Shown piece after piece: positions 1 through 64,000 of a stretch of 64,000 bases of DNA (the stretch's first letter is position 1; the number at the start of each line of letters is the position of its first letter). The notes below the pieces were generated by a model, which made no database searches, had not been told where the DNA came from, and saw nothing but the letters and a program-made list of their open reading frames with translations. Both the position numbers and the translations under genes were made by a program. The stretch comes from Lachnospiraceae bacterium (lineage in GTDB: Bacteria; Bacillota; Clostridia; Lachnospirales; Lachnospiraceae), in NCBI GenBank assembly GCA_017473115.1, contig JAFUNC010000004.1, positions 203,516 through 267,515 of the forward strand, written 5' to 3'.

Positions 1-97
1 CCAAAAGAAAGCCTTCACCACAGAATCCGCATTCCATCCTGTCAGTAATCGGATTATACTCTAACGCACCATTACAATTTGGACATTTATAAATCAT
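1..97 (-). CDS. Zinc-ribbon protein, N-terminal part only (runs off left edge)
   Basis: The start codon is the ATG at 95-97, preceded by AGGAAG. The visible 32 residues begin MIYKCPNCNGALEYNP and continue with a second Cys pair (CGFCG), so a CxxC-x(n)-CxxC zinc ribbon is present. The residues closely match the N-terminus of the complete protein at 283-1452 (MICRCPECNGALEYNP), so the two are paralogs. It is the last visible gene of a minus-strand run (283-1452, 122-283, this gene). The function is unknown; the rest lies outside the window. Confidence 0.75.
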   Translation of the reverse strand, partial: MIYKCPNCNGALEYNPITDRMECGFCGEGFLL

Positions 98-121
98 ATT
101 GCACTTCCTATTTTTAAAATA

Positions 122-283
122 TTATTTCTTTGTAATAAACCTCATTTTCGTTTTATCAAAATCATACGTTCTTATCTTCGGGTCAACTCGATCTGTTTGC
201 ACAATACAAATGGAAACACACAGCATCGACAATCCGATTGACAAAAGAATAGCACCTAATATAGTAAATATAAATATATTCAT
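122..283 (-). CDS. 53-residue single-pass membrane microprotein
   Basis: A short reading frame of 53 residues whose ATG (281-283) shares one base with the TAA stop of the upstream gene (TAATG overlap), which implies translational coupling. An AGGAGAGAAG Shine-Dalgarno sits just upstream. Residues 2-28 are strongly hydrophobic (one membrane segment) and the C-terminal 25 residues are basic and polar. It lies between two zinc-ribbon paralogs and is probably co-expressed with them. I recognise no family; the call rests on the coupling, the RBS and the plausible topology. Confidence 0.55.
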   Translation of the reverse strand: MNIFIFTILGAILLSIGLSMLCVSICIVQTDRVDPKIRTYDFDKTKMRFITKK

Positions 284-1452
284 TAGCTTCTCTCCTGCCT
301 TTCTCTAACAAGTTTTGCCAGTTTATTATTTCGCGAATACTTTATTTTATCAATTACCCTATTTAAGAAATAAAGACCAAAACCTAGGATTATAATAGTC
401 AAACACCAGACACAAAGCAAAAACATTATACTTTCTTCCCAAGGAGAAATAGCTATTCTATATGCAAAAGGTGATATGGCACCGCAGAAACCAAGAAACA
501 CAGAAATATAACAAAATATAAGTTTCGACATTTGAATAGGTAATATTCCGGCTTCTTTTCCGGTTTGTCCATTCACTATAATAGTATAAAATGAATTTTT
601 ATACGGAAAAGTATAAAAATAAATTGGCATCAAAGCATATTCATGAGAACGAATTTGCACTTTGGGTTGACTTTCCTCAATAATAACTTTATCATTGTTC
701 CTCGGAGAACAACTTTTTTTCATATTCTCATTAAACCACGCTTCACAACGTTTCCAGACAGCATATTCCATTTGCGCTTCGCTACCATTAAACATATCAG
801 CATAAAAACCGGACAAATAGGATTCATCAAACAGTTTCAGTTGTTTTAAATCAAAGGGATCAACACCTTGGGATAATTCATCAGGCAATGCAAAAGAAGC
901 ATCACACGGCACATTTACAAACTCACACTCCGCTTCTCTGTCAAAAAATCGCGGAAAACCGTGTTCATTTTCTACTCTTATTTTTTGCTTGTCATAATAA
1001 TATAAATTCATCAGATAATATGGAACATATATGCCTTTGATCTGTTCTTCATTGACCTGTTTAACCCGCTTCGGGCACATATTACTATATTTCAATTTAA
1101 GACGTATATTTTCTGCTGCTTCTTCCTTCGATATAGAAAAAGGTATAATATATTTCGGTTTCTCTTCCTTGGAAACTCTGTCGAAAACAATCGTCGGTTG
1201 TCCGCAATAAGGACAAAAAGTAGACATTTCAATATCATTCACCACAAGTTCTCCGGCACAAGAAGTACAGGTATAGATTTTACACTCCATAACTTCCTTC
1301 TTGATATCCGATTCACCGGAAACACCATCGTTTAGTGAATCTTTATTCACTTTATCCGGGCGAAAAAAATTACCGCAAAATTTACATGTCAAATTTTGCA
1401 TGGAAGGATTATATTCTAACGCACCGTTACATTCAGGACATCTACAAATCAT
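283..1452 (-). CDS. Zinc-ribbon membrane protein (389 aa)
   Basis: The protein has two zinc ribbons near the N-terminus (CPEC...CKFC at about residues 5-27 and CTSC...CPYC at about 61-84). A soluble middle region follows, with the stretch KPKYIIPFSISKEEA typical of bacterial proteins named TFIIB-type zinc ribbon-containing. Two hydrophobic segments lie near the C-terminus (about 307-330 and 340-365), then a basic tail. The ATG has a GGAGG RBS eight to ten bases upstream. Proteins of this type have no firmly assigned role; the ribbons suggest a structural metal site rather than catalysis. The adjacent partial gene at the left edge is a paralog. Confidence 0.75.
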   Translation of the reverse strand: MICRCPECNGALEYNPSMQNLTCKFCGNFFRPDKVNKDSLNDGVSGESDIKKEVMECKIYTCTSCAGELVVNDIEMSTFCPYCGQPTIVFDRVSKEEKPKYIIPFSISKEEAAENIRLKLKYSNMCPKRVKQVNEEQIKGIYVPYYLMNLYYYDKQKIRVENEHGFPRFFDREAECEFVNVPCDASFALPDELSQGVDPFDLKQLKLFDESYLSGFYADMFNGSEAQMEYAVWKRCEAWFNENMKKSCSPRNNDKVIIEESQPKVQIRSHEYALMPIYFYTFPYKNSFYTIIVNGQTGKEAGILPIQMSKLIFCYISVFLGFCGAISPFAYRIAISPWEESIMFLLCVWCLTIIILGFGLYFLNRVIDKIKYSRNNKLAKLVRERQERS

Positions 1453-1548
1453 TTTTATGCATCCTCCGTTTTAATCACTATTTTTAACAAAATACACCTT
1501 AACAACGTTTGACTATATGCTTGCAGACAATTCGACATCATTTATGTA

Positions 1549-1557
1549 ATTTTACCA
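1549..1557 (-). promoter_or_regulatory. Possible extended -10 promoter for the zinc-ribbon genes
   Basis: Read on the minus strand the site is TGGTAAAAT, an extended -10 (TGnTAnnnT), about 100 bases before the ATG of the 389-aa gene. No good -35 is visible at 17 bases. The rest of 1453-1640 is AT-rich with no reading frame that I would call a gene. Confidence 0.35.
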
Positions 1558-1643
1558 TACTAAAGTAAAAAAGTATATAATTACAACAGCATAATAAAAC
1601 ACATTATTTTCACATTTTTAGCAAAATAAAATTTTCCGATGAG

Positions 1644-1679
1644 ATAAAAAAGGACGCATACCCGAAAGTATGCGTCCTC
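1644..1679 (-). terminator. Rho-independent terminator of the gap-pgk-tpiA operon
   Basis: On the minus strand a 10-bp perfect stem (GGACGCATAC/GTATGCGTCC) with loop TTTCGG is followed by six T residues, about 60 bases after the tpiA stop. Confidence 0.9.
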
Positions 1680-1735
1680 ATAAACTAAAAGGAATTATAA
1701 ATTTTTGTAGTTCTCGATTATTAATTTCTTAAAAA

Positions 1736-2482
1736 TTAATAGTTAACGATCTTACCAAAGTCAGCCTTCAAAGAAGCACCGCCAACAAGACCGCCGTCGA
1801 TGTCTGCCTGGCCAAATAATTCAGCTGCATTGCCTGCATTTACAGAACCGCCGTACTGGATACGAACTGCTTCTGCTGTTGCATCATCGTACATTTCTTT
1901 GATGCATTCACGAATGCCCTTGCAAACTTCTTCAGCCTGCTCTGTAGTAGCAGTTTTACCTGTACCGATAGCCCAGATAGGTTCGTAAGCGATAACCATT
2001 TCTTTTACCTGATCTGCTGTAACACCAACTAAGTCAGACTTAATCTGTAATCTGATCCAGTCCATGGTAACGCCCATTTCTCTCTGCTCTAAAGATTCAC
2101 CACAGCAAAGAATAGGAATAAGACCTGCTTCAATCGCCTTCTTAACCTTCTTGTTTAATAAAGCGTCATCTTCTTTGAAGTAGTCACGTCTTTCAGAGTG
2201 TCCGATGATAACATACTTAACACCTGCATCTACAAGCATTTCTGCTGAAATTTCACCTGTGTAAGCACCCTTTTCTTCAAAGTACATGTTTTCAGCACCT
2301 ACTGCTACGTTTGTACCCTTGCAAGCTTCTACTACAGGTACGATATCGATAGCAGGAACACAGTAAACAACGTCTACTGAATCACTTGCTACGAGAGGTT
2401 TTAATTCTTCCACTAACTTTACAGCCTGGCTGGGAGTCATGTTCATTTTCCAGTTTCCGGCTACGATTTTTCTTCTTGCCAT
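1736..2482 (-). CDS. tpiA: Triosephosphate isomerase
   Basis: This enzyme interconverts dihydroxyacetone phosphate and glyceraldehyde 3-phosphate in glycolysis. Its 248 residues match the usual family length. The substrate-binding residues of the GNWKMN motif (N10, K12), the electrophile His95 in IIGHSERR, the catalytic Glu167 in [11 protein letters not shown] and the phosphate-binding YGGSV loop (210-214) are all visible. The start is supported by AAGGAG upstream. It is the last gene of gap-pgk-tpiA, 24 bases after pgk, and is followed by a strong terminator, so gpm and eno are not in this operon. Confidence 0.98.
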
Positions 2483-2506
2483 TTTTATTATCTCCTTAAA
2501 TTGTTT

Positions 2507-3715
2507 TTACTTATCATTTGCTGCTGCAACACCGGGAAGTTCCTTACCCTCTAAGAATTCAAGGGAAGCACCGCCACCTGTAGAAATGTGAGACATCTTG
2601 TCGCCGAAACCTAACTGGTTAACAGCTGCTGCAGAGTCGCCACCACCGATAATGGTTGTAGCTTCTGTTTCTGCAAGAGCCTTCGCTACTGCAATTGTAC
2701 CTGCAGCAAGTGTAGGGTTCTCAAATACACCCATAGGTCCGTTCCAAACAACAGTTTTAGCAGACTTAACAGCGTTTGCATATAATTCTGCAGTCTTAGG
2801 TCCGATATCAAGACCTTCCATATCAGCAGGAATAGCATCTGCATCTACATAAGATACTTCGATTTCAGCATCGATAGGGCTGGGGAATCCGGCTGCTACT
2901 GTTGTGTCGATGGGAAGTAATAATGTCTTGCCGAGTTTTTCAGCCTTAGCCATCATTTCATTACAGTAATCGATCTTTTCATCATCAACAAGTGAGTTAC
3001 CGATTTCTTTACCCTGAGCCTTTAAGAATGTGTATGCCATACCACCACCGATGATAAGAGTATCACACTTCTCAAGAAGGTTAGAGATAACATTTAACTT
3101 ATCAGCAACCTTTGCACCACCAAGGATGGCTACGAAAGGTCTTACAGGATTTTCAACTGCATTTCCGAGGAAATCAATTTCCTTCTGCATTAAGTAACCA
3201 ACTGCAGCAGTATCAACCAATTCAGCAACACCAACATTTGAACAGTGTGCTCTGTGAGCGGTACCAAATGCATCGTTTACGAATACATCGCAAAGAGAAG
3301 CAAGTTCTTTAGAGAATGCTTCGCCGTTCTTGGTTTCTTCTGCACGATAACGTGTATTTTCAAGGAGAATAACATCTCCGTCCTTCATTGCTTCAACAGC
3401 AGCCTTTGCATTAGGGCCAACCACTTCAGGATCTGCAGCAAACTTAACTTCCTGTCCGAGAAGTTCAGATAACTTAACAGCAACGGGAGCCAAAGATAAT
3501 TCAGGCTTAGGCTCTCCCTTGGGCTTACCAAGATGTGAGCAAAGAATAACCTTACCGCCATCAGCGATTAACTTCTTGATGGTAGGTAATGCAGCTGTCA
3601 ATCTGTTTGTGTCTGTGATCACGCCTTCTTTTAAAGGAACGTTGAAGTCACATCTGCAAAGAACTCTTAATCCTTTTACATTAATATCATCTACTGATTT
3701 CTTGTTTAATGACAT
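2507..3715 (-). CDS. pgk: Phosphoglycerate kinase
   Basis: The enzyme transfers the acyl phosphate of 1,3-bisphosphoglycerate to ADP. I place the start at the ATG at 3713-3715 (MSLNKKS), which has AAAGGAGG at good spacing. An in-frame upstream ATG at 3808 would run through the intergenic hairpin and has no RBS. The resulting 402 residues fit the family. Visible motifs are DFNVP near residue 23, [18 protein letters not shown] and the nucleotide-binding GGGDSAAAV near the C-terminus. It is the middle gene of gap-pgk-tpiA. Confidence 0.98.
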
Positions 3716-3754
3716 GATAAAATGCCTCCTTTTAAAATAATTAACTATCAATAA

Positions 3755-3780
3755 AGGCCCGGCCCAACAAGGCCGGACCT
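3755..3780 (-). terminator. Intergenic GC-rich hairpin between gap and pgk
   Basis: On the minus strand AGGTCCGGCC pairs with GGCCGGGCCT (one G-U pair) around a six-base loop, and is followed by TTTATTG, which is a weak U-tract. It could be a partial terminator that sets gap expression above pgk-tpiA, or a processing or stability element protecting the 3' end of gap mRNA. Confidence 0.6.
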
Positions 3781-3813
3781 CTTTTACATTAAGGTTTCGA
3801 TAATTCAATTAAC

Positions 3814-4815
3814 TTATGCTAATTCAGCAAAGTACTTAATTGTTCTAACCATCTGGCTTACGTATGAGTTTTCGTTGTCATACCAAGAAACAACCTGTAC
3901 TAAGTTGTCTTCGCCAACCATAGTCTGAGTTGCATCGAATAATGAACCGTATGTCATACCGATAACGTCGCTTGATACGATTTCATCTTCGTTGTAACCA
4001 TAAGACTCTGTAGCAGCAGCCTTCATAGCAGCGTTGATTTCTTCCTTAGTTACAGACTTTTCTACAGTTGCTACAAGGATTGTTGTAGAACCTGTAGGGG
4101 TAGGTACACGCTGTGCAGAACCGATTAACTTACCGTTCAATTCAGGGATAACAAGACCGATAGCCTTAGCAGCACCTGTAGAGTTGGGAACGATGTTGAT
4201 AGCACCTGCACGAGATCTTCTTAAGTCACCCTTTCTCTGAGGACCGTCAAGGATCATCTGATCGCCTGTGTAAGCATGGATTGTGCTCATGATACCAGAC
4301 TTAATGCCTGCTAAATCGTTAAGAGCCTTAGCCATAGGAGCTAAGCAGTTTGTTGTACAAGAAGCTGCAGAGATAACTGTATCTTCTTTTGTTAATGTTT
4401 CGTGGTTTACATTGTAAACGATTGTAGGAAGGTCGTTTCCTGCAGGAGCAGAGATAACAACTTTCTTAGCACCAGCTGTAATATGTGCAGAAGCTTTTTC
4501 CTTAGATGTGTAGAAACCTGTACATTCAAGAACTACGTCTACATCTAAATCTCCCCAAGGAAGTTCAGCTGCGTTAGCCTTTGCATAAATCTTAATTTCT
4601 TTTCCATCAACGATGATAGAATCTTCTGTAGCAGAAACTTTATCAGCGAGAGCATACTTACCCTGAGCTGAATCATACTTTAACAAGTGTGCAAGCATCT
4701 TAGGGCTTGTTAAATCGTTGATTGCTACTACTTCGTATCCTTCTGCATTGAACATCTGTCTGAATGCAAGACGACCGATACGACCAAAACCGTTAATTGC
4801 TACTTTTACTGCCAT
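3814..4815 (-). CDS. gap: Glyceraldehyde-3-phosphate dehydrogenase, type I
   Basis: A 333-residue NAD-dependent glycolytic enzyme. It shows the Rossmann start INGFGRIGR, Asp34 (the residue that favours NAD over NADP), the catalytic Cys153 in SCTTNCLAP and His180. The start has AGGAGG nine bases upstream. It is the promoter-proximal gene of the operon and reads into pgk through an intergenic hairpin. No cggR-like regulator gene precedes it in this window; the gene upstream is divergent. Confidence 0.98.
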
Positions 4816-4902
4816 TTTTCTAATTCCTCCTAGAAATAAATTTAGCTTTTTATGAAAATCATTTTTAGATTAAATGATTGTCAAACTTTTGTCAGCACTC
4901 TT

Positions 4903-4931
4903 ATTTTACATAAACGGTAGCAAAAATTCAA
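4903..4931 (-). promoter_or_regulatory. Predicted sigma-A promoter for gap-pgk-tpiA
   Basis: On the minus strand the -35 is TTGAAT (4926-4931) and the -10 is TAAAAT (4903-4908) with 17 bases between them. Just downstream a repeated TGACA element (around 4879-4893) could be an operator, but I cannot assign a regulator. Confidence 0.55.
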
Positions 4932-5039
4932 GATGCTTTTTGCATTTTTAGGACAAAACTGGCATTTTTTTCTTTATTTTATTAAATTCGACACAAAAAG
5001 ACAAAAATAACTCATTTTTATCGTGCAAAATTACCCTGC

Positions 5040-5068
5040 TTGCCATTCTTGGATGCTTTTTATATAAT
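5040..5068 (+). promoter_or_regulatory. Predicted sigma-A promoter for the PHP phosphatase gene
   Basis: The -35 is TTGCCA (5040-5045) and the -10 is a perfect TATAAT (5063-5068), spaced 17 bases apart and 115 bases before the start codon. The 4816-5182 gap therefore holds two divergent promoters and no gene. Confidence 0.75.
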
Positions 5069-5182
5069 ATCAGGAGAAGCATGATAGTTGATTATTACGA
5101 TTCTCTTCTTATGTAATTTATTATTTTATAAAAGATATCTTTTATATGGTTTGATATTTATAAAAATCAAAGGAGCATTCAT

Positions 5183-5998
5183 ATGTTACGAAGCGATTTT
5201 CATATGCACAGTAATTTTTCGGGAGATTCTAAGGCAGCTTTGGGACACATGGTTCACGGCGCAGTTGCCAAAGGACTAAATACCATTTGCTTTACGGACC
5301 ATAATGACCCTTTCTTTCCTTATCGCGAAGGCGAAGAAGGTATGTTTGACCTTGATACGGACCGTTATTTGGAAAGTCTGTTACAAACCGCAGAATTATA
5401 TAGGGATAAAATTGATATCCGGCACGGCGTGGAAATCGGCATCCAAACCCACATATATAAGGAATTATCAGAATATATCCGCAAATATCCTTTTGATTTT
5501 GTTATCGGTTCATCGCATCTTTGTCTCGGTACAGATCCTTACTACCCCGCATTTTGGGAGGATCGCAGTTTAAAAGACGGATTAACTGTTTATTTGGAGG
5601 ACATCCATCAAAATGTTCATAACTTCACGGACTATGATGTCTACGGGCATTTGGACTACATCGTCAGATATGCCCCCGGCAAAAATAAAGACTTCCGCTT
5701 CGCCGATTATGCCGATATTCTTGAAGACATTTTAAAAACCATTATTGACAAAGGTAAAGGAATTGAAGTAAACTCTGCAGGTTTTCGACAAGGTCTTGGC
5801 GCTCCCAATCCCTGTGCCGACATATTAAAACTGTATCGTTCTTTAGGCGGTGAAATACTCACCACCGGCAGTGATGCTCATAAACCGGAAGATATTGCTT
5901 CGGACTTTACCCAAACGGAAGCATTGATTCAAAGTTGCGGTTTTAAATATTATACGGTGTTTAAAAACCGTCAACCTGAATTTATAAAAATTGATTAA
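5183..5998 (+). CDS. PHP-domain phosphatase, probable histidinol phosphatase
   Basis: A 271-residue PHP-superfamily metal-dependent phosphoesterase. Metal ligands are recognisable in order: HxH (H7, H9 in DFHMHSNFS), FTDHND, HGVEIG, GSSH, GHLDYIVRY and the terminal GSDAH. The order and length fit the HisJ/HisK type that removes phosphate from L-histidinol phosphate in histidine synthesis. No other his gene is nearby, so the physiological substrate is an inference. The ATG follows AAGGAG. The gene is monocistronic, with its own promoter and a terminator after it. Confidence 0.85.
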   Translation: MLRSDFHMHSNFSGDSKAALGHMVHGAVAKGLNTICFTDHNDPFFPYREGEEGMFDLDTDRYLESLLQTAELYRDKIDIRHGVEIGIQTHIYKELSEYIRKYPFDFVIGSSHLCLGTDPYYPAFWEDRSLKDGLTVYLEDIHQNVHNFTDYDVYGHLDYIVRYAPGKNKDFRFADYADILEDILKTIIDKGKGIEVNSAGFRQGLGAPNPCADILKLYRSLGGEILTTGSDAHKPEDIASDFTQTEALIQSCGFKYYTVFKNRQPEFIKID

Positions 5999-6009
5999 TC
6001 TGTTTCTTT

Positions 6010-6053
6010 AGCCCTATCCGGCCAGTTTTTAATCCGGATAGGGTTCTTTGTTT
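6010..6053 (+). terminator. Terminator after the PHP phosphatase gene
   Basis: A perfect 10-bp stem (CCCTATCCGG at 6012-6021 with CCGGATAGGG at 6034-6043) is followed by TTCTTTGTTT. Confidence 0.85.
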
Positions 6054-6168
6054 ATTCTGAACTATGCTTCGTTGTTTCTTTGTCCGTTTTATTCTGTCTG
6101 CGTTTTATTTCTCATACCTGCGTATTTTTATCATAAAAATAGTAACAAGAACCTTCCGAGGATTTTAT

Positions 6169-7506
6169 ATGCTTCTTTGTAAATTTTTCCAAAAACTCGG
6201 TCCTATCGTAACCGGCACTGCCATTTTAACCCTTGCATCCCTCACCACACGTCTTATCGGCTTTTTTTACAGAATGTTTCTGTCATCCAATTTCGGTGAA
6301 GAAGGCATGGGCATTTATCAATTAACATCTCCTGTCCTTGCTCTCACTTACGCATTCTGTATTTCCGGTTTTCAAACCGCAATTTCAAAATATGTCGCTG
6401 CCAAGGAAGGTCTGGGGCAACACCGTTCTGCAGCATATACTTTATTTCTGGGACTCTTCTTTTCATTGCTGCTAAGTATCCCTTGCACGTTTTGGGTATA
6501 TATCAATGCAGATTATATCGGCGCAGTTCTTTTATCGGAAATACGAACCGCGCCTTTGATTCGACTGATTGCTTTATCCATTCCGCTCAGTTGCATTCAC
6601 TCCTGTCTAAACGGTTACTTTCTGGGCCGTAAACAAGCCTCCGTCTCCGCTTCTACACAATTATTTGAACAGATTGCAAGAGTCACAAGCGTTTTTGTAA
6701 TTTGTAATATAATGACCGCAAACGGTCAGACCCCTCCTCTATGCATTGCCGCCACCGGCCTGCTTATTGGTGAAGGTGCATCTACCCTGCTATCGGTCAT
6801 TCTGTTTACAATTTCAGCACGCAATACCGGTTCAAACTCCCGCATTCCCTTCCGGAAAGAAGTATCCCAACTGACTGTAAGCATTATAAAAATGGCGGCA
6901 ATCATAAATATTAACCGCATTATCGTTAATTTCTTTGCAAGCACAGAAACCATTATGCTTCCGCAAAGTCTTGAAAAATACGGACTTTCAACTTCTGATT
7001 CACTTTCTTTATATGGGGTTTTATGCGGAATGGTTCTTCCTCTATTACTATTTCCCAATGCCCTAACCGGTTCTGTTTCCGTCATGTTACTTCCTGCCAT
7101 CTCCGAGGCGGACGAAAAAAAGCAGACCGAGCGAATACGAAGTATCGCAAATAAAACCTTTTTCTTCTGTTTCGGCCTGGGTGTAATATGTATGTTATTC
7201 TTTTTACTCGCCGGTAATTTTCTCGGACAAATGATGTTTCACAGTGAAATTGCCGGAGAATATATTGTTAAATTAAGTTTTATCTGTCCTTTATTATACT
7301 TATCTTCCGCCCTAAACAGTATACTAAACGGTAAAGGAAAAACCTTACAGTGTCTGGTTACCCAAGTACTCGGATTAGCAATCCGTATTGTTTTTCTTCT
7401 GTTCCTCATTCCGATTTACGGAATCAGCGCCTATATCGCGGGACTGATTGTAAGTCAGTTTATAAGTACGGTTCTCTGCCTGTTCTTTTTAAAAAAATAT
7501 ATTTAG
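6169..7506 (+). CDS. SpoVB-like polysaccharide/lipid flippase (MATE/MVF superfamily)
   Basis: A 445-residue polytopic membrane protein with about 12-14 hydrophobic segments. The N-terminal motif TRLIGFFYRMFLSSNFGEEGMGIYQL is typical of the SpoVB/oligosaccharide flippase group. Members move lipid-linked precursors across the membrane, and SpoVB itself is needed for the spore cortex. I start at the ATG at 6169, preceded by CGAGGA; an ATG 105 bases upstream lacks an RBS. Lachnospiraceae often carry several such proteins, so the exact substrate and a sporulation role are inference. Confidence 0.85.
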   Translation: MLLCKFFQKLGPIVTGTAILTLASLTTRLIGFFYRMFLSSNFGEEGMGIYQLTSPVLALTYAFCISGFQTAISKYVAAKEGLGQHRSAAYTLFLGLFFSLLLSIPCTFWVYINADYIGAVLLSEIRTAPLIRLIALSIPLSCIHSCLNGYFLGRKQASVSASTQLFEQIARVTSVFVICNIMTANGQTPPLCIAATGLLIGEGASTLLSVILFTISARNTGSNSRIPFRKEVSQLTVSIIKMAAIININRIIVNFFASTETIMLPQSLEKYGLSTSDSLSLYGVLCGMVLPLLLFPNALTGSVSVMLLPAISEADEKKQTERIRSIANKTFFFCFGLGVICMLFFLLAGNFLGQMMFHSEIAGEYIVKLSFICPLLYLSSALNSILNGKGKTLQCLVTQVLGLAIRIVFLLFLIPIYGISAYIAGLIVSQFISTVLCLFFLKKYI

Positions 7507-7514
7507 ATCTGTTC

Positions 7515-7569
7515 GCAATGCAGGTCATATCGTGTCTTCAAATTCTTTTATGCTTTTAACCTGCATTGC
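7515..7569. repeat. Perfect 11-bp inverted repeat with a 33-base spacer
   Basis: GCAATGCAGGT (7515-7525) and ACCTGCATTGC (7559-7569) flank 33 bases between two convergent genes. It lies only a few bases after the flippase stop and just before a bidirectional terminator, so it may extend the 3'-end structure of that mRNA. Confidence 0.6.
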
Positions 7570-7585
7570 AAGTTTAAACCAATAC

Positions 7586-7622
7586 AAAAAACCGCACCAC
7601 CCTAAAGTGATACGGTTTTTCA
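7586..7622. terminator. Bidirectional terminator between convergent genes
   Basis: AAAAAACCG and CGGTTTTT arms enclose an imperfect stem with the loop around CCTAAAG. A-tract and T-tract on the two sides allow it to work for both the flippase (plus) and xerD (minus). Confidence 0.85.
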
Positions 7623-7650
7623 TTATATGTAGTTATTATGTGAAAGGAAT

Positions 7651-8535
7651 TTACTTTCTCGGATGCGCATTGTCATACACTTCACGTAAATGATTGTGAT
7701 TCAAATTCGCATAAATCTGTGTTGTAGAAATATCGGAATGTCCAAGCATCTCCTGTACACTCTTCAAATCCGCACCATTCTCTACAAGATGCGCTGCAAA
7801 GGAATGTCTCAAAGTATGCGGTGTAATATCTGCCACAATACCGGCCTTTTTAGCGTAATATTTGATAATCTTCCAAAATCCCTGACGGCTCATCTGTTCG
7901 CCGGAACAATTGGCAAACAACACATCTGACTCTTTGTTCTCTACCATTGCATCCCTGGTTCCGTTGATATAATTGATCAACGCCTGTTTTGCCTTGGTTC
8001 CGAACGGAATGACTCTCTCTTTATGTGCATCTCTGCATACGATAAATCCCATGGTAAGATTAATATCCGTTGTTTTTAACGAAATCAATTCGGTTACTCG
8101 AATACCGGTTGCATATAACAACTCCAGCATCGCTTTATCACGAATCTGTTTCGGACTGTCTCCGGAAGGCTGCTCCAGAAGTTTGGTAATATCTTTCTCT
8201 GAAAGAATTTCAGGAACTCTCTTCTCAATCTTCGGTGCTTTCAGACCGGTGGTTACATCTTCCTTGACAATATTTTCATTCAAAAGATACTGCCAAAATG
8301 CTTTCATGGAGGCGATGGTTCGCGAAACGGTAGCCGCCGCAAAATTTTCCTTCTCCATATATGTAACAAACCCCTGTACATCAGATGCCGATACCTTGTT
8401 CGCATCCAAAATACCTTTTCCGCGGAGATAATGATTCAACTTATTTAAATCTCTTTTATAGGATAACTCTGTATTTGTCGATGTTTTTTTAATATTATGC
8501 ATATAGGAAATAAATGCATCTATCCGTTGTTCCAT
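7651..8535 (-). CDS. xerD: Tyrosine recombinase XerD
   Basis: This site-specific recombinase resolves chromosome dimers at dif. With the ATG start it has 294 residues, the family length. The N-terminal core-binding domain covers about 1-90 and the catalytic domain about 105-290. Catalytic residues visible are Arg146 (TGIRVTEL), His240 and Arg243 (HTLRHSF), His266 (LGHSDIS) and the nucleophile Tyr275. A TTG one codon upstream (8538) has better spacing from AAGGA, so the start is uncertain by one codon. The neighbourhood with spoIIM and the Nudix gene resembles the Bacillus nudF-spoIIM-xerD region, which supports XerD over an integrase. Confidence 0.93.
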   Translation of the reverse strand: MEQRIDAFISYMHNIKKTSTNTELSYKRDLNKLNHYLRGKGILDANKVSASDVQGFVTYMEKENFAAATVSRTIASMKAFWQYLLNENIVKEDVTTGLKAPKIEKRVPEILSEKDITKLLEQPSGDSPKQIRDKAMLELLYATGIRVTELISLKTTDINLTMGFIVCRDAHKERVIPFGTKAKQALINYINGTRDAMVENKESDVLFANCSGEQMSRQGFWKIIKYYAKKAGIVADITPHTLRHSFAAHLVENGADLKSVQEMLGHSDISTTQIYANLNHNHLREVYDNAHPRK

Positions 8536-8719
8536 CAAACCAAATATCCTTCTCTCAAAGTACTTATGTCAATCATTGACTACGCAAGTATCATTATATT
8601 AAACTTTTCCAAGAAAAGCAATTAGAATTTTACACTTTTTTCACAGAATCCCCATAAAATAAGGCATTCTCACAACATCTCGTCTTTTTTGACCAATCCA
8701 ATCAATATCTTGTGATTAT

Positions 8720-9334
8720 TTACATAAAAATTTTTAAAAATATTTTTAGAAAAAATGGATTTACATAACACTCCAGCAACATTCCTATTATGACAACTGC
8801 AAAAGGAGCCACCTTTTGAATATACTTCCCTTCTTTTAGTTCAAAAGTTTTGCTCGTTTTTTGACCCGATTGGTTAATCTTTAATCGCATTCCTTTATAC
8901 CGGAGCAAAAAAAGAAGCAAACGATAATATGCATAGCCATAAAAAAGATAATGCGGAAAAATACTTACAATAAATAAGATGCTTCCCAGTATCCCCTTCG
9001 CGATTATAAATTCCGTTATAAAAAAGCCGGCAAAGCCTCCGGCCAATACCACGCCACCCGCAAGAAAATACTTTCCCTTCCCGGATATACAAAGTATCGC
9101 AATAAAAAAGACCAGAGACAGGCGTTTTTTCAGTACATAAAATAGCATATCACCATATTGGATTTCAGAATATTTTAGATACAATAAAATATTGTCTAGC
9201 CATAAAAGTTTTCCTTCACTTTCCGGGTCTTTTATTGCAAATGCAAGAACCATTCCGATTACAAATCCAAGCACTAACAATACATAAATAATATTATTGG
9301 GCTGTAATTGGCGTTCCAAATGCCTGATTTTCAA
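8720..9334 (-). CDS. spoIIM: Stage II sporulation protein M-like membrane protein
   Basis: A 204-residue protein with about five membrane segments (near 15-35, 70-85, 90-110, 115-140 and 175-200) and a C-terminal IIGMLLECYVNPF that resembles the end of SpoIIM/DUF95 proteins. SpoIIM works with SpoIID and SpoIIP in septal peptidoglycan dissolution and engulfment. The position between the Nudix gene and xerD is the classical spoIIM location. The start appears to be TTG at 9332-9334; its GAGG ribosome binding site lies in the 3' arm of a hairpin (9336-9374). Identification rests on context and topology more than on a catalytic motif. Confidence 0.7.
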   Translation of the reverse strand: MKIRHLERQLQPNNIIYVLLVLGFVIGMVLAFAIKDPESEGKLLWLDNILLYLKYSEIQYGDMLFYVLKKRLSLVFFIAILCISGKGKYFLAGGVVLAGGFAGFFITEFIIAKGILGSILFIVSIFPHYLFYGYAYYRLLLFLLRYKGMRLKINQSGQKTSKTFELKEGKYIQKVAPFAVVIIGMLLECYVNPFFLKIFLKIFM

Positions 9335-9335
9335 A

Positions 9336-9374
9336 AAGCATACCTCTATAAATTACTTTATAAAAGGTATGCTT
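9336..9374 (-). terminator. Terminator-like hairpin that contains the spoIIM RBS
   Basis: On the minus strand AAGCATACCT (9365-9374) pairs perfectly with AGGTATGCTT (9336-9345), with an inner TATAAA/TTTATA stem, and is followed by TTTTTG. It lies 38 bases after the Nudix gene stop. The 3' arm includes GAGG, the only candidate ribosome binding site of spoIIM, and the U-run merges with its TTG start, so the structure could block both transcription and translation. Confidence 0.75.
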
Positions 9375-9411
9375 GTTTCATTTGTTTTATCACAAAAAAA
9401 TCTATTCACTT

Positions 9412-9951
9412 TTATTTTAAATACTTATTTTTGTATGCCATAATTGCGGCAACAGTCTTGGAATCCATAATTTCACCGGCATAAATCATACGTTCCAATT
9501 CAGAAACTTCATACGGAATCACATTAATAAATTCATCTTCATCCAACTCCTGCTCTCCGCCTTTACCGGATATATGGGCCACATAAATCGATATTTTTTC
9601 ATTACAGAATGCAACCGTAGTATTTACCACAATCAAAAATTCCAGTTTGTCGGTGGTATAGCCGGTCTCTTCCCTTAATTCTCGCATCGCAGCGTCATAA
9701 TGCGGCTCATCCACGGTATCCACACCGCCGGCCGGAATTTCAATGGTATAACGGTCCAAAGCATTCCGATACTGCTTTACCATAAGAATTCTTCCGTCCT
9801 CAAGCACAGGTACCACTGCCGCCGCACCCTTGTGAGCAATAAAATCCCACACGGCAGTATTTCCGTTGGATATCTGTACTGTATCATGGTAATAATCTAA
9901 AATATGTCCTTTTGCTATCAATTCTCTTTTGATTCGTTTAATATCTTCCAC
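9412..9951 (-). CDS. Nudix hydrolase, ADP-ribose pyrophosphatase type
   Basis: The Nudix box is complete (GGVDTVDEPHYDAAMRELRE followed by ETGY), within a NudF-like fold of 179-189 residues. NudF enzymes hydrolyse ADP-ribose to AMP and ribose 5-phosphate. The start is most likely the GTG at 9949-9951, which has AAAGGGAG nine bases upstream; a GTG ten codons earlier (9981) has no RBS. The conserved neighbourhood with spoIIM and xerD supports the NudF assignment. Confidence 0.88.
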   Translation of the reverse strand: MEDIKRIKRELIAKGHILDYYHDTVQISNGNTAVWDFIAHKGAAAVVPVLEDGRILMVKQYRNALDRYTIEIPAGGVDTVDEPHYDAAMRELREETGYTTDKLEFLIVVNTTVAFCNEKISIYVAHISGKGGEQELDEDEFINVIPYEVSELERMIYAGEIMDSKTVAAIMAYKNKYLK

Positions 9952-10060
9952 GATTCTGCTCTCCCTTTTTGTTCTATTCACATATAAATTTTAGTTAGTT
10001 GTATTTTAACACAAATTAATTTTTGTTTCAAATAGGAATTATTTATTTTATAAATAATAT

Positions 10061-10092
10061 AAAAACGAGCAGGTTTCCCTACTCGTTTTATC
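10061..10092 (-). terminator. Terminator after the aminotransferase gene
   Basis: On the minus strand AAAACGAG-AGG pairs with CCT-CTCGTTTT around a short GAAA loop, ending in TTTTTAT. It sits directly after the stop codon. Confidence 0.85.
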
Positions 10093-10094
10093 TT

Positions 10095-11378
10095 TTATGC
10101 TTCTAATAACTTTTCTACGCTTACTAATTTTACGCAAAGAACAAAAAGATTGGTTGCCATCGCCATTTCTTCCGGGGTGGGGAAAGAAGGTGCAATACGT
10201 ATATTGCAGTCTTTCGGATCTTTACCGTAGGGATACGTTGCTCCGGCACCTGTTAATACAACACCGGCTTCTTTGCACTTTGCAACAATTGCCTTAGCAC
10301 ATCCATCCAAAGAATCAAAAGAGATAAAATATCCGCCATACGGCTTCGTCCAGGTACCAATACCAAGTCCGCCCAGTTCTTTTTCCATAACATCCAAAAC
10401 CGCTTCAAACTTAGGTCTGATTATATCCGCATGCTTCTTCATATGTTCCTCCAAAGAAGTTACCTGATTAAAGAAACGAGCATGGCGCAACTGATTAATT
10501 TTATCATGACCAATGGTCTGAATTGTCATCTGGCTTTCAATGAATTTAATATTTTCAATGGATGATGCCACTGCCGAAATTCCGGAACCCGGGAAACTAA
10601 TCTTTGATGTAGATGCAAAGATATATACCATATCAGGATTGCCGGCTTTCTCGCACTCTTCTAAAATATTTAAAATTTCATCGCGCTTATCTTCATATAA
10701 ATGATGAATACCGTATGCATTATCCCAGTAAATTCTAAAATCTTCTGCTGCAGGTTTCAAATTGGCAAATCTTTTAATCACATCATCAGAATAAGAAATT
10801 CCTGTAGGATTTGAATACTTCGGAACACACCAGATACCTTTTACAGTTGAATCATTATTTACATACTCTTCTACCATATCCATATCAGGTCCGTCATCGT
10901 AAAGAGGAATGTTAATCATCTCAATGCCAAAATATTCTGTTATCTTAAAATGTCTGTCATAACCGGGTACAGGACACAAAAATTTAACCTTATCCAATTT
11001 AGCCCACGGTGTTGAACCATTTACACCCTTTGTCATAGAACGTGAAACAGTATCATACATAATGTTCAAACTGGAGTTCCCGCAAATCACTACGTTATCT
11101 TTCTGAACCCCCATCATGGCAGCCATAAGACGTCTGCACTCTCCGATACCATCCAAATCACCGTAATTACGGGTATCATTACCAAGAACCGTTTTCATAT
11201 CAGAATTGCTGTTAATAACATCAAGCATAGGCATAGATAATTCAAGTTGTGAAACGCCCGGCTTACCTCTTGACATATCCAATTTCAATCCTTTGCCTTT
11301 TGCATCCTCATATTCTGCTAAAAGTTGTTCTCTTAATGATAAAAGTTCTTCTCTGCTTAATTCCTGATATTTCTTCAT
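10095..11378 (-). CDS. PLP-dependent aminotransferase, aspartate aminotransferase-like (class I)
   Basis: A 427-residue fold-type I aminotransferase. SRGKPG near residue 35, NPTG (VPKYSNPTGISYSDD), the DNAYGIHHL region and the PLP lysine in STSKISFPGSG are all visible. The sequence resembles the AspT/subgroup 1c enzymes found in many Clostridia and Actinobacteria, annotated as putative aspartate aminotransferase. The ATG at 11376-11378 follows GGAG; a longer in-frame extension upstream lacks support. It is a single-gene unit with a terminator immediately after. Substrate preference is not shown by sequence alone. Confidence 0.85.
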   Translation of the reverse strand: MKKYQELSREELLSLREQLLAEYEDAKGKGLKLDMSRGKPGVSQLELSMPMLDVINSNSDMKTVLGNDTRNYGDLDGIGECRRLMAAMMGVQKDNVVICGNSSLNIMYDTVSRSMTKGVNGSTPWAKLDKVKFLCPVPGYDRHFKITEYFGIEMINIPLYDDGPDMDMVEEYVNNDSTVKGIWCVPKYSNPTGISYSDDVIKRFANLKPAAEDFRIYWDNAYGIHHLYEDKRDEILNILEECEKAGNPDMVYIFASTSKISFPGSGISAVASSIENIKFIESQMTIQTIGHDKINQLRHARFFNQVTSLEEHMKKHADIIRPKFEAVLDVMEKELGGLGIGTWTKPYGGYFISFDSLDGCAKAIVAKCKEAGVVLTGAGATYPYGKDPKDCNIRIAPSFPTPEEMAMATNLFVLCVKLVSVEKLLEA

Positions 11379-11526
11379 ATTCGCTCCATAATGCCGATTA
11401 TGCAATCGCTTTTTATTTTTACTCCATAGTATAATACTACAAAAGCACGTGTTACACAAGGAAAAATTGATATTTTTTTATCACGCAATTAATAACCTAA
11501 AACCTATCATTTTATTGTTAAGGTAA

Positions 11527-11560
11527 CAAAAAACCTCTTACGGCATAAACCGTAAGAGGC
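11527..11560 (-). terminator. Terminator of rny
   Basis: On the minus strand a perfect 10-bp stem (CCTCTTACGG/CCGTAAGAGG) with a six-base loop is followed by six T residues. Confidence 0.92.
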
Positions 11561-11566
11561 TTTAAA

Positions 11567-13129
11567 TTATTTTGCGTAATCAATTACACGAGATTCTCTG
11601 ATAACATTAACCTTAATCTGTCCAGGATAAGCCAATTCCGCTTCAATCTGCTTGGAAATATCACGGGCTAACAATACCATGTCATCATCTGTAACCTGTT
11701 CGGGAACTACCATTACACGAACTTCTCTACCTGCCTGAATAGCAAATGACTTGTCTACGCCTTTGAAATTGTTGGTTATTTCTTCTAATTGTTTTAAACG
11801 TGATGTATATGTTTCAAGGGTTTCTCTTCTTGCACCGGGTCTTGCAGCTGAAATAGCGTCTGCGGCCTGTACAATACAAGAGATTAATGATGTAGGTTCT
11901 ACATCGCCGTGATGCGACTCAACGGCATTAATAACTGTAGCAGATTCTTTGTATTTCTTACACAAATCTGCACCCAACTGGATATGGGAACCTTCCATTT
12001 CCTGGTCAACGGATTTACCGATATCATGTAACAAACCGGCTCTCTTAGCCATTCTGACATCTAATCCCATTTCAGCAGCCAAAAGACCTGAAAGTTGTGC
12101 AACTTCAATGGAATGCTTTAATGCATTCTGACCATAACTGGTTCTAAAACGCATCTTACCAAGAAGTCTTACAAGTTCAGGATGTACACCATGCACACCA
12201 ACATCAAGGCATGCAGATTCTCCTTCTTCTTTAATCAAAGTTTCAACTTCTTTTCTGGCCTTTTCAACCGTCTCTTCAATTCTTGCAGGATGGATACGAC
12301 CATCTACAATTAATTTTTCAAGAGCGATTCTTGCAACTTCTCTACGAATAGGATCAAAACCTGAAAGAACAACTGCTTCCGGAGTATCATCAATAATCAA
12401 CTCAACACCGGTCATAGTCTCTAACGTACGGATATTTCTACCCTCACGTCCGATAATTCTACCCTTCATTTCATCACTGGGAAGCTGAACAACCGAAATT
12501 GCTACTTCTGATACATGGTCAGCAGCACATTTCTGAATAGCATTTACTACATACTCTTTTGCTTTCTTATCCGCTTCCTCTTTCGCTCTGCTCTCCATTT
12601 CTTTAATCAGCACAGCGGTTTCATGTTTTACATCTTCTTCAACAATTTTCAACAAGTATTCTTTTGCTTGTTCAGAGGTTAAACCTGAAATTCGTTCCAG
12701 TTCCTGTACTCGTTGCTCGTTTAACTTCGAAATAATTTCTTTCTGCTTCGCTAATTCTTCTTCCTTTGCAGCAAGTGCATTTTCCTTTTTCTCGATAGAA
12801 TCTAACTTCTTATCAACGCTTTCTTCCTTTTGCTGAATTCTACGTTCAGAGCGTTGTACTTCGGCACGACGTTCTTTTACTTCTTTATCAAGTTCATTCT
12901 TTGCTTTAATAGACTCTTCCTTGATTTCAAGTAAACCTTCACGTTTCTTTGCCTCAGCGGTTTTCAAAGCTTCATCGATAATTTCTCTGGCTTTCTCTTC
13001 TGCATTACCAATCTGTTTTGCAACTTTCTTTTTGTAAACAGAAAGTGCAATCCATGCAGAAACCACAGCGGAAACAATGACTGCAATAAGAATAGCGATC
13101 AACATAACCAGTAAACTAACTTCGGGCAT
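11567..13129 (-). CDS. rny: Ribonuclease Y
   Basis: A membrane-anchored endoribonuclease that starts decay of many mRNAs in Firmicutes. The 520 residues contain an N-terminal membrane segment (about 4-28), a long charged coiled coil (about 30-190), a KH domain with [15 protein letters not shown], and an HD domain with LLHDIGK and ESHHGD. The start is the ATG at 13127-13129, eleven bases after a perfect AAGGAGG; a GTG four codons earlier abuts that RBS and is unlikely. It is transcribed from its own promoter downstream of recX and ends at a strong terminator. Confidence 0.97.
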
Positions 13130-13215
13130 GTACAGGATCACCTCCTTATTTAATTTTCATTGTACAATTATCTAATAGGACCAAAAGCCCTAATATGCGA
13201 TATTACAACATATCT

Positions 13216-13244
13216 AGTTTAATCTTTTTCCAATATTATGTCAA
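13216..13244 (-). promoter_or_regulatory. Predicted sigma-A promoter of rny
   Basis: On the minus strand a perfect -35 TTGACA (13239-13244) is followed after 17 bases by TAAACT (13216-13221). Confidence 0.65.
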
Positions 13245-13272
13245 GTAATAATTGCCTTTTTCCACTGTTCAG

Positions 13273-13899
13273 TTACAGATTTTTCCATTCAAAATTTTTC
13301 ATACAAAAAACAATATCGTTCACTTCAAAACCTTTACGAAACAAATATGCTTTTGTCTTCTCTCGCTCTGTACAATCTGCCTCATTATCACTGTATTTCC
13401 TCTTGCGCAGAAATCCTCGGATGCATTCTAATTCTTCACTTTCCTCTTCCGGACTTATTAATTCATTCAAAATAATGCAAATGTCATCTTTCGTAATTCC
13501 TTTTCGCTGTAATTCCAACAGAATCTGCTTTCGGCTCTTGCGATTCCTGTAGGTTCTGTAATATGCCTCCACATAACGTCTGTCATCCAAATAATGAAAT
13601 CCATATAAATATTCAATCGCTTCATTAATCACTTGTACCGGATAACCATCACCTTTTAACTTATTTCTCATTTCATTTTCGGTATAATCCCTGCTTTGTA
13701 ACAGTTTCATGCATCGCGCCTTAGCTCTGTGAGGTAATATTTCTTTGATAAGAATATGCAACTGCTGTTCCGATATTTCTTTGCCTTCTTCAATGGCATA
13801 ACGTCTCAAATCTTTTTTATATAATACAATCGGCAAAGTATCTTCCAGTAGGATACGACATTTTGTTTTAGAAAAATCTTCAATTTTTATTACTTTCAT
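13273..13899 (-). CDS. recX: Regulatory protein RecX
   Basis: RecX binds RecA filaments and modulates strand exchange. The 208 residues show the three-helix repeats typical of the family: a first repeat near 60-95 (ALCxxLLxxRxYTExEMRxKL-type, here MKLLQSRDYTENEMRNKL), then YGFHYLDDRRYVEAYYRTYRN and LQRKGI. It lies immediately downstream of recA on the same strand, with an AGAGGTG RBS, and a terminator hairpin between the two genes probably lowers its expression relative to recA. Confidence 0.92.
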   Translation of the reverse strand: MKVIKIEDFSKTKCRILLEDTLPIVLYKKDLRRYAIEEGKEISEQQLHILIKEILPHRAKARCMKLLQSRDYTENEMRNKLKGDGYPVQVINEAIEYLYGFHYLDDRRYVEAYYRTYRNRKSRKQILLELQRKGITKDDICIILNELISPEEESEELECIRGFLRKRKYSDNEADCTEREKTKAYLFRKGFEVNDIVFCMKNFEWKNL

Positions 13900-13911
13900 A
13901 TATCACCTCTT

Positions 13912-13945
13912 AAAACAAACAGGGACACATGTTTTGTGTCCCCAT
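13912..13945 (-). terminator. Terminator between recA and recX
   Basis: On the minus strand GGGACACA pairs with TGTGTCCC around five bases, followed by TGTTTGTTTT. It comes after recA and ends just before the recX RBS, so recX would depend on read-through. Confidence 0.85.
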
Positions 13946-14009
13946 CATCGCCACCTTCTTTTACGGTTCGTTTTTGGTATTGCTTATTGCTGCACAAGTA
14001 AAAACCGTC

Positions 14010-15068
14010 TTACTCTTCTTTTGTTGCTTTAGAAGCCTTCTTTTCTTTCTTTCCATCCATTTCAGATGCTGTTCCTTCTAAGCCATAATGGGCTCTAACC
14101 TTCTGCTCCACTTCAGCACAAATATCAGGATTTTCAATCAGGAATGTTTTGGCATTTTCTCTACCCTGACCGATTTTATTACCTTCGTAAGCATACCAAG
14201 CACCACTCTTATTGATAATTCCAACTTCTGCCGCAAGATCCAATACATCACCTTCGAAGGAAATACCTTCACCAAACATAATGTCAAATTCAGCCTCTTT
14301 AAAAGGAGGTGCAATCTTATTCTTTACGATTTTTGCACGGGTACGGTTACCGGTAATATCTCCACCCTGCTTTAACTGCTCAACACGTCTGATTTCCATT
14401 CTGACAGATGAATAGAATTTTAATGCATTACCACCGGTTGTAACCTGAGGATTACCATAAAACACACCAACTTTTTCACGTAACTGATTGATAAAAATAA
14501 CGGTACAGTTAGAACGTCCGATGGCACCCGTAAGTTTTCTTAAAGCCTGAGACATTAATCTTGCCTGCAAACCTACATGAGAATCTCCCATTTCACCATC
14601 CAATTCAGCCTTAGGTACCAAAGCCGCAACAGAGTCAACCACGACAATATCAATTGCTCCGGAACGTACCATTGTTTCAGTAATTTCCAATGCCTGTTCT
14701 CCATTATCCGGCTGAGATATATACATATTATCAACATCTACACCAATTGCCTTGGCATAAGCAGGATCCAATGCATGCTCTGCATCAATAAATCCGGCAA
14801 TTCCGCCGCGCTTCTGCACCTCTGCAATCATATGTAAGGTTACCGTGGTTTTACCACTGGATTCCGGGCCATAAATCTCTACAATACGTCCTTTCGGAAT
14901 TCCACCTAAACCTAATGCAATATCCAAGCTCAAGGAACCGGTAGGAATAGTCTCCACGTTCATCTGAGTGGCAGGATCACCGAGTTTCATAACGGAACCT
15001 TTACCAAACTGTCTCTCAATCTGTGATAATGCCGCATCCAATGCTTTCATCTTTTCTTCTCTATCCAT
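14010..15068 (-). CDS. recA: Recombinase RecA
   Basis: The central recombinase and SOS co-protease. With the ATG at 15066-15068 (RBS AAGGAG) it has 352 residues; an upstream in-frame ATG would overlap the promoter. Visible are the Walker [10 protein letters not shown] (67-75), the Walker B stretch [14 protein letters not shown], and the L2-type region [22 protein letters not shown]. The C-terminal tail is lysine and glutamate rich, as usual. Upstream lie two SOS-box-like palindromes at the promoter. The order rimO-pgsA-cinA-recA-recX-rny is conserved in Clostridia. Confidence 0.99.
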
Positions 15069-15086
15069 TTTCTTCTCCTTTTCCTT

Positions 15087-15134
15087 GAACATTTGTTCTG
15101 TATATACAATAAAACAAATGTTCGATTTTGTCAA
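15087..15134 (-). promoter_or_regulatory. recA promoter with two LexA (SOS) boxes
   Basis: On the minus strand the -35 is TTGACA (15129-15134) and the -10 is TATTGT (15106-15111), spaced 17. A perfect Firmicutes SOS palindrome GAAC-N4-GTTC lies at 15087-15098, just after the -10. A second copy with one mismatch (CGAACATTTGTTT, 15112-15124) lies between -35 and -10. Both positions would let LexA block transcription. Confidence 0.8.
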
Positions 15135-15430
15135 TTCTTTTTTCTGTTTTTTTACAATTCGAATTATACATTCTTATTTGTCCAATAAATGACCCTCAAT
15201 ACGCATCACCGACCTTGTTTTTAATAAAAAAATGGAATAAGTGGCAGAAACGCCGGAACTTTTCCGATGATATGAGACAAAATAATTCGTTTCATATCTT
15301 TTTAAATGATTTCTACAGCCAGTGTAGCATTTGTCAACAGTGTTTTCAAGCATTTGACATCGACAAATATCGACACTACATTTATGTTTCCAAACACAAA
15401 TATGCGCATTTAAACTTATTTTATAATAAA
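15135..15430. other. Non-coding stretch upstream of recA
   Basis: About 300 bases between the recA promoter and the terminator of the next gene. A frame of 89 codons exists on the minus strand but has no RBS, no recognisable family and unusual composition, so I do not call it a gene. I see no other clear element here. Confidence 0.5.
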
Positions 15431-15466
15431 GAATAGGTAACATTAACTGCTACCTATTCCTGTTTT
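15431..15466. terminator. Terminator after the zinc-ribbon repeat protein gene
   Basis: GAATAGGTA and TACCTATTC form a perfect 9-bp stem with an 11-base loop. T-rich sequence follows on both strands (CTGTTTTTT on plus, TTTATTATAA on minus), so it can work in either direction. Confidence 0.8.
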
Positions 15467-15477
15467 TTATACATTTT

Positions 15478-16929
15478 TTACTTCAAGTAATCTTCATAAT
15501 CGGACAATGTAATACTAACCCAACCCCATGTATATTCTGCGGTCTGGTAATTATATCCGATTTCCATTCCGTAAGGAGAAAAGAAAATTATATTAGTATC
15601 CGGCGACGAAAGCAATTCTGCAATCTTCTGATCATCCGCATTTACAACACCGACAACATCCGTACCGTTTTGAGCATCGTTTCTTTCACGGAACATTGCC
15701 GCAAAGTCCTCATCAATCTCCAAAATAGACCCGTTATCCATAATCTTACCGTTTACAAGGTCAATATTGATACCGTAAATATAATGTTCTTGCCGATAAT
15801 CACCGTCATATACATTTACATCCAGGAGAATACTCATCTTCTCACCGTCATTATACGGTATAAAAGAATCAATCAGGAAAGTCACATCCGAAGCAGAAGC
15901 ATCAAAAGGCTTTTGACCGTCCAAATACCCCCAAAAATCATTCAATGTCATTTCCATAATCTGTTGATTTAAAGAATCTTCATTGGGAATGGTATCTCCG
16001 CGGAACTGGATATATGCAACATTGGCATTTACCACCATATTATTCATTACATTGCTGTAGTTGATAAAATGTCTTTCCAATCCATAATCATAACCGGTAT
16101 CAATACAATCCACAAAAGGCTCATAGTACTGTCCCGTAAAATCACTCATTGCATAATTGTCATGATTGGAACCAAACGTACTCATATAATCCTTATTTAA
16201 AAATAAGTCATTGCTTCCGTCATCCGTATCCGAATAAACCAATGCAGAAGAAGTATACGAATTCCAGTCAAAATTACTAAAATCAAGACGCCCTAATTCT
16301 CTTCCGTATACAGTAACGGCATAAGCATCGGGAACATCCGGTGTCTCTGGTACTGTCACAGTAATGTCTGAGTCATCAATCTCATACTCTATCTGCGGCA
16401 CAATACCCGTTCCGGTTGAAACTGATGTGTTAGTAGTACCGAATGCCATCATACCCATAAGCACAATCATGGCAAACACAAGCACTATTATACCCAAAAA
16501 TAAAATAATACCGATAATCAAAAGCCAAATCCACCAATGACTCTTCTTTTTAGGCTCATAATAGGAATATTGCATATCGGACTGCACATTCACGCCCTGA
16601 CCTTTCGCCTGATTATGTTCATATCCCTGTGAGCGCTGTCCTTGAGGCTGATACTGTCCGTATCCCTGAGACTGTTGTCCCTGAGGCTGATACTGTCCGT
16701 ATCCCTGCGATTGTTGTTCTCCGGGCTGATACTGTCCGTATCCCTGCGATTGTTGTCCTCCGGGCTGATATCTGCCATAGTCCTGACGAACCGTCTCATT
16801 TTTCTTTTCTTCCGGAACGGTCTCCTGCTTTTTTTCTCCCGTAGTGGACATGCCGCAATTCACACAAGTTCCCGGTGCGGTAATGCCTCCGCAATACGGA
16901 CAAAAAACATACTCGTTATAATTTCCCAT
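15478..16929 (-). CDS. Membrane-anchored zinc-ribbon protein with Gln/Gly/Tyr repeats
   Basis: A 483-residue protein of unknown function. In order: an N-terminal zinc ribbon (CPYCGGITAPGTCVNCG, residues 10-26); a low-complexity segment (about 50-110) with 13-residue repeats of the type QSQGYGQYQPxGQ; one membrane segment (about 133-160, rich in I, L, V, M); and a roughly 310-residue acidic domain that would be outside the cell. The layout resembles cell-surface proteins with a cytosolic zinc ribbon. It sits between cinA and recA, which are usually adjacent, so it may be an insertion in that conserved block. The start has AAAGGTG. Confidence 0.75.
   Translation of the reverse strand: MGNYNEYVFCPYCGGITAPGTCVNCGMSTTGEKKQETVPEEKKNETVRQDYGRYQPGGQQSQGYGQYQPGEQQSQGYGQYQPQGQQSQGYGQYQPQGQRSQGYEHNQAKGQGVNVQSDMQYSYYEPKKKSHWWIWLLIIGIILFLGIIVLVFAMIVLMGMMAFGTTNTSVSTGTGIVPQIEYEIDDSDITVTVPETPDVPDAYAVTVYGRELGRLDFSNFDWNSYTSSALVYSDTDDGSNDLFLNKDYMSTFGSNHDNYAMSDFTGQYYEPFVDCIDTGYDYGLERHFINYSNVMNNMVVNANVAYIQFRGDTIPNEDSLNQQIMEMTLNDFWGYLDGQKPFDASASDVTFLIDSFIPYNDGEKMSILLDVNVYDGDYRQEHYIYGINIDLVNGKIMDNGSILEIDEDFAAMFRERNDAQNGTDVVGVVNADDQKIAELLSSPDTNIIFFSPYGMEIGYNYQTAEYTWGWVSITLSDYEDYLK
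16619..16772. repeat. 39-bp in-frame tandem repeat
   Basis: The phrase ATACTGTCCGTATCCCTG recurs at 16651, 16690 and 16729, exactly 39 bases apart, with degenerate copies at both ends. It encodes 13-residue Gln/Gly/Tyr repeats. Because the period is a multiple of three, copy-number change would lengthen or shorten the linker without shifting frame. Confidence 0.85.
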
Positions 16930-16947
16930 TTTTTTACACCTTTTTTA

Positions 16948-18210
16948 TTACTTTAAAAACGCAATTTCCGTCATATATTCCAAAATACACTTACGCATTA
17001 ACGTTAATGCTGCAGCAGTTGCATTTTCACGAACCTTCTCACGATTGCCGTTAAAATGGTATTCCTTTACGGTTACTTTGCCTTTTACACTGCAGGCAAT
17101 ATATACAAGTCCTACCGGTTTCTTGGCAGAACCACCGTCCGGACCGGCAAGACCGGTTACCGATACGCAAACATCTGCTTTGGAAACCATTTCAACACCT
17201 TTAACCATTTCTTTCGCTACTTCTTCACTGACTGCAGTATGTTTCTCAAGCGTTCTCTTCTTAACGCCGAGTATTTTCTTTTTTGCCTTATTGGAATAAG
17301 TAACATGCCCCATCTTAAATACTTCGGATACACCGGGCACATTAATCAGACGGGCTGAAATCATACCGCCCGTACAGGACTCTACCGTTGATACGGTTAA
17401 TTTATTTGCCACAAGCAAATCAACCACTGCATTTTCAAGCGCAACATCATCCTCTGTGGTATAAATATATTCGGCAAGTCTGGTTTTTAACTGTTTTATA
17501 ACAGGTTTCATCAACTTATTTGCGGCTTTTGCATCTCCGGCCTTGGCTGTTACGCGCAAATGAACTTCACCGGTTTTGGCATAAGGTGCAATGGTGGGAT
17601 TACTCTGATTATTCAACATATCCTGAATCATGTCAGCCACTTTACTTTCACCGATACCACAAAGTTTTACCGTAGTAGAAATAATCACCTCAGGATTTTT
17701 CTTTTTCAAATAATCCGTCACATATTCCTCAAACATCGGTTTCATTTCCTTCGGAGGCCCGGGCAGTAAAATTGCACATTTTTCATCACTTTCCACGATT
17801 ATTCCGGGAGCCGTTCCGTTATTGTTATACATTACGATGGCACCTTCCGGAACCAAAGCCTGCTTCCAGTTATTTTCCGTAATCTCAATACCGCGGTTAT
17901 CAAAATATGTCTGAATCATCTCGCGGGCTTTCGCATCCTCCACAAGTTTCTTCTTCATTGCTTTTGCAACCACTTCTTTGGTTAAATCATCATCGGTAGG
18001 TCCCAAACCTCCGGTTAAAATCAAAACATCCGAACGCTTCAGACCTGCTTTCACCACTTCTTGCAATCTTTCCTCATTGTCTCCTACAACGGTTTGATAA
18101 AAGCATGACAAACCGCAGGATGCACACTGTTCCGCAAGATATGCTGCATTGGTATTTACAATATTTCCAAGTAAAAGTTCCGTTCCCACTGAAATCAATT
18201 CAACAACCAT
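16948..18210 (-). CDS. cinA: CinA family protein (nicotinamide-nucleotide amidohydrolase)
   Basis: About 420 residues. The N-terminal MoaB/MogA-like domain (about 1-170) shows ISVGTELLLGNIVNTN and LTGGLGPTDDD; the C-terminal PncC/CinA domain (about 255-410) shows TVESCTGGMISARL and SVTGLAGPDGGSAKKPVG. The enzyme deamidates nicotinamide mononucleotide and belongs to pyridine nucleotide recycling. I place the start at the ATG at 18208-18210 (MVVELISVG) after AAAGGATGG; in-frame alternatives lie 12 and 21 bases upstream. It is followed in the same direction by the zinc-ribbon protein gene and recA. Confidence 0.95.
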   Translation of the reverse strand: MVVELISVGTELLLGNIVNTNAAYLAEQCASCGLSCFYQTVVGDNEERLQEVVKAGLKRSDVLILTGGLGPTDDDLTKEVVAKAMKKKLVEDAKAREMIQTYFDNRGIEITENNWKQALVPEGAIVMYNNNGTAPGIIVESDEKCAILLPGPPKEMKPMFEEYVTDYLKKKNPEVIISTTVKLCGIGESKVADMIQDMLNNQSNPTIAPYAKTGEVHLRVTAKAGDAKAANKLMKPVIKQLKTRLAEYIYTTEDDVALENAVVDLLVANKLTVSTVESCTGGMISARLINVPGVSEVFKMGHVTYSNKAKKKILGVKKRTLEKHTAVSEEVAKEMVKGVEMVSKADVCVSVTGLAGPDGGSAKKPVGLVYIACSVKGKVTVKEYHFNGNREKVRENATAAALTLMRKCILEYMTEIAFLK

Positions 18211-18292
18211 TCTTTTATCCATCCTTTTCAAGTTTCTTTTATAAAATATATAACAACTTGATTGTACATTTGTCTAAAATACCGATGTACTT

Positions 18293-18868
18293 TTATTTCT
18301 CATCTTTCAATACGTGACGATTCTTAATCAGACAATCAATCAGCGAATATACGGTAAGGAATAAAACAATCCATCCCAATATTACACTGATCCAATAAAA
18401 AATATCCAATCCCGGAATCATGAAACCAATCATCACCATCTGCATTGTGGTTTTTACCTTACCCCACATATTGGCAGCAATGACAACGCCTTTATCCGAT
18501 GCAACCAATCTGAATCCGCTGATGATAAAATCTCTTGCAATAATAATTAATACCAGAAATACATTAATGCGTCCCAAAGCCAGCAAACAAATCAAAGCAC
18601 TGCAGACAAGAAGTTTATCCGCCAGCGGATCCATAAATTTGCCGAAATTAGAGATCATATTGTACTTTCTTGCAATATATCCGTCAAAAAAATCCGTTAC
18701 CGATGCAAGAATAAATACACCAAGCGCACACCAGTTTAATACAAGTTGAGACACGGTACCGTTTTCTACCAAGTTTGCCACGCCCGGAATCTGCGATGCC
18801 ATTATTAAAACGATAAAAACAGGAACCAGAATCACTCGCATCAAAGTAATTTTATTCGCTAAATTCAT
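18293..18868 (-). CDS. pgsA: CDP-diacylglycerol-glycerol-3-phosphate 3-phosphatidyltransferase
   Basis: The enzyme makes phosphatidylglycerol phosphate, the committed step of PG and cardiolipin synthesis. The CDP-alcohol phosphotransferase motif is present as DFFDGYIARKYNMISNFGKF followed by MDPLADK. Four or more membrane segments and 191 residues fit the family. The ATG at 18866-18868 has GGAG upstream, and the gene overlaps the end of rimO by 17 bases, which implies coupled translation. Confidence 0.95.
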   Translation of the reverse strand: MNLANKITLMRVILVPVFIVLIMASQIPGVANLVENGTVSQLVLNWCALGVFILASVTDFFDGYIARKYNMISNFGKFMDPLADKLLVCSALICLLALGRINVFLVLIIIARDFIISGFRLVASDKGVVIAANMWGKVKTTMQMVMIGFMIPGLDIFYWISVILGWIVLFLTVYSLIDCLIKNRHVLKDEK

Positions 18869-20192
18869 CTTCCAATTCTCCAATCAAATCATATTCATTC
18901 GAACCTGTAATACGGACATATGCAAAATCACCCGACATCAGTTCTTTGGTTGTATTGATAAAAAGATATCCGTCCACACCCGGAGCATCCATATAAGTCC
19001 GGGCAATGTAAGCATCTTCTCCCGCTATTCTGCCCTCTATCATAGCAAGCACGGTTTTACCAAGCATGGCTTCCGCCTTTTCAAAGGCTATCGCCTGCTG
19101 GAGTTCCATAATCTCTCCCCGACGCTCTTCCTTGCATTCTTCTTCAATCTGATCCTCCATAAGGGCTGCAGGAGTATCTTCTTCTTTGGAATATGTAAAC
19201 ACTCCCAATCGGTCAAATTCCATGGAATCCACAAAATCCATTACTTCCTCATGATCTTCTTCCGTTTCTCCCGGGAAACCGCTAATCAGTGTAGTTCGCA
19301 GGCAAATATCAGGAATACGTGCTCTTAATTTGCTAATGATATCTTCCAACTCTGCCCTGCTTGTCCGACGGCCCATTCTTTTTAAGATGCGGTCGGAAGC
19401 ATGCTGTACCGGTATGTCTAAGTAATGACATACCTTATCATTATTTGCAATGGCATCTATTAATGCATCATCAATTTCTTCCGGATAACAATATAGAATA
19501 CGAATCCATCTCAAGCCTCTGATTGCGGATAATTCCGATAAAAGTTCCGGCAATTTCTTTTCACCGTAAAGGTCTGTACCGTAAATGGTAGTCTCCTGTG
19601 CAACCAGAATCAATTCCTTTACACCAACTTCATCCACCAACTGTTTTGCCTGTTCAATCAACTCATCCATTGGCACGGAACGATACGTTCCCCTGACCTT
19701 CGGAATCACACAATAGGTACAGTGCTTGTCACAGCCTTCGGCAATTTTTAAGTAAGCATAATGACCACCGGTGGTAACTAATCTTTTATTCAGTTTCGGC
19801 AAAGGTTTGTTGGTATCCGGCAATATGTTTGCAGGCGTTCCGGCCAAAACACTTTCCAAAGCCTCTACAATATCCGCAATTGCCTGTGTGCCCATAATCA
19901 CATCAACTTCGGGAATTTCTTCCTGAATTTCTTCCTGATAACGTTGTGCAAGGCAACCGGTTACGATTAACGCCTTGATACGACCTTCCTTTTTCAAATC
20001 AGCCATAGCAAGAATTTCATCCACACTTTCCTGCTTTGCATCATGAATAAAGCAGCAGGTATTTACAACCACCGCCTCTGCCTGTGTTTCATCATCTGTA
20101 ATTTCATAGCCTTTTTGTGATAAATAACCTAACATGGTTTCGGTGTCCACCAGATTTTTATCACATCCCAGGGATATAAAAAGTATTTTCAT
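18852..20192 (-). CDS. rimO: Ribosomal protein S12 methylthiotransferase RimO
   Basis: A radical-SAM methylthiotransferase that modifies an aspartate of ribosomal protein S12. The 446 residues comprise the UPF0004 domain with conserved cysteines (SLGCDKN, NTCCF, TGCLAQRY), the radical-SAM cluster motif CDKHCTYC and a C-terminal TRAM domain. SLGCDKNLVD and IPKVRGTYRS distinguish RimO from MiaB. It overlaps pgsA downstream. Confidence 0.96.
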   Translation of the reverse strand: MKILFISLGCDKNLVDTETMLGYLSQKGYEITDDETQAEAVVVNTCCFIHDAKQESVDEILAMADLKKEGRIKALIVTGCLAQRYQEEIQEEIPEVDVIMGTQAIADIVEALESVLAGTPANILPDTNKPLPKLNKRLVTTGGHYAYLKIAEGCDKHCTYCVIPKVRGTYRSVPMDELIEQAKQLVDEVGVKELILVAQETTIYGTDLYGEKKLPELLSELSAIRGLRWIRILYCYPEEIDDALIDAIANNDKVCHYLDIPVQHASDRILKRMGRRTSRAELEDIISKLRARIPDICLRTTLISGFPGETEEDHEEVMDFVDSMEFDRLGVFTYSKEEDTPAALMEDQIEEECKEERRGEIMELQQAIAFEKAEAMLGKTVLAMIEGRIAGEDAYIARTYMDAPGVDGYLFINTTKELMSGDFAYVRITGSNEYDLIGELEDEFSE

Positions 20193-20279
20193 ATCACAAT
20201 TCCTAAAATCATTTTTGTCATACAGGGGATTTTTCTATCGTTTATACCCCAAAACAGCACTGTACATGCCGTAGATTTC

Positions 20280-20310
20280 AAAAATGTGCCCCCAAAAAGG
20301 GCACATTTCT
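20280..20310 (-). terminator. Terminator after rpoZ
   Basis: On the minus strand AATGTGCCC pairs with GGGCACATT around a T/G-rich loop and is followed by TTTTTG. It separates the yicC-gmk-rpoZ unit from rimO. Confidence 0.85.
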
Positions 20311-20316
20311 CTCTCA

Positions 20317-20550
20317 TTATTCTTCGTCGCCGACAATTTTCAACTTTGCTTCACTCAATTCTTCCACAGCAATAGAAAGGGCTTTTTTGCCATCAGCCTT
20401 TACCATGGGCTCATCTCCATCAATGATTTCACGAGCTCTTTTTGACGTAGCCATAACAATCGAATAACGGCTGTTTACAACCGGTGCTTCGCCCTGCTCA
20501 ACCTCTTTGTTTACTACATCCATTAAATCTGAATAAGACGGGTGTAACAT
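20317..20550 (-). CDS. rpoZ: RNA polymerase omega subunit
   Basis: A 77-residue protein with the omega core SRYSIVMATSKRAREIID and the following helix KALSIAVEEL. It supports assembly of RNA polymerase. The ATG at 20548-20550 has AAGGAG at good spacing; an in-frame ATG nine codons earlier lies inside gmk and has no RBS. It follows gmk by four bases. Confidence 0.95.
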   Translation of the reverse strand: MLHPSYSDLMDVVNKEVEQGEAPVVNSRYSIVMATSKRAREIIDGDEPMVKADGKKALSIAVEELSEAKLKIVGDEE

Positions 20551-20554
20551 ATTT

Positions 20555-21187
20555 TTACTCTCCTTCCGAAAAGCCATTCAGCTCTTCTTTTAAATTTACT
20601 ATTAATTTAGAAACCCTGTCAGGGGTACTGTGTGCTGATTGGATTACATTATGAGTATATTTCACGCATGCTTCCAAATCATCATTCACAATAATATTAT
20701 CATATAAAGCCATACTGTCCGCTTCTTCCGCGGCTCTGCGCATACGCTTATTGATTACTTCTTCCGTTTCGGTTCCTCTGCCTGCCAGACGTTCTTTCAA
20801 TACTTTGGCAGAAGGCGGTGTCACAAATAATAACAAAGTTTCAGGAAATTTCTCCTTAATTTGCAAAGCACCCTGCACTTCAATCTCCAGAATCACATCC
20901 TTACCATTGGCGAGTTGCTCCTCTACGTAAGCCTTCGGCGTGCCATAAAAGTTATCACAATACTGCGCGTACTCCAACAAGCCGTCACGCTCAATAGTGC
21001 TTGTAAATTCCTCTCTGGTTACAAAGAAATACGATTTGCCATGTTCTTCACCGGGTCTTGGCAGACGGGTGGTCATGGATATGCTCAAAGCATAATTATC
21101 ATATTCTTCCAAAAGACGCTTTACCAAGGTTCCCTTGCCGGAACCGGAAAAACCGGATAAAACCACTAAAATACCTTTGTTTGTCAT
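20555..21187 (-). CDS. gmk: Guanylate kinase
   Basis: This enzyme phosphorylates GMP to GDP. The 210 residues carry the P-loop GFSGSGKGT (about 12-20), the GMP-binding segment SMTTRLPRPGE and the lid region LAGRGTE. It lies between yicC and rpoZ, the usual Firmicutes arrangement, though the small remA (DUF370) gene often found before gmk is absent. Confidence 0.97.
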   Translation of the reverse strand: MTNKGILVVLSGFSGSGKGTLVKRLLEEYDNYALSISMTTRLPRPGEEHGKSYFFVTREEFTSTIERDGLLEYAQYCDNFYGTPKAYVEEQLANGKDVILEIEVQGALQIKEKFPETLLLFVTPPSAKVLKERLAGRGTETEEVINKRMRRAAEEADSMALYDNIIVNDDLEACVKYTHNVIQSAHSTPDRVSKLIVNLKEELNGFSEGE

Positions 21188-21271
21188 ATCATTTACTCCT
21201 GCGTACCCTAACGAATTCTGTCTGTAACCGCTCTCTTCCCTAACGACACATTCCCCAATGATAAAAAATAC

Positions 21272-22147
21272 TTATTCAATATTCTGAATCTGCTCACGAA
21301 TTTTTTCAATCTCGGTCTTTAATTCAATTGCAACATTGGAAATCTCAAGGTCGTTGGCCTTGGAAAGCGTAGTATTTGCTTCACGGTTCATTTCCTGGGC
21401 AATAAAATCCAATTTACGTCCGACACTTCCGCCCTGCATAAGTGTTTCTTTGGTAGTTTCGATATGACTGCGCAAACGAACCAATTCTTCATCCACACAG
21501 GACTTATCTGCAAAAATGGTTACCTCTGTCAAAATACGTGCTTCATCCACGTTACTCTCAAGCAGTTCTTTTACTTTTTCTTCCAAGCGCTGCTTATATT
21601 CCTGTACAATGGCAGGGGAACGTTCCGCAATAAAATCTACATGCTTTAACATTCCGTCCAATTTGGAAATCATATCATTACGAAGGTTCTCACCTTCTTT
21701 TATTCTGGTTTCCACAAAACCTTCTGCAGCCTTACGGATTGCTTTTTCAAGCATATTCCAAAGTTCTTCCTCATCAATATCCACATCTTCCATGGAAAAT
21801 ACTTCGGGATAACGGGAAAGCGTTGATACCCTGATGTCATCATCCAAACCGAATTCTTCCGCCATCTGACGAAGATATTTCAAATACTCAGCCGCCAAAT
21901 CATGGTTGTATTTAATGCTGACATTCTGTTCCGTCAAATCCTCATAAGTAATGAATACATCCACTTTACCTCTCTGGATATATTCTTTTAATACATTACG
22001 GATTGCTGCCTCAAAGAAATTCAACTTCTTAGGCATTTTAATGTTTAAATCAAGATATCTGTGATTTACTGACTTAATTTCAACCGTACATTTACGGTTT
22101 CCTTCGGCAACTTCAAATCTGCCGAAGCCTGTCATACTTTTAACCAT
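21272..22147 (-). CDS. yicC: YicC family endoribonuclease
   Basis: A 291-residue protein starting VKSMTGFGR, the diagnostic YicC N-terminus, and ending with the conserved DUF1732 region (GRKLDFIAQEMNREANTTLSKA). YicC proteins are metal-dependent endoribonucleases linked to stress physiology. The ATG has GGAG upstream. It heads a yicC-gmk-rpoZ run. Confidence 0.95.
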   Translation of the reverse strand: MVKSMTGFGRFEVAEGNRKCTVEIKSVNHRYLDLNIKMPKKLNFFEAAIRNVLKEYIQRGKVDVFITYEDLTEQNVSIKYNHDLAAEYLKYLRQMAEEFGLDDDIRVSTLSRYPEVFSMEDVDIDEEELWNMLEKAIRKAAEGFVETRIKEGENLRNDMISKLDGMLKHVDFIAERSPAIVQEYKQRLEEKVKELLESNVDEARILTEVTIFADKSCVDEELVRLRSHIETTKETLMQGGSVGRKLDFIAQEMNREANTTLSKANDLEISNVAIELKTEIEKIREQIQNIE

Positions 22148-22264
22148 TTAACTATACTCCATTCTAACATACCATACTTAATCTGCCGCATAACCTTCCC
22201 CTTGGTAATATCTTCAAATATATATAAAGATACAGAACGGCACACTCTTTTTTATTATACTTCA

Positions 22265-24025
22265 TCAATTTGCCATCGTCAACGCAAACCTTTGCAGATT
22301 TGTTTCAATCATCATTGAAAAATTGGTGTAATACACTACAAATCCGGGTTCTCCGCCGCCGGGACGCTTTACATGCTTTTTACGGATATAATCCACTTCA
22401 GTTTTCTCCTGCGCATTGTTTTTGGAATAAACCGCCGCAAGGCAGGCTGCCGCTTCAAATACTTCATCCGGCATATCCCACTCTGTTGCCGGATTGGCAT
22501 TTCGTGATTTTACAATAACATGAGACCCCGGAACGCCTTTGGCATGGAACCACCAGTCATTTCCGTTGGCCATTTTAAAAGTAACTTCTTCATTCTGGAG
22601 ATTATTTTTTCCCACATAAATGTCATATTCATCATACATAACATAATGCAGCGGTTTATTGACAATTTTTTTATTCTTTTTGTCGTAACTTTTCTTTATA
22701 AAGCCACGCTCAGCAAGTTCGGCCTGAATCTGTTGTAAATCCGCTTTGGTGGAAGCAAGATTTAAAAAAGTCTGTACAGACTCCAAATAGGCAATCTCCG
22801 CTTCATTTTCCATAGTCTGTGTCGCCAAAGCCTCTTCGGTACGTTTCATCTTGCCGTATTTATCAAAAAAACGGATTGCATTCTCTTTTATGCTCAAGGT
22901 ATCATCCAACGGAATCGTAATTTCCTCATTGGTGTAATAATTAAGTACCTTTGCTTCTTTCGAACCGTCTTCCAACTGATAACCGTAGGCATTTAGCAGT
23001 TCACCGTATATTTTATACTTTTCACGCTCTCCGGCATCTTTTAACTGCTTTTGCTGCAGGTCAAGTTTTTTATAATCTCTTTCCAAAACAGTCTGCACTG
23101 TCTTGCGCAAGTGAAGTGACTTTTGGCGCATAACATCTTCTTTGTTTTTGGATGCATAAAACTCATATAAAAGTTGGGAAACACTGTCAAAAAACTGCTT
23201 TTGTTCCTTTGGATAAGAAAGAACGTCCATTACGGCAAATTCCTTCACACTTCCGTTTTCAAGAATCATACAGGGATTGTATTTCTGTTGTTTTACAACC
23301 TCCATCGTACGCTCAAATTCCCCGTATAAACGCTTCAAAACCTCCTCTTCCAGATCTCCTGCCATAATACGGTCATCCACATCGGCATTGTTACAAATCT
23401 CTCTCGCCATAAAGGGTGAAATACCGGTATAGGACTGATATATCATCTTAAAAGGTGCCTGCCGACTTTCTTTGGCAACACCTGCGAATTCATCATAATC
23501 CGTGGATAATGCATTCTTCTTTTCCACAGTTACCGGTATAAAATATTCCCTCTGGGGCAAAACCTCTCTTACGGAACTCATAACCGCTGAAACATGTTTT
23601 AAACTGTCCAAAATCACATTTTGATGATCACACAAAATCAAATTACTGTATTTTCCCATCAATTCAAAGCAAAGAACTCGGATACAGGTATCTCCCATTT
23701 CATCCAAATGTTCCACTTTTATCTGAATGACACGTTCCAATCCGGGCTGCATTACCTCTACTACTCTGCCGCCCTGAAGATACTTACGGAGCACCATACA
23801 AAAATTCGGTGCTGTCAACGGTGACGGTTTATTTTCCTCGGTAAGATAAATCAAAGGCAGAGACGCGGACGCAGAAATGAAAAGACGATACTGACCGCTT
23901 AAACTTTTTATCGTTAACAACACTTCGTCTTTTTCCGGTTGTGAAATTTTGGTAATGCGTCCGCCAATTATTTTTTCGGATAACTCGTGAACCATACCTG
24001 CAATTGTGATTCCGTCAAACGCCAT
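22265..24025 (-). CDS. rqcH: Ribosome quality control protein RqcH (NFACT family)
   Basis: A 586-residue Rqc2/FbpA homolog. RqcH binds stalled large ribosomal subunits and adds C-terminal alanine tails that mark nascent chains for degradation. The NFACT-N region starts MAFDGITIAGMVHEL, a long coiled coil covers about 280-440, and the NFACT-R (DUF814) motif NDWWFHAKGVPGSHVIVKS is at about 490-510. Older names (fibronectin-binding protein) refer to the same family. Confidence 0.95.
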   Translation of the reverse strand: MAFDGITIAGMVHELSEKIIGGRITKISQPEKDEVLLTIKSLSGQYRLFISASASLPLIYLTEENKPSPLTAPNFCMVLRKYLQGGRVVEVMQPGLERVIQIKVEHLDEMGDTCIRVLCFELMGKYSNLILCDHQNVILDSLKHVSAVMSSVREVLPQREYFIPVTVEKKNALSTDYDEFAGVAKESRQAPFKMIYQSYTGISPFMAREICNNADVDDRIMAGDLEEEVLKRLYGEFERTMEVVKQQKYNPCMILENGSVKEFAVMDVLSYPKEQKQFFDSVSQLLYEFYASKNKEDVMRQKSLHLRKTVQTVLERDYKKLDLQQKQLKDAGEREKYKIYGELLNAYGYQLEDGSKEAKVLNYYTNEEITIPLDDTLSIKENAIRFFDKYGKMKRTEEALATQTMENEAEIAYLESVQTFLNLASTKADLQQIQAELAERGFIKKSYDKKNKKIVNKPLHYVMYDEYDIYVGKNNLQNEEVTFKMANGNDWWFHAKGVPGSHVIVKSRNANPATEWDMPDEVFEAAACLAAVYSKNNAQEKTEVDYIRKKHVKRPGGGEPGFVVYYTNFSMMIETNLQRFALTMAN

Positions 24026-24045
24026 ACTTTTCTCCTATAACATAA

Positions 24046-24077
24046 CAAAAGCGTTGCATCACAATCAATGCAACGCC
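24046..24077 (-). terminator. Terminator of glgA
   Basis: On the minus strand GCGTTGCAT pairs with ATGCAACGC around an eight-base loop and is followed by TTTTGTT. Confidence 0.88.
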
Positions 24078-24095
24078 TTTATTCTTTTTCTCTTA

Positions 24096-25541
24096 CTAGC
24101 CGATTAACCAGTCATACATTTCCTGGTATTTCGCAGCGGATACTTCCCATGAGAAGTCAGCCGCCATAGCACGGTCTACCATCTTATTCCATTCACGCTT
24201 CTTATCATAATAAATTTTCTCAGCGTAACGAATAGTATTTAACATTTCATGTGCATTATAATTTACAAAACTAAAACCGGTACCTGTACCTTCATACTCA
24301 TTGTAAGGTTCTACCGTATCCTTCAAACCGCCGGTTTCACGTACGATAGGCAATGTACCGTAACGAAGCGCCATTAACTGGCTCAAACCGCAGGGTTCAA
24401 ATAAAGAAGGCATAAGGAACGCATCACATGCCGCATAAATTTTATGTGACATAGCCTCTGAATAATAAATATTGGCAGATACCTTATTATTGTATTTCCA
24501 ATCAAAGTGACGGAACATGTTTTCATACTGTTCTTCGCCGGTACCCAATACAACAATCTGCACCGCATCCTGACACAACTCGTCCATCATATAAGCAATC
24601 AAATCAAAGCCCTTCTGATCTGTCAAACGTGATACGATACCAATCATCATAATCTTATCATTTTCTTCCAAACCAAGTTCTTTTTGAAGAAGTCTCTTAT
24701 TTTTAATCTTCTCTTTACGGAAGTTCTTAGCGTCATACTTTACTTCAATGTATTTATCGCTTTCGGGATTATAGTCGGTATAATCAATACCGTTTACAAT
24801 ACCGCGCAAATCACGTTCTCTTGCACGCATCAATCCGTCAAGGCTTTCACCGTAAAAAGGAGTCATAATTTCTTTTGCATAAGTCTCACTTACGGTAGTA
24901 ATGGCGTCTGCATAAACCAAGCCGCCCTTTAAGAGGTTCGCATTTTTGTATGCTTCCAACTTGTCCGGCGTAAAGAAATAATCAGGAAGTCCGGTCATGT
25001 CTTTAATGGTTTTTACATCCCACTTGCCCTGGAATTTCAAGTTATGAATTGTCATAATTGATTTGATTCCATGGAAAAATTCATTGCCCTGGAAACGTTC
25101 TTTTAAGTATACGGGGATAAGACCTGTCTGCCAGTCATGACAGTGGATTACATCAGGTCTGAAGCCTAACAAAGGCATTGCAGACAATGCTGCCTTGGAG
25201 AAAAACGCAAACTTCTCAATATCCTCCAACACATTACTGCTGTAAGGGCGGAAACCGCCGAATTTGGATTCGTTATCAATGAAATAGTAAATTACGCCGT
25301 CCACTTCCGCTTCCAAAATACCAACGTATTCACTTTTCCAGTTGAAATCCATATAAAAGGATGTTTTATATACCATTTTATCTCTCAATTCCTGAGGAAT
25401 GCAGGTATATTTCGGTATCATGACACGCACATCAAAATAGCGCTTGTCCACACATTTGGGAAGAGATCCGACAACGTCAGCCAATCCTCCGGTTTTGATA
25501 AATGGAACTCCTTCTGAAGCCACAAACAAGATGTTTTTCAT
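24096..25541 (-). CDS. glgA: Glycogen synthase (ADP-glucose type)
   Basis: A GT5 glycosyltransferase that extends alpha-1,4-glucan from ADP-glucose. The 481 residues show the N-terminal KTGGLADVVGSLP (ADP-glucose binding), HDWQTGLIP and the C-terminal EPCGLSQLMALRYGTLP motif with the catalytic Glu. The ATG at 25539-25541 follows GGAGG at eight bases. No other glg gene is adjacent; the gene upstream encodes a Spo0A-type DNA-binding protein. Confidence 0.95.
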   Translation of the reverse strand: MKNILFVASEGVPFIKTGGLADVVGSLPKCVDKRYFDVRVMIPKYTCIPQELRDKMVYKTSFYMDFNWKSEYVGILEAEVDGVIYYFIDNESKFGGFRPYSSNVLEDIEKFAFFSKAALSAMPLLGFRPDVIHCHDWQTGLIPVYLKERFQGNEFFHGIKSIMTIHNLKFQGKWDVKTIKDMTGLPDYFFTPDKLEAYKNANLLKGGLVYADAITTVSETYAKEIMTPFYGESLDGLMRARERDLRGIVNGIDYTDYNPESDKYIEVKYDAKNFRKEKIKNKRLLQKELGLEENDKIMMIGIVSRLTDQKGFDLIAYMMDELCQDAVQIVVLGTGEEQYENMFRHFDWKYNNKVSANIYYSEAMSHKIYAACDAFLMPSLFEPCGLSQLMALRYGTLPIVRETGGLKDTVEPYNEYEGTGTGFSFVNYNAHEMLNTIRYAEKIYYDKKREWNKMVDRAMAADFSWEVSAAKYQEMYDWLIG

Positions 25542-25685
25542 CACTTCGTCCTCCGCAATTTTCCTTTTGGTTTCCTAAAATTCCCTTTTAAGAATGTAAA
25601 CACACTCATGATCTGAGTCTTTTACATCATCATTTGTTATTATACATCATTTCTCCGACGAATGAAAGATATATTTTCCCAAAAT

Positions 25686-26204
25686 CTACCGATATTGCAA
25701 ACGGATTTTATCAGCAATGAGCGCAACAAATTCCGAATTCGTCGGTTTGCCTTTCCCGGTATTGATTGTATAACCAAACATTGCATCCAATGTCTCCATT
25801 TTACCGCGGCTCCAAGCCACTTCGATGGCATGACGAATGGCACGTTCCACGCGACTTGGTGTGGTCTGAAATTTCTTGGCGATGGTCGGATATAATATTT
25901 TGGTAATGGAATTCAACATCTCGGTATCGTTTACGGAAATCATAATTGCTTCCCTTAAATACTGATAACCTTTGATATGGGCAGGCACTCCGATTTCATG
26001 AATAATGTCTGTTACATCTTTCTCCAGATCATGCTCTTCTATTTTTTCGGAAGCATCCTGATATGCTTTTACCGTAGCAGGACTGGTTTTACCACCGGGC
26101 ACCGTAATCATAATTTGAAATTCTTTTTCTTCATGAAGTAAATCCGACAACATTTTAAACATCTTGTCATTATCTTGCGTAGTCATTAAATTCAGCTGTT
26201 CCAT
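25686..26204 (-). CDS. Spo0A-type DNA-binding protein lacking a receiver domain
   Basis: The 172 residues contain an almost complete Spo0A effector domain from about residue 62 to the end: [20 protein letters not shown], then [20 protein letters not shown] (the recognition-helix region) and [14 protein letters not shown]. The preceding 55-60 residues show none of the receiver hallmarks (acidic pair, phospho-Asp, conserved Lys), and the total is about 95 residues shorter than Spo0A. The ATG at 26202-26204 has GGAGG. It is most likely a phosphorylation-independent transcription factor binding 0A-like boxes. Its location directly upstream of glgA hints at control of glycogen storage; that is inference. 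Confidence 0.88.
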
Positions 26205-26315
26205 GATTTCCTCCATTTTCTTTTTTTCGGGGGCGTCTTGATTATATATAACTTAATATCGTTTTTTCAACTGATTTCAACCGCATATAAAATCACTATT
26301 CGACAATTTTAGAAA

Positions 26316-26354
26316 AGAAAAAGAGAAACCCTGTTACAAGTTTCTCTTTTTCTT
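26316..26354. terminator. Bidirectional terminator after the patatin-like gene
   Basis: GAAAAAGAGAAAC pairs with GTTTCTCTTTTTC (approximately 26318-26352), giving A- and T-tracts on both sides. Confidence 0.8.
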
Positions 26355-26404
26355 TCGTTCTTTCTTTTTTTCGACACGTTCACTTATCATATTTTGGCGA
26401 AAAT

Positions 26405-27262
26405 CTATTCGTCATTTTCTTTCATAAAAGTTCTTAACTCAGCCAAACGGTCAAAGGCATGTTTTTTTCCCATACGATAGGCCGCTTCTAATTTATCGGG
26501 ATTACTCTCGGTACGGCCGGTATCAAAACCTGCATCCGGTGCAAAAATAAACACACTTCCCTCTTTACGTAAACGGTACAATTCATCCAAAGACTCATTA
26601 TAATTAATATGACGGAGTTTCATTGCTTTAATAAAATTAGGATACTTATGTAATACAATGCGCATCAGCCATATTAACTTATTCTTTGACTTTCGATACC
26701 CCTCCGGTCTGGTAAGAATTACAATATTTTTCTCAAATCCCTTTTCCCGCATCCAACGAATGGGAATGGAATCCGCAATTCCACCGTCCAAATATGCTCC
26801 GCCGTCAATTTCTACCACCTTAGACACCAAGGGCATAGATGCCGAAGCACGAAACCACTCCAGTTCTTTGTCATCACTTGTATAACAGCGTTTATACACT
26901 GCTTTACCTGTATTGACATCCGTACAGGTTGCATAAAACTCCATGGGATTCTCCTGAAATGTTTTGTAATCAAACGGATCCAGTTCCTTGGGCAACTGAC
27001 TGTAACAGAATTCCTTATCAAAAATATCTCCGGTTTTCAGAAGCGATTTAAAACTACCGTATCTGGAGTCCCTACAATATTTCTTATTGTAGCGGATTGC
27101 TCTTCCGATTTGCTTTGACTTATAATTACATCCAAATACCGTTCCTGCGGACACACCTACAATTCCGTCTATTTGTATTTCATTTTCCAACATAACATCC
27201 AGAACGCCTGCGGTATACATTCCACGCATTCCGCCGCCTTCCAAGACCATACCGATTTTCAT
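26405..27262 (-). CDS. Patatin-like phospholipase
   Basis: A 285-residue serine hydrolase with a Ser-Asp dyad. The oxyanion loop is GGGMRG (9-14), the nucleophile elbow is GVSAG (Ser38), and the DGG motif is at 159-161, followed by IADSIP. This matches the bacterial patatin/RssA family of cytosolic acyl-ester hydrolases. There is no signal peptide. AGAGGTG precedes the ATG. The substrate is unknown; it stands alone between the Spo0A-like gene and a divergent ABC exporter. Confidence 0.9.
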   Translation of the reverse strand: MKIGMVLEGGGMRGMYTAGVLDVMLENEIQIDGIVGVSAGTVFGCNYKSKQIGRAIRYNKKYCRDSRYGSFKSLLKTGDIFDKEFCYSQLPKELDPFDYKTFQENPMEFYATCTDVNTGKAVYKRCYTSDDKELEWFRASASMPLVSKVVEIDGGAYLDGGIADSIPIRWMREKGFEKNIVILTRPEGYRKSKNKLIWLMRIVLHKYPNFIKAMKLRHINYNESLDELYRLRKEGSVFIFAPDAGFDTGRTESNPDKLEAAYRMGKKHAFDRLAELRTFMKENDE

Positions 27263-27455
27263 TCCACACCTCTTACGAAGTATATTCTATCATTTATATG
27301 ATATCTATGTATGCCAACACATAAGCATAAATTTCTTCACAAAATATACTTTCACAAAATTTACAAATCCAATATAATATATTATAAACCTTTTTTTAAC
27401 AATTTTTAAACTTTTTTTATTATTTTTACAAAGATATTATATATCGGAGGCTTTT

Positions 27456-29183
27456 ATGAAGAAATATATGAAATATGCCAAACAATACCGCTACAGTTTC
27501 CTGCTGGGGCCTTTTTTTATGGTATTAGAGGCCTGCGGAGAATTTATTCTCCCGTATATTAACGCCAATTTAATTAATGTTGGTGCCGCAAACGGAGATA
27601 CGGACTATGTAATCCGTCAGGGAATTTTTATGGCTTTGATTGCGCTTGCTATGTTGATTACAGGTGTTCTCGGAGCCAAATATACCATTGATGCTTCTAC
27701 CGGAATGGCAGCAGGAATCCGCAAAGATGTTTTTGGTAAAATCCAAACCTTTTCCTTTGCGGATATTGATGAATTCAGTACCGGTTCTTTAATCACACGA
27801 ATTACGAATGATATCACACAGATTCAAAATTTTACCCAAACTCTGCTTCGCGGCTGTTTCCGAAGTCCCGTTATGCTCATTGGTGCATTGATTATGTCGT
27901 TTGTATTAAACCCTTCTCTCGCACTGGCAATTCTGATTATTGTCCCCATTCTTGCCATTGCCATTACTTTAATCATTAAAACGGCATCTCCCCGCTATAC
28001 CAAAATGCAACAGGCAATTGACGGTCTGAACAATGATGTGGGTGAAACCATTACAAATATAAAAGTAATCAAATCCTTCGTGCGGGAAGACTATGAAATT
28101 GCAGGATTTGGCAAGGTAAATGACGATTTGGTGAACAAAAGTACCTCTGCCTTAAAAGTAATGTTACTGATGCAACCGGTATCTGCCCTTGCAGTAAATA
28201 TTACTACCCTTGCGGTAGTTTGGATTTCCGGTCGTCAGATTATGGTTGGTGATATGGAACTTGGTACATTAACCGCTTTTATTACATATCTGTCTCAGAT
28301 TTTAACTGCGCTTACCTTCCTTGCAAATATTGTTTTACAGGGCACCAGAGCCGCGGCTTCCGATAAGCGTGTATCCGAAGTCCTTGATAATATCGTGGAG
28401 TTGACGGATGAAAATGCTGCACATAAAGATACAGGCATCACCCGTGGCGATATTGAATTCAAGAAGGTTTCTTTCAAATATTTTAAAAATAACAAAGAAT
28501 ATGTACTTTCCGACATCAACCTGAAAATCAATGCCGGCGAACTGATTGGGATTGTAGGCTCCACCGGTAGCGGAAAAAGCACACTGGTTTCATTAATCCC
28601 AAGATTATACGACGCTAATGAAGGCGAAGTTCTTGTGGACGGAATCAATGTAAAAGAACTGTCTTTTAGCAACTTACGTGACAGCATTGCCTTTGTGTTA
28701 CAGAAAAATACTCTTTTTGCAGGAACCATCGCGGAAAACTTACGTTGGGGCAATGAAAATGCCTCTGACGAAGAAGTAAAACACGCCGCAAGTCTTGCCC
28801 AAGCGGATGGTTTTATCACAGGATTCCCCGATGGGTACGAAACGGAACTCGGACAGGGCGGCGTTAACTTATCCGGCGGTCAAAAGCAGAGACTCTGTAT
28901 CGCGCGCGCATTGTTAAAAAAACCGCGTATTATTATTTTAGATGACTCTACTTCTGCCGTGGACAATGCCACGGATGCTTCCATTCGTAAAGCATTTCGT
29001 GATGAACTTCCCGGAGTTACGAAACTGATCATTGCACAGCGGATCTCTTCTATTCAGGATGCAGATTGTATTTTGGTTCTGGATGAAGGAAAAGTGGCAG
29101 GTTTTGATACCCACAATGCATTATTGAAATCTTGCGAAGAATACCGGGAAATCTATTATTCTCAGAATGACAAGGAGGATTAA
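27456..29183 (+). CDS. ABC exporter half-transporter with degenerate ATPase site
   Basis: A 575-residue membrane-ATPase fusion: six membrane segments in about 1-310 and an ATPase domain from about 340. Walker A is GSTGSGKST, the signature is LSGGQKQR, but Walker B ends ILDDSTS (Asp in place of the catalytic Glu) and the H-loop reads IIAQRIS (Gln in place of His). These substitutions are typical of the non-catalytic subunit of heterodimeric exporters such as BmrC/BmrD or TM287/288. It is separated by three bases from its partner gene, whose RBS lies across this stop codon. GGAGG precedes the ATG. Confidence 0.93.
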   Translation: MKKYMKYAKQYRYSFLLGPFFMVLEACGEFILPYINANLINVGAANGDTDYVIRQGIFMALIALAMLITGVLGAKYTIDASTGMAAGIRKDVFGKIQTFSFADIDEFSTGSLITRITNDITQIQNFTQTLLRGCFRSPVMLIGALIMSFVLNPSLALAILIIVPILAIAITLIIKTASPRYTKMQQAIDGLNNDVGETITNIKVIKSFVREDYEIAGFGKVNDDLVNKSTSALKVMLLMQPVSALAVNITTLAVVWISGRQIMVGDMELGTLTAFITYLSQILTALTFLANIVLQGTRAAASDKRVSEVLDNIVELTDENAAHKDTGITRGDIEFKKVSFKYFKNNKEYVLSDINLKINAGELIGIVGSTGSGKSTLVSLIPRLYDANEGEVLVDGINVKELSFSNLRDSIAFVLQKNTLFAGTIAENLRWGNENASDEEVKHAASLAQADGFITGFPDGYETELGQGGVNLSGGQKQRLCIARALLKKPRIIILDDSTSAVDNATDASIRKAFRDELPGVTKLIIAQRISSIQDADCILVLDEGKVAGFDTHNALLKSCEEYREIYYSQNDKED

Positions 29184-29186
29184 GAC

Positions 29187-31070
29187 ATGGATACAACAAC
29201 AAAAAATCGTCTTGCTGCCAAATACGGCTCCTCTGCACAAAAAGAGTCCGGCTCTTCTGCCGCTACAATGAATGTAACCGGCAAACGCGGAAATATGGGT
29301 GCTACCGGTAAACCAAAAGAGATGTGGAAGACAATCAAACGTCTGCTTACATATTTATCAAAAGAACGCTTTTTATTTATGATCGCACTGCTTTGCTCCG
29401 TTATTTTCACCATTGCAAACCTGATTGCATCCTATATTTTACGTCCGATTATGAATAAATTTATCTACTTCGATGCCTCTAATTCGGATTTAACCGGACG
29501 CTTACAGGGATTAGGCTTAGGGCTTGGGGTTATGGCTGTTATTTATGCAGTTGCAGTCTTCTCTCAATGGGCACAGCAACGGATTATGCTGACGGTTTCC
29601 CAAAACTCCCTGAAGCATATGCGAAATGACCTGTATCGCAAGATACAAAGTCTTCCCATGCGTTACTTTGATACCCACGCAACCGGCGATATTATGAGTC
29701 GTTTTACCAATGACGTAGATGCCATCGGCGAAATGTTGAACACTACTCTGATTCAAATCATTTCCGGTGCCATCACCATCGTAGGAACCATAATATTAAT
29801 GCTTTATACCAATCCGATTCTTGGTGCGATTACCATTGTAATGACACCGCTTTTAACCCTGGCAAGTAAACTTATCATAAAATACGGACAGAATGCTTAC
29901 ATCCAACAACAACGCAGCCTTGGTATGCTCAATGCCTTTTCAGAAGAAACCATTTCCGGACAGAAGGTCGTTAAGGTGTTCAATCATGAACAGATTGCCA
30001 TGGAAGAATTCGAATATTTAAACAACCAACTTTGTCAGGCTCAGAAAAAGGCTCAGTTTACAGCCGGCATTATGGGACCGGTCACGCACCAACTTTGTAA
30101 TGTTTCTTATGCAATTACAGCCTGTGTGGGCGGATTATTGGTAATCTTGAAAGGATTTGATATTGGCGGTTTGACGATTTCATTAAATTACACCCGTTCT
30201 TTTAACCGTCCGATTAATGAAATCTCTATGCAGATGAACACGGTATTTTCGGCCCTTGCCGGTGCCGAACGAATTTTTGAAGTGTTGGACGAAGAACCGG
30301 AAACTCCGGATAAAGATACAGTAAGGCCTGACCGTATAAAAGGACATATTCGTTTAAACAACGTCAGTTTCGGTTATGTACCGGAAGTTACGGTTTTACA
30401 TGATATTACACTGTATGCAAAACCCGGACAAAAAATCGCTTTTGTCGGTTCCACCGGTGCAGGTAAAACCACGGTAACCAACCTTTTATCACGCTTTTAC
30501 GATAATCTGACCGGAGAAATCACCATAGATGATATTCCCATCGAAAAACTGGAACGTTCTTATCTGCGTCAGAACATTGCTATGGTTCTGCAGGATACTC
30601 ACCTGTTTACCGGAACTGTTCGCGAAAACATCCGATACGGAAGATTGGATGCCACTGATGAAGAAGTTATTCAAGCGGCTAAAATTGCCTCTGCCCACTC
30701 TTTTATCATGCACTTGCCCAATGGTTATGACACGGTATTGGAAAGTGACGGCGCAAACCTTTCACAAGGTCAGCGACAATTGCTGAATATCGCTAGAGCG
30801 GCGATTAGCAAAGCCCCCATTTTAGTACTGGATGAGGCGACAAGTTCCGTCGATACCCGAACAGAAAAACACATCGAAGAAGGTATGGATGCCATTATGG
30901 AAAGCCGCACTACTTTCGTGATTGCACACCGCTTATCCACTGTCCGTAAAGCCAATGCTATTATGGTGCTGGAAAAAGGCCGTATTGTAGAGCGCGGTAC
31001 TCACGAGGAATTAATGGCTGCCAACGGCAGATATGCAGATTTGTATAATCAAATTGCAGAATTAGATTAA
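29187..31070 (+). CDS. ABC exporter half-transporter, catalytic partner
   Basis: A 627-residue membrane-ATPase fusion with an extended polar N-terminus (about 45 residues rich in Gly, Ser and Ala), six membrane segments (about 60-345) and a canonical ATPase domain: Walker A GSTGAGKTT, Walker B VLDEATSSVD with the catalytic Glu, and an intact H-loop IAHRLST; the signature is LSQGQRQ. With the preceding gene it forms a heterodimeric multidrug- or lipid-type exporter with one hydrolytic site. AAGGAGG supports the start. The substrate cannot be read from the sequence. Confidence 0.94.
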   Translation: MDTTTKNRLAAKYGSSAQKESGSSAATMNVTGKRGNMGATGKPKEMWKTIKRLLTYLSKERFLFMIALLCSVIFTIANLIASYILRPIMNKFIYFDASNSDLTGRLQGLGLGLGVMAVIYAVAVFSQWAQQRIMLTVSQNSLKHMRNDLYRKIQSLPMRYFDTHATGDIMSRFTNDVDAIGEMLNTTLIQIISGAITIVGTIILMLYTNPILGAITIVMTPLLTLASKLIIKYGQNAYIQQQRSLGMLNAFSEETISGQKVVKVFNHEQIAMEEFEYLNNQLCQAQKKAQFTAGIMGPVTHQLCNVSYAITACVGGLLVILKGFDIGGLTISLNYTRSFNRPINEISMQMNTVFSALAGAERIFEVLDEEPETPDKDTVRPDRIKGHIRLNNVSFGYVPEVTVLHDITLYAKPGQKIAFVGSTGAGKTTVTNLLSRFYDNLTGEITIDDIPIEKLERSYLRQNIAMVLQDTHLFTGTVRENIRYGRLDATDEEVIQAAKIASAHSFIMHLPNGYDTVLESDGANLSQGQRQLLNIARAAISKAPILVLDEATSSVDTRTEKHIEEGMDAIMESRTTFVIAHRLSTVRKANAIMVLEKGRIVERGTHEELMAANGRYADLYNQIAELD

Positions 31071-31087
31071 AGAATATTACATAAAAT

Positions 31088-31126
31088 AACCCCCTTTGTC
31101 AGGCTTGATTACCTGCAAAAGGGGAT
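31088..31126. terminator. Hairpin terminator between convergent ABC and MaoC genes
   Basis: CCCCTTTGTCAGG pairs imperfectly with CCTGCAAAAGGGG. On the minus strand it is followed by TTATTTTATG, on the plus strand by little T-tract, so it probably serves the MaoC gene best. Confidence 0.65.
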
Positions 31127-31167
31127 TCACTTCTCCGTTGAAATATCAACTTTAATCTTTGAAATTT

Positions 31168-31614
31168 TTACTTCATTTCTCTTCTGCGCTTTACAATCAT
31201 TTCGGTCACATCAGTCAAGACCAAATCACCATTTTGGTTTTTTACATAGAACGTAATCTCTACGATGCCATTCTTTTCGTTACGCTCTTTAAGCCCTGTC
31301 ACAACCACTTCTGCAGTCAGTTCATCCCCCGCAAATACCGGTTTGAACCACTCAATCTTGGTAGATTTACCCGCAAGAAGTTCTTCTCCCGCCAAATCAA
31401 TCTGCAGATAATTCGCCCATACCGACATAAACGACATTACGCCGGGGGCAATCAATTGACCGAAATGAGTACATTTGGCATACTCCTCATCCGTATGCAA
31501 GGGGATATTATCATATCTTTTGGCGAATGCAACCATCTCCTCTTTTTCAATGATTACCGGTGCAATTTGAAGTGTTTCATGTAATATAAAATCATCAAAA
31601 TACATATTTTTCAT
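31168..31614 (-). CDS. MaoC-like hot-dog dehydratase
   Basis: A 148-residue single hot-dog domain. The hydratase-2 motif region is recognisable (FAKRYDNIPLHTDEEYA with the catalytic Asp and His, then FGQLIAPGVMSF). Members hydrate or dehydrate enoyl-CoA or acyl-carrier substrates with R stereochemistry. The start is either the ATG at 31612-31614 or the ATG three codons later, which has GGA at eight bases. No fatty-acid genes are adjacent. Confidence 0.85.
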   Translation of the reverse strand: MKNMYFDDFILHETLQIAPVIIEKEEMVAFAKRYDNIPLHTDEEYAKCTHFGQLIAPGVMSFMSVWANYLQIDLAGEELLAGKSTKIEWFKPVFAGDELTAEVVVTGLKERNEKNGIVEITFYVKNQNGDLVLTDVTEMIVKRRREMK

Positions 31615-31803
31615 CCATTCTTTGATTATATTAATCCATAATATATGCTTTTATATCGCAAATAAATTTACCTATAAATTTCTTTCAAACTCATTTTATT
31701 ATACATATTTTTCAGTACTTTGCAACGGATACAATAACTGTCGCAAAAGTTTCTTACCATATTTTACAACTTGAAATTGAGTATAAATGCCTTTAGGATT
31801 GTT

Positions 31804-31832
31804 TTGTAACATTTTTGTAATATTTGTTACAA
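31804..31832 (+). promoter_or_regulatory. Inverted repeat upstream of the CAP-domain gene
   Basis: TTGTAAC (31804-31810) and GTTACAA (31826-31832) form a perfect 7-bp inverted repeat with a 15-base spacer, 27 bases before the start codon. It could be an operator or a leader hairpin. No convincing -35/-10 pair is visible nearby. Confidence 0.35.
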
Positions 31833-31858
31833 ATTTTACCATTTGAAAGGAGATACTT

Positions 31859-32626
31859 ATGAGAAAGGTAACTTTATTTACAACAACTGCATTGACAGTA
31901 TTGTTGGTTGGCGGACAGGCAATTACAACGCATGCCGCAGTGCCTAACTTCCATGCATATAATCTTGGAAACGGGAAAGTTTACACATATCAGTTAGGCT
32001 GTAACTCCCAAACACTTCCAGGTATTCTACAGAACTGTTTGCCCGATATTACACTTCCTAACTGCAATGATTCACAGGATTGCAACACACCAAGTTGCAA
32101 TATTCCAAATTGTGATCAGTTCAACTGTAATGCACCGGATATCAATCGGCCCGAAACCAACCTCCCAGGTACAAACAATCCCGGCAATAACGACTCCGGC
32201 AACAGCGGATCCACGGAAGAAAACCTTCCCGGCAACAATGACACGAGTGAGCACGCTTTTATTCAGGAAGTTGTGAACCTTGTAAACGCAGAACGTGCCA
32301 AAAAAGGCCTTGCGCCTTTAACTATTGACACCAAAATACAGGCAGCCGCAATGGTTCGCGCGAAAGAATGTGAGCAGTCATTCTCTCACACTCGTCCTGA
32401 CGGAAGTTCTTTTGCCACTGCATTAAAAGAACAGAACGTTTCCTACAGAAGCGCCGGTGAAAACATTGCCTATGGCCAGCGTACTCCCGAAGAAGTTATG
32501 AAGGCCTGGATGAACAGTTCCGGACACCGCGCAAACATTATGAATGCAAACTTTACTACCATCGGCGTCGGCTACTATGAAAATGCCAACGGAACCGACT
32601 ACTGGTGCCAGATTTTTACAAGATAA
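31859..32626 (+). CDS. Secreted CAP/SCP-domain protein (YkwD-like)
   Basis: The 255 residues comprise a signal peptide (about 1-27, ending THAA), a Cys- and Asn-rich segment (about 48-95, with repeated PNC, DCN, SCN and FNC units), a Pro/Asn/Gly spacer (about 95-130) and a CAP domain (about 133-255). The CAP domain has VNLVNAERAKKGLAPL, the FSHTRPDG motif, SAGENIAYG and HRANIMNANFTTIGVGYY, so the usual His and Glu residues are kept. Such proteins are secreted in spore-formers and many Clostridia, with no firm enzymatic role. AAAGGAG precedes the ATG. Confidence 0.92.
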   Translation: MRKVTLFTTTALTVLLVGGQAITTHAAVPNFHAYNLGNGKVYTYQLGCNSQTLPGILQNCLPDITLPNCNDSQDCNTPSCNIPNCDQFNCNAPDINRPETNLPGTNNPGNNDSGNSGSTEENLPGNNDTSEHAFIQEVVNLVNAERAKKGLAPLTIDTKIQAAAMVRAKECEQSFSHTRPDGSSFATALKEQNVSYRSAGENIAYGQRTPEEVMKAWMNSSGHRANIMNANFTTIGVGYYENANGTDYWCQIFTR

Positions 32627-32636
32627 AAGTATAAAA

Positions 32637-32660
32637 GGGATAAATCCAAGGATTTATCCC
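32637..32660. terminator. Hairpin terminator between the CAP gene and a convergent lipoprotein gene
   Basis: GGGATAAATC and GATTTATCCC form a perfect 10-bp stem with loop CAAG. On the minus strand it is followed by TTTTATACTTTTAT. Confidence 0.8.
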
Positions 32661-32669
32661 TAATTCTTC

Positions 32670-33698
32670 CTATTCTCCGGCTCCGACACCGATATATGCC
32701 AAAAGCATATCCGTATCCGATACATCCACCAGAATGAATTTATGATTGATGCTATAGTAAAAATCAGTTCGGATAGACATATCTTCCATATGTGCATCTA
32801 AAAAGATATTATAATATCCGTAAACATCATCATATTCTACATCCAACAGGCCCAAATCTGCACTTTTACCGATATAAAAGTATCTGGCATCCGTAGTACT
32901 ATGAAAATATCTCAGGTGTTGCTGATCACTTTCCAGTTCCTCCCATTCGCCACCCAGTTCACTCAAATATTCTTCAATAAACGCATTATATTCTTCGGAT
33001 GTACAGTCAACCATATCAAGTTGTGTCGGACGGAATGGTGCAATGGCATCTTCTTTTATGCCGGCATAATACTTTTCTAATTGAAATTCCATATTAAAGC
33101 CGGACTCCGTTACTTCAAAAATATCTAATTTATTTTGTTCAATTACATCGGCTAGCGTTCCTTCTTTTACATCTTCATCCGTCACATCGAACTTATCGGT
33201 AAGGAATTCCGGCGTCACCTCTACAATATCACCTTCACAACTTAAATATTCATCACCGCAGATAGTATTCACACGACTGATAAACTCGCTCCAGCCCTCC
33301 GGAAAATCGTTATAACCATATACTGCTTTTGATTGCTTCACACCGTTTTCATCATAATAATGAAGATAAATGCGATAAGTTCCTATATCTTCTGCATCAT
33401 GGTCGGAAGATTCCAAATTCATAACATAGTCCGTCAGGTATATGTAATCCTCTTCCGAAAGATTTTCGCGCGCTATCGCATTCTCGAAATCATAAATACT
33501 ACACTTGGAAGTTTCAGAATGAATCTTACAATAATAATGAGGATATCTGATGTGATAAATATCCGCTTCATTCTCCATGGCACACCAAACTTCTAACTGT
33601 TCAATCTTATTTACTTTTAAATCTTTTTCCGCTTTGCAACCAACAAAACAGAACATCATTACAAATGTTATAACCAATAATACTGTTGCTTTTTTCAT
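32670..33698 (-). CDS. Lipoprotein of unknown function, paralog of the next gene
   Basis: A 342-residue protein with a lipoprotein signal peptide (residues 1-20, lipobox FVGC with the lipidated Cys21), so it is anchored outside the membrane. The mature part is acidic and rich in Tyr and Asp. Several segments recur in the 367-residue protein at 33825-34928: IYHIRYP, GYNDFPEGW, ICGDEYL, EGTLADVI and YFYIGK. I recognise no catalytic motif. AGGAGAG precedes the ATG. Both genes face the same way but I see no clear operon promoter for this one. Confidence 0.8.
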   Translation of the reverse strand: MKKATVLLVITFVMMFCFVGCKAEKDLKVNKIEQLEVWCAMENEADIYHIRYPHYYCKIHSETSKCSIYDFENAIARENLSEEDYIYLTDYVMNLESSDHDAEDIGTYRIYLHYYDENGVKQSKAVYGYNDFPEGWSEFISRVNTICGDEYLSCEGDIVEVTPEFLTDKFDVTDEDVKEGTLADVIEQNKLDIFEVTESGFNMEFQLEKYYAGIKEDAIAPFRPTQLDMVDCTSEEYNAFIEEYLSELGGEWEELESDQQHLRYFHSTTDARYFYIGKSADLGLLDVEYDDVYGYYNIFLDAHMEDMSIRTDFYYSINHKFILVDVSDTDMLLAYIGVGAGE

Positions 33699-33824
33699 TT
33701 TTCTCTCCTCAATCGTTTTGGGATATCAATATACCCTTTCATAATAGATACGCATATATCCATTACTTTTATGGAGTAAAGTTAAAAAATCATATTTTTA
33801 TCTTTCGCAAAACAATTCTACAAT

Positions 33825-34928
33825 TTAATATTCTATTTCCAGAAAATCAAAAATCGCTTCCGGACATTCTTTGCATGCAAAAATATATTTCCCGCAGGGA
33901 CTGTAAACAAAATACATATCAATCGTGCCAAAAGATGTATATGCCCAGACAATTCCGTACGGATATCCTTCTGCGTAGGGCTCCACCAACTCCATTTGTT
34001 CAAAATCCACAGTTCTGCCGATATAAAAATACTGTCCGGTTTCAATATTTTCAAAATAACGCAATCCGGTTTTGATGCTTCTTGTTTCTATCCATGCCGG
34101 ATTATCGATGCGTTCAAGCATGTCATTCACAAAAGTATTATACTCTTCTTCCGTACTCTCGACTTCCTTTAATTCATAAGCCATATATGGCTCCAACCAC
34201 TCTTCATGAACTGATACGTTATAATCTTCGATGTATCCCTGCATACTGAAATTTTGGGTAATATCATATATATCTAAAAGACTATAATCAATGACATCCT
34301 GTAAAGTTCCTTCCCTAACGTCATCTTCCGTCACACCAAACCATTCCGTTAACAATGCATCCGAAAACCTTACTACCTTACCTTTTCCGGGAAGATATTC
34401 ATCACCACAAATTTTATTAACACGATCAATAAATCGGTTCCAACCCATAGGAAATTCATTATATCCCATAATTGTTTTTTCTTTTAATTCTCCGTCTTCC
34501 GTATAATAGTTAATCATTATATAATATGTTGAATACAACTCATCTCCAGGTTCATATTTTCCCGATTGAACAGATTCCATTAAATCAGGAAGACTTTCCA
34601 CATAATTAACAATGTAATTATAATCCTTCTTCGACATTTCCAATGTATCTATCGGATTCTCCAAATTATATGAAGTACATTTTCCGCCACCCTCATCTGT
34701 TACAATATAGTAAGTGTTCGGATATCTGACGTGATAGATTCCCGCATCATTTTCCACAAAAGTACGAACATGCAAATCCAAAATACAGGCCTCGCCCTCG
34801 CCGCATGAAGTGTATGCGCCCGTTAATAACTGAATTGTAAAATATCCCACCACTGCTATTGCAATCAACAACGCAACAATGGAACCGGCTATAATGATAA
34901 ATGATTTATTCTGAAATAATTTTTTCAT
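33825..34928 (-). CDS. Membrane-anchored protein of unknown function, paralog of the preceding lipoprotein
   Basis: A 367-residue protein with an uncleaved-looking N-terminal membrane anchor (about 10-35) and an extracellular acidic domain homologous to the neighbour at 32670-33698 (IYHVRYP, GYNEFPMGW, ICGDEYL, EGTLQDVI, YFYIGR at comparable positions). The lipobox cysteine of the neighbour is replaced by a transmembrane anchor here. This suggests a tandem duplication with a switch of anchoring mode. AGGAGG precedes the ATG. No function assigned. Confidence 0.8.
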   Translation of the reverse strand: MKKLFQNKSFIIIAGSIVALLIAIAVVGYFTIQLLTGAYTSCGEGEACILDLHVRTFVENDAGIYHVRYPNTYYIVTDEGGGKCTSYNLENPIDTLEMSKKDYNYIVNYVESLPDLMESVQSGKYEPGDELYSTYYIMINYYTEDGELKEKTIMGYNEFPMGWNRFIDRVNKICGDEYLPGKGKVVRFSDALLTEWFGVTEDDVREGTLQDVIDYSLLDIYDITQNFSMQGYIEDYNVSVHEEWLEPYMAYELKEVESTEEEYNTFVNDMLERIDNPAWIETRSIKTGLRYFENIETGQYFYIGRTVDFEQMELVEPYAEGYPYGIVWAYTSFGTIDMYFVYSPCGKYIFACKECPEAIFDFLEIEY

Positions 34929-35004
34929 AACTTTCCTCCTTATAAAAATTTTATATTTAGTATCTTATCACTACTATCTTGTTTTTGCAACATTTTTTTA
35001 ATTT

Positions 35005-35043
35005 ATAAAAAGAGTGTACAATCTTTCCTGATTGCACACTCTG
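35005..35043 (-). terminator. Terminator of the S11 peptidase-like gene
   Basis: On the minus strand AGAGTGTGCAATC pairs with GATTGTACACTCT (one G-U) around a six-base loop, followed by TTTTTATAAA. Confidence 0.9.
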
Positions 35044-35112
35044 TCAAAACATAAAACTAATCCGCTATTTTACCCTTTTTATATTTTAATTATACTGTTA
35101 ATTTCGCAAATG

Positions 35113-36363
35113 TCATTCTCCGTTTGGAACATATCGGTTATAAATCTCTACATGATCATAAATGCATCGCCAACTGCTGGTTGCCCCTGCTGTAACACAG
35201 ATATACGGTGTTCCGTCCGCATACTCTTCATAACTTACCGCGCAACTTCCGGATTCTGTCACATATCCTGTTTTGGCTCCGACCACCAAACCGCCGGTAT
35301 CTTTATCTTCGATTCTTCGCAAAAACCAGTTCGAAATCTCGATTCCTTCCGGATGCTGTGTCGTAGGGGTGGTTGTATAAATATGAGCCGACAATACTTC
35401 TCTACACAACTCATTCTCCATAGCCGCATCCATAATCACCGCCATATCATAAACCGTACAATAGTGATTGTTATCATATAACCCTACACAGTTTGTAAAA
35501 TGTGCACTGTCCGACAATCCCAGTTCTTCCAATTTGGCATTCATCATATCTACAAACGCCTCATGCGAGCCTGCTACATAAGTTGCAAGTCCCACGGCCG
35601 CATCCCCACCGGAGGGAAGAACGGTTCCGTAAAACAAATCCCTTACCGTTACAACTTCTCCGTCCAAAAATCCTACATAACTGCAATCATTGATATAGGC
35701 ATAATCCGTAATCTCAAGCGTCATTGTAAAAGTATCATCCAAATCTGATTTTTCAATGGCTTCCGCTGCCACCAGAACAGTCAAAACTATGGTCATGGAT
35801 GCCGGCGAAATCCGGTCATAAGTTCCGTTTGCGGCAACAATTGTATCGTCATTCACATTAACTAAAATAGAATGTGTACTGATGACTTCTTCACTGTAAA
35901 TATTCACTGTATTCGGCGTAGAATCAAACTGATATGTCTTCTTTTCGCCTTGCGCGGAAGTTTCCGATGTGTTCATTCCTTCCGTGCTTTGCTCCGTCGA
36001 CGGTTCTTCCAAATCCGGTTCTGTTGTAACTTCATTATCATTAGATTCCGTCACCAAACTACCGGTATCTGATTCCTCCTCTTCTTCACCGGGCTTTGAA
36101 TCCGGCGAACTTGCTTCAATACCTGCTTCTTCCGGGAACCCTTCCCTACTCTCTGTATCTGCCGTATCTCTTCTGTTTACAACACCTATACCAATCGCAA
36201 TCATAATAAAAATAACACCTGCAGATAAAAGCATTGATACAATCAGTTTTTTTCGTTTTTCCTGCTTTCTTTTTTCCAAGCGACGCAGTCTTCTGCGCTC
36301 CATCTCTTTATAGAATTCTCTGTCTTTCTCCGAATTCTCTGTATAATCATAAATCGGCTCCAT
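35113..36363 (-). CDS. S11 D-Ala-D-Ala carboxypeptidase-like protein with altered active site
   Basis: The 416 residues comprise a highly charged cytosolic N-terminus (1-39, Arg/Lys/Glu rich), one membrane segment (about 40-62), a long acidic Ser/Thr/Glu-rich linker (about 64-142) and an S11 (DacA-type) domain (about 150-416). KTG is intact (363-365) and the second motif reads SGG (251-253). The first motif is SMTI (189-192) where active enzymes have SxxK: the general-base lysine is isoleucine, codon ATA at 35788-35790, one base from AAA. It may therefore be a non-hydrolytic peptidoglycan-binding protein, or carry a recent inactivating change. Confidence 0.85.
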   Translation of the reverse strand: MEPIYDYTENSEKDREFYKEMERRRLRRLEKRKQEKRKKLIVSMLLSAGVIFIMIAIGIGVVNRRDTADTESREGFPEEAGIEASSPDSKPGEEEEESDTGSLVTESNDNEVTTEPDLEEPSTEQSTEGMNTSETSAQGEKKTYQFDSTPNTVNIYSEEVISTHSILVNVNDDTIVAANGTYDRISPASMTIVLTVLVAAEAIEKSDLDDTFTMTLEITDYAYINDCSYVGFLDGEVVTVRDLFYGTVLPSGGDAAVGLATYVAGSHEAFVDMMNAKLEELGLSDSAHFTNCVGLYDNNHYCTVYDMAVIMDAAMENELCREVLSAHIYTTTPTTQHPEGIEISNWFLRRIEDKDTGGLVVGAKTGYVTESGSCAVSYEEYADGTPYICVTAGATSSWRCIYDHVEIYNRYVPNGE

Positions 36364-36501
36364 ATTGGTCTCCGGCTTCTGTTTCTATCATTTTATAAAT
36401 TCAAAATTGCACGTCTCATACTTTCAGACGGTCCTTTCTATTATTATATCGATTCCCGAAAATAAAACAATAACTATCATACATTTCTGTTTATAAAAAA
36501 C

Positions 36502-36529
36502 ACCCAAACCGTGTCTTTTTCATATTATA
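36502..36529 (+). promoter_or_regulatory. Possible late-sporulation (sigma-K-like) promoter
   Basis: AC (36502-36503), 17 bases, then CATATTATA (36521-36529) matches the Bacillus sigma-K pattern AC-N16/17-CATAnnnTA. The next gene starts 80 bases downstream. The pattern is short and AT-rich, so chance is a real possibility. I see nothing else in 36364-36608. Confidence 0.25.
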
Positions 36530-36608
36530 AAAATAAATACAAAAAAGAATTTCAGAACTGTTTTATATTTCCATAAAACATCCTAAAATTCTTAAGAATC
36601 GAGACATT

Positions 36609-37091
36609 ATGCGTGAAATTCTTTATAACCGTGATGCTGCAGTTACTTATGCAAGGCGATGGGCAATGCATCGGAATCCGTCCTATTATAATTTCGAAAA
36701 AATCGGTGGTGATTGCACCAACTTTGCTTCCCAAAGCATTTATGCCGGTGCCCGCGTCATGAATTATACCCCCACCTTTGGTTGGTTCTACCGCTCTTCT
36801 TATGACCGTAGTCCCTCCTGGAGTGGCGTGGAATATCTGTATCACTTTTTAATCAACAACCGCTCTGTCGGTCCTTTTGCCCGCGAAGTATCTGCATCGG
36901 AAGTAATGCCCGGTGATATCGTACAACTTGGCACCGCCGACGGACACTTTTATCATTCACCGGTTATTACCTCTGTCACTCCTGAAATTCTGGTTGCCGC
37001 CCATACTTTTGATGCCCTAGACAGGCCACTGTCAACCTATGTATATGAACGTGCTCGTTTCCTGCACATTGACGGTGTAAGAACCTGGTAA
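36609..37091 (+). CDS. Putative amidase domain protein (Amidase_6 type)
   Basis: A 160-residue protein made of a single domain: GGDCTNFASQSIYAGA carries the probable catalytic Cys, and GHFYHSPVIT a His, as in the papain-like Amidase_6 family found in spore-formers. The conserved N-terminal YNRDAAVTYARRWA is also typical. There is no signal peptide, so it would be cytosolic, for instance in the mother cell. The RBS is weak (GAATCGAG). A possible sporulation-type promoter lies upstream. Confidence 0.82.
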   Translation: MREILYNRDAAVTYARRWAMHRNPSYYNFEKIGGDCTNFASQSIYAGARVMNYTPTFGWFYRSSYDRSPSWSGVEYLYHFLINNRSVGPFAREVSASEVMPGDIVQLGTADGHFYHSPVITSVTPEILVAAHTFDALDRPLSTYVYERARFLHIDGVRTW

Positions 37092-37118
37092 AATTTGCTA
37101 TATTGCGCTTTATCCCTT

Positions 37119-37703
37119 TTATATAAAACTCGTAATGAATATTTCCAAACCAATGCCGATTAAAATCACACCGCCTACAATTCCGGCTTTGCCCGCAAGT
37201 TTGGTCCCTGCTTTTTTACCAATCACGAGTCCTGCAAAACATATGATAAAAGTAACCGCGCCAATTAAAAGACAGGCCAGCAATGCTTCCATACAATTAT
37301 ATTCAGAAATGGTAAAACCAACAGAAAGCGCATCAATGGAAGTGGCTATCCCCTGTAACAAAAGACCTTTCAAACCAACGCTCGGTTTATCCTCTTGTGC
37401 ATCTTTATTTTTAATGCCCTCATAAAGCATTTTACCGCCGATATATCCAAGCAGAATCAACGCAATCCAGGGAATAAACTTTTCAAATATACCAAAAAGC
37501 CTTGCAATCGTGGAAACACAAATCCAACCAATCATGGGCATTGCAAACTGAAATCCGGCAAAAACACCTGCTACACCGCACATCTTATGTTTCTTCATTT
37601 TGGGTTCATTCAAACCGTTTGCCAAAGACACTGAAAAAGCATCCATAGCAAGACCTACACCCAACAAAACACTTTTGACAAAAAAAGCAACTCCTAAATT
37701 CAT
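37119..37703 (-). CDS. MntP-like manganese efflux pump
   Basis: A 194-residue membrane protein with six predicted segments in two inverted-repeat halves. Each half has the hallmark Asp: AMDAFSVSLANGL (near 21-33) and SIDALSVGFTI (near 117-127). MntP exports manganese; homologs also occur as sporulation protein YtaF-like proteins. It follows the alpha/beta hydrolase gene by three bases and its AGGAG lies in that gene's end. No mntP riboswitch (yybP-ykoY) is evident because it sits inside an operon. Confidence 0.85.
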   Translation of the reverse strand: MNLGVAFFVKSVLLGVGLAMDAFSVSLANGLNEPKMKKHKMCGVAGVFAGFQFAMPMIGWICVSTIARLFGIFEKFIPWIALILLGYIGGKMLYEGIKNKDAQEDKPSVGLKGLLLQGIATSIDALSVGFTISEYNCMEALLACLLIGAVTFIICFAGLVIGKKAGTKLAGKAGIVGGVILIGIGLEIFITSFI

Positions 37704-37706
37704 TTC

Positions 37707-38477
37707 TTATACTCCTGATTTTTCATCTTTTTCAAGAAACGCCCTCACATCTTTACACCATACTTCCGGCTCATAAATGGCGCATTCCAAATGTGCTTTG
37801 CCTTTATAACAGATTACCTCCGACTCCGGATAGGCTTTCTTTAATAACTTTGCTGATTTCTTGGAATACATTTCATTCATTTTCGTACCGTGAATATAAA
37901 GAATCCGGCTGTCATTTCGAATGATGGTATACAAAGCACTTGTACTCGCCGAATGCACGATATTGCCAAGAGATTCATCGCTCATATTATCAGCAAGTTT
38001 TAAGTAACTGTCAAGATACTTCTTTGGCAGGAAGTTCTTCTCGAAATTTTTCAAAGTCTTCGCGTCCCTCCCCTTGGACTTATGTATAATATCCAGATAA
38101 TTCTTCGTCATAAAAGTTTCCATCATCTTAGGATACGGAACCAGCGGTGCACCGTCCATAATTAGATTGCGCACTTTCAAACGCTGATTCTTCCAAACCA
38201 CGTGAGCAATGGCACCGCCCATGGAAAAACCACACAAAACATCTACCTGATTTATGCCCTTTTGAAAGAAAAACTCTTCGATTTCCTTTGCCTCTGCTTC
38301 CAACGACTCAAACTTCGTGGACTTATCCTGAGTATGTCCATCCAATTCCACAGCGTACACATGATAGTCCACCTGAAAATATTCAATCTCTTCCATCATG
38401 CTGTCCCAGGGCTGAATCACACCATGAATCAAAACCATAATCGGGTTATTTTCATCTCCAAATTCGTAAAAATTCAT
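37707..38477 (-). CDS. Alpha/beta hydrolase
   Basis: About 256 residues with a typical alpha/beta-hydrolase fold: the oxyanion HG in VLIHGVIQPWDS, the nucleophile elbow GFSMGGA, an acidic residue in the late strand region and a C-terminal His (KAHLECAIYEPE). The start is the ATG at 38475-38477 after AAGGAG; an ATG ten codons upstream has no RBS. It is co-directional and nearly contiguous with the MntP-like gene. The ester substrate is unknown. Confidence 0.85.
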   Translation of the reverse strand: MNFYEFGDENNPIMVLIHGVIQPWDSMMEEIEYFQVDYHVYAVELDGHTQDKSTKFESLEAEAKEIEEFFFQKGINQVDVLCGFSMGGAIAHVVWKNQRLKVRNLIMDGAPLVPYPKMMETFMTKNYLDIIHKSKGRDAKTLKNFEKNFLPKKYLDSYLKLADNMSDESLGNIVHSASTSALYTIIRNDSRILYIHGTKMNEMYSKKSAKLLKKAYPESEVICYKGKAHLECAIYEPEVWCKDVRAFLEKDEKSGV

Positions 38478-38562
38478 CCATTTCTCCTTAATGATACATT
38501 CCTTCATTGACTATAAATTAAATCAATACATATTTTGAGTTCCTTATTTTGCTTAATACATT

Positions 38563-39366
38563 CTATTTTTCAAATTCATACATACGATATAACGATTTTG
38601 AAAACTTACCTGCAAACAATCTTCTAAAAATAAACTTTTCCAAACCTTTTAATTCATTGATTTTTTCTTCCGGCGTCATATTATGCTCTTTGATGAATTT
38701 AAAATTATGTATTTTACAATTTGATTTACGAACATTCTCAGACAATTTCGTAGGCTCATCCAAACCGTAAACCACGGTCACTCCTACATCATTGATTGGA
38801 TTTTTATGTTTAGACGCCTTAGCCGCCTTGGTTGTATAACAATCCATCAAAATATGAATGCTTGTAAAGTGACTGCTTAAATCAACAAGAAGTTGCTCTA
38901 ATTCTTCCGGTTTTAAATACATGCTGATGCCTTCCAACACCACAATTGCATCCGTTCCGCTGATATTTGATAAGTATGCAGTATCTCTGGCATCAGAAGC
39001 AACCATATGATAAGTATCTGTCTCTTCGTAATATTTCTTGCGCTCTTTTATCACATCTGCAAAATCAATGTCGTACCAGCGGCCTTCGTTGCCCACTCTA
39101 TGAATTCTGCTGTCCATACCGCATCCAATGTGCAAAACCGCCGCCTCGGGATTCTTTCGCATCATTCCTCGGAGCCACTCATCAAACACCCAGGCGCGCA
39201 TACCCATATAATAGGCAAGCCACTTAGACTTGGATTTCCCTTTTAAAGGAAAACTTTCCTGCGCCCAAATATGCTCCGCCGTGGGATCTTTTAAAATAAT
39301 GTTCTTTTTACTGACCTTCGCCTTGCCGTACAAAGGAATATATAAAGTTTTGTTTACACCGTTCAT
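38563..39366 (-). CDS. Class I methyltransferase, LCM/PPM family
   Basis: A 267-residue SAM-dependent methyltransferase of the leucine carboxyl methyltransferase-like group (Tcm/OlcM type). Visible are AAVLHIGCGMDSRIHRV (the SAM-binding GxGxD-type loop), WYDIDFADVIKERK (acidic residue after strand 2) and LEGISMYLKPEEL (motif after strand 4). GAGG precedes the ATG. Bacterial members methylate carboxyl or hydroxyl groups of small molecules; no biosynthetic cluster surrounds this one. Confidence 0.85.
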   Translation of the reverse strand: MNGVNKTLYIPLYGKAKVSKKNIILKDPTAEHIWAQESFPLKGKSKSKWLAYYMGMRAWVFDEWLRGMMRKNPEAAVLHIGCGMDSRIHRVGNEGRWYDIDFADVIKERKKYYEETDTYHMVASDARDTAYLSNISGTDAIVVLEGISMYLKPEELEQLLVDLSSHFTSIHILMDCYTTKAAKASKHKNPINDVGVTVVYGLDEPTKLSENVRKSNCKIHNFKFIKEHNMTPEEKINELKGLEKFIFRRLFAGKFSKSLYRMYEFEK

Positions 39367-39437
39367 ATTTTACCTCGCATGTATTACTTCAACCTCTGTT
39401 ACATAATATAACGCTACAATTATATGAATCATCCAAC

Positions 39438-39917
39438 TTAAAACAATGACAAAATCCCTGCCAAAACAGCCGCCAGAATCGGATAGACAACCAAAGTTCC
39501 GATCCATTTGTGAATCTTGGTTTTCTTAGGAATATAGGGCTTTAAATCTTCCGTACCCGGAATCAACCACGCTTTGGTTTTGCCCACCCAAAACCAGTCG
39601 ATAAAGAGACGGTCAAACAAACCCTCAATCATTAAAATAATGGTGATTTGTACGAATATATCCATAAATCCTCTGGCACCGTTGATGAAATATACCATCG
39701 CAGGGACAAATACCAGAATCGGAACAAACAGGAAAACTCCGGCTACTGCATAATCCTTTTTAATCTTTGCCTTGGTTGTAAGCCCGAGTTCCACAACTCT
39801 TTCCTGCACTTCCGGCTCATAAAAGTATACGCATCCCACCGCTCCGTTTGCAGTGCCAACAACGCAAATCATCAATAAAATAAAACACATAGTTAAGCCT
39901 TCAATAATAAGTAACAT
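39438..39917 (-). CDS. Small integral membrane protein, unknown function
   Basis: A 159-residue protein with four hydrophobic segments (about 5-28, 58-78, 85-102, 138-158) and a cytosolic loop with basic residues. The motif DRLFIDWFWVGKTKAWLIPGTEDL is the most distinctive part. Its start is well supported (AAGGAG). I do not recognise a characterised homolog. It is upstream of the methyltransferase gene on the same strand. Confidence 0.7.
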   Translation of the reverse strand: MLLIIEGLTMCFILLMICVVGTANGAVGCVYFYEPEVQERVVELGLTTKAKIKKDYAVAGVFLFVPILVFVPAMVYFINGARGFMDIFVQITIILMIEGLFDRLFIDWFWVGKTKAWLIPGTEDLKPYIPKKTKIHKWIGTLVVYPILAAVLAGILSLF

Positions 39918-39966
39918 TTTTACTCTCCTTCACACTCGCTTTCTTTTCGCTTGCATGTAACAAATA

Positions 39967-40005
39967 TAAAAGACCCACGACCGGCGTTCTGCCGGTTGTG
40001 AGTCT
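39967..40005 (-). terminator. Terminator of the paaK-ACT unit
   Basis: On the minus strand GACTCACAACCGGC pairs with GCCGGTCGTGGGTC around a short loop, followed by TTTTATATTT. A smaller hairpin (GGTGC/GCACC, 40026-40041) lies between it and the ACT gene. Confidence 0.88.
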
Positions 40006-40137
40006 CACCATTTCATGCATTACCGGGTGCATTTACGCACCGTATTGACGATAATTACAATACATTCTAACAAATGTACTGATTACTCCCTCATAACTTG
40101 CTTCAAGTGTAAGTTAATTTTTTCCATTTGTCAAGAA

Positions 40138-40560
40138 TTAAAATAAGTCTGCCTGATCCACAGTCTTAATGCCTGCACCTGCCAAAGCAGCCGCTGCCAC
40201 CTGATTGTCATCCACACGAAGAATCATGTACGCTCCATGCTTTTCAGAAAGAGATGCATAAGTATATTCCACAATAACATTAGACTCTGAAAGCACTTCA
40301 AGGATTGCTGCCAAACTTCCGGGTTCATCGGAAATGGGTGCTGCAAGAACCTTCGTCATTGTAGTAAGGAAACCACCTTCTCTTAAGGCTTCATTTGCCT
40401 TCTCGGGATCTTCACAAATAATACGAAGAATACCGAAGTCCTGTGTGTCCGCAATAGACAATGCTCTTAAGTTAATGTTATGGCTTGCAATAAACTTTGT
40501 TGCTTCTGCAAGTTTACCTTTTTTATTCTCAATAAAAACTGAAATCTGTTTTACGCTCAT
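40138..40560 (-). CDS. Tandem ACT-domain protein
   Basis: A 140-residue protein made of two ACT domains (about 4-65 and 70-138; VFIENKKGKLAEATKFIASH and PISDEPGSLAAILEVLSES start them). ACT domains bind amino acids. Such proteins very often neighbour phenylacetate-CoA ligases in anaerobes, as here (19-base gap, same strand), which suggests regulation of aryl-acid metabolism by an aromatic amino acid. AAAGGGGG precedes the ATG. Confidence 0.9.
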   Translation of the reverse strand: MSVKQISVFIENKKGKLAEATKFIASHNINLRALSIADTQDFGILRIICEDPEKANEALREGGFLTTMTKVLAAPISDEPGSLAAILEVLSESNVIVEYTYASLSEKHGAYMILRVDDNQVAAAALAGAGIKTVDQADLF

Positions 40561-40579
40561 AATTAAAACCCCCTTTTAT

Positions 40580-41887
40580 TTAGTCATGAAGCTTTCTTCT
40601 ATCGATTACTCTGACAGCCTTGCCTTCACTTCTTGTGATGGTCTTAGGTGCAACAAGATGAACCTTAGGATTGATACCAAGCATAGTCTTAATTGCATTT
40701 GCAAGAGCCTTTTCTTTGGCTGTCAAATCCTTCATGGTATCTGTAAACTGTTCCGGTGTAAGTTCTACAGAGATATCAAGAGTATCGGTATTGTTTACAC
40801 GGTCTACTTCGATTAAGTAGTTCTCTGAATAACCTTCCTTGAGAAGAACGGTTTCAATCTGTGAAGGGAATACGTTAACGCCACGGATAATCATCATATC
40901 ATCACTTCTACCCATAGGCTTGCTCATCTTAATCAAAGTACGTCCGCAAGAACATTTCTTTCTGGAAAGTACGCAGATATCTCTTGTACGATATCTGAGA
41001 AGCGGGAATCCTTCCTTATCAAGGCTTGTAAATACCAATTCACCCTTCTCGCCTTCCGGAAGCACTTCGCCTGTTTCAGGGTCAATGATTTCTGCAAGGA
41101 AGTGGTCTTCGTTAATATGCATACCGGTCTGCTCTTCACATTCGAAAGATACACCCGGTCCGCTTGTTTCAGTAAGACCATAGATATCATATGCCTTAAT
41201 ACCGAGAGACTTCTCGATGTTGCGACGCATTTCTTCCGTCCAAGGTTCTGCACCGAAGATACCAGCCTTCAAATCAAGGTCTTCGGGCTTAAGTCCCATT
41301 TCTTTTACGGTTTCACCGATATATGCTGCGTAAGAAGGTGTACAGCAGATGATGGTAGAATGTAAATCCTGCATAAACTGAATCTGACGTTCTGTATTAC
41401 CGGAAGACATAGGAAGTGTCAAACAACCAACCTTATGAGAACCGCCGTTTAATCCGGGTCCACCTGTAAAAAGTCCATAACCGTAAGCAACCTGGCAAAC
41501 GTCTTCATTGGTTCCGCCAACTGCCATAATTGCACGCGCACAGCATTCTTCCCACATATCAACATCCTTCTGGGTATAGAATGCCACAACGCGGCGACCG
41601 GTTGTACCGCTGGTAGACTGAATACGAACACAATTCTTTAAATCAGTACCCAGTAATCCGTAAGGGTATGCATCTCTTAAATCTGCTTTGGTTAAAAAAG
41701 GTAACTTATGTAAGTCATCAATTGACTGAATATCCTCAGGCTTAACACCTTTCTCATCCATTAAATTACGGTAATATTCCACATTTTCGTAAACGCGTTT
41801 TACCTGTTTTACAAGTTTTTCATTCTGGATTGCACGCATCTCCTCCAAGGAAGCGCATTCAACCTCCGGCTGATAGTAATTTGCCAT
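40580..41887 (-). CDS. paaK: Phenylacetate-CoA ligase
   Basis: A 435-residue adenylate-forming ligase that activates phenylacetate-type aryl acids to CoA thioesters. The AMP-binding loop is IQSTSGTTGRRVVAFYT, the A5-type motif is YGLTETSGPGV and the hinge region is LRYRTRDIC. A CxC motif (KCSCGRT) after it is usual for the clostridial enzymes. In many anaerobes it adjoins indolepyruvate ferredoxin oxidoreductase genes (iorAB); none is present in this window. Confidence 0.93.
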   Translation of the reverse strand: MANYYQPEVECASLEEMRAIQNEKLVKQVKRVYENVEYYRNLMDEKGVKPEDIQSIDDLHKLPFLTKADLRDAYPYGLLGTDLKNCVRIQSTSGTTGRRVVAFYTQKDVDMWEECCARAIMAVGGTNEDVCQVAYGYGLFTGGPGLNGGSHKVGCLTLPMSSGNTERQIQFMQDLHSTIICCTPSYAAYIGETVKEMGLKPEDLDLKAGIFGAEPWTEEMRRNIEKSLGIKAYDIYGLTETSGPGVSFECEEQTGMHINEDHFLAEIIDPETGEVLPEGEKGELVFTSLDKEGFPLLRYRTRDICVLSRKKCSCGRTLIKMSKPMGRSDDMMIIRGVNVFPSQIETVLLKEGYSENYLIEVDRVNNTDTLDISVELTPEQFTDTMKDLTAKEKALANAIKTMLGINPKVHLVAPKTITRSEGKAVRVIDRRKLHD

Positions 41888-42040
41888 TTCTTTTATCTCC
41901 CTTCACGGCCATCTGTTTTTTATCGTTTTACATCCTAAAGATGGTCATTTTCAATAATAAAATTATAGTTTTCCCATTGTTTTTTGTCAATATTTTCGAT
42001 AAAAGGAAACAAACTTTTACCATATCTTTATGTTAAAATA

Positions 42041-42049
42041 TGTTATAAT
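42041..42049 (+). promoter_or_regulatory. Extended -10 promoter for the DUF1538-PII genes
   Basis: TGTTATAAT is a perfect extended -10 (TGnTATAAT), 67 bases before the start. The -35 region is poor, as is common with extended -10 promoters. Confidence 0.6.
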
Positions 42050-42115
42050 GTTCACGTAGAGAAAAACAAGCGACGCTGAATGCGACGAAATAATAAACGA
42101 AAGGTGTGAATTCCA

Positions 42116-43654
42116 TTGCAGTTTATGCGTTCTAAATTCAAAGAAAAAATGGCGGAAACCTTAAAAGCAGTTTTTCCGATTTTGATTATCGTTTTGCTTT
42201 TATGTTTTTCGATTGCCCCGATTCCACCCGGAATATTAATGACTTTTTTGGTGGGTGCTGTCCTGCTTACGATTGGAATGTTGTTCTTTAACGTTGGTGT
42301 GGAACTCTCCATGACTCCCATTGGTGAGCGTGTAGGTACCATTATGACCAAGTCAAAAAATCTGTTTTTAATAATTTTTATTACGTTGGTAATGGGGTTC
42401 TTTATCACCATATCCGAACCGGATTTACAGGTGCTTGCCCAGCAGGTTCCTTCCGTACCCAATCTGGTGTTAATCCTTGCGGTAGCCCTCGGGGTTGCCA
42501 TTTTCCTTGTACTTGCCGTTTTACGTATGCTGTTCAGCATTCCTTTATCCTTTTTACTGGTATTCTTTTATATCATTGTATTTGGGTTAGCAATGTTTGC
42601 ACCGGCAGATTTCCTTGCCATTGCTTTTGACTCCGGCGGTGTTACCACCGGCCCTATGACCGTACCTTTTATTATGGCATTTGGTGTGGGTGTTTCCGCA
42701 ATCCGAAGCGATAAGCATGCAGCAGATGACAGTTTCGGTCTTGTATCCATGTCATCCATCGGACCGATTCTCGCCGTGTTAATTTTAAGTTTAATTTTTA
42801 AACCGGAACAAACCGAGCAAGTATCGGAGGCGATACCTACCATTTCAGACACTGTAGTTCTGTGGAAACTGTTCGCAACCGAAATTCCTACATATATGAT
42901 GGAAATTGCACTTTCTTTGTTGCCGATTATTGTTTTCTTTGGAATTTTTCAGTTAATTTCAAGAGACATCAATAAACGTACCTTGATTAAAATCTGTGTC
43001 GGTTTGGCATATACCTATATTGGTTTGGTACTCTTTTTAACCGGCGTAAATGTCGGTTTTATGCCCGCAGGTAATTTCCTCGGTCAAACCATAGCATCTC
43101 TCCCCTACGCATGGATCATCATCCCAATCGGTATGATAATCGGTTACTTCATCGTATTGGCAGAGCCTGCTGTATTCGTCCTTACCAAACAGGTAGAAGA
43201 AATTACTTCAGGTGCTATTTCAGCAAAGGCTATGGGAACCAGTTTATCTATCGGTGTGGCTGCTTCCGTTGGACTTGCCATGATTCGAGTACTGACCGGA
43301 ATCTCCATTTTATGGTTATTGATTCCCGGATATGCAATTGCATTGATTTTAACCTTTTTTGTTCCTAAAATTTTTACCGCCATCGCATTCGACTCCGGTG
43401 GTGTTGCCTCCGGTCCAATGACCGCTACTTTCCTGCTTCCTTTTGCAATGGGAGCCTGCGAAGCTTTAGGCGGAAACATTATTACGGATGCTTTTGGGAT
43501 TGTAGCCATGGTTGCCATGACGCCGCTGATTACGATTCAGATTATGGGACTGATCTTCAAGATAAAAGAAAGCAAACTTCACAAAGAGACCGTGTACCAA
43601 ACCGGTCATACCCCACTGGATACTTTCGGCGATATGGATATCATCGAACTGTAA
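42116..43654 (+). CDS. Double DUF1538 membrane protein
   Basis: A 512-residue polytopic membrane protein consisting of two homologous halves. Each half carries the signature AIAFDSGGVxxGPMT (about residues 167-181 and again near 422-436), each followed by a conserved DxFG(L/I)V segment. About 12 membrane segments are visible. DUF1538 is an uncharacterised transporter-like family. The start is probably TTG at 42116-42118, correctly spaced from AAAGGTG; the ATG at 42125 is the alternative. A PII-like gene follows after 44 bases, which suggests signal-regulated transport. Confidence 0.88.
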   Translation: MQFMRSKFKEKMAETLKAVFPILIIVLLLCFSIAPIPPGILMTFLVGAVLLTIGMLFFNVGVELSMTPIGERVGTIMTKSKNLFLIIFITLVMGFFITISEPDLQVLAQQVPSVPNLVLILAVALGVAIFLVLAVLRMLFSIPLSFLLVFFYIIVFGLAMFAPADFLAIAFDSGGVTTGPMTVPFIMAFGVGVSAIRSDKHAADDSFGLVSMSSIGPILAVLILSLIFKPEQTEQVSEAIPTISDTVVLWKLFATEIPTYMMEIALSLLPIIVFFGIFQLISRDINKRTLIKICVGLAYTYIGLVLFLTGVNVGFMPAGNFLGQTIASLPYAWIIIPIGMIIGYFIVLAEPAVFVLTKQVEEITSGAISAKAMGTSLSIGVAASVGLAMIRVLTGISILWLLIPGYAIALILTFFVPKIFTAIAFDSGGVASGPMTATFLLPFAMGACEALGGNIITDAFGIVAMVAMTPLITIQIMGLIFKIKESKLHKETVYQTGHTPLDTFGDMDIIEL

Positions 43655-43698
43655 TGCAACCTTAAATCTTTTTTGACTGAAATAAAAAGGAGGCTGTC

Positions 43699-44376
43699 GT
43701 GAGTAATATTTATATGATGACTACCATCGTAGACAGAAAAAAAATAAATCAATATTTGCAGTTATATCAAAAAAACAACTTATATGTTATGTTCGTATCC
43801 CTTGGTTACGGAACCGCAACAAATGAAATACTGGATTATCTTGGCTTGGACACCAACGATAAAGCAGTTGCCTTTTCTATTATCGAAGATCATACATGGG
43901 CAACCGTAAAAAAACAATTACAGAAAGAACTTCAAATCGATGCCCCCGGCGGCGGAATTGCTTTTACGATTCCTTTAAGCAGTGTGGGTGGCAAAAAAAC
44001 CTTACAATATCTGATTGAAAGCCAGGATTATATCAAAGAGGAGGAATCAACCTTGCAGAACACAGATCACGAACTTATTATTGTTATTGCCGAACACGGA
44101 TATACAGAATTAATTATGGATGCCGCAAGGGATGCCGGAGCTTACGGCGGAACCGTAATACATGCCAAAGGCACAGGAATTGAAGCTGCTGATAAATTTA
44201 TGGGTGTTACCCTAGCCGCAGAAAAAGAAGTAATCTACATCGTCACAAAAACGGAACAAAAAAATCCAATCATGAAAGCGATTATGGAAAAAGCCGGCTT
44301 GGAAACCAAAGCAAAAGCCGTAGTTTTCTCTCTTCCCGTTACTGACACTGCAGGTTTAAGACTTGTTGAGGACTAA
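43699..44376 (+). CDS. Tandem PII-like signalling protein
   Basis: A 225-residue protein with two PII-like ferredoxin folds (about 1-107 and 120-225). The second half has the longer family motif: ELIIVIAEHGYTELIMDAARDAGAYGGT followed by AKGTG and a T-loop-like stretch. The first half is more divergent (VSLGYGTA). PII proteins sense ATP/ADP and 2-oxoglutarate and gate membrane transporters. The fusion mirrors the duplicated architecture of the DUF1538 partner upstream. The start codon is GTG with AAAGGAGG. Confidence 0.88.
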   Translation: MSNIYMMTTIVDRKKINQYLQLYQKNNLYVMFVSLGYGTATNEILDYLGLDTNDKAVAFSIIEDHTWATVKKQLQKELQIDAPGGGIAFTIPLSSVGGKKTLQYLIESQDYIKEEESTLQNTDHELIIVIAEHGYTELIMDAARDAGAYGGTVIHAKGTGIEAADKFMGVTLAAEKEVIYIVTKTEQKNPIMKAIMEKAGLETKAKAVVFSLPVTDTAGLRLVED

Positions 44377-44396
44377 ATTCGCATAAAATAATATAT

Positions 44397-44439
44397 AAAG
44401 CTGTTATCCTATGGAAACATACCGGTAACAGCTTTTATA
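44397..44439 (+). terminator. Terminator after the PII-like gene
   Basis: AAGCTGTTA-CC pairs with GG-TAACAGCTT around a loop of about 12 bases, followed by TTATAAAA. It lies between the PII gene and the RNA methyltransferase gene. Confidence 0.75.
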
Positions 44440-44454
44440 AAAGGACATATTACC

Positions 44455-45285
44455 ATGGCAAATATTATACACATTACCGATTTACATATCCCTGAATTAA
44501 AAATATATTCCGAATTATCTGAAACGCAATTAATGCGCATCTATGAACCCAAGCCCGGACTTTTTATCGCAGAAAGTCCCAAGGTGATTGTGCGTGCTCT
44601 TGATGCAGGTTGCGTCCCGGTATCGGTTTTGGTGGAAACCAAACACATAAAAGACGATGTTTTGGAAATCATTGAACGATGCGGTAATATACCTGTGTAT
44701 ACGGCAGATTATGATATTCTAATAAATCTCACAGGGTATGCACTAACGCGAGGTCTGTTATGTGCCATGTACCGCCCTGCGCTTCCTACCGTAGAAGATA
44801 TTTGTAAAAATGCCCGCCGCGTGGCTGTTTTAGAGAATGTAATGAACCCCACCAACATAGGTGCCATCTTCCGTTCTGCCGCTGCTCTGAATATGGATGC
44901 AGTGCTTTTAACCGGCGGATGCAGTGACCCCTTATATCGCCGAGCTTCCCGCGTCAGTATGGGAACGGTTTTTCAAGTCCCCTGGACTTTTATCGAAACC
45001 AAGAACTGCTCATGGCCCGAGGACAGCATGGGACTTTTAAAAGAATTAGGGTTCAAGACTGCAGCAATGGCTCTGGATGATAATTCCGTAAGTATTGATG
45101 ATGCCGCTCTTATGTCTGAAGAGAAACTTGCCATTATTCTTGGTACAGAAGGTGACGGACTTGCTGCCTCTACCATTGCCAACTGTGATTATACGGTTAA
45201 AATTCCTATGTCACATGGCGTGGACTCCCTGAATGTAGCCGCCGCAAGTGCTGTGGCATTCTGGCAGTTGGGGAAACAATTATAA
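44455..45285 (+). CDS. TrmH/SpoU family RNA 2'-O-methyltransferase
   Basis: A 276-residue SPOUT methyltransferase: an N-terminal substrate-binding domain (about 1-105) and a C-terminal knotted domain with motif 1 ENVMNPTNIGAIFRSAAAL, motif 2 AIILGTEGDGL and motif 3 IPMSHGVDSLNVAAASAVA. All three catalytic and SAM-binding motifs are intact. The target nucleotide (rRNA or tRNA) is not determined by the sequence. The RBS is AAAGGA. Confidence 0.92.
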   Translation: MANIIHITDLHIPELKIYSELSETQLMRIYEPKPGLFIAESPKVIVRALDAGCVPVSVLVETKHIKDDVLEIIERCGNIPVYTADYDILINLTGYALTRGLLCAMYRPALPTVEDICKNARRVAVLENVMNPTNIGAIFRSAAALNMDAVLLTGGCSDPLYRRASRVSMGTVFQVPWTFIETKNCSWPEDSMGLLKELGFKTAAMALDDNSVSIDDAALMSEEKLAIILGTEGDGLAASTIANCDYTVKIPMSHGVDSLNVAAASAVAFWQLGKQL

Positions 45286-45317
45286 AAAATCCATTTTTCA
45301 GATTCAACTAATATCAA

Positions 45318-45356
45318 AAACCGGGGCCGAAAACTTCACCCCGGTTATTTTTTATT
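45318..45356. terminator. Bidirectional terminator
   Basis: ACCGGGG pairs with CCCCGGT around a 12-base loop; TTATTTTTTATT follows on plus and TTTTTGATATT on minus. It lies between convergent genes. Confidence 0.88.
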
Positions 45357-45389
45357 CTATACTAAATTATAGATTTTAATATCTAAAAA

Positions 45390-46316
45390 TCACTGCTTAC
45401 ATTTTTTATCCAACTTATTCCACAGTTTAAACGTCATGGGCCATACTCCGCCTGCTACTGCGGTAATCAGAAAATAGCGGATTCCGTCTGCAATAAAACT
45501 GCCGTTTAACAATGCATACAGCGGTTCTTTTAATCCGGACTTAATTGCAAGTAAAACCAAAAGTCCCGGTACTAATTTCAGGATTTGTACCCACCACACG
45601 CCTTTGGTCTCAAAATGCGTATAATGCACATCCATCTCATAGGAAAGCCATAAACCGAGAATACAACCGAGAATTTTATAAGCATTTTTCACACCGCTTT
45701 CATAGTTGTGCATATCAATGTCCACAGGGAAAGGATATAACAATACAAATGCCAGAAATGCTACTGCAATTACGAGCAACACACCCATAAAGCAACGCAT
45801 ATATTTCGGCTTCTCAAGTACTTTTCCGATGATGGGATATAATCCAAAAACCAACACCAACGCTATCACAATGGATACACCCACGTCTGCCGGCGTATGT
45901 ACACCGAGATACATTCTTGACAACGGAACCAAAACACACAATATAATACAAATAATACGTATCCAATTATTCTTACAAACTCTGGCAATACCGCCGTACA
46001 TACCGACTGCGGTCTGGGTATGTCCGCTCGGAAACGAATATCCCGTCGCCTCCGCTCTCGCACTTTCTACAATGGTAAAATTGGGATCTTTTACCCAAGG
46101 TCTCGGAATTCGGAACCATAATTTCAGAAACTGATTTGTGACCATTCCCATAAAACCCACGAAAAGAAGATAATATCCTTTCTTTTTATCAATGCACCAG
46201 AAGAAAAGAAGTCCTACCAATATAAAAATAGTCTCCTCTCCCATATGTGTCACTGCTGAGAAAAAAGCATCTGCGACAGGTGTTCTGATACCTTCCAAAA
46301 ATCTTAAGAATTCCAT
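45390..46316 (-). CDS. PAP2 family membrane phosphatase
   Basis: A 308-residue polytopic membrane phosphatase. The three PAP2 signatures are present: KLWFRIPRP (motif 1), YSFPSGHTQ (motif 2) and SRMYLGVHTPADV (motif 3). Such enzymes dephosphorylate phosphatidic acid or undecaprenyl pyrophosphate. The ATG at 46314-46316 has GGGAGGA; it overlaps the end of the upstream gene by 13 bases, so translation is probably coupled. The C-terminal half has extra membrane segments beyond the core fold. Confidence 0.92.
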   Translation of the reverse strand: MEFLRFLEGIRTPVADAFFSAVTHMGEETIFILVGLLFFWCIDKKKGYYLLFVGFMGMVTNQFLKLWFRIPRPWVKDPNFTIVESARAEATGYSFPSGHTQTAVGMYGGIARVCKNNWIRIICIILCVLVPLSRMYLGVHTPADVGVSIVIALVLVFGLYPIIGKVLEKPKYMRCFMGVLLVIAVAFLAFVLLYPFPVDIDMHNYESGVKNAYKILGCILGLWLSYEMDVHYTHFETKGVWWVQILKLVPGLLVLLAIKSGLKEPLYALLNGSFIADGIRYFLITAVAGGVWPMTFKLWNKLDKKCKQ

Positions 46317-46984
46317 ATATCCTCCCACGTAAACCATTCAAAGTATTCTTCTCTCTTATATTCTTCCCAATGGCCGTCAAAATAATAGCCCACGTACAGG
46401 CCGTCTTCATCCCACTTCAGGTTATATTCACCATCATTCTGGTATCCGTCATCCGTGCCGCAACGGCCGATTTGGTAAGCAATATTGCCTTTCTCAACCT
46501 GATATACATGAATGCCGCCGGTTTTCAAATTAGAAGTCTCGCAGATTACTATGGTATGTTCCCCGCATTCATATTCAAAGTATTGTCTGCTTTCCCAGAA
46601 ATCCGCATAATTATAACTTCCCAATCGCACCCCGATCAATGCAACCACAAGACTATACAATCCTAATACAATACCGATTCCGACTCTTCTGGCAAAAATA
46701 ATATTTGCAACCTTTCGTTGCTCCGCTTGCTTTATTTTATACGCTTTACGACAACAATATCCAAAGAAAAAGAATGATATCAGCCATGTTAAAACTGCAA
46801 TCACGCCAAAAATCGCTTTACAAATCGGCACCACGCTCTGCCCCGGAATGTAAAAGAAAAATCCCGGAATATTACTCGGACTAAATGAATTGGCGATACA
46901 AGCCCATAAAACTATGGTATTCATACAGGACCACTTCAGTGTCATTCTTTTATACAATGTAATGTTTCGTTCTGTTTTATCCAT
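46304..46984 (-). CDS. Membrane protein of unknown function
   Basis: A 226-residue protein with three hydrophobic segments (about 18-50, 55-80, 100-122) and a C-terminal acidic, aromatic-rich domain (about 125-226, with repeated EYFEWF/YVGYYFDGHWEEYK-type stretches) likely outside the membrane. I recognise no family. It overlaps the PAP2 gene and has AGAGG before its ATG, so the two form a small operon. Confidence 0.72.
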   Translation of the reverse strand: MDKTERNITLYKRMTLKWSCMNTIVLWACIANSFSPSNIPGFFFYIPGQSVVPICKAIFGVIAVLTWLISFFFFGYCCRKAYKIKQAEQRKVANIIFARRVGIGIVLGLYSLVVALIGVRLGSYNYADFWESRQYFEYECGEHTIVICETSNLKTGGIHVYQVEKGNIAYQIGRCGTDDGYQNDGEYNLKWDEDGLYVGYYFDGHWEEYKREEYFEWFTWEDIWNS

Positions 46985-47090
46985 AAAAACCTCTGTAAAG
47001 GATATATACCATGTATACGCTACCTATACATTATATTCATTTGAAAATAAAATTGCAATGTATTGAAAATTGAGCCCGACTTTGAATGCA

Positions 47091-47119
47091 TTGACATGTC
47101 TATTGCATATGCATATAAT
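47091..47119 (+). promoter_or_regulatory. Consensus sigma-A promoter of the EFR1 gene
   Basis: TTGACA (47091-47096), 17 bases, then TATAAT (47114-47119). Both hexamers are perfect, 28 bases before the start codon. Confidence 0.9.
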
Positions 47120-47147
47120 ATGAATATTGCTTACATATTTGGAGGTT

Positions 47148-47945
47148 ATGATGGTTCTCTACTATTCTGCAACAGGAAATACCGAATATATCGCACAGGA
47201 AATTGCACGCCGCCTTGATGACGAGTGCATCGATTTGCTGAATCGCATTAAAAATCACGATTACAGTGAACTGCATTCCGAAAAGCCCTTTATTATATGC
47301 GCCCCGGTTTACGTATGCGAAATGCCGCGTTTTATGAGTAAATATCTGAAAAAACAGACTTTTAGCGGTAACCGAAATGTATATTTTATCTTTACCAGCG
47401 GCGGATACTGCGGCATCTCCGGCCAACTTGCCAAATGGATGTTTCGTAAGAAAAAAATGAACTATATGGGGCGTGCAGAATTCAAAATGCCCCGCAACTA
47501 TGTGGCAAATGATTCTTATCCCATGCTTGCCAAAGAAGAGGTTGAAGAACGTATCACCAATTCCTATAAAATGATTGCGCCGGTAGTAGAAACCATTCAA
47601 AGCGGTAATAAATTAAAAGCGCGACATATCTTTCTGTTTGAAACCATTATTACCCTGCCCTTTAATCCGGTATGGTGCAAATATAAACTTCTTGCGAAAG
47701 ATTTTTATTCAACAGATGCCTGTATCGGATGCGGGAAATGCGTAAAATTATGTCCTTTAAACAACATCACGTTGAAAGATAAAGCCCCTGTTTGGAGTGA
47801 TCATTGCTCCCATTGTATGGCCTGTATCGGCAACTGCCCTACCCGTGCAATTGAATATGGCAACATTACACAAGAAAAGGAGCAATATAATTTCGGTAAG
47901 TATAAATATGTGGCAGATGCTTTGTCGAAAGATACTTTAAAATAG
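47148..47945 (+). CDS. EFR1-family flavodoxin-ferredoxin fusion
   Basis: A 265-residue redox protein. The N-terminal flavodoxin-like part starts MVLYYSATGNTEYIAQ (FMN phosphate loop); the C-terminal part carries two 4Fe-4S motifs, CIGCGKCVKLCP and CSHCMACIGNCP. The family is common in Clostridia and is thought to move electrons from ferredoxin pools; partners are unknown. I start at the ATG at 47148 after GGAGGTT, seven codons inside a longer frame without an RBS. It has a consensus promoter and its own terminator. Confidence 0.93.
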   Translation: MMVLYYSATGNTEYIAQEIARRLDDECIDLLNRIKNHDYSELHSEKPFIICAPVYVCEMPRFMSKYLKKQTFSGNRNVYFIFTSGGYCGISGQLAKWMFRKKKMNYMGRAEFKMPRNYVANDSYPMLAKEEVEERITNSYKMIAPVVETIQSGNKLKARHIFLFETIITLPFNPVWCKYKLLAKDFYSTDACIGCGKCVKLCPLNNITLKDKAPVWSDHCSHCMACIGNCPTRAIEYGNITQEKEQYNFGKYKYVADALSKDTLK

Positions 47946-47960
47946 TTGTATATTATATAT

Positions 47961-48004
47961 AAAAACACGATAAGCCGGTTCGTCCAACTTATCGTGTTTC
48001 TTTT
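47961..48004. terminator. Bidirectional terminator
   Basis: AAACACGATAAG pairs perfectly with CTTATCGTGTTT around a 13-15-base loop, with A-tract before and CTTTTT after. It separates convergent genes. Confidence 0.9.
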
Positions 48005-48765
48005 TACCAGCCCAAATCCATCAGCCAGTTATTTAACAGTCTCTCACGGTCCTTCTCCTGAACATCGTTCCCTTTCGGACTGTTATACTCGCCCTTGATA
48101 TTACCGTCCACAATATACAACACACGGGAACACTTTGCCGCCACTTTGGCATCATGAGTTACCATCATAATAGTGGTTCCCTCTTCATTTAATTTCACCA
48201 ATTCTTTCATTACTTCATTGGATGCGGTTCTGTTTAAGGCACCTGTAGGCTCATCCGCAAATAAAACCTTGGGCTTGTTAATCATACTTCTGCAAATGCA
48301 GGCTCTCTGCAACTGTCCGCCTGACACTTCATTGATATCATTGTCTGCTACTTCAATAATATCAAGTTTACGCATTAAGTCTTCGCCACGTTTCGTCTTC
48401 TCTTTCTTGCTTTCCTTGGTCTTTTTACTTTCCATTGCAGGCAATACAATATTATCCAAAATCGTCAAATTCTTCATCATATACATCTGCTGGAAGATAA
48501 AACCCATCTCATCCAAACGCAAAGACGCCAATTCGTTGCTTTTTAACTTGGTGATATCCTTACCGTCAAATACAACACTTCCGCCGGTAGCACCATCCAT
48601 TCCGGATACCGCATATAAAAGTGTGGATTTGCCGGAGCCGGAAGGCCCCATAATTGCTACCATTTCACCGTCTTCTACCTTAAAATTCACATTCTTTAAC
48701 ACATTGTTCTGTCTTTTATTTACAACATAGGTTTTACACAAATCTTTTACTTCCAAAACTGCCAT
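48004..48765 (-). CDS. ABC transporter ATPase (MacB/LolD-like)
   Basis: A 253-residue ATPase with Walker A GPSGSGKST, Q-loop in GFIFQQMYMM, signature SGGQLQRA, Walker B VLFADEPTGALN and the H-loop VTHDAKVA. These details place it in the MacB/LolD/BceA group that pairs with FtsX-type permeases. The start is the ATG at 48763-48765 after GGAGG. It lies 33 bases after the permease gene and forms one transporter with it. Confidence 0.95.
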   Translation of the reverse strand: MAVLEVKDLCKTYVVNKRQNNVLKNVNFKVEDGEMVAIMGPSGSGKSTLLYAVSGMDGATGGSVVFDGKDITKLKSNELASLRLDEMGFIFQQMYMMKNLTILDNIVLPAMESKKTKESKKEKTKRGEDLMRKLDIIEVADNDINEVSGGQLQRACICRSMINKPKVLFADEPTGALNRTASNEVMKELVKLNEEGTTIMMVTHDAKVAAKCSRVLYIVDGNIKGEYNSPKGNDVQEKDRERLLNNWLMDLGW

Positions 48766-48798
48766 TTCATTTTCCTCCATTTAGTTGATGACACATAA

Positions 48799-51165
48799 TT
48801 ATTCAATATTTGCTGTGTCGCTACTTTTTATTGTCTTTGTATAAAGAGCGGTCATCCAGGTTACTACCACCGTCATTCCGAGAACAATTCCGGGGTACAG
48901 CAAGAAAATCTGTAACGGGTCAATGTTGAAATCCACATCAACCGCACCCATAATTCCAAAAATCGGTGTAATACACAGTTCCGTCATAGGAATGGAAAGT
49001 GCTGCTGCAAATACTACCGCAATCAAACCTACCAATCCAAATCGACATACATGCCACTTCATAATCGCACTGTCTTTAAAACCAATTGCTTTTAAAATAG
49101 CAATCTGACTCTTTTCATCCGCAATAAAACTTCTTTCCATTAAGATCGTTACAAGAATTACTACAACCAGTGTGATGCCAAGTAATAAGAACTGCACGCT
49201 TTCCAAAGTACCGGCCACTCCCGTACAATCTATACAATACTCTGTAGCATTCATGACGTTTTCACAATCAAATACTTCTTTCACACGCTCTTTACGAAGT
49301 TCGATTTCCGCTTCCGCAGGTTCATCCAAGAAATCAATCTGATATGCCATTGTTGCTGAAATATGTCCAAAATCCGTGGGCGCATCCTCATGTAATCGGA
49401 TAATTTCGCCCAATTGGTTTAAGGTTTGATAATATGCCGTAACCATACATTCCATATCTTCCTCACCAAAATGAACGGTAATTGTATCACCTATTTGGGC
49501 GCCGGTCAGTTCAGAAATCTGGGGTGTAATTGCAATCTCGTATTTATTTTCAGGTGCCGCGCCTTCCAAATATACATATTCGTCACAATCAGTATTCAAG
49601 CCCTGCTGACAGGAAAATACATAATCATTTCCGTTAAAAGTCATAGGATACTTATACTGAATTTCAATACATAACTCTGCCGGCGTTCCTGCTTCCCTAA
49701 GTTCCTCTTCTGTTTCGCTCAGTATGTCCTGCATATCCTCTTTTGTACCGGTCATCATAGAACTCGTAAGCGCCTCTGCATCATTTACATACAGATCACT
49801 CTCAGTTACTAATGTACTTAAAAGATTCGGACTTTTCATGGTTGCCGTAGTATTTACCAGCATTAACACAAACAAGGTACAAAGACTAAAGGAAATCATA
49901 ATAGTCAGATATCTTTTGGGGTTGCTAAGAATATCATTCAACGCCATAAAGATGGCATTTCCTGCCGGAAATTTCTGAATTCGCAAAACAGTTTTGTTTT
50001 TATATCGTTCTCCGGTCTGTCCATTACGGATCGCATCTACCGGAGTAGATTTCTTCACTTTACCGGTACAAAGATATGCAAAGAAAACAATAATACAAAC
50101 GACCAAAACAGCACCCAATGCATTGATAAGGATTGCATTGTCATTTCCAAGCATCATCTTTTTATTAACGGAATCCAGTAAAAGTTTCCCGAACGGAATG
50201 CTTGCAAAGAAACCGCAGATTGCACCTGCAATGGCAAGCATCAAATATTTTACAATATATAAACTTCTGATTTTACCGTTGGATAATCCAATCGCCTTCA
50301 TAACACCGATTTCACGATATTCTTCCGAAATTGTAAATGTAATAGTGAATTTCAGTACTACAAAGGACACAATAATAAGACATACGCTTAATATGAGTAC
50401 AATAAAAGCAAGAATCATATCCATTACATAAGTGGTTTTAATAACTGCGCGAGTTCCATCAAATGCCACATTGGAAACTTTTGTCATTGCTGACTTTACT
50501 GCCCCTAAATCATTCGTATCAATATAGCAAATTTCACCGCTGTAATTATTAACAATCTCTTCATTCAGAAGAATTGTATTCATATCTTCTTCGCTCATAA
50601 CAAATCGTGAATTACCCATAAAATCAGAACCTAAAAGTGCATCTTTCGCTATTCCGTCAATAACAAATTCAAGTTCTGTTCCGCTATGTTCAAAACAAAT
50701 TACATCGCCGGGCTCTAATCCGTTATCTTCCATAAAACTGCCTTTTACATAAACATATCCCTGTTCAACATCCGTAATCGGCTCGTTATCCATATTAAAA
50801 AATGTAATCTTTGAATCTTCTATAGACTGATAAATTGGCGTACTGTTAAGTTCGGTTTTCTCACCGTCCTCCAAAGTAATATCACTTTGCGATCCAAATA
50901 CAACAAGTTCCAAGCGATAATCTTCTATTGCTTCTTCTGTTTCCAGCATCTCATCAAGGGCACCAACCGCGCCATCACCCATCGTTATGATGATAAAATC
51001 ACCCACACCGGCCTTATCCAGATAATAATCGGTGCCGTTCATTACGGTAATCACGTTATTGATACCGCTGGCCACAAACATGGTTGCCAATATAATGAAC
51101 AAAAAGAGAATAATGTTCATTGTCTTTTTTCTTTTTAAATCATTTTTTAAGATATGAAATATCAT
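48799..51165 (-). CDS. FtsX-like ABC transporter permease
   Basis: A 788-residue permease with two similar halves. In order: one N-terminal membrane segment, an extracellular domain (about 30-245), three segments, a short cytosolic linker with PVDAIRNG, another segment, a second extracellular domain (about 450-660) and three final segments. This two-FtsX-domain layout is typical of mechanotransmission or lipid/peptide-detoxifying ABC systems. The ATG at 51163-51165 has AAAGGAG. The histidine kinase and response regulator at 53-55 kb are near but separated by trpB, so a functional link is uncertain. Confidence 0.9.
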   Translation of the reverse strand: MIFHILKNDLKRKKTMNIILFLFIILATMFVASGINNVITVMNGTDYYLDKAGVGDFIIITMGDGAVGALDEMLETEEAIEDYRLELVVFGSQSDITLEDGEKTELNSTPIYQSIEDSKITFFNMDNEPITDVEQGYVYVKGSFMEDNGLEPGDVICFEHSGTELEFVIDGIAKDALLGSDFMGNSRFVMSEEDMNTILLNEEIVNNYSGEICYIDTNDLGAVKSAMTKVSNVAFDGTRAVIKTTYVMDMILAFIVLILSVCLIIVSFVVLKFTITFTISEEYREIGVMKAIGLSNGKIRSLYIVKYLMLAIAGAICGFFASIPFGKLLLDSVNKKMMLGNDNAILINALGAVLVVCIIVFFAYLCTGKVKKSTPVDAIRNGQTGERYKNKTVLRIQKFPAGNAIFMALNDILSNPKRYLTIMISFSLCTLFVLMLVNTTATMKSPNLLSTLVTESDLYVNDAEALTSSMMTGTKEDMQDILSETEEELREAGTPAELCIEIQYKYPMTFNGNDYVFSCQQGLNTDCDEYVYLEGAAPENKYEIAITPQISELTGAQIGDTITVHFGEEDMECMVTAYYQTLNQLGEIIRLHEDAPTDFGHISATMAYQIDFLDEPAEAEIELRKERVKEVFDCENVMNATEYCIDCTGVAGTLESVQFLLLGITLVVVILVTILMERSFIADEKSQIAILKAIGFKDSAIMKWHVCRFGLVGLIAVVFAAALSIPMTELCITPIFGIMGAVDVDFNIDPLQIFLLYPGIVLGMTVVVTWMTALYTKTIKSSDTANIE

Positions 51166-51245
51166 TTCGTAACTCCTTTCTCTTGTTCTGAACTCATCAT
51201 ACAAGAGAAATTATTAAATAATCATTAAATTGACATTGCTTTCTT

Positions 51246-51269
51246 CTTGTGCTATTTTTATAACACAAG
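51246..51269. repeat. Inverted repeat upstream of the FtsX permease gene
   Basis: CTTGTG and CACAAG arms (with a further TAT/ATA pairing inside) form a short interrupted palindrome about 80 bases before the permease start. It could be an operator. No further gene is visible in 51166-51357. Confidence 0.35.
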
Positions 51270-51357
51270 TTCGAAATCTCTTTTAATTCCGTCGTTTAGA
51301 TGGGTCGAGTAATTTGGGACTTTTTTATTTTAAATTATAATATTATATATTAAATCA

Positions 51358-51392
51358 AGCCGGCCATTCAATATAAAAGAATAGCCGGCTGT
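51358..51392. terminator. Terminator hairpin near the end of trpB
   Basis: AGCCGGC-ATTC pairs with GAAT-GCCGGCT around nine bases with one A-C mismatch. GTTTTTATT follows on plus; on minus the tract is TTGATTT, so it is weaker as a trpB terminator. Confidence 0.7.
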
Positions 51393-51427
51393 TTTTATTG
51401 GATATATTCAATTCGGAAAACTGAAAT

Positions 51428-52648
51428 TTACTTTATTCCATACTTCTCAATAATATAATCCATATCCTTATCTCCTCTACCTGAAAGATTAATAAGAATA
51501 GTGCCTTTACCCATTTGCTTAGCCAACTTCACGCCATAAGCAACTGCATGAGAACTTTCGATTGCCGGAATAATGCCTTCCATTCGTGAAAGTTCAAAAA
51601 ATGCATCTATCGTTTCATCATCACTTACCACATCATATTTAACTCTGCCAAGGTCATGTAAAAAAGCGTGTTCCGGTCCGGATGACGGATAATCAAGACC
51701 ACTTGCAACGGAATACACCGGAGCAGGATCTCCCTTTTCATCCTTTAGCATAATACTATTAAAACCATGCATGATACCTTCTTCTCCATAGGTAAGACTG
51801 GCTGCATGTTCACCAAGAGCAGTACCTCTTCCGAGTGGCTCAACACCATAAATATCAACCGGATCATTTAAGAATCCGGAAAACAATCCCATAGCATTAG
51901 AACCACCACCCACGCAGGCAACAACCGCATCCGGCAATTCCCCTGTCATTTCTACGAATTGTTCTCTTGCCTCAATTCCTACCACACTCTGAAAATCCCT
52001 AACCATCATAGGAAACGGATGTGGCCCCACAACAGAACCAATACAATAAATCGCATCCTTATATTCTTTACAGTATGCCATAAACGCTGCATCAACAGCT
52101 TCTTTGAGTGTTTGTAATCCATCTGTCACTTCTATAACTTTGGCACCAAGTATTTTCATTCTCGCAACATTAGGTGCTTGTTTTTTTATATCCACAGCTC
52201 CCATATAGATGTCGCACTCCAATCCAAAATAGGCTGCGGCTGTTGCAAGTGCAACACCATGCTGACCGGCTCCGGTCTCTGCGATAACCTTTTTCTTTCC
52301 CATATACTTTGCAAGAAGAACTTCTCCCATACAATGATTCAACTTATGTGCGCCCGTATGATTTAAATCCTCTCGCTTTACATAAAGTTGGACTCCCGTT
52401 CCAATCTTATCAGATAACCTTGCCAGATGCGAAATCGGTGTAGGTCTGCCCTGAAACTCCTTACGGATACGACGCAGTTCACTAATAAATTTTCTCGACT
52501 TACATATCGTCTGATATGCTTCACTGATTTCATTCATAGCGGTTTGTAATTCCGGTGGTATATAAGAGCCGCCATATTTTCCAAAATACCCATTAGCATC
52601 CGGGTAATTTTTAAAGTAAGTGTCAAATTCAATATTATTATACATCAT
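51428..52648 (-). CDS. trpB: Stand-alone tryptophan synthase beta subunit
   Basis: The PLP enzyme that condenses indole with serine to give tryptophan. The 406 residues show the PLP lysine in [10 protein letters not shown], the ETGAGQHG loop with the catalytic Glu, GGGSNAMG (phosphate loop) and a C-terminal SGRGDKD. The start is the ATG at 52646-52648 after GGAGGATAATACT. No trpA or other trp gene is nearby, so the likely use is salvage of exogenous indole. Expression is controlled by an upstream T-box and a Trp-containing leader peptide. Confidence 0.96.
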
Positions 52649-52700
52649 AGTATTATCCTCCAATTTTGATTATTGTTTCATTAACTGTTTCCTATCTGTC

Positions 52701-52748
52701 CTATTCATATTTTCCGGCGCATAAGCGCCACCACAATTTTAGCACCAT
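52701..52748 (-). CDS. Trp-rich leader peptide (15 aa) upstream of trpB
   Basis: The frame encodes MVLKLWWRLCAGKYE, with two adjacent Trp codons (TGG at 52731-52733 and 52728-52730). AGGAGGTG stands six bases before its ATG, as strong as any RBS in the window. A small hairpin (GGCGC/GCGCC, 52716-52729) begins at the second Trp codon. It sits between the T-box terminator and trpB. Ribosome stalling at the Trp codons would sense charged tRNA-Trp, similar in logic to the rtpA leader peptide of B. subtilis. The size and tandem Trp make chance unlikely. Confidence 0.72.
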   Translation of the reverse strand: MVLKLWWRLCAGKYE

Positions 52749-52774
52749 GCTTCACACCTCCTGGTAATATAATC

Positions 52775-52819
52775 ATTCTTCTGTCAATGAAGCATAAAAA
52801 ACGTCCTTGACAGAAGAAT
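52775..52819 (-). promoter_or_regulatory. Alternative hairpin that competes with the T-box terminator
   Basis: On the RNA, ATTCTTCTGTCAA (52807-52819, containing most of the terminator's 3' arm) is perfectly complementary to TTGACAGAAGAAT (52775-52787) downstream of the U-run. The 13-bp stem has a 19-base loop. It cannot form together with the terminator. Confidence 0.6.
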
Positions 52820-53109
52820 AAAATCTGTCAAGGACGAATACGATACTTAATTAAAAGATACACGCTCCGCGGTGCCACCTTGATTTACAGCTATGTTGCT
52901 GTACACTTAGCAGGATACCAACATATCCCCGGCAACTGACGTATGCCCAAACGTCGCAGAATACTAGGTGCGTATATACACTTTTGGCTGCGCCCTCAGC
53001 GGTCCATTTGACAACTTGTTTCTCACCTGATTCTCAGCACCACAGGCTCTCTGTAAAGGCATCATTGCCGTTATCTCCGCTTCAACGGTTTATATAATAT
53101 ATTAAATTA
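52796..53109 (-). promoter_or_regulatory. Tryptophan T-box riboswitch
   Basis: The leader RNA carries the T-box core AAGGTGGCACCGCGG (52867-52881). A perfect 13-bp terminator follows (CGTCCTTGACAGA at 52824-52836 on one side, 52802-52814 on the other) with six U residues. CAAGG of the core can pair with CCTTG of the terminator to make the antiterminator. In stem I the 3' side of the specifier loop reads AAATGGACCGC; TGG (53004-53006) is the Trp codon. Uncharged tRNA-Trp would prevent termination and allow trpB expression. Confidence 0.93.
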
Positions 53110-53115
53110 TTTTGA

Positions 53116-53144
53116 ATTATAGAACCAGTTTTTTTATATGTCAA
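53116..53144 (-). promoter_or_regulatory. Consensus promoter of the T-box/trpB transcript
   Basis: On the minus strand TTGACA (53139-53144), 17 bases, TATAAT (53116-53121), both perfect. The start point would be near 53109. Confidence 0.9.
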
Positions 53145-53185
53145 GTAGTTTTTCAATCTCTTATGAAACTTCAAATTTGTCAACC

Positions 53186-54421
53186 TTACGCTTTCCTTAC
53201 AACTACCGTCACCGTAAAACTCTCTTCACCGCTCTTGGCATAAACTTCCCCGTCCATTTTATGCATCAATGTTTTACAAATGTATAATCCAAGGCCGTTT
53301 CCTTTCACACCGTGACTATTGCTTCCCCTGTAAAAAGAGTCAAAAAGGTTCGGCAATTCCTCATTTTTTAATCCATTGCCGGAATTCTCAATATGAATCA
53401 ACTTGCAGTCTTCTTCATCCTCAAATGTAATGCGGACACTTCGCCCGTCACCGTATTTGATGGCATTCTCCATAATGTTCTGAAGAACTTCAATTAAACG
53501 GTTCTGATCGCCTTTTAAGAGACATTCGTCAAAACTTCCCACAGTAAAATCCGTATGAACAACCGATAATTTCTCCCGATAATACGCCTGAATCGAATCA
53601 ATAACCGCAGACAAATACACTTCGCCATTCTTCACTTCCAAATTTAGAAAATCCTCTCTGGACGCAGTTACAATTTCATCTACATAACCTTTGATTTCTT
53701 TGACATTTCGCGCAATTCCCTGCAGGGCCTCATCGCGCTTCTCTTTCGTATCATATAAATCTTCCGCCAAAGCCTTGGAATACAATTCGATAGATGACAA
53801 CGGGGTCTTGATATCATGAGACAAAGATAGAATCAAGGTCTTGCGGTCCTTTTGGAATTCCAGTTCTTTCTCTTTATTGTCTTCCAACTTTTCACGAAGC
53901 ATATCCATGCCCCAAAGGAAACGTCCGAACAACTTGCTCTTTTCTTCCTTTACGGGGGTGGACAAATTACCCTTTGCCAATTCGTAAGATAAATTGCTCA
54001 TGGCATGGAAAGGCTTCAGTACTTTTCTATACACGTATATAAGCACCACGACGGTAATAAGCATCATTCCAACCAAGGCAATATTCATCCAAATAATAAT
54101 ATTGCGCTCTTGGTTTGCACGGTATTCAATTCGATATAAATTGTCGTTGATTTCTTCTACCACATAGTCATTGTTGCAAGTCTCTTCCGACTTAAAAACA
54201 GCAACTTTTACAATGGTTTCATAGGCGGATAAATCCATTGTCTCAACCTGTTCCACCGTTAAGTTCTGCTCCTCAATTTCTCTTGCTACGCGGGCAGTTT
54301 CCACGCGGTAAAGACGCCCTGTATCGCTTTCGCTTTGATGAATATAGATTCCGTTACAAAGCAAAACCAAAACAACCTCTATGATTAAAATCAAACAAAC
54401 AAAGCCTTTAAATCTATTCAA
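53186..54421 (-). CDS. Sensor histidine kinase
   Basis: A 411-residue membrane kinase: two membrane segments (about 5-25 and 108-130) flank an extracellular sensor of about 80 residues, then HAMP, a dimerisation domain with the H-box SLSHDIKTPLS, and a catalytic domain with the N-box NIMENAIKYG and the G-box GNGLGLYICK. It overlaps the response regulator gene by eight bases. No terminator is visible before the trpB promoter, so read-through towards the T-box is possible. The signal is unknown. Confidence 0.95.
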   Translation of the reverse strand: MNRFKGFVCLILIIEVVLVLLCNGIYIHQSESDTGRLYRVETARVAREIEEQNLTVEQVETMDLSAYETIVKVAVFKSEETCNNDYVVEEINDNLYRIEYRANQERNIIIWMNIALVGMMLITVVVLIYVYRKVLKPFHAMSNLSYELAKGNLSTPVKEEKSKLFGRFLWGMDMLREKLEDNKEKELEFQKDRKTLILSLSHDIKTPLSSIELYSKALAEDLYDTKEKRDEALQGIARNVKEIKGYVDEIVTASREDFLNLEVKNGEVYLSAVIDSIQAYYREKLSVVHTDFTVGSFDECLLKGDQNRLIEVLQNIMENAIKYGDGRSVRITFEDEEDCKLIHIENSGNGLKNEELPNLFDSFYRGSNSHGVKGNGLGLYICKTLMHKMDGEVYAKSGEESFTVTVVVRKA

Positions 54422-55076
54422 ATCTGTATCCTACTCCCCACTCCGTAATAATATGTTTCGGTTTCTTCGGCTCTTCTTCAATCTTCTCACGAAGCCACTT
54501 GATATGCACCGTCAAAGTCTGTAACTCAGAGTCACTGTCGCTTCCCCAAACCGTATTGAACAGGAATTCTTTCTTCATTGTGACGTTTTTATTCTCAATC
54601 AGAAGTTTTAACAGTTCGAATTCCTTCTCCGTAATATCCTTCTTCTGTCCGTCCACAAATAAACTCTGTTGTACGGTATTCAAGCGGAGATTTCCTTCCA
54701 CGATTTCTTCCTGTCCGTATTTTCTCTTAAAAATGCCTTTTATCTTAGCAATTAAAATATCAATATCGTAAGGCTTCTCAATATAATCGTCCGCTCCGAG
54801 ATTCAGGCCTTTTAATTTGTCATTCTTCTCCACCTTGGCGCTGGCAATTAAAATGTGGGTATTGGATGTCTCTCTGATTTTGGAACAAACCGCAAAGCCA
54901 TCCATACCGGGAAGCATAATATCCAGCACAATTAACTTGGCACCGTACTTTTCGTACAACGCCAAGGCTTTTTCTCCTGTATCCGCAATACTTACTGCAT
55001 AATTTTCTTTTCTTAAGAAATCACAAAGTAAGGTGCCGATTTCTTTATTATCTTCTACAATTATAATATCTAACAT
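54414..55076 (-). CDS. OmpR-family response regulator
   Basis: The 220 residues carry a receiver domain (about 1-115) with the acidic pair VEDN, phospho-acceptor Asp52 in IVLDIMLPG, and a conserved Lys. A winged-helix DNA-binding domain (about 125-220) ends in EWGVGYRFE. It forms a two-component system with the overlapping kinase gene. Targets are unknown; the FtsX-type transporter 3 kb away is one candidate. Confidence 0.95.
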   Translation of the reverse strand: MLDIIIVEDNKEIGTLLCDFLRKENYAVSIADTGEKALALYEKYGAKLIVLDIMLPGMDGFAVCSKIRETSNTHILIASAKVEKNDKLKGLNLGADDYIEKPYDIDILIAKIKGIFKRKYGQEEIVEGNLRLNTVQQSLFVDGQKKDITEKEFELLKLLIENKNVTMKKEFLFNTVWGSDSDSELQTLTVHIKWLREKIEEEPKKPKHIITEWGVGYRFE

Positions 55077-55108
55077 AGCATTTACCTACTTCACTTTTAT
55101 CTGCTTTT

Positions 55109-55138
55109 ATCATAAGAAAATCTATGAATGGTTGTCAA
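55109..55138 (-). promoter_or_regulatory. Predicted promoter of the two-component operon
   Basis: On the minus strand TTGACA (55133-55138) and TATGAT (55109-55114) with an 18-base spacer. A second TTGACA lies about 20 bases upstream. Confidence 0.65.
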
Positions 55139-55219
55139 TACGAAATCCATTGTGTCAAATACATAAAAGTATTAAAAACGAACCGCACTCGCAATCTGCT
55201 CTCATTATATTACTGTAAT

Positions 55220-55254
55220 TAAAAACAGTTGTCCGGGAATTCCGAACAACTGCT
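55220..55254 (-). terminator. Terminator of the reductase-activase operon
   Basis: On the minus strand CAGTTGT-CGG pairs with CCG-ACAACTG around GAATTC, followed by TTTTTAATTAC. Confidence 0.88.
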
Positions 55255-55258
55255 TTTA

Positions 55259-56539
55259 TTACTGTTTTACTTCTTTTTTCATATTCTCTTTCGCTACGGA
55301 AAGCATTAACTTAATACGATTTTCCTGATTTACCTTGGTTGCGCCCGGGTCGTACTCGATGTCCACGGCATTTAACTTAGGCTCAATGCGTCGTATTTTA
55401 TTCAGCATACCTTTGACGGACACGTGACAGGGAAGACAACCAAAAGGCTGTACACAGATAACATTTTCGTACCCGTGTGCCACAAACTCCATCATTTCTG
55501 CTGCAATGTACCAGCCCTCGCCCATACTGTTTCCGGTATTAATAATACCTTCCGCACGTTTCTTTAACACTTCCACACGCTCCGGTGCCACGAAACAGTC
55601 AAACTCTTCCATAATGCTAATCATCATATTTTCCATATGGAACATATATTTCATTGCAATTTCGAGAATCAGACGTTTCATAGGCTTACCGCCGTAAAGG
55701 CGCAGGTCTTCCAATGCGCCGTTGGTTTTATAAATACCAAAGCCCAAAACACTGGGGAAATAAGTTTCACAATCCTGGTCACGAAGGAACTGCTCTAAAT
55801 CGTTGTTCGCCGGCGCAGAATACTTAAGGTACAATTCCCCTACCACGGCAACTTTTACCTTGGGAACTTTCTTCACTTCAATATCAGCAAACTCCTGAAG
55901 CATTGTGCGGATATTCTTCTTGATTTCCTTATGGCTGTATCCTTTGCCCTTGGTGTAACGCTCGCCAAAATAAGCGGTCCACTTCTGCATCATACGGTCC
56001 GCATCACCCTTATTTACTTCGTAAGGACGCACCTGGTTCGCCGCAATCATCATCATATCGCCATACATCAATGCGGATAAAAGCATACGATAACCGCGAA
56101 TGGAGATATCGATACCGGAATTTAATTCCAGGCCCCAAATATTTGCAGAGATAAAAGGAATCTGCGGATAACCCGCGCGTTCCATTGATTTACGCATCAG
56201 ATTGATATAGTTTGAATCCCTGCAACCACCGCCGGACTGTGTAATCACCATAGCGATTTTATCAGGGTTATACTTACCGCTTTCCACGGCATTAATCATC
56301 TGACCGGTAACCAATACGCCGGGATAACACAAATCATTGTGCACGTATTTTAAGCCCTTCTCAATCGCTTCCGCTCCACCGCTTTCGATGATTTTAACAT
56401 TCAATCCCTCTTTGGCAAAAACAGGAAGAATGATAGAAGCATGAATCGGTGCCATCATAGGACACAGAATGGTATATTCTTTTTTCATTTTTTTGGTAAA
56501 TTTCACCCTTGGTCTGTAATGGGTTTTATTCTGTTCCAA
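55259..56539 (-). CDS. DUF2229/HgdB-like protein, C-terminal partner of the BadF protein
   Basis: About 427 residues related to the 2-hydroxyacyl-CoA dehydratase (HgdB/FldB)-type C-terminal region of large activase-related proteins. It shows QSGGGCRDSNY and QPFGCLPCHVSVKGM with conserved Cys that may hold a 4Fe-4S cluster. The likely start is TTG at 56537-56539, eight bases after AGGAGG; that RBS lies inside the end of the upstream gene, which stops four bases earlier. In many relatives this region is fused to the BadF protein in one chain of about 1400 residues. The reaction is unknown. Confidence 0.8.
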   Translation of the reverse strand: MEQNKTHYRPRVKFTKKMKKEYTILCPMMAPIHASIILPVFAKEGLNVKIIESGGAEAIEKGLKYVHNDLCYPGVLVTGQMINAVESGKYNPDKIAMVITQSGGGCRDSNYINLMRKSMERAGYPQIPFISANIWGLELNSGIDISIRGYRMLLSALMYGDMMMIAANQVRPYEVNKGDADRMMQKWTAYFGERYTKGKGYSHKEIKKNIRTMLQEFADIEVKKVPKVKVAVVGELYLKYSAPANNDLEQFLRDQDCETYFPSVLGFGIYKTNGALEDLRLYGGKPMKRLILEIAMKYMFHMENMMISIMEEFDCFVAPERVEVLKKRAEGIINTGNSMGEGWYIAAEMMEFVAHGYENVICVQPFGCLPCHVSVKGMLNKIRRIEPKLNAVDIEYDPGATKVNQENRIKLMLSVAKENMKKEVKQ

Positions 56540-56543
56540 AAAA

Positions 56544-59468
56544 CTAATCCTCCTTTTTTTGCTCGATTGCCGCAAGCAAACTTCTCAAGCGAATTTTAAC
56601 CGCTCCTAAATTCGTAACTTCGTCGATTTTTAACTGGGTATAAAGCATACCGGCCGTCTCAAGAATTTCTCTGGTTTCATCAGACGTAATGGCATCCAAA
56701 CCGCAACCGAAGGAAACCAAATGTACCATATAAACATCTTTTTGCATGGTTACGTATTTGGCAGCCGCAAACAGTCTTGCGTGGTAGGTCCACTGATTTC
56801 TGATATTGACATCAAACTTCGGCACCAAAGACGCTACGGAATCTTCTGTGATTACCGCAAAGCCAAGGGCCGCAATCAACTTATGAATGCCGTGATTGAT
56901 TTCAGGGTCAACATGATAAGGTCTGCCCGCAAGAAGCACAATCTTTTTATCCTGCTTTCTTGCTTCTTCCATAATCACCTGTGCCTGCATTTCTACCTTC
57001 TTGGTAAATGCTGCATACTCTTTATAAGCAAGGTCGCTTGCCTTCTTCACCTCAGCCTTAGTGAATGTACCCAGGGTACGATTCAGAATCTCATGCATTT
57101 TACCGGGGAACTTGTTTCTCTGGTGCGGTCCCACGTATTCATAGATATATTTGATATCGCCAAAATGCACCGTATTGGCCTCAATTACCTCAGGATAGCC
57201 GGCAATTACGGCACAGTTATAATGGTTTTTACCCTTCTTTTCATCGAAGTTATAGGTCATACAGGGATAAAAGATGGTATCCACGTTCATCTCAATTAAC
57301 TTCATAATATGGCCGTGTACCAGCTTTGCCGGGAAACAAACCGTATCGGAAGGAATGGTTCCCTGCCCCTTTAAGTAAAGTTCACGATTCGAAAAGCCTG
57401 ATGTCTTTACCTGATAACCCAAAGAAGTAAAAAATGCATGCCAGAAAGGCAACATTTCATACATATTAAGGCCCATGGGCAGACCGATTACACCTTTGGT
57501 CTTACTTTCATCCGGCTGATACTCTGAAAGAAGTTTTAACTTATACTCATAGAGATTTAACGAATCGTCCTGTTCTTTCTTGGTTACGGGCTTTTCACAG
57601 CGGTTACCGCCGATGAATTTGCGGCCGTTGCCGAAATCATTTACCGTAAGGCTACAGTGGTTGTTACACCCCTTACAGGTAATGTTTCTTGTCGTATAAG
57701 TAAAATTCTCCAATGCTTCTTTATCTAAAATCTCCGAAACCTTGTCCGACTTCTTCTTTTTTGCAATATCGCAGGCATACAATGCCGCACCGTAAGCACC
57801 CATCATACCGGCAATATCCGGTCGGATGACTTCTACACCCATCTCTTTTTCAAAGGCGCGAAGTACCGCGTCATTCTGGAAGGTACCGCCCTGTACCACA
57901 ATTCTTTTACCCAATTCATCTGCGCTATGCACACGGATAACCTTATACAACGCATTCTTTACAACACTGATGGAAAGACCTGCCGAGATATCCTCTACGG
58001 TCACGCCTTCCTTCTGCGCCTGTTTTACGGATGAATTCATAAATACGGTACATCTGGAACCCAAATCCACAGGTTTGGTCGCAAAAAGTCCGCGCTTTGC
58101 AAATTCATCAATTTCATAACTCATGGAATTGGCAAAGGTCTGTAAAAACGAACCACAGCCTGATGAACATGCTTCATTCAAATAAATATTATCAATGGCA
58201 CCGTTACGAATCTTAAAGCACTTCATATCCTGGCCACCGATATCAATGATAAATTCCACATCCGGCATAAAATATTTCGCCGCCGTAAAATGTGCCACAG
58301 TCTCAACAACACCTAAATCCACGCCCAAGGCATTACGAATCATATCTTCACCGTAACCTGTTACAGCGGAAGATACAATTTTAACATTGGGGTGCTTTTT
58401 ATACATTTCAATCAAGGCATCTTTTACTACTTCGATAGGACGCCCCTGATTCGACTGGTAACTGGAATAAACTACTGCACCTTCAGGGTCTGTAAGCACA
58501 ACTTTCAAAGTGGTGGAACCGGAATCGATTCCAAGATAACCTTCTCCGTCATAGTTCTCTTCTACACGTTTTGCCACCTGATGCGAAGCATGACGCGTTG
58601 CGAAGGCTTCATATTCCTCCTCATTTGCAAACAACGGATCCAAGGTTGCCTGACGCAAAGAATCCTGTTCTTTGGTTATAATATCAAGGGTCTCCTGCAA
58701 ATCAACCGCTTCTTCCGCACACAATGCCGCTCCTAACGCAACAAAAAACAGGGAATCATCCGGGCAGGTACCCACACAATTCAATGTTTTATCAAAAGCT
58801 TCACGAAGTTGTGACATAAAGGTTAAAGGTCCGCCAAGGTACACAATATTTCCTTCAATCGGTCGTCCTTGTGCCAAACCGGTAATGGTCTGATTTACAA
58901 TTGCATAAAAAATACTTGCGGAAATATCTTCTTTTCTTGCGCCCTGATTTAAAAGGGGCTGGATATCTGTTTTAGCGAACACACCGCAACGGGAAGCAAT
59001 AGAATAAATCTTCTCATGCTTCTCTGCCAATTCATTCATCTCATCCGCGGTAATCTGCATCAAACTTGCCATCTGATCCGCAAATGCGCCAGTACCGCCG
59101 GCACAGGTTCCGTTCATACGGACTTCCAAATTACCTTGCATAAAAAGAATCTTGGCATCTTCACCACCTAATTCGATTACGACATCCGTCTCCGGCAACC
59201 GCTTACTGATGGCAACCTTAGTTGCATACACTTCCTGCACAAAGCGAATTCCTGCTCTTTCGGCAATCCCCATTCCCGCAGACCCGGAAATCGCACAAAC
59301 AACAGGTTCCTTAATTTGGAACCTGTCGATGAGACCTTTTATAATTTCTTCCGCCTTTTCCGTAATCATCGTATAATGGCGTTCGTAACTTGTATGAATG
59401 ATTTTATCCTGATCGTCTAAAACAACACACTTAATTGTGGTTGAACCGATATCAATACCTATTCTCAT
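56544..59468 (-). CDS. Double BadF-type acyl-CoA dehydratase activase-like protein
   Basis: A 974-residue protein. Two BadF/HgdC ATPase domains (about 1-260 and 305-575) each start with an ASKHA phosphate loop (IGIDIGSTTIK and LGIDSGSTTLK) and contain the cluster-binding Cys region (TCAGGTGAFADQM and SSGCGSFLQTFA). A C-x2-C-x3-C motif (CKGCNNHC) at about 619 and a DUF2229 region (about 660-960) follow. Such activases use ATP to inject an electron into 2-hydroxyacyl-CoA dehydratases; the true partner of this family is not established. The gene follows the reductase-like gene by 57 bases. Confidence 0.88.
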   Translation of the reverse strand: MRIGIDIGSTTIKCVVLDDQDKIIHTSYERHYTMITEKAEEIIKGLIDRFQIKEPVVCAISGSAGMGIAERAGIRFVQEVYATKVAISKRLPETDVVIELGGEDAKILFMQGNLEVRMNGTCAGGTGAFADQMASLMQITADEMNELAEKHEKIYSIASRCGVFAKTDIQPLLNQGARKEDISASIFYAIVNQTITGLAQGRPIEGNIVYLGGPLTFMSQLREAFDKTLNCVGTCPDDSLFFVALGAALCAEEAVDLQETLDIITKEQDSLRQATLDPLFANEEEYEAFATRHASHQVAKRVEENYDGEGYLGIDSGSTTLKVVLTDPEGAVVYSSYQSNQGRPIEVVKDALIEMYKKHPNVKIVSSAVTGYGEDMIRNALGVDLGVVETVAHFTAAKYFMPDVEFIIDIGGQDMKCFKIRNGAIDNIYLNEACSSGCGSFLQTFANSMSYEIDEFAKRGLFATKPVDLGSRCTVFMNSSVKQAQKEGVTVEDISAGLSISVVKNALYKVIRVHSADELGKRIVVQGGTFQNDAVLRAFEKEMGVEVIRPDIAGMMGAYGAALYACDIAKKKKSDKVSEILDKEALENFTYTTRNITCKGCNNHCSLTVNDFGNGRKFIGGNRCEKPVTKKEQDDSLNLYEYKLKLLSEYQPDESKTKGVIGLPMGLNMYEMLPFWHAFFTSLGYQVKTSGFSNRELYLKGQGTIPSDTVCFPAKLVHGHIMKLIEMNVDTIFYPCMTYNFDEKKGKNHYNCAVIAGYPEVIEANTVHFGDIKYIYEYVGPHQRNKFPGKMHEILNRTLGTFTKAEVKKASDLAYKEYAAFTKKVEMQAQVIMEEARKQDKKIVLLAGRPYHVDPEINHGIHKLIAALGFAVITEDSVASLVPKFDVNIRNQWTYHARLFAAAKYVTMQKDVYMVHLVSFGCGLDAITSDETREILETAGMLYTQLKIDEVTNLGAVKIRLRSLLAAIEQKKED

Positions 59469-59525
59469 GATAAAACTCCGTTCTTTCCCAAAATATCAAA
59501 CGTTTGCATACTATTTTTTGCATAT

Positions 59526-62462
59526 TTAAACCATTTTTCTCAGATATTTCAGGTATTTCAAATCAACCTTAGACCATGTAAATCCCAAATCATTTAACAT
59601 ACGAATTGTAAAATCGTTTCGCATGGTAATATTCTTAGAGATGGACGCAATGGAACTGTAAAAGGATAAAATTGCCACTTCTTTGTCCTGAATTTTTTCT
59701 TTTACCTGTTTATCAAATACCTTCTGCGGTACTCTTTTACAATGAATCAAAAGTCGCTTGGTAAGATTCTCCACACTGTACATATTCGGATTGTACAAAT
59801 GATAGATATTGTTTACGCGGCTGTGCAGGGCAAGTAACACAAAGGCAATCGCACACTCATCCACCGCTGTAAAATCAATGGGATAAGCATTCAATTCGTC
59901 ACTATATACTCTTACCTTCAAAAGACCCTTACATCTTCCGATAAAACCGTTATCCTGAGCATTTTTCTGGAACTTACCGTCAAACATTCGCCAGGTAAGA
60001 TTACCGATACGATAAATATTCGCTTTCAAACCTTCTTTTCTGGCCATTAATACACGTTCTTCCGCCTTATATTTGGAACGGATATATACGTTCTGCACAT
60101 AATTCTGTCCGATATCCAAACAGTTCTCATCAAAAATTGCATCCGGATTGGTCTGACTTACGGTACCTGCACCGCAAACACTTGCCGTAGACGTATGGTG
60201 AAGCACAGCATTAGCGTCCTTACAGAAATCGATAACATTCTGGGTACCGATTACATTGGTACGCTCAAAATCCGAATAATGACCGGCATGCTGCACATTG
60301 GCTGCCGTATGAATTACCATATCTACGCGACGAACCAGTTTCTCATACTTTTCACGATTTAAACCGAAATGTTCTTTTTCAATATCCCCTACAGCAACTT
60401 TATAGGACATGAATTCGAACTCTTTCGGGAAATATTCCTTCATGGTTGCATGTAATCTCTCTTCATTACGTACCAGACAAACCACGTTCATCTTTTTCTT
60501 TAAAAGTTGCCATAAAATATGTGCTCCAAGGAAACCGGTCGCACCTGTAAGAAGAATATACTTAGGATGTGTTTCATATTCCAAATTGGAATTATGAATA
60601 ATTAAACTGTTTACATCCACATTACCTTCTTTATCGTTTTCATGGTCATTTAATAACAGGGTTCGCTCCAATTTCTCTGCCGTGGCATATTCATAAATAT
60701 CCTGTGCCTGAATTCCGAGAATGGCAGCCACTTCAAACGCCGAAAGACTGTCGCCGCCCATTTCAAAGAAGTCATCATAGATTCCAACTTTTTCTCTGCT
60801 CAAAACCTGCGCAAAAGCATCTGTTATACGCTTCTGCTCTTCAGTTTTCGGTGCAACATATTCCACTTTCTTTTTATTTAACTGTTCTTCCAAACGCTCC
60901 ATAGTCTCTTTACGTTTGGTTTTCAAAGTAGTAGTCTTAGGCAATTCCCATGAAACAAAATGCGTTGCCGTAATCTTCTGATATGTGGGAAGATTTTCAT
61001 TCACCACTCCAATTTCAGCCTTAATGGATTTACGCAATTCTCTGTCACTATACAAAGTAGGTACAACAACTGCGGCAATACGGTTCCCTTCCGCATACAC
61101 CATGACATCTTTTACACCGGAAATGGGTTTGATTTTAGCCTCAAGTTCTTCCGGATAAACATTTTTGCCATTATCTAAAATAATCAAATTCTTAGAACGT
61201 CCTGTAATCTGTAAAAATCCGTCTTCGTCAAAATGGCCCAAGTCGCCGGTATGGAACCAACCGTCTGCATCAATTGCTTCCCTGGTTGCTTCTTCATTTT
61301 TGTAATATCCAAGCATAATGCCGGGGCCTTTTACAAGAATTTCGCCATCCACAATTTTGGACTCTAAATAACTTACAACCTTACCTACCGTACCTGTGCG
61401 TTTCGTAGTAGGATTCTCCGCTGCCACCAAAGGCGCACATTCCGTAAGACCATAGCCCTGATACATATTAATTCCGAATTGGTCAAAATATTCCACAACC
61501 TCCGGACGAAGCGCAGCTCCGCCTACAATAATGTTGGTAATATTTCCGCCAAGACGGTCAATAATCTTTTTATATAGTTTTCTTCTTGCATCAATACGCA
61601 ATGCACGAAGCACTTTGGATACCCTCCTTGCAAACTTAAGCAAACGTTTTTCTTTTCCCTTGGAAGTTGCCTCTTTTAACTTCTTATAAAAGACTTCCGC
61701 AATAGCGGGCACCACAAGGATAACCGCAGGCTTAAAAAGTTGCATATTGCTTACGATGTTTTCCATTTTATCGTTGATGCAAATGGTTGCACCGCAATTA
61801 AGCGTACCGAGATTATCTACGGTAAGCTCAAAAGTATGGTGGATGGGCAACACCGACATAACCACAGGATTTCCCTTCACATTGCTTGCATAATCCAGAC
61901 GATAAATTTCATTGATATTGGCCATAATGTTTTCCTGGGAAAGCATTACACCCTTGCTCACTCCTGTTGTTCCTGATGTAAAAAGCAACTCTGCCATTTC
62001 CTTAGGATTAATCGCAGGAAGCGCCTCGGATTCCGTTTTCATTGCATCCGTAAAACGTACATCCGTAAAACAAAGAAGATCTCTGTTCCCTGCATAATCG
62101 TGGAAATATGAAGCAAATTCATCCGAATAAAAGACAAAATCCACATCACCCATATCAAGAAGATTATAAATGTCAGATTTCGGCAACATTTTATCCAAAG
62201 GAATCACCACATTGTTACTACATGCAATCGCAAGAAAACTTACAATCCATTCATAACTGGTTCCGCCCAAAATCGCAATATGCTTTCTTTGATATCCTGA
62301 TTTATTCAACCAGGTAGCAAGCGAAAAAATATTATCGCGAAACTCCGGATAAGTTTTGGATACTACCTTGCCGTCAACCAAATAACGATAGGCATCCCTG
62401 TCTGCATATCGCTCTGCTATGCTGTTTACATATTCCTGCAAATCCACAAGTGTACTACTCAT
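59526..62462 (-). CDS. Adenylation-carrier-reductase protein (carboxylate-reductase/NRPS-like)
   Basis: A 978-residue three-domain enzyme. The adenylation domain (about 1-530) has LLFTSGTTGVSKG, GYGLTECAP and GWFHTGDLG. The carrier domain (about 555-625) has the phosphopantetheine serine in FFEMGGDSLSA. The thioester reductase domain (about 645-978) has the NAD(P) loop TGATGFLGAHIL and the YIRSK (YxxxK) catalytic pair. This architecture activates a carboxylic acid and reduces the bound thioester to an aldehyde or alcohol. The adenylation domain resembles acyl-CoA synthetases more than amino-acid NRPS domains. Start ATG at 62460-62462 after GGGAG. Confidence 0.9.
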   Translation of the reverse strand: MSSTLVDLQEYVNSIAERYADRDAYRYLVDGKVVSKTYPEFRDNIFSLATWLNKSGYQRKHIAILGGTSYEWIVSFLAIACSNNVVIPLDKMLPKSDIYNLLDMGDVDFVFYSDEFASYFHDYAGNRDLLCFTDVRFTDAMKTESEALPAINPKEMAELLFTSGTTGVSKGVMLSQENIMANINEIYRLDYASNVKGNPVVMSVLPIHHTFELTVDNLGTLNCGATICINDKMENIVSNMQLFKPAVILVVPAIAEVFYKKLKEATSKGKEKRLLKFARRVSKVLRALRIDARRKLYKKIIDRLGGNITNIIVGGAALRPEVVEYFDQFGINMYQGYGLTECAPLVAAENPTTKRTGTVGKVVSYLESKIVDGEILVKGPGIMLGYYKNEEATREAIDADGWFHTGDLGHFDEDGFLQITGRSKNLIILDNGKNVYPEELEAKIKPISGVKDVMVYAEGNRIAAVVVPTLYSDRELRKSIKAEIGVVNENLPTYQKITATHFVSWELPKTTTLKTKRKETMERLEEQLNKKKVEYVAPKTEEQKRITDAFAQVLSREKVGIYDDFFEMGGDSLSAFEVAAILGIQAQDIYEYATAEKLERTLLLNDHENDKEGNVDVNSLIIHNSNLEYETHPKYILLTGATGFLGAHILWQLLKKKMNVVCLVRNEERLHATMKEYFPKEFEFMSYKVAVGDIEKEHFGLNREKYEKLVRRVDMVIHTAANVQHAGHYSDFERTNVIGTQNVIDFCKDANAVLHHTSTASVCGAGTVSQTNPDAIFDENCLDIGQNYVQNVYIRSKYKAEERVLMARKEGLKANIYRIGNLTWRMFDGKFQKNAQDNGFIGRCKGLLKVRVYSDELNAYPIDFTAVDECAIAFVLLALHSRVNNIYHLYNPNMYSVENLTKRLLIHCKRVPQKVFDKQVKEKIQDKEVAILSFYSSIASISKNITMRNDFTIRMLNDLGFTWSKVDLKYLKYLRKMV

Positions 62463-62507
62463 CTCAATCTCCCATTCAAACAATGCCCAAAGACACCACT
62501 ATGAAAC

Positions 62508-62516
62508 ATTATATCA
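62508..62516 (-). promoter_or_regulatory. Extended -10 promoter of the reductase-activase operon
   Basis: On the minus strand TGATATAAT (TGnTATAAT), 46 bases before the start codon. The -35 is weak. Confidence 0.55.
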
Positions 62517-62586
62517 ATATTTGTCGAATAATGAAAGATGTTTATGCGGATTTTATTATGTATTTATTAATATTTTATAATAAAAA

Positions 62587-62627
62587 TAATAACCATCACA
62601 GAAAAGTAAATCTCTGTGATGGTTATA
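62587..62627 (-). terminator. Terminator of glsA
   Basis: On the minus strand ATAACCATCACAGA pairs perfectly with TCTGTGATGGTTAT around a 10-base loop, followed by TATTTTTATTAT. Confidence 0.9.
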
Positions 62628-62695
62628 TCCAATACCATTTCAACTATATCATTCTTATAATCCAATCATATCGGCTCAAATGATACATACTATTC

Positions 62696-63613
62696 TTAAT
62701 AAATACTTAAATCCATGACCTGACTAAATCTTTTCAGCATTTCTACACCTGCAACGCTGTTGCCATGCTTATCCAACGCCGGCGCAAATACACCGATACC
62801 CATTCTGTTCGGTATCACTCCCATAATTCCTCCACCGACACCACTCTTTGCAGGGAAGCCTACATTTAATGCAAATCCGCCCGAGCCATCGTACATACCG
62901 CAAGTGGCTAAAGTTGCATTGACATATCTGGCAAATTCCTTCGAAAAAATTTCTTCGCCGGTAGCAGGATTCCTACCATGATGTGCAAAAACATTTGCAA
63001 TTTGTGCCAAATCCTTGCAATTGACAAGAATGGAACACGCTTTAAAATAACAATCCAGAATCTCTTCTACCGGGTCATCTATTAAACCATATGCCTTTAA
63101 CATATATGACAGAGCACGATTCTTATTACCGGTTTCCTTTTCGGACAAGTATACAGATTCATCCACATCCAGTTCGTCATTTCCTGCTAACTTACGTGCA
63201 AGTTCCAATAAACGTGCAAATTTTATATCATAAGTATCGCCTTCAATCAACGTACATAATGCGATTGCTCCTGTATTAATCATGGGATTGATATTGGCAC
63301 CGGTAAGTGCCTGGTCACTATAGTTAAACGCATCAAACGGTTTACCCGTGGCTTCCACACCTACCAATGCCCGTACTTTCTCACTTCCGCTATCCATCAA
63401 TGCCAACAGAAGAATCAATGGTTTCACAACGCTCTGCATTGTAAAAGTATCAAAGCAGTCTCCCGCATGAAAATTTTCGCCATTCTCTGAAATGACATAA
63501 ATTCCGACTTTATTAGGATTCACAACTGCAAGTTGTGGTATATAGTGGGCAACCTGGCCCTGCGATGCGTAATGGCCGCAGTCCGTGACAATCTGTTCCA
63601 GTAATGTGTTCAT
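62696..63613 (-). CDS. glsA: Glutaminase A
   Basis: A 305-residue serine-dependent beta-lactamase-fold glutaminase that converts glutamine to glutamate and ammonia. The catalytic SxxK is SVVK in FTMQSVVKP; INTGAI and GVGGGIMGVIP are conserved family motifs. The ATG at 63611-63613 has GGAG. A longer frame from 63676 overlaps the promoter -10 and -35 boxes and is not used. It is a single-gene unit. In related genomes spo0A rather than glsA usually follows spoIVB. Confidence 0.95.
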   Translation of the reverse strand: MNTLLEQIVTDCGHYASQGQVAHYIPQLAVVNPNKVGIYVISENGENFHAGDCFDTFTMQSVVKPLILLLALMDSGSEKVRALVGVEATGKPFDAFNYSDQALTGANINPMINTGAIALCTLIEGDTYDIKFARLLELARKLAGNDELDVDESVYLSEKETGNKNRALSYMLKAYGLIDDPVEEILDCYFKACSILVNCKDLAQIANVFAHHGRNPATGEEIFSKEFARYVNATLATCGMYDGSGGFALNVGFPAKSGVGGGIMGVIPNRMGIGVFAPALDKHGNSVAGVEMLKRFSQVMDLSIY

Positions 63614-63643
63614 AATAGTGACTCCGAATCTTATTATAGATAA

Positions 63644-63672
63644 AATATACCACAGAACCTTCGCCTTCTCAA
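63644..63672 (-). promoter_or_regulatory. Predicted promoter of glsA
   Basis: On the minus strand TTGAGA (63667-63672), 17 bases, TATATT (63644-63649), preceded by TGG, so also an extended -10. Confidence 0.75.
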
Positions 63673-63737
63673 CCAAATACTATTGATTATAATTTTATAC
63701 AACAATATTAAAAACTTTTATTTCTATTATGCATTTA

Positions 63738-63863
63738 TTATTCATGCCAATGTTCCAACATCTCTTCAATAAAAATCCCATACCCCTTCTCAGGGTCATT
63801 CACCAGCACATGTGTCACTGCACCAATAATCTTCCCGTCTTGGATGATAGGCGAGCCCGACAG
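63738..63863 (-). pseudogene. spoIVB: 3' fragment of spoIVB (SpoIVB peptidase), cut at the active-site serine
   Basis: The last 41 codons of an S55-family SpoIVB peptidase: [19 protein letters not shown] followed by [22 protein letters not shown] and a TAA stop. The SGSP motif holds the nucleophilic Ser of B. subtilis SpoIVB. Upstream the frame reaches a TGA directly before the Leu codon and the sequence no longer resembles SpoIVB, so the gene is interrupted just before the catalytic Ser. SpoIVB normally activates pro-sigma-K processing late in sporulation. The missing 5' part is not in this window. Confidence 0.85.
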
Positions 63864-63872
63864 TCACGTGTC
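63855..63872. other. Putative recombination junction (att site) inside spoIVB
   Basis: The boundary between SpoIVB-like sequence and foreign sequence falls at about 63858-63866. The bases on the minus strand are CTGTCGGGC; the expected intact gene would read ATG TCG GGC (Met-Ser-Gly), so TGTCGGG could be the shared crossover core. A near-palindrome, GACACGTGAC (63863-63872), abuts it. Only one side can be seen. Confidence 0.4.
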
Positions 63873-63926
63873 AAGTAGGGAGCAACACTTTTTTCAAAAA
63901 ATTTTAATTTTTTTCATTTCAAGGAG

Positions 63927-64000
63927 TTAGGCAGTAATTGTATCAGCAAAATTCCAGATGATTTGTACTGCATTACCGGGATATACTCGTATTTCCTTAA
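63927..64000 (-). CDS. C-terminal end of a probable serine recombinase (runs off right edge)
   Basis: The last 23 codons (KEIRVYPGNAVQIIWNFADT, then ITA and TAA) resemble the C-terminal strand pair of large serine recombinases, which commonly end in a VYPxNxxxIxW(K/N)FxD-type sequence. The gene is on the same strand as spoIVB and ends about 60 bases before the spoIVB junction, the usual position of the recombinase gene in skin-like and phage-like elements. The sequence between (63867-63926) is very AT-rich. Only 23 residues are visible, so the family call is tentative. Confidence 0.5.
   Translation of the reverse strand, partial: KEIRVYPGNAVQIIWNFADTITA

Follow-up and report, generated by a model that had tools for sequence, protein, structure and literature searches.

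The window analysed here is a stretch of 64,000 nucleotides from a Lachnospiraceae genome (G000:C2:203516-267515). The source genome, G000, comprises 2.23 Mb in 23 contigs and is 85.4% complete, and base 64000 of the window is also the last base of contig C2. Close to this end the minus strand codes for the C-terminus of SpoIVB, in frame from the codon for the catalytic serine (TCG, 63860-63858) to the stop at 63738 (Table 1). A first-pass annotation of this DNA had described this fragment together with a loss of similarity at the catalytic serine. Both observations are correct: the match to the peptidase profile (Peptidase_S55, PF05580; 68 bits) covers profile positions 175-210, and the resemblance to SpoIVB stops exactly at the serine codon. 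The long gene downstream indicates that the spoIVB fragment sits in its native place.

Table 1. Features at the right end of the window and islands beside spoIVB in other genomes
Feature	Position	Strand	Remarks
spoIVB 3' fragment, host side of attR (B')	63738..63860	-	PF05580 positions 175-210; in frame with the half on C15
Crossover core TG, 2 bp, common to attL (C15) and attR	63861..63862	-	Comparison over several hosts
P' half-site (TGTTGCTCCCTACTTGACACGTGACTG), imperfect mirror of the P half on C15	63861..63887	-	18 of 26 positions symmetrical
TTGACA, -35 box completed only on joining of the element ends	63869..63874	-	TATAAT in the left end on C15; 17-bp spacer
Right end of the element, 138 bases besides the core, up to the contig end at 64000	63863..64000	-	100% match to G172
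3' end of the gene for the third (outermost) large serine recombinase: 23 codons and stop	63927..63998	-	Same residues as the 530-aa ORF in L086
Long gene, AMP-binding type by reading of the sequence, downstream neighbour of spoIVB	59526..62483	-	95% identical gene beyond the displaced spoIVB 3' end in G006
Island with defence-like genes, G006	L016 5200-10100
Island with defence-like genes, G014	L017 4620-8000
Island with defence-like genes, G310	L083 5700-17009	-

The two halves of spoIVB and the crossover site

A profile search of the whole genome returned only two matches to Peptidase_S55, the one at the end of C2 and another, to profile positions 2-177, near the end of contig C15. The latter marks the 5' part of spoIVB, which the first-pass annotation had predicted to exist next to a matching core. 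This half stops one codon short of the catalytic serine: it reads ...ELTGGIVQGM, then FTSYNGSNNRKASKIKGFLMF, and then a stop. Its S55 stretch shares 64-75% identity with three relatives from the genus, and the preceding gene is presumably recN, judged by its open reading frame. When the halves from C15 and C2 are joined at the codon boundary, they form one uninterrupted SpoIVB frame (...VQGM followed by SGSP...). Precise excision would thus restore Met-Ser-Gly-Ser-Pro, as had been proposed. No intact spoIVB was found by a profile search of all contigs of this 85%-complete genome. Two halves with complementary profile ranges and a common frame support the idea that an element with a recombinase is inserted into spoIVB at the codon for the catalytic serine.

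The crossover core is shorter than first assumed. The sequence TGTCGGG had been suggested, but attL and attR have only TG in common, because the following bases in attR are the host's own serine codon. This codon differs by host (TCG, AGT, AGC or TCC): it is TCG in G000 and G172, and AGT in G429, L098 and L099. On C15, 138 foreign bases follow the ATG; on C2, 140 bases run up to and including the TG before the serine codon. Half-sites similar to P' precede spoIVB 3' ends elsewhere. Large serine recombinases act on sites of this type, in which mirrored half-sites flank a core of 2 bp. Identical sequences of 2 bp are stated for Tn4451 in the portion of PMC5704250 consulted. DNA searches with both element ends (138 and 140 bases) found no other copy of them in G000, and searches with the DNA of either end did not recover the interior of the element from this assembly.

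Each of the two contigs breaks off some 140 nt into the element (140 and 141 from the core). A k = 141 assembly graph should behave in this way if the element occurs in more than one context, and this invites the suspicion that contigs were wrongly joined or binned and that spoIVB is whole in the organism. However, the junctions on C15 and C2 are independent of each other and share one core. The same junctions are also found in further genomes and collections, and in one of these genomes, G429, they lie 15.5 and 73 kb inside contigs. We therefore regard such an artefact as very improbable. The contig ends were also considered as proof of a circular form of the element; this reading was dropped, because two hosts that carry one and the same element within a single sample would produce the same picture.

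Relatives of the element and promoters at its ends

The frame upstream of the half-site in the window (...KEIRVYPGNAVQIIWNFADTITA, with its stop ending at 63927) is identical at every residue to the C-terminal end of the third recombinase in L086. This 530-aa counterpart contains the Resolvase and Recombinase Pfam domains, so that the initial reading of the frame as a recombinase holds. In G000 only the last 23 codons of recombinase 3 are present, and the complete trio is known from relatives. A right-end query of 141 bases, core included, is 100% identical to G172:C124:4925-5065. In this genome, which belongs to another genus, the left 138 and the right 140 bases of the element are identical to those in G000 and spoIVB is split too. 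Contig C124 of G172 consists of 5 kb of right end with three tandem ORFs of 546, 573 and 530 aa; all three have Resolvase and Recombinase domains, and the last one ends 64 nt before the core. The left end was also found in G154, again from a genus other than that of G000, with one different base over 129 bases compared, and in G429, with one different base over 138 bases compared. Two Recombinase-domain genes of G000 itself (open frames of 573 and 566 aa on its contigs C8 and C10) lie on other contigs than the junctions.

The most informative relative is that of G429 (RGIG2016, goat colon), in which spoIVB is split at the same place by an element with the same trio and a recombinase 3 of 94% identity. 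On the left, contig C10 of this genome contains 15,540 bases counted from the junction; on the right, contig C6 contributes the 73 kb that lead up to the other junction. The element encodes a relaxase (PF03432), a coupling protein (PF02534), a TraG-type P-loop ATPase (PF19044), an NlpC/P60 protein, an actin-like protein, a Toprim-domain protein and further genes, which are followed by the recombinase trio. If C10 and C6 are joined on the strength of the two junctions, with a gap between them, the element measures at least 88.6 kb. Judged by its gene content, the G429 relative is an ICE; its conjugation module may resemble that of the Tn1549 ICE family. The identity of the ends suggests an ICE interior for the element of G000 as well, with the gene content taken from G429. 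The comparison with skin-like prophages made in the first-pass annotation does not hold, given three recombinases in the relatives and an ICE as the best of these.

Searches of the viral_contigs collection returned 0 matches to the exact 46-base attP pattern of the circular joint and 0 matches to the attL pattern. Two further observations concern related loci. In L163 (2612-2848), a gene with a DUF6870 domain (PF21757) lies just upstream of the recombinase trio and is a candidate directionality factor. In L187 (5541-5640), two facing motifs that resemble half-sites (GGGACAACA ... TGTTGTCCC) directly follow recombinase 3, without spoIVB; they perhaps represent another target or a joint.

Joining of the element ends yields a perfect TTGACA-N17-TATAAT sequence that reads into the element, whereas in the integrated state the -35 box lies in attR and the -10 box in attL. 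All promoters discussed here are matches to a consensus. Of 13 right ends that bear a recombinase (including L097, which is the locus of G172), 12 have the TTGACA box 6 nt ahead of the core, and L182 lacks it. The left end of a related element in G072 likewise has TATAAT 9 nt after the core. For comparison, a perfect promoter occurred in 51 of 200,000 random 278-mers of like composition. The 64-kb window contains three, and no other was found on either strand of the 88.6 kb of the G429 element. All listed ORFs on contig C10 of G429, except one of 81 aa, point along the direction of the joint promoter, which by its position would drive the transfer side. In Tn4451/Tn4453, Lyras and Rood are said to have described in 2000 a promoter that forms in the circular intermediate and drives tnpX. 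In contrast to this arrangement, the joint promoter here would face away from the recombinases and drive the left-end genes.

The recombinase trio has a predicted promoter of its own. A sigma-A type sequence (TTGAC-N17-ATAAT) precedes it in 10 of 11 loci, which correspond to six of seven distinct elements. The search pattern allowed spacers of 16-18 (TTGAC-N16-18-ATAAT-like), and the spacer was 17 in those found; applied to the plus strand over 73 kb of G429, this loose pattern gives two hits, one of which is the trio promoter. When the DNA before the trio was inspected by eye for sporulation-type promoters, a CATACAT string was seen upstream in copies of this element, without a fitting -35 box. 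This string resembles a sigma-E -10 box.

spoIVB as an insertion site in other genomes

Relatives of recombinase 3 were sought in named genomes (genome_contigs, 19 loci) and in viral_contigs (8 loci first, and the best 80 of 143 loci in an alignment survey). Right ends that abut spoIVB number 14 in all, with recombinase identities down to 49% (the window, L097-L100, L163 (= L181), L164-L166, L182, L183, L195, L196 and L090). In genome_contigs, 4 of 19 loci have a right end next to a spoIVB 3' fragment, three recognised by pattern and L098 by reading; the other 15 all show at most 45% identity, and some have little DNA beyond the gene. Among the best 80 of 143 loci in viral_contigs, a spoIVB junction is present in 8 of 20 at 45% identity or more, or in 7 of the 15 such loci with at least 150 nt beyond the gene. 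The 60 loci below 45% in the same set include 50 with at least 150 nt of room, and none of these has the junction. Eight of the 15 close relatives with room in this set show no spoIVB within 1.2 kb. One further junction occurs in L090 (G165), and a nearly identical element occupies three different spoIVB genes in L163-L165.

An attL signature (the spoIVB codons for VQGM, 9 nt and TATAAT) was found in 4 of 397 genomes of the family (G000, G072, G154 and G172) and nowhere in a reversed control. The same genomes have S55 matches that end at position 176-177, cut at the methionine; for this check, 23 of 256 matching genomes were picked for a weak best E-value or for more than one match. Long matches to the element ends are likewise present in 4 of 397 genomes (G000, G172, G154 and G250). 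The 278-base joint matched 52 of the 397, but 48 of these matches were short pieces, mostly in an A-rich stretch, and were not counted.

The junctions indicate that in Lachnospiraceae triple-serine-recombinase ICEs have targeted spoIVB repeatedly. The notion that this target belongs to one recombinase clade held with 9 versus 14 rows in the comparison. It was withdrawn at 19 rows, with 4 changes on the tree, because closer relatives that do not target spoIVB lie among those that do. In L098 (G250/G427) and L099 (G428), the spoIVB 3' end at the right junction does not agree with the whole spoIVB assigned to that genome by binning, which points to mis-binned contigs or to a second copy.

The crossover site also borders islands of a different kind. 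In G006, G014 and G310, spoIVB is whole, and 3.1 to 10 kb downstream a P' half and TG precede a second spoIVB 3' end. In G006 it is this second copy that sits at the native location, ahead of the gene found next to spoIVB on its downstream side in the window. Eight of ten proteins encoded in between match PADLOC defence families at E values of 0.001 or better, most strongly HEC-02A, NsnC and NsnA in G310, SoFic in G006 and PDC-S01 in G014. The second 3' end agrees with the host's whole copy at 97 of 108 positions in G006 and at 104 of 108 in both G014 and G310; in G006 the first 88 bases from the core are identical between both copies. A P-like half after the restored gene is kept only in G006. 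More diverged second 3' ends, with 75-92 of 108 positions in common with the nearest whole copy compared, were found in G266, G346, G391 and G375; in G346 and G391 the whole gene and these fragments are on separate contigs.

There are three spoIVB 3'-end repeats in a row in G266 (L079, reverse strand, 118-2700) and three spoIVB 3' ends, two of them with a P' half, in G346 (L081 4698, 5940, 8022). Five of the six repeated 3' ends in G266 and G346 are preceded by a P'-like half-site. The farthest copy in G266 is the most decayed (75 of 108, versus 87 and 91), an order reminiscent of integrons or SCC arrays. By analogy, they appear to be islands in the style of SCC, each equipped with a spoIVB 3' end of its own. 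No recombinase gene was recognised by eye among the island ORFs. In L081 (5601-6059), the 5' part of a gene continues in frame into a spoIVB 3' end, with the joint between GAAATG and TCG, as if a pseudo-attB had been used.

Sporulation and the proposed life cycle

Among 31 genomes of the genus, an S55 match is present in five and absent from 26, and SpoIVA is also present in five and absent from 26. Four genomes have both. G000 is one of them and belongs to the sporulation-equipped minority of its genus. Its SpoIVA is full-length (TIGR02836, 625 bits), and contig C15 carries the spoIIIA genes AA, AB, AD, AE, AF, AG and AH, of which AB, AD, AE, AF and AG score below the NCBIfam equivalog cut-off, AH has no NCBIfam match and AG has no Pfam match. 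SpoIVA is present in all five genomes with a split spoIVB that were searched (G000, G072 with profile positions 53-237, G154, G172 and G429). Both halves of spoIVB in G000 show dN/dS values of 0.06-0.12 against three intact relatives, compared to 0.09-0.12 among those relatives; at dS values of about 1-3, near saturation, these ratios are blind to a recent insertion. The window itself also encodes SpoVB-like and SpoIIM-like proteins (6064-7503 and 8723-9334), both below the NCBIfam equivalog cut-offs, the latter near xerD.

Since the host keeps spoIVA and the spoIIIA genes, the insertion should block sporulation until excision. A sporulation-equipped genome around the insertion fits reversibility, and it equally fits a recent hit. 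The insertion could instead be fixed or defective, in an asporogenous strain that is losing sporulation like most of its genus. The 26 of 31 genomes without S55, or without SpoIVA, fit such a course, and the G000 assembly contains no empty site. However, G172 has identical element ends, and G154 and G429 have nearly identical ones, with G172 and G154 belonging to other genera, which argues for recent mobility; moreover, other sporulation genes remain in G000. We consider a fixed insertion unlikely.

A further explanation, favoured by the first-pass annotation, is that the element behaves like skin: excision triggered by sporulation would restore spoIVB and place completion of the spore under the control of a DNA rearrangement. 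The consulted parts of the literature offer precedents, such as gin in gerE, also with three serine recombinases (PMC5595907), and yin in yabG (PMC10747680). The retained spoIVA and spoIIIA genes, the exact restoration of the gene on excision and the lack of decay in both halves would suit this model too, although the dN/dS values that speak for the latter would miss a recent insertion. The timing is harder to reconcile. In Bacillus subtilis, according to PMC3789822, sigma-F and sigma-G direct the synthesis of SpoIVB in the forespore, and the protein has a second function, separate from sigma-K signalling, without which spores do not form. By comparison, sigK and gerE are described as mother-cell genes in the consulted parts of PMC5595907 and PMC10747680. 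Since spoIVB acts from the forespore, excision would have to rebuild the gene at the forespore stage at the latest and hence in the germline, where the element would be lost or forced to re-insert; if skin-like excision took place in the mother cell only, SpoIVB would not be restored. The vegetative-type promoter of the recombinase operon in 10 of 11 loci and this germline requirement make a skin-like programme improbable, and they leave the proposed timing of excision by sporulation unsupported. What stands of the first-pass annotation is its observation and a part of its interpretation, namely the split, the 5' part and a common core; the core sequence and the skin-like type do not, and the timed excision is not supported.

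Several known elements share features with the one described here. Streptococcal ICEs with a serine integrase triplet, which include ConjTn1549, ConjTn5252 and other modules according to the part of PMC4701971 consulted, combine three large serine integrases in the same orientation, disruption of a protein gene and a conjugation module. Counterparts of these traits are the three recombinases beside one junction in G172 and G429 and the relaxase, coupling protein and T4SS ATPase of G429. The very short direct repeats of such ICEs (2-8 bp in the same text) correspond to the TG core. The streptococcal targets named there are mutT, hsdM and traG, in contrast to the catalytic serine codon of spoIVB in Lachnospiraceae. 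The gin element of Bacillus cereus is another non-phage element with three serine recombinase genes that splits a sporulation gene, gerE, and permits its exact reconstitution, as the joined frame predicts for G000. As far as the consulted text of PMC5595907 goes, gin measures 28.6 kb, has girA and girB apart from girC, and excises during sporulation by means of GirC and GirX in a mother-cell target, whereas the present family has a contiguous trio, conjugation genes and a forespore gene as its target. Skin in sigK, SP-beta in spsM (PMC5025042, PMC4191935) and yin in yabG (PMC10747680) also bring recombinases into sporulation genes, but these elements are described as prophage-like with a single recombinase (PMC5595907). 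In these sources, excision during sporulation is reported for skin and SP-beta (PMC5025042, PMC4191935), and yin was found excised at all time points of cultures (PMC10747680). SCC arrays (in part described in PMC5595907) resemble the islands beside spoIVB in other genomes in their tandem arrangement parted by att repeats and in keeping the target gene whole; SCC elements use serine recombinases, whereas no recombinase gene was recognised in the islands. A search of the open-licence literature by title and start of abstract found no report of an element inserted in spoIVB, and no report of an ICE inserted in a sporulation gene of Lachnospiraceae was found in that literature. What is new is the target spoIVB and the hosts; triple-serine-recombinase ICEs as a kind are known.

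In our preferred explanation, the feature in the window is very probably the attR of a large ICE that is integrated site-specifically in spoIVB and that reversibly blocks sporulation as part of an ICE life cycle. The recombinases, expressed from their vegetative sigma-A type promoter, would insert the circle at the spoIVB codon and could also excise it. With the element inserted, SpoIVB lacks the catalytic serine and the C-terminus. Such a split protein must be inactive, as we infer from the S55 family, and the cell should not finish spores. Excision would rebuild spoIVB exactly, and the joined ends would form the consensus promoter into the left-end genes, so that transfer genes are switched on in the circle. 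The sporulation block would then be a by-product or a benefit of this life cycle. The authors of PMC4701971 suggest, in the part consulted, that gene-disrupting streptococcal ICEs may excise when the gene is useful; by analogy, this could hold here.

A more far-reaching scenario, which we regard as doubtful, is that spoIVB serves as a dedicated landing site through which conjugative elements control the decision of their hosts to form spores or to spread the element. This would involve reversible insertion, excision in the forespore or predivisional cell that both rebuilds spoIVB and completes the transfer promoter, a circle that rides in the spore, and re-insertion on germination. The site would then fill, in the manner of SCC or integrons, with islands of defence genes that bring their own spoIVB 3' end and keep the gene whole.

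For many gut Lachnospiraceae, spores are taken as the route of spread between hosts. An ICE in spoIVB would set its own conjugative spread against the spread of its host by spores, and lineages may lose sporulation by way of this family of elements. The rebuilt spoIVB and the promoter at the circle joint constitute testable predictions, and spoIVB would be a new target for triple-serine-recombinase elements.
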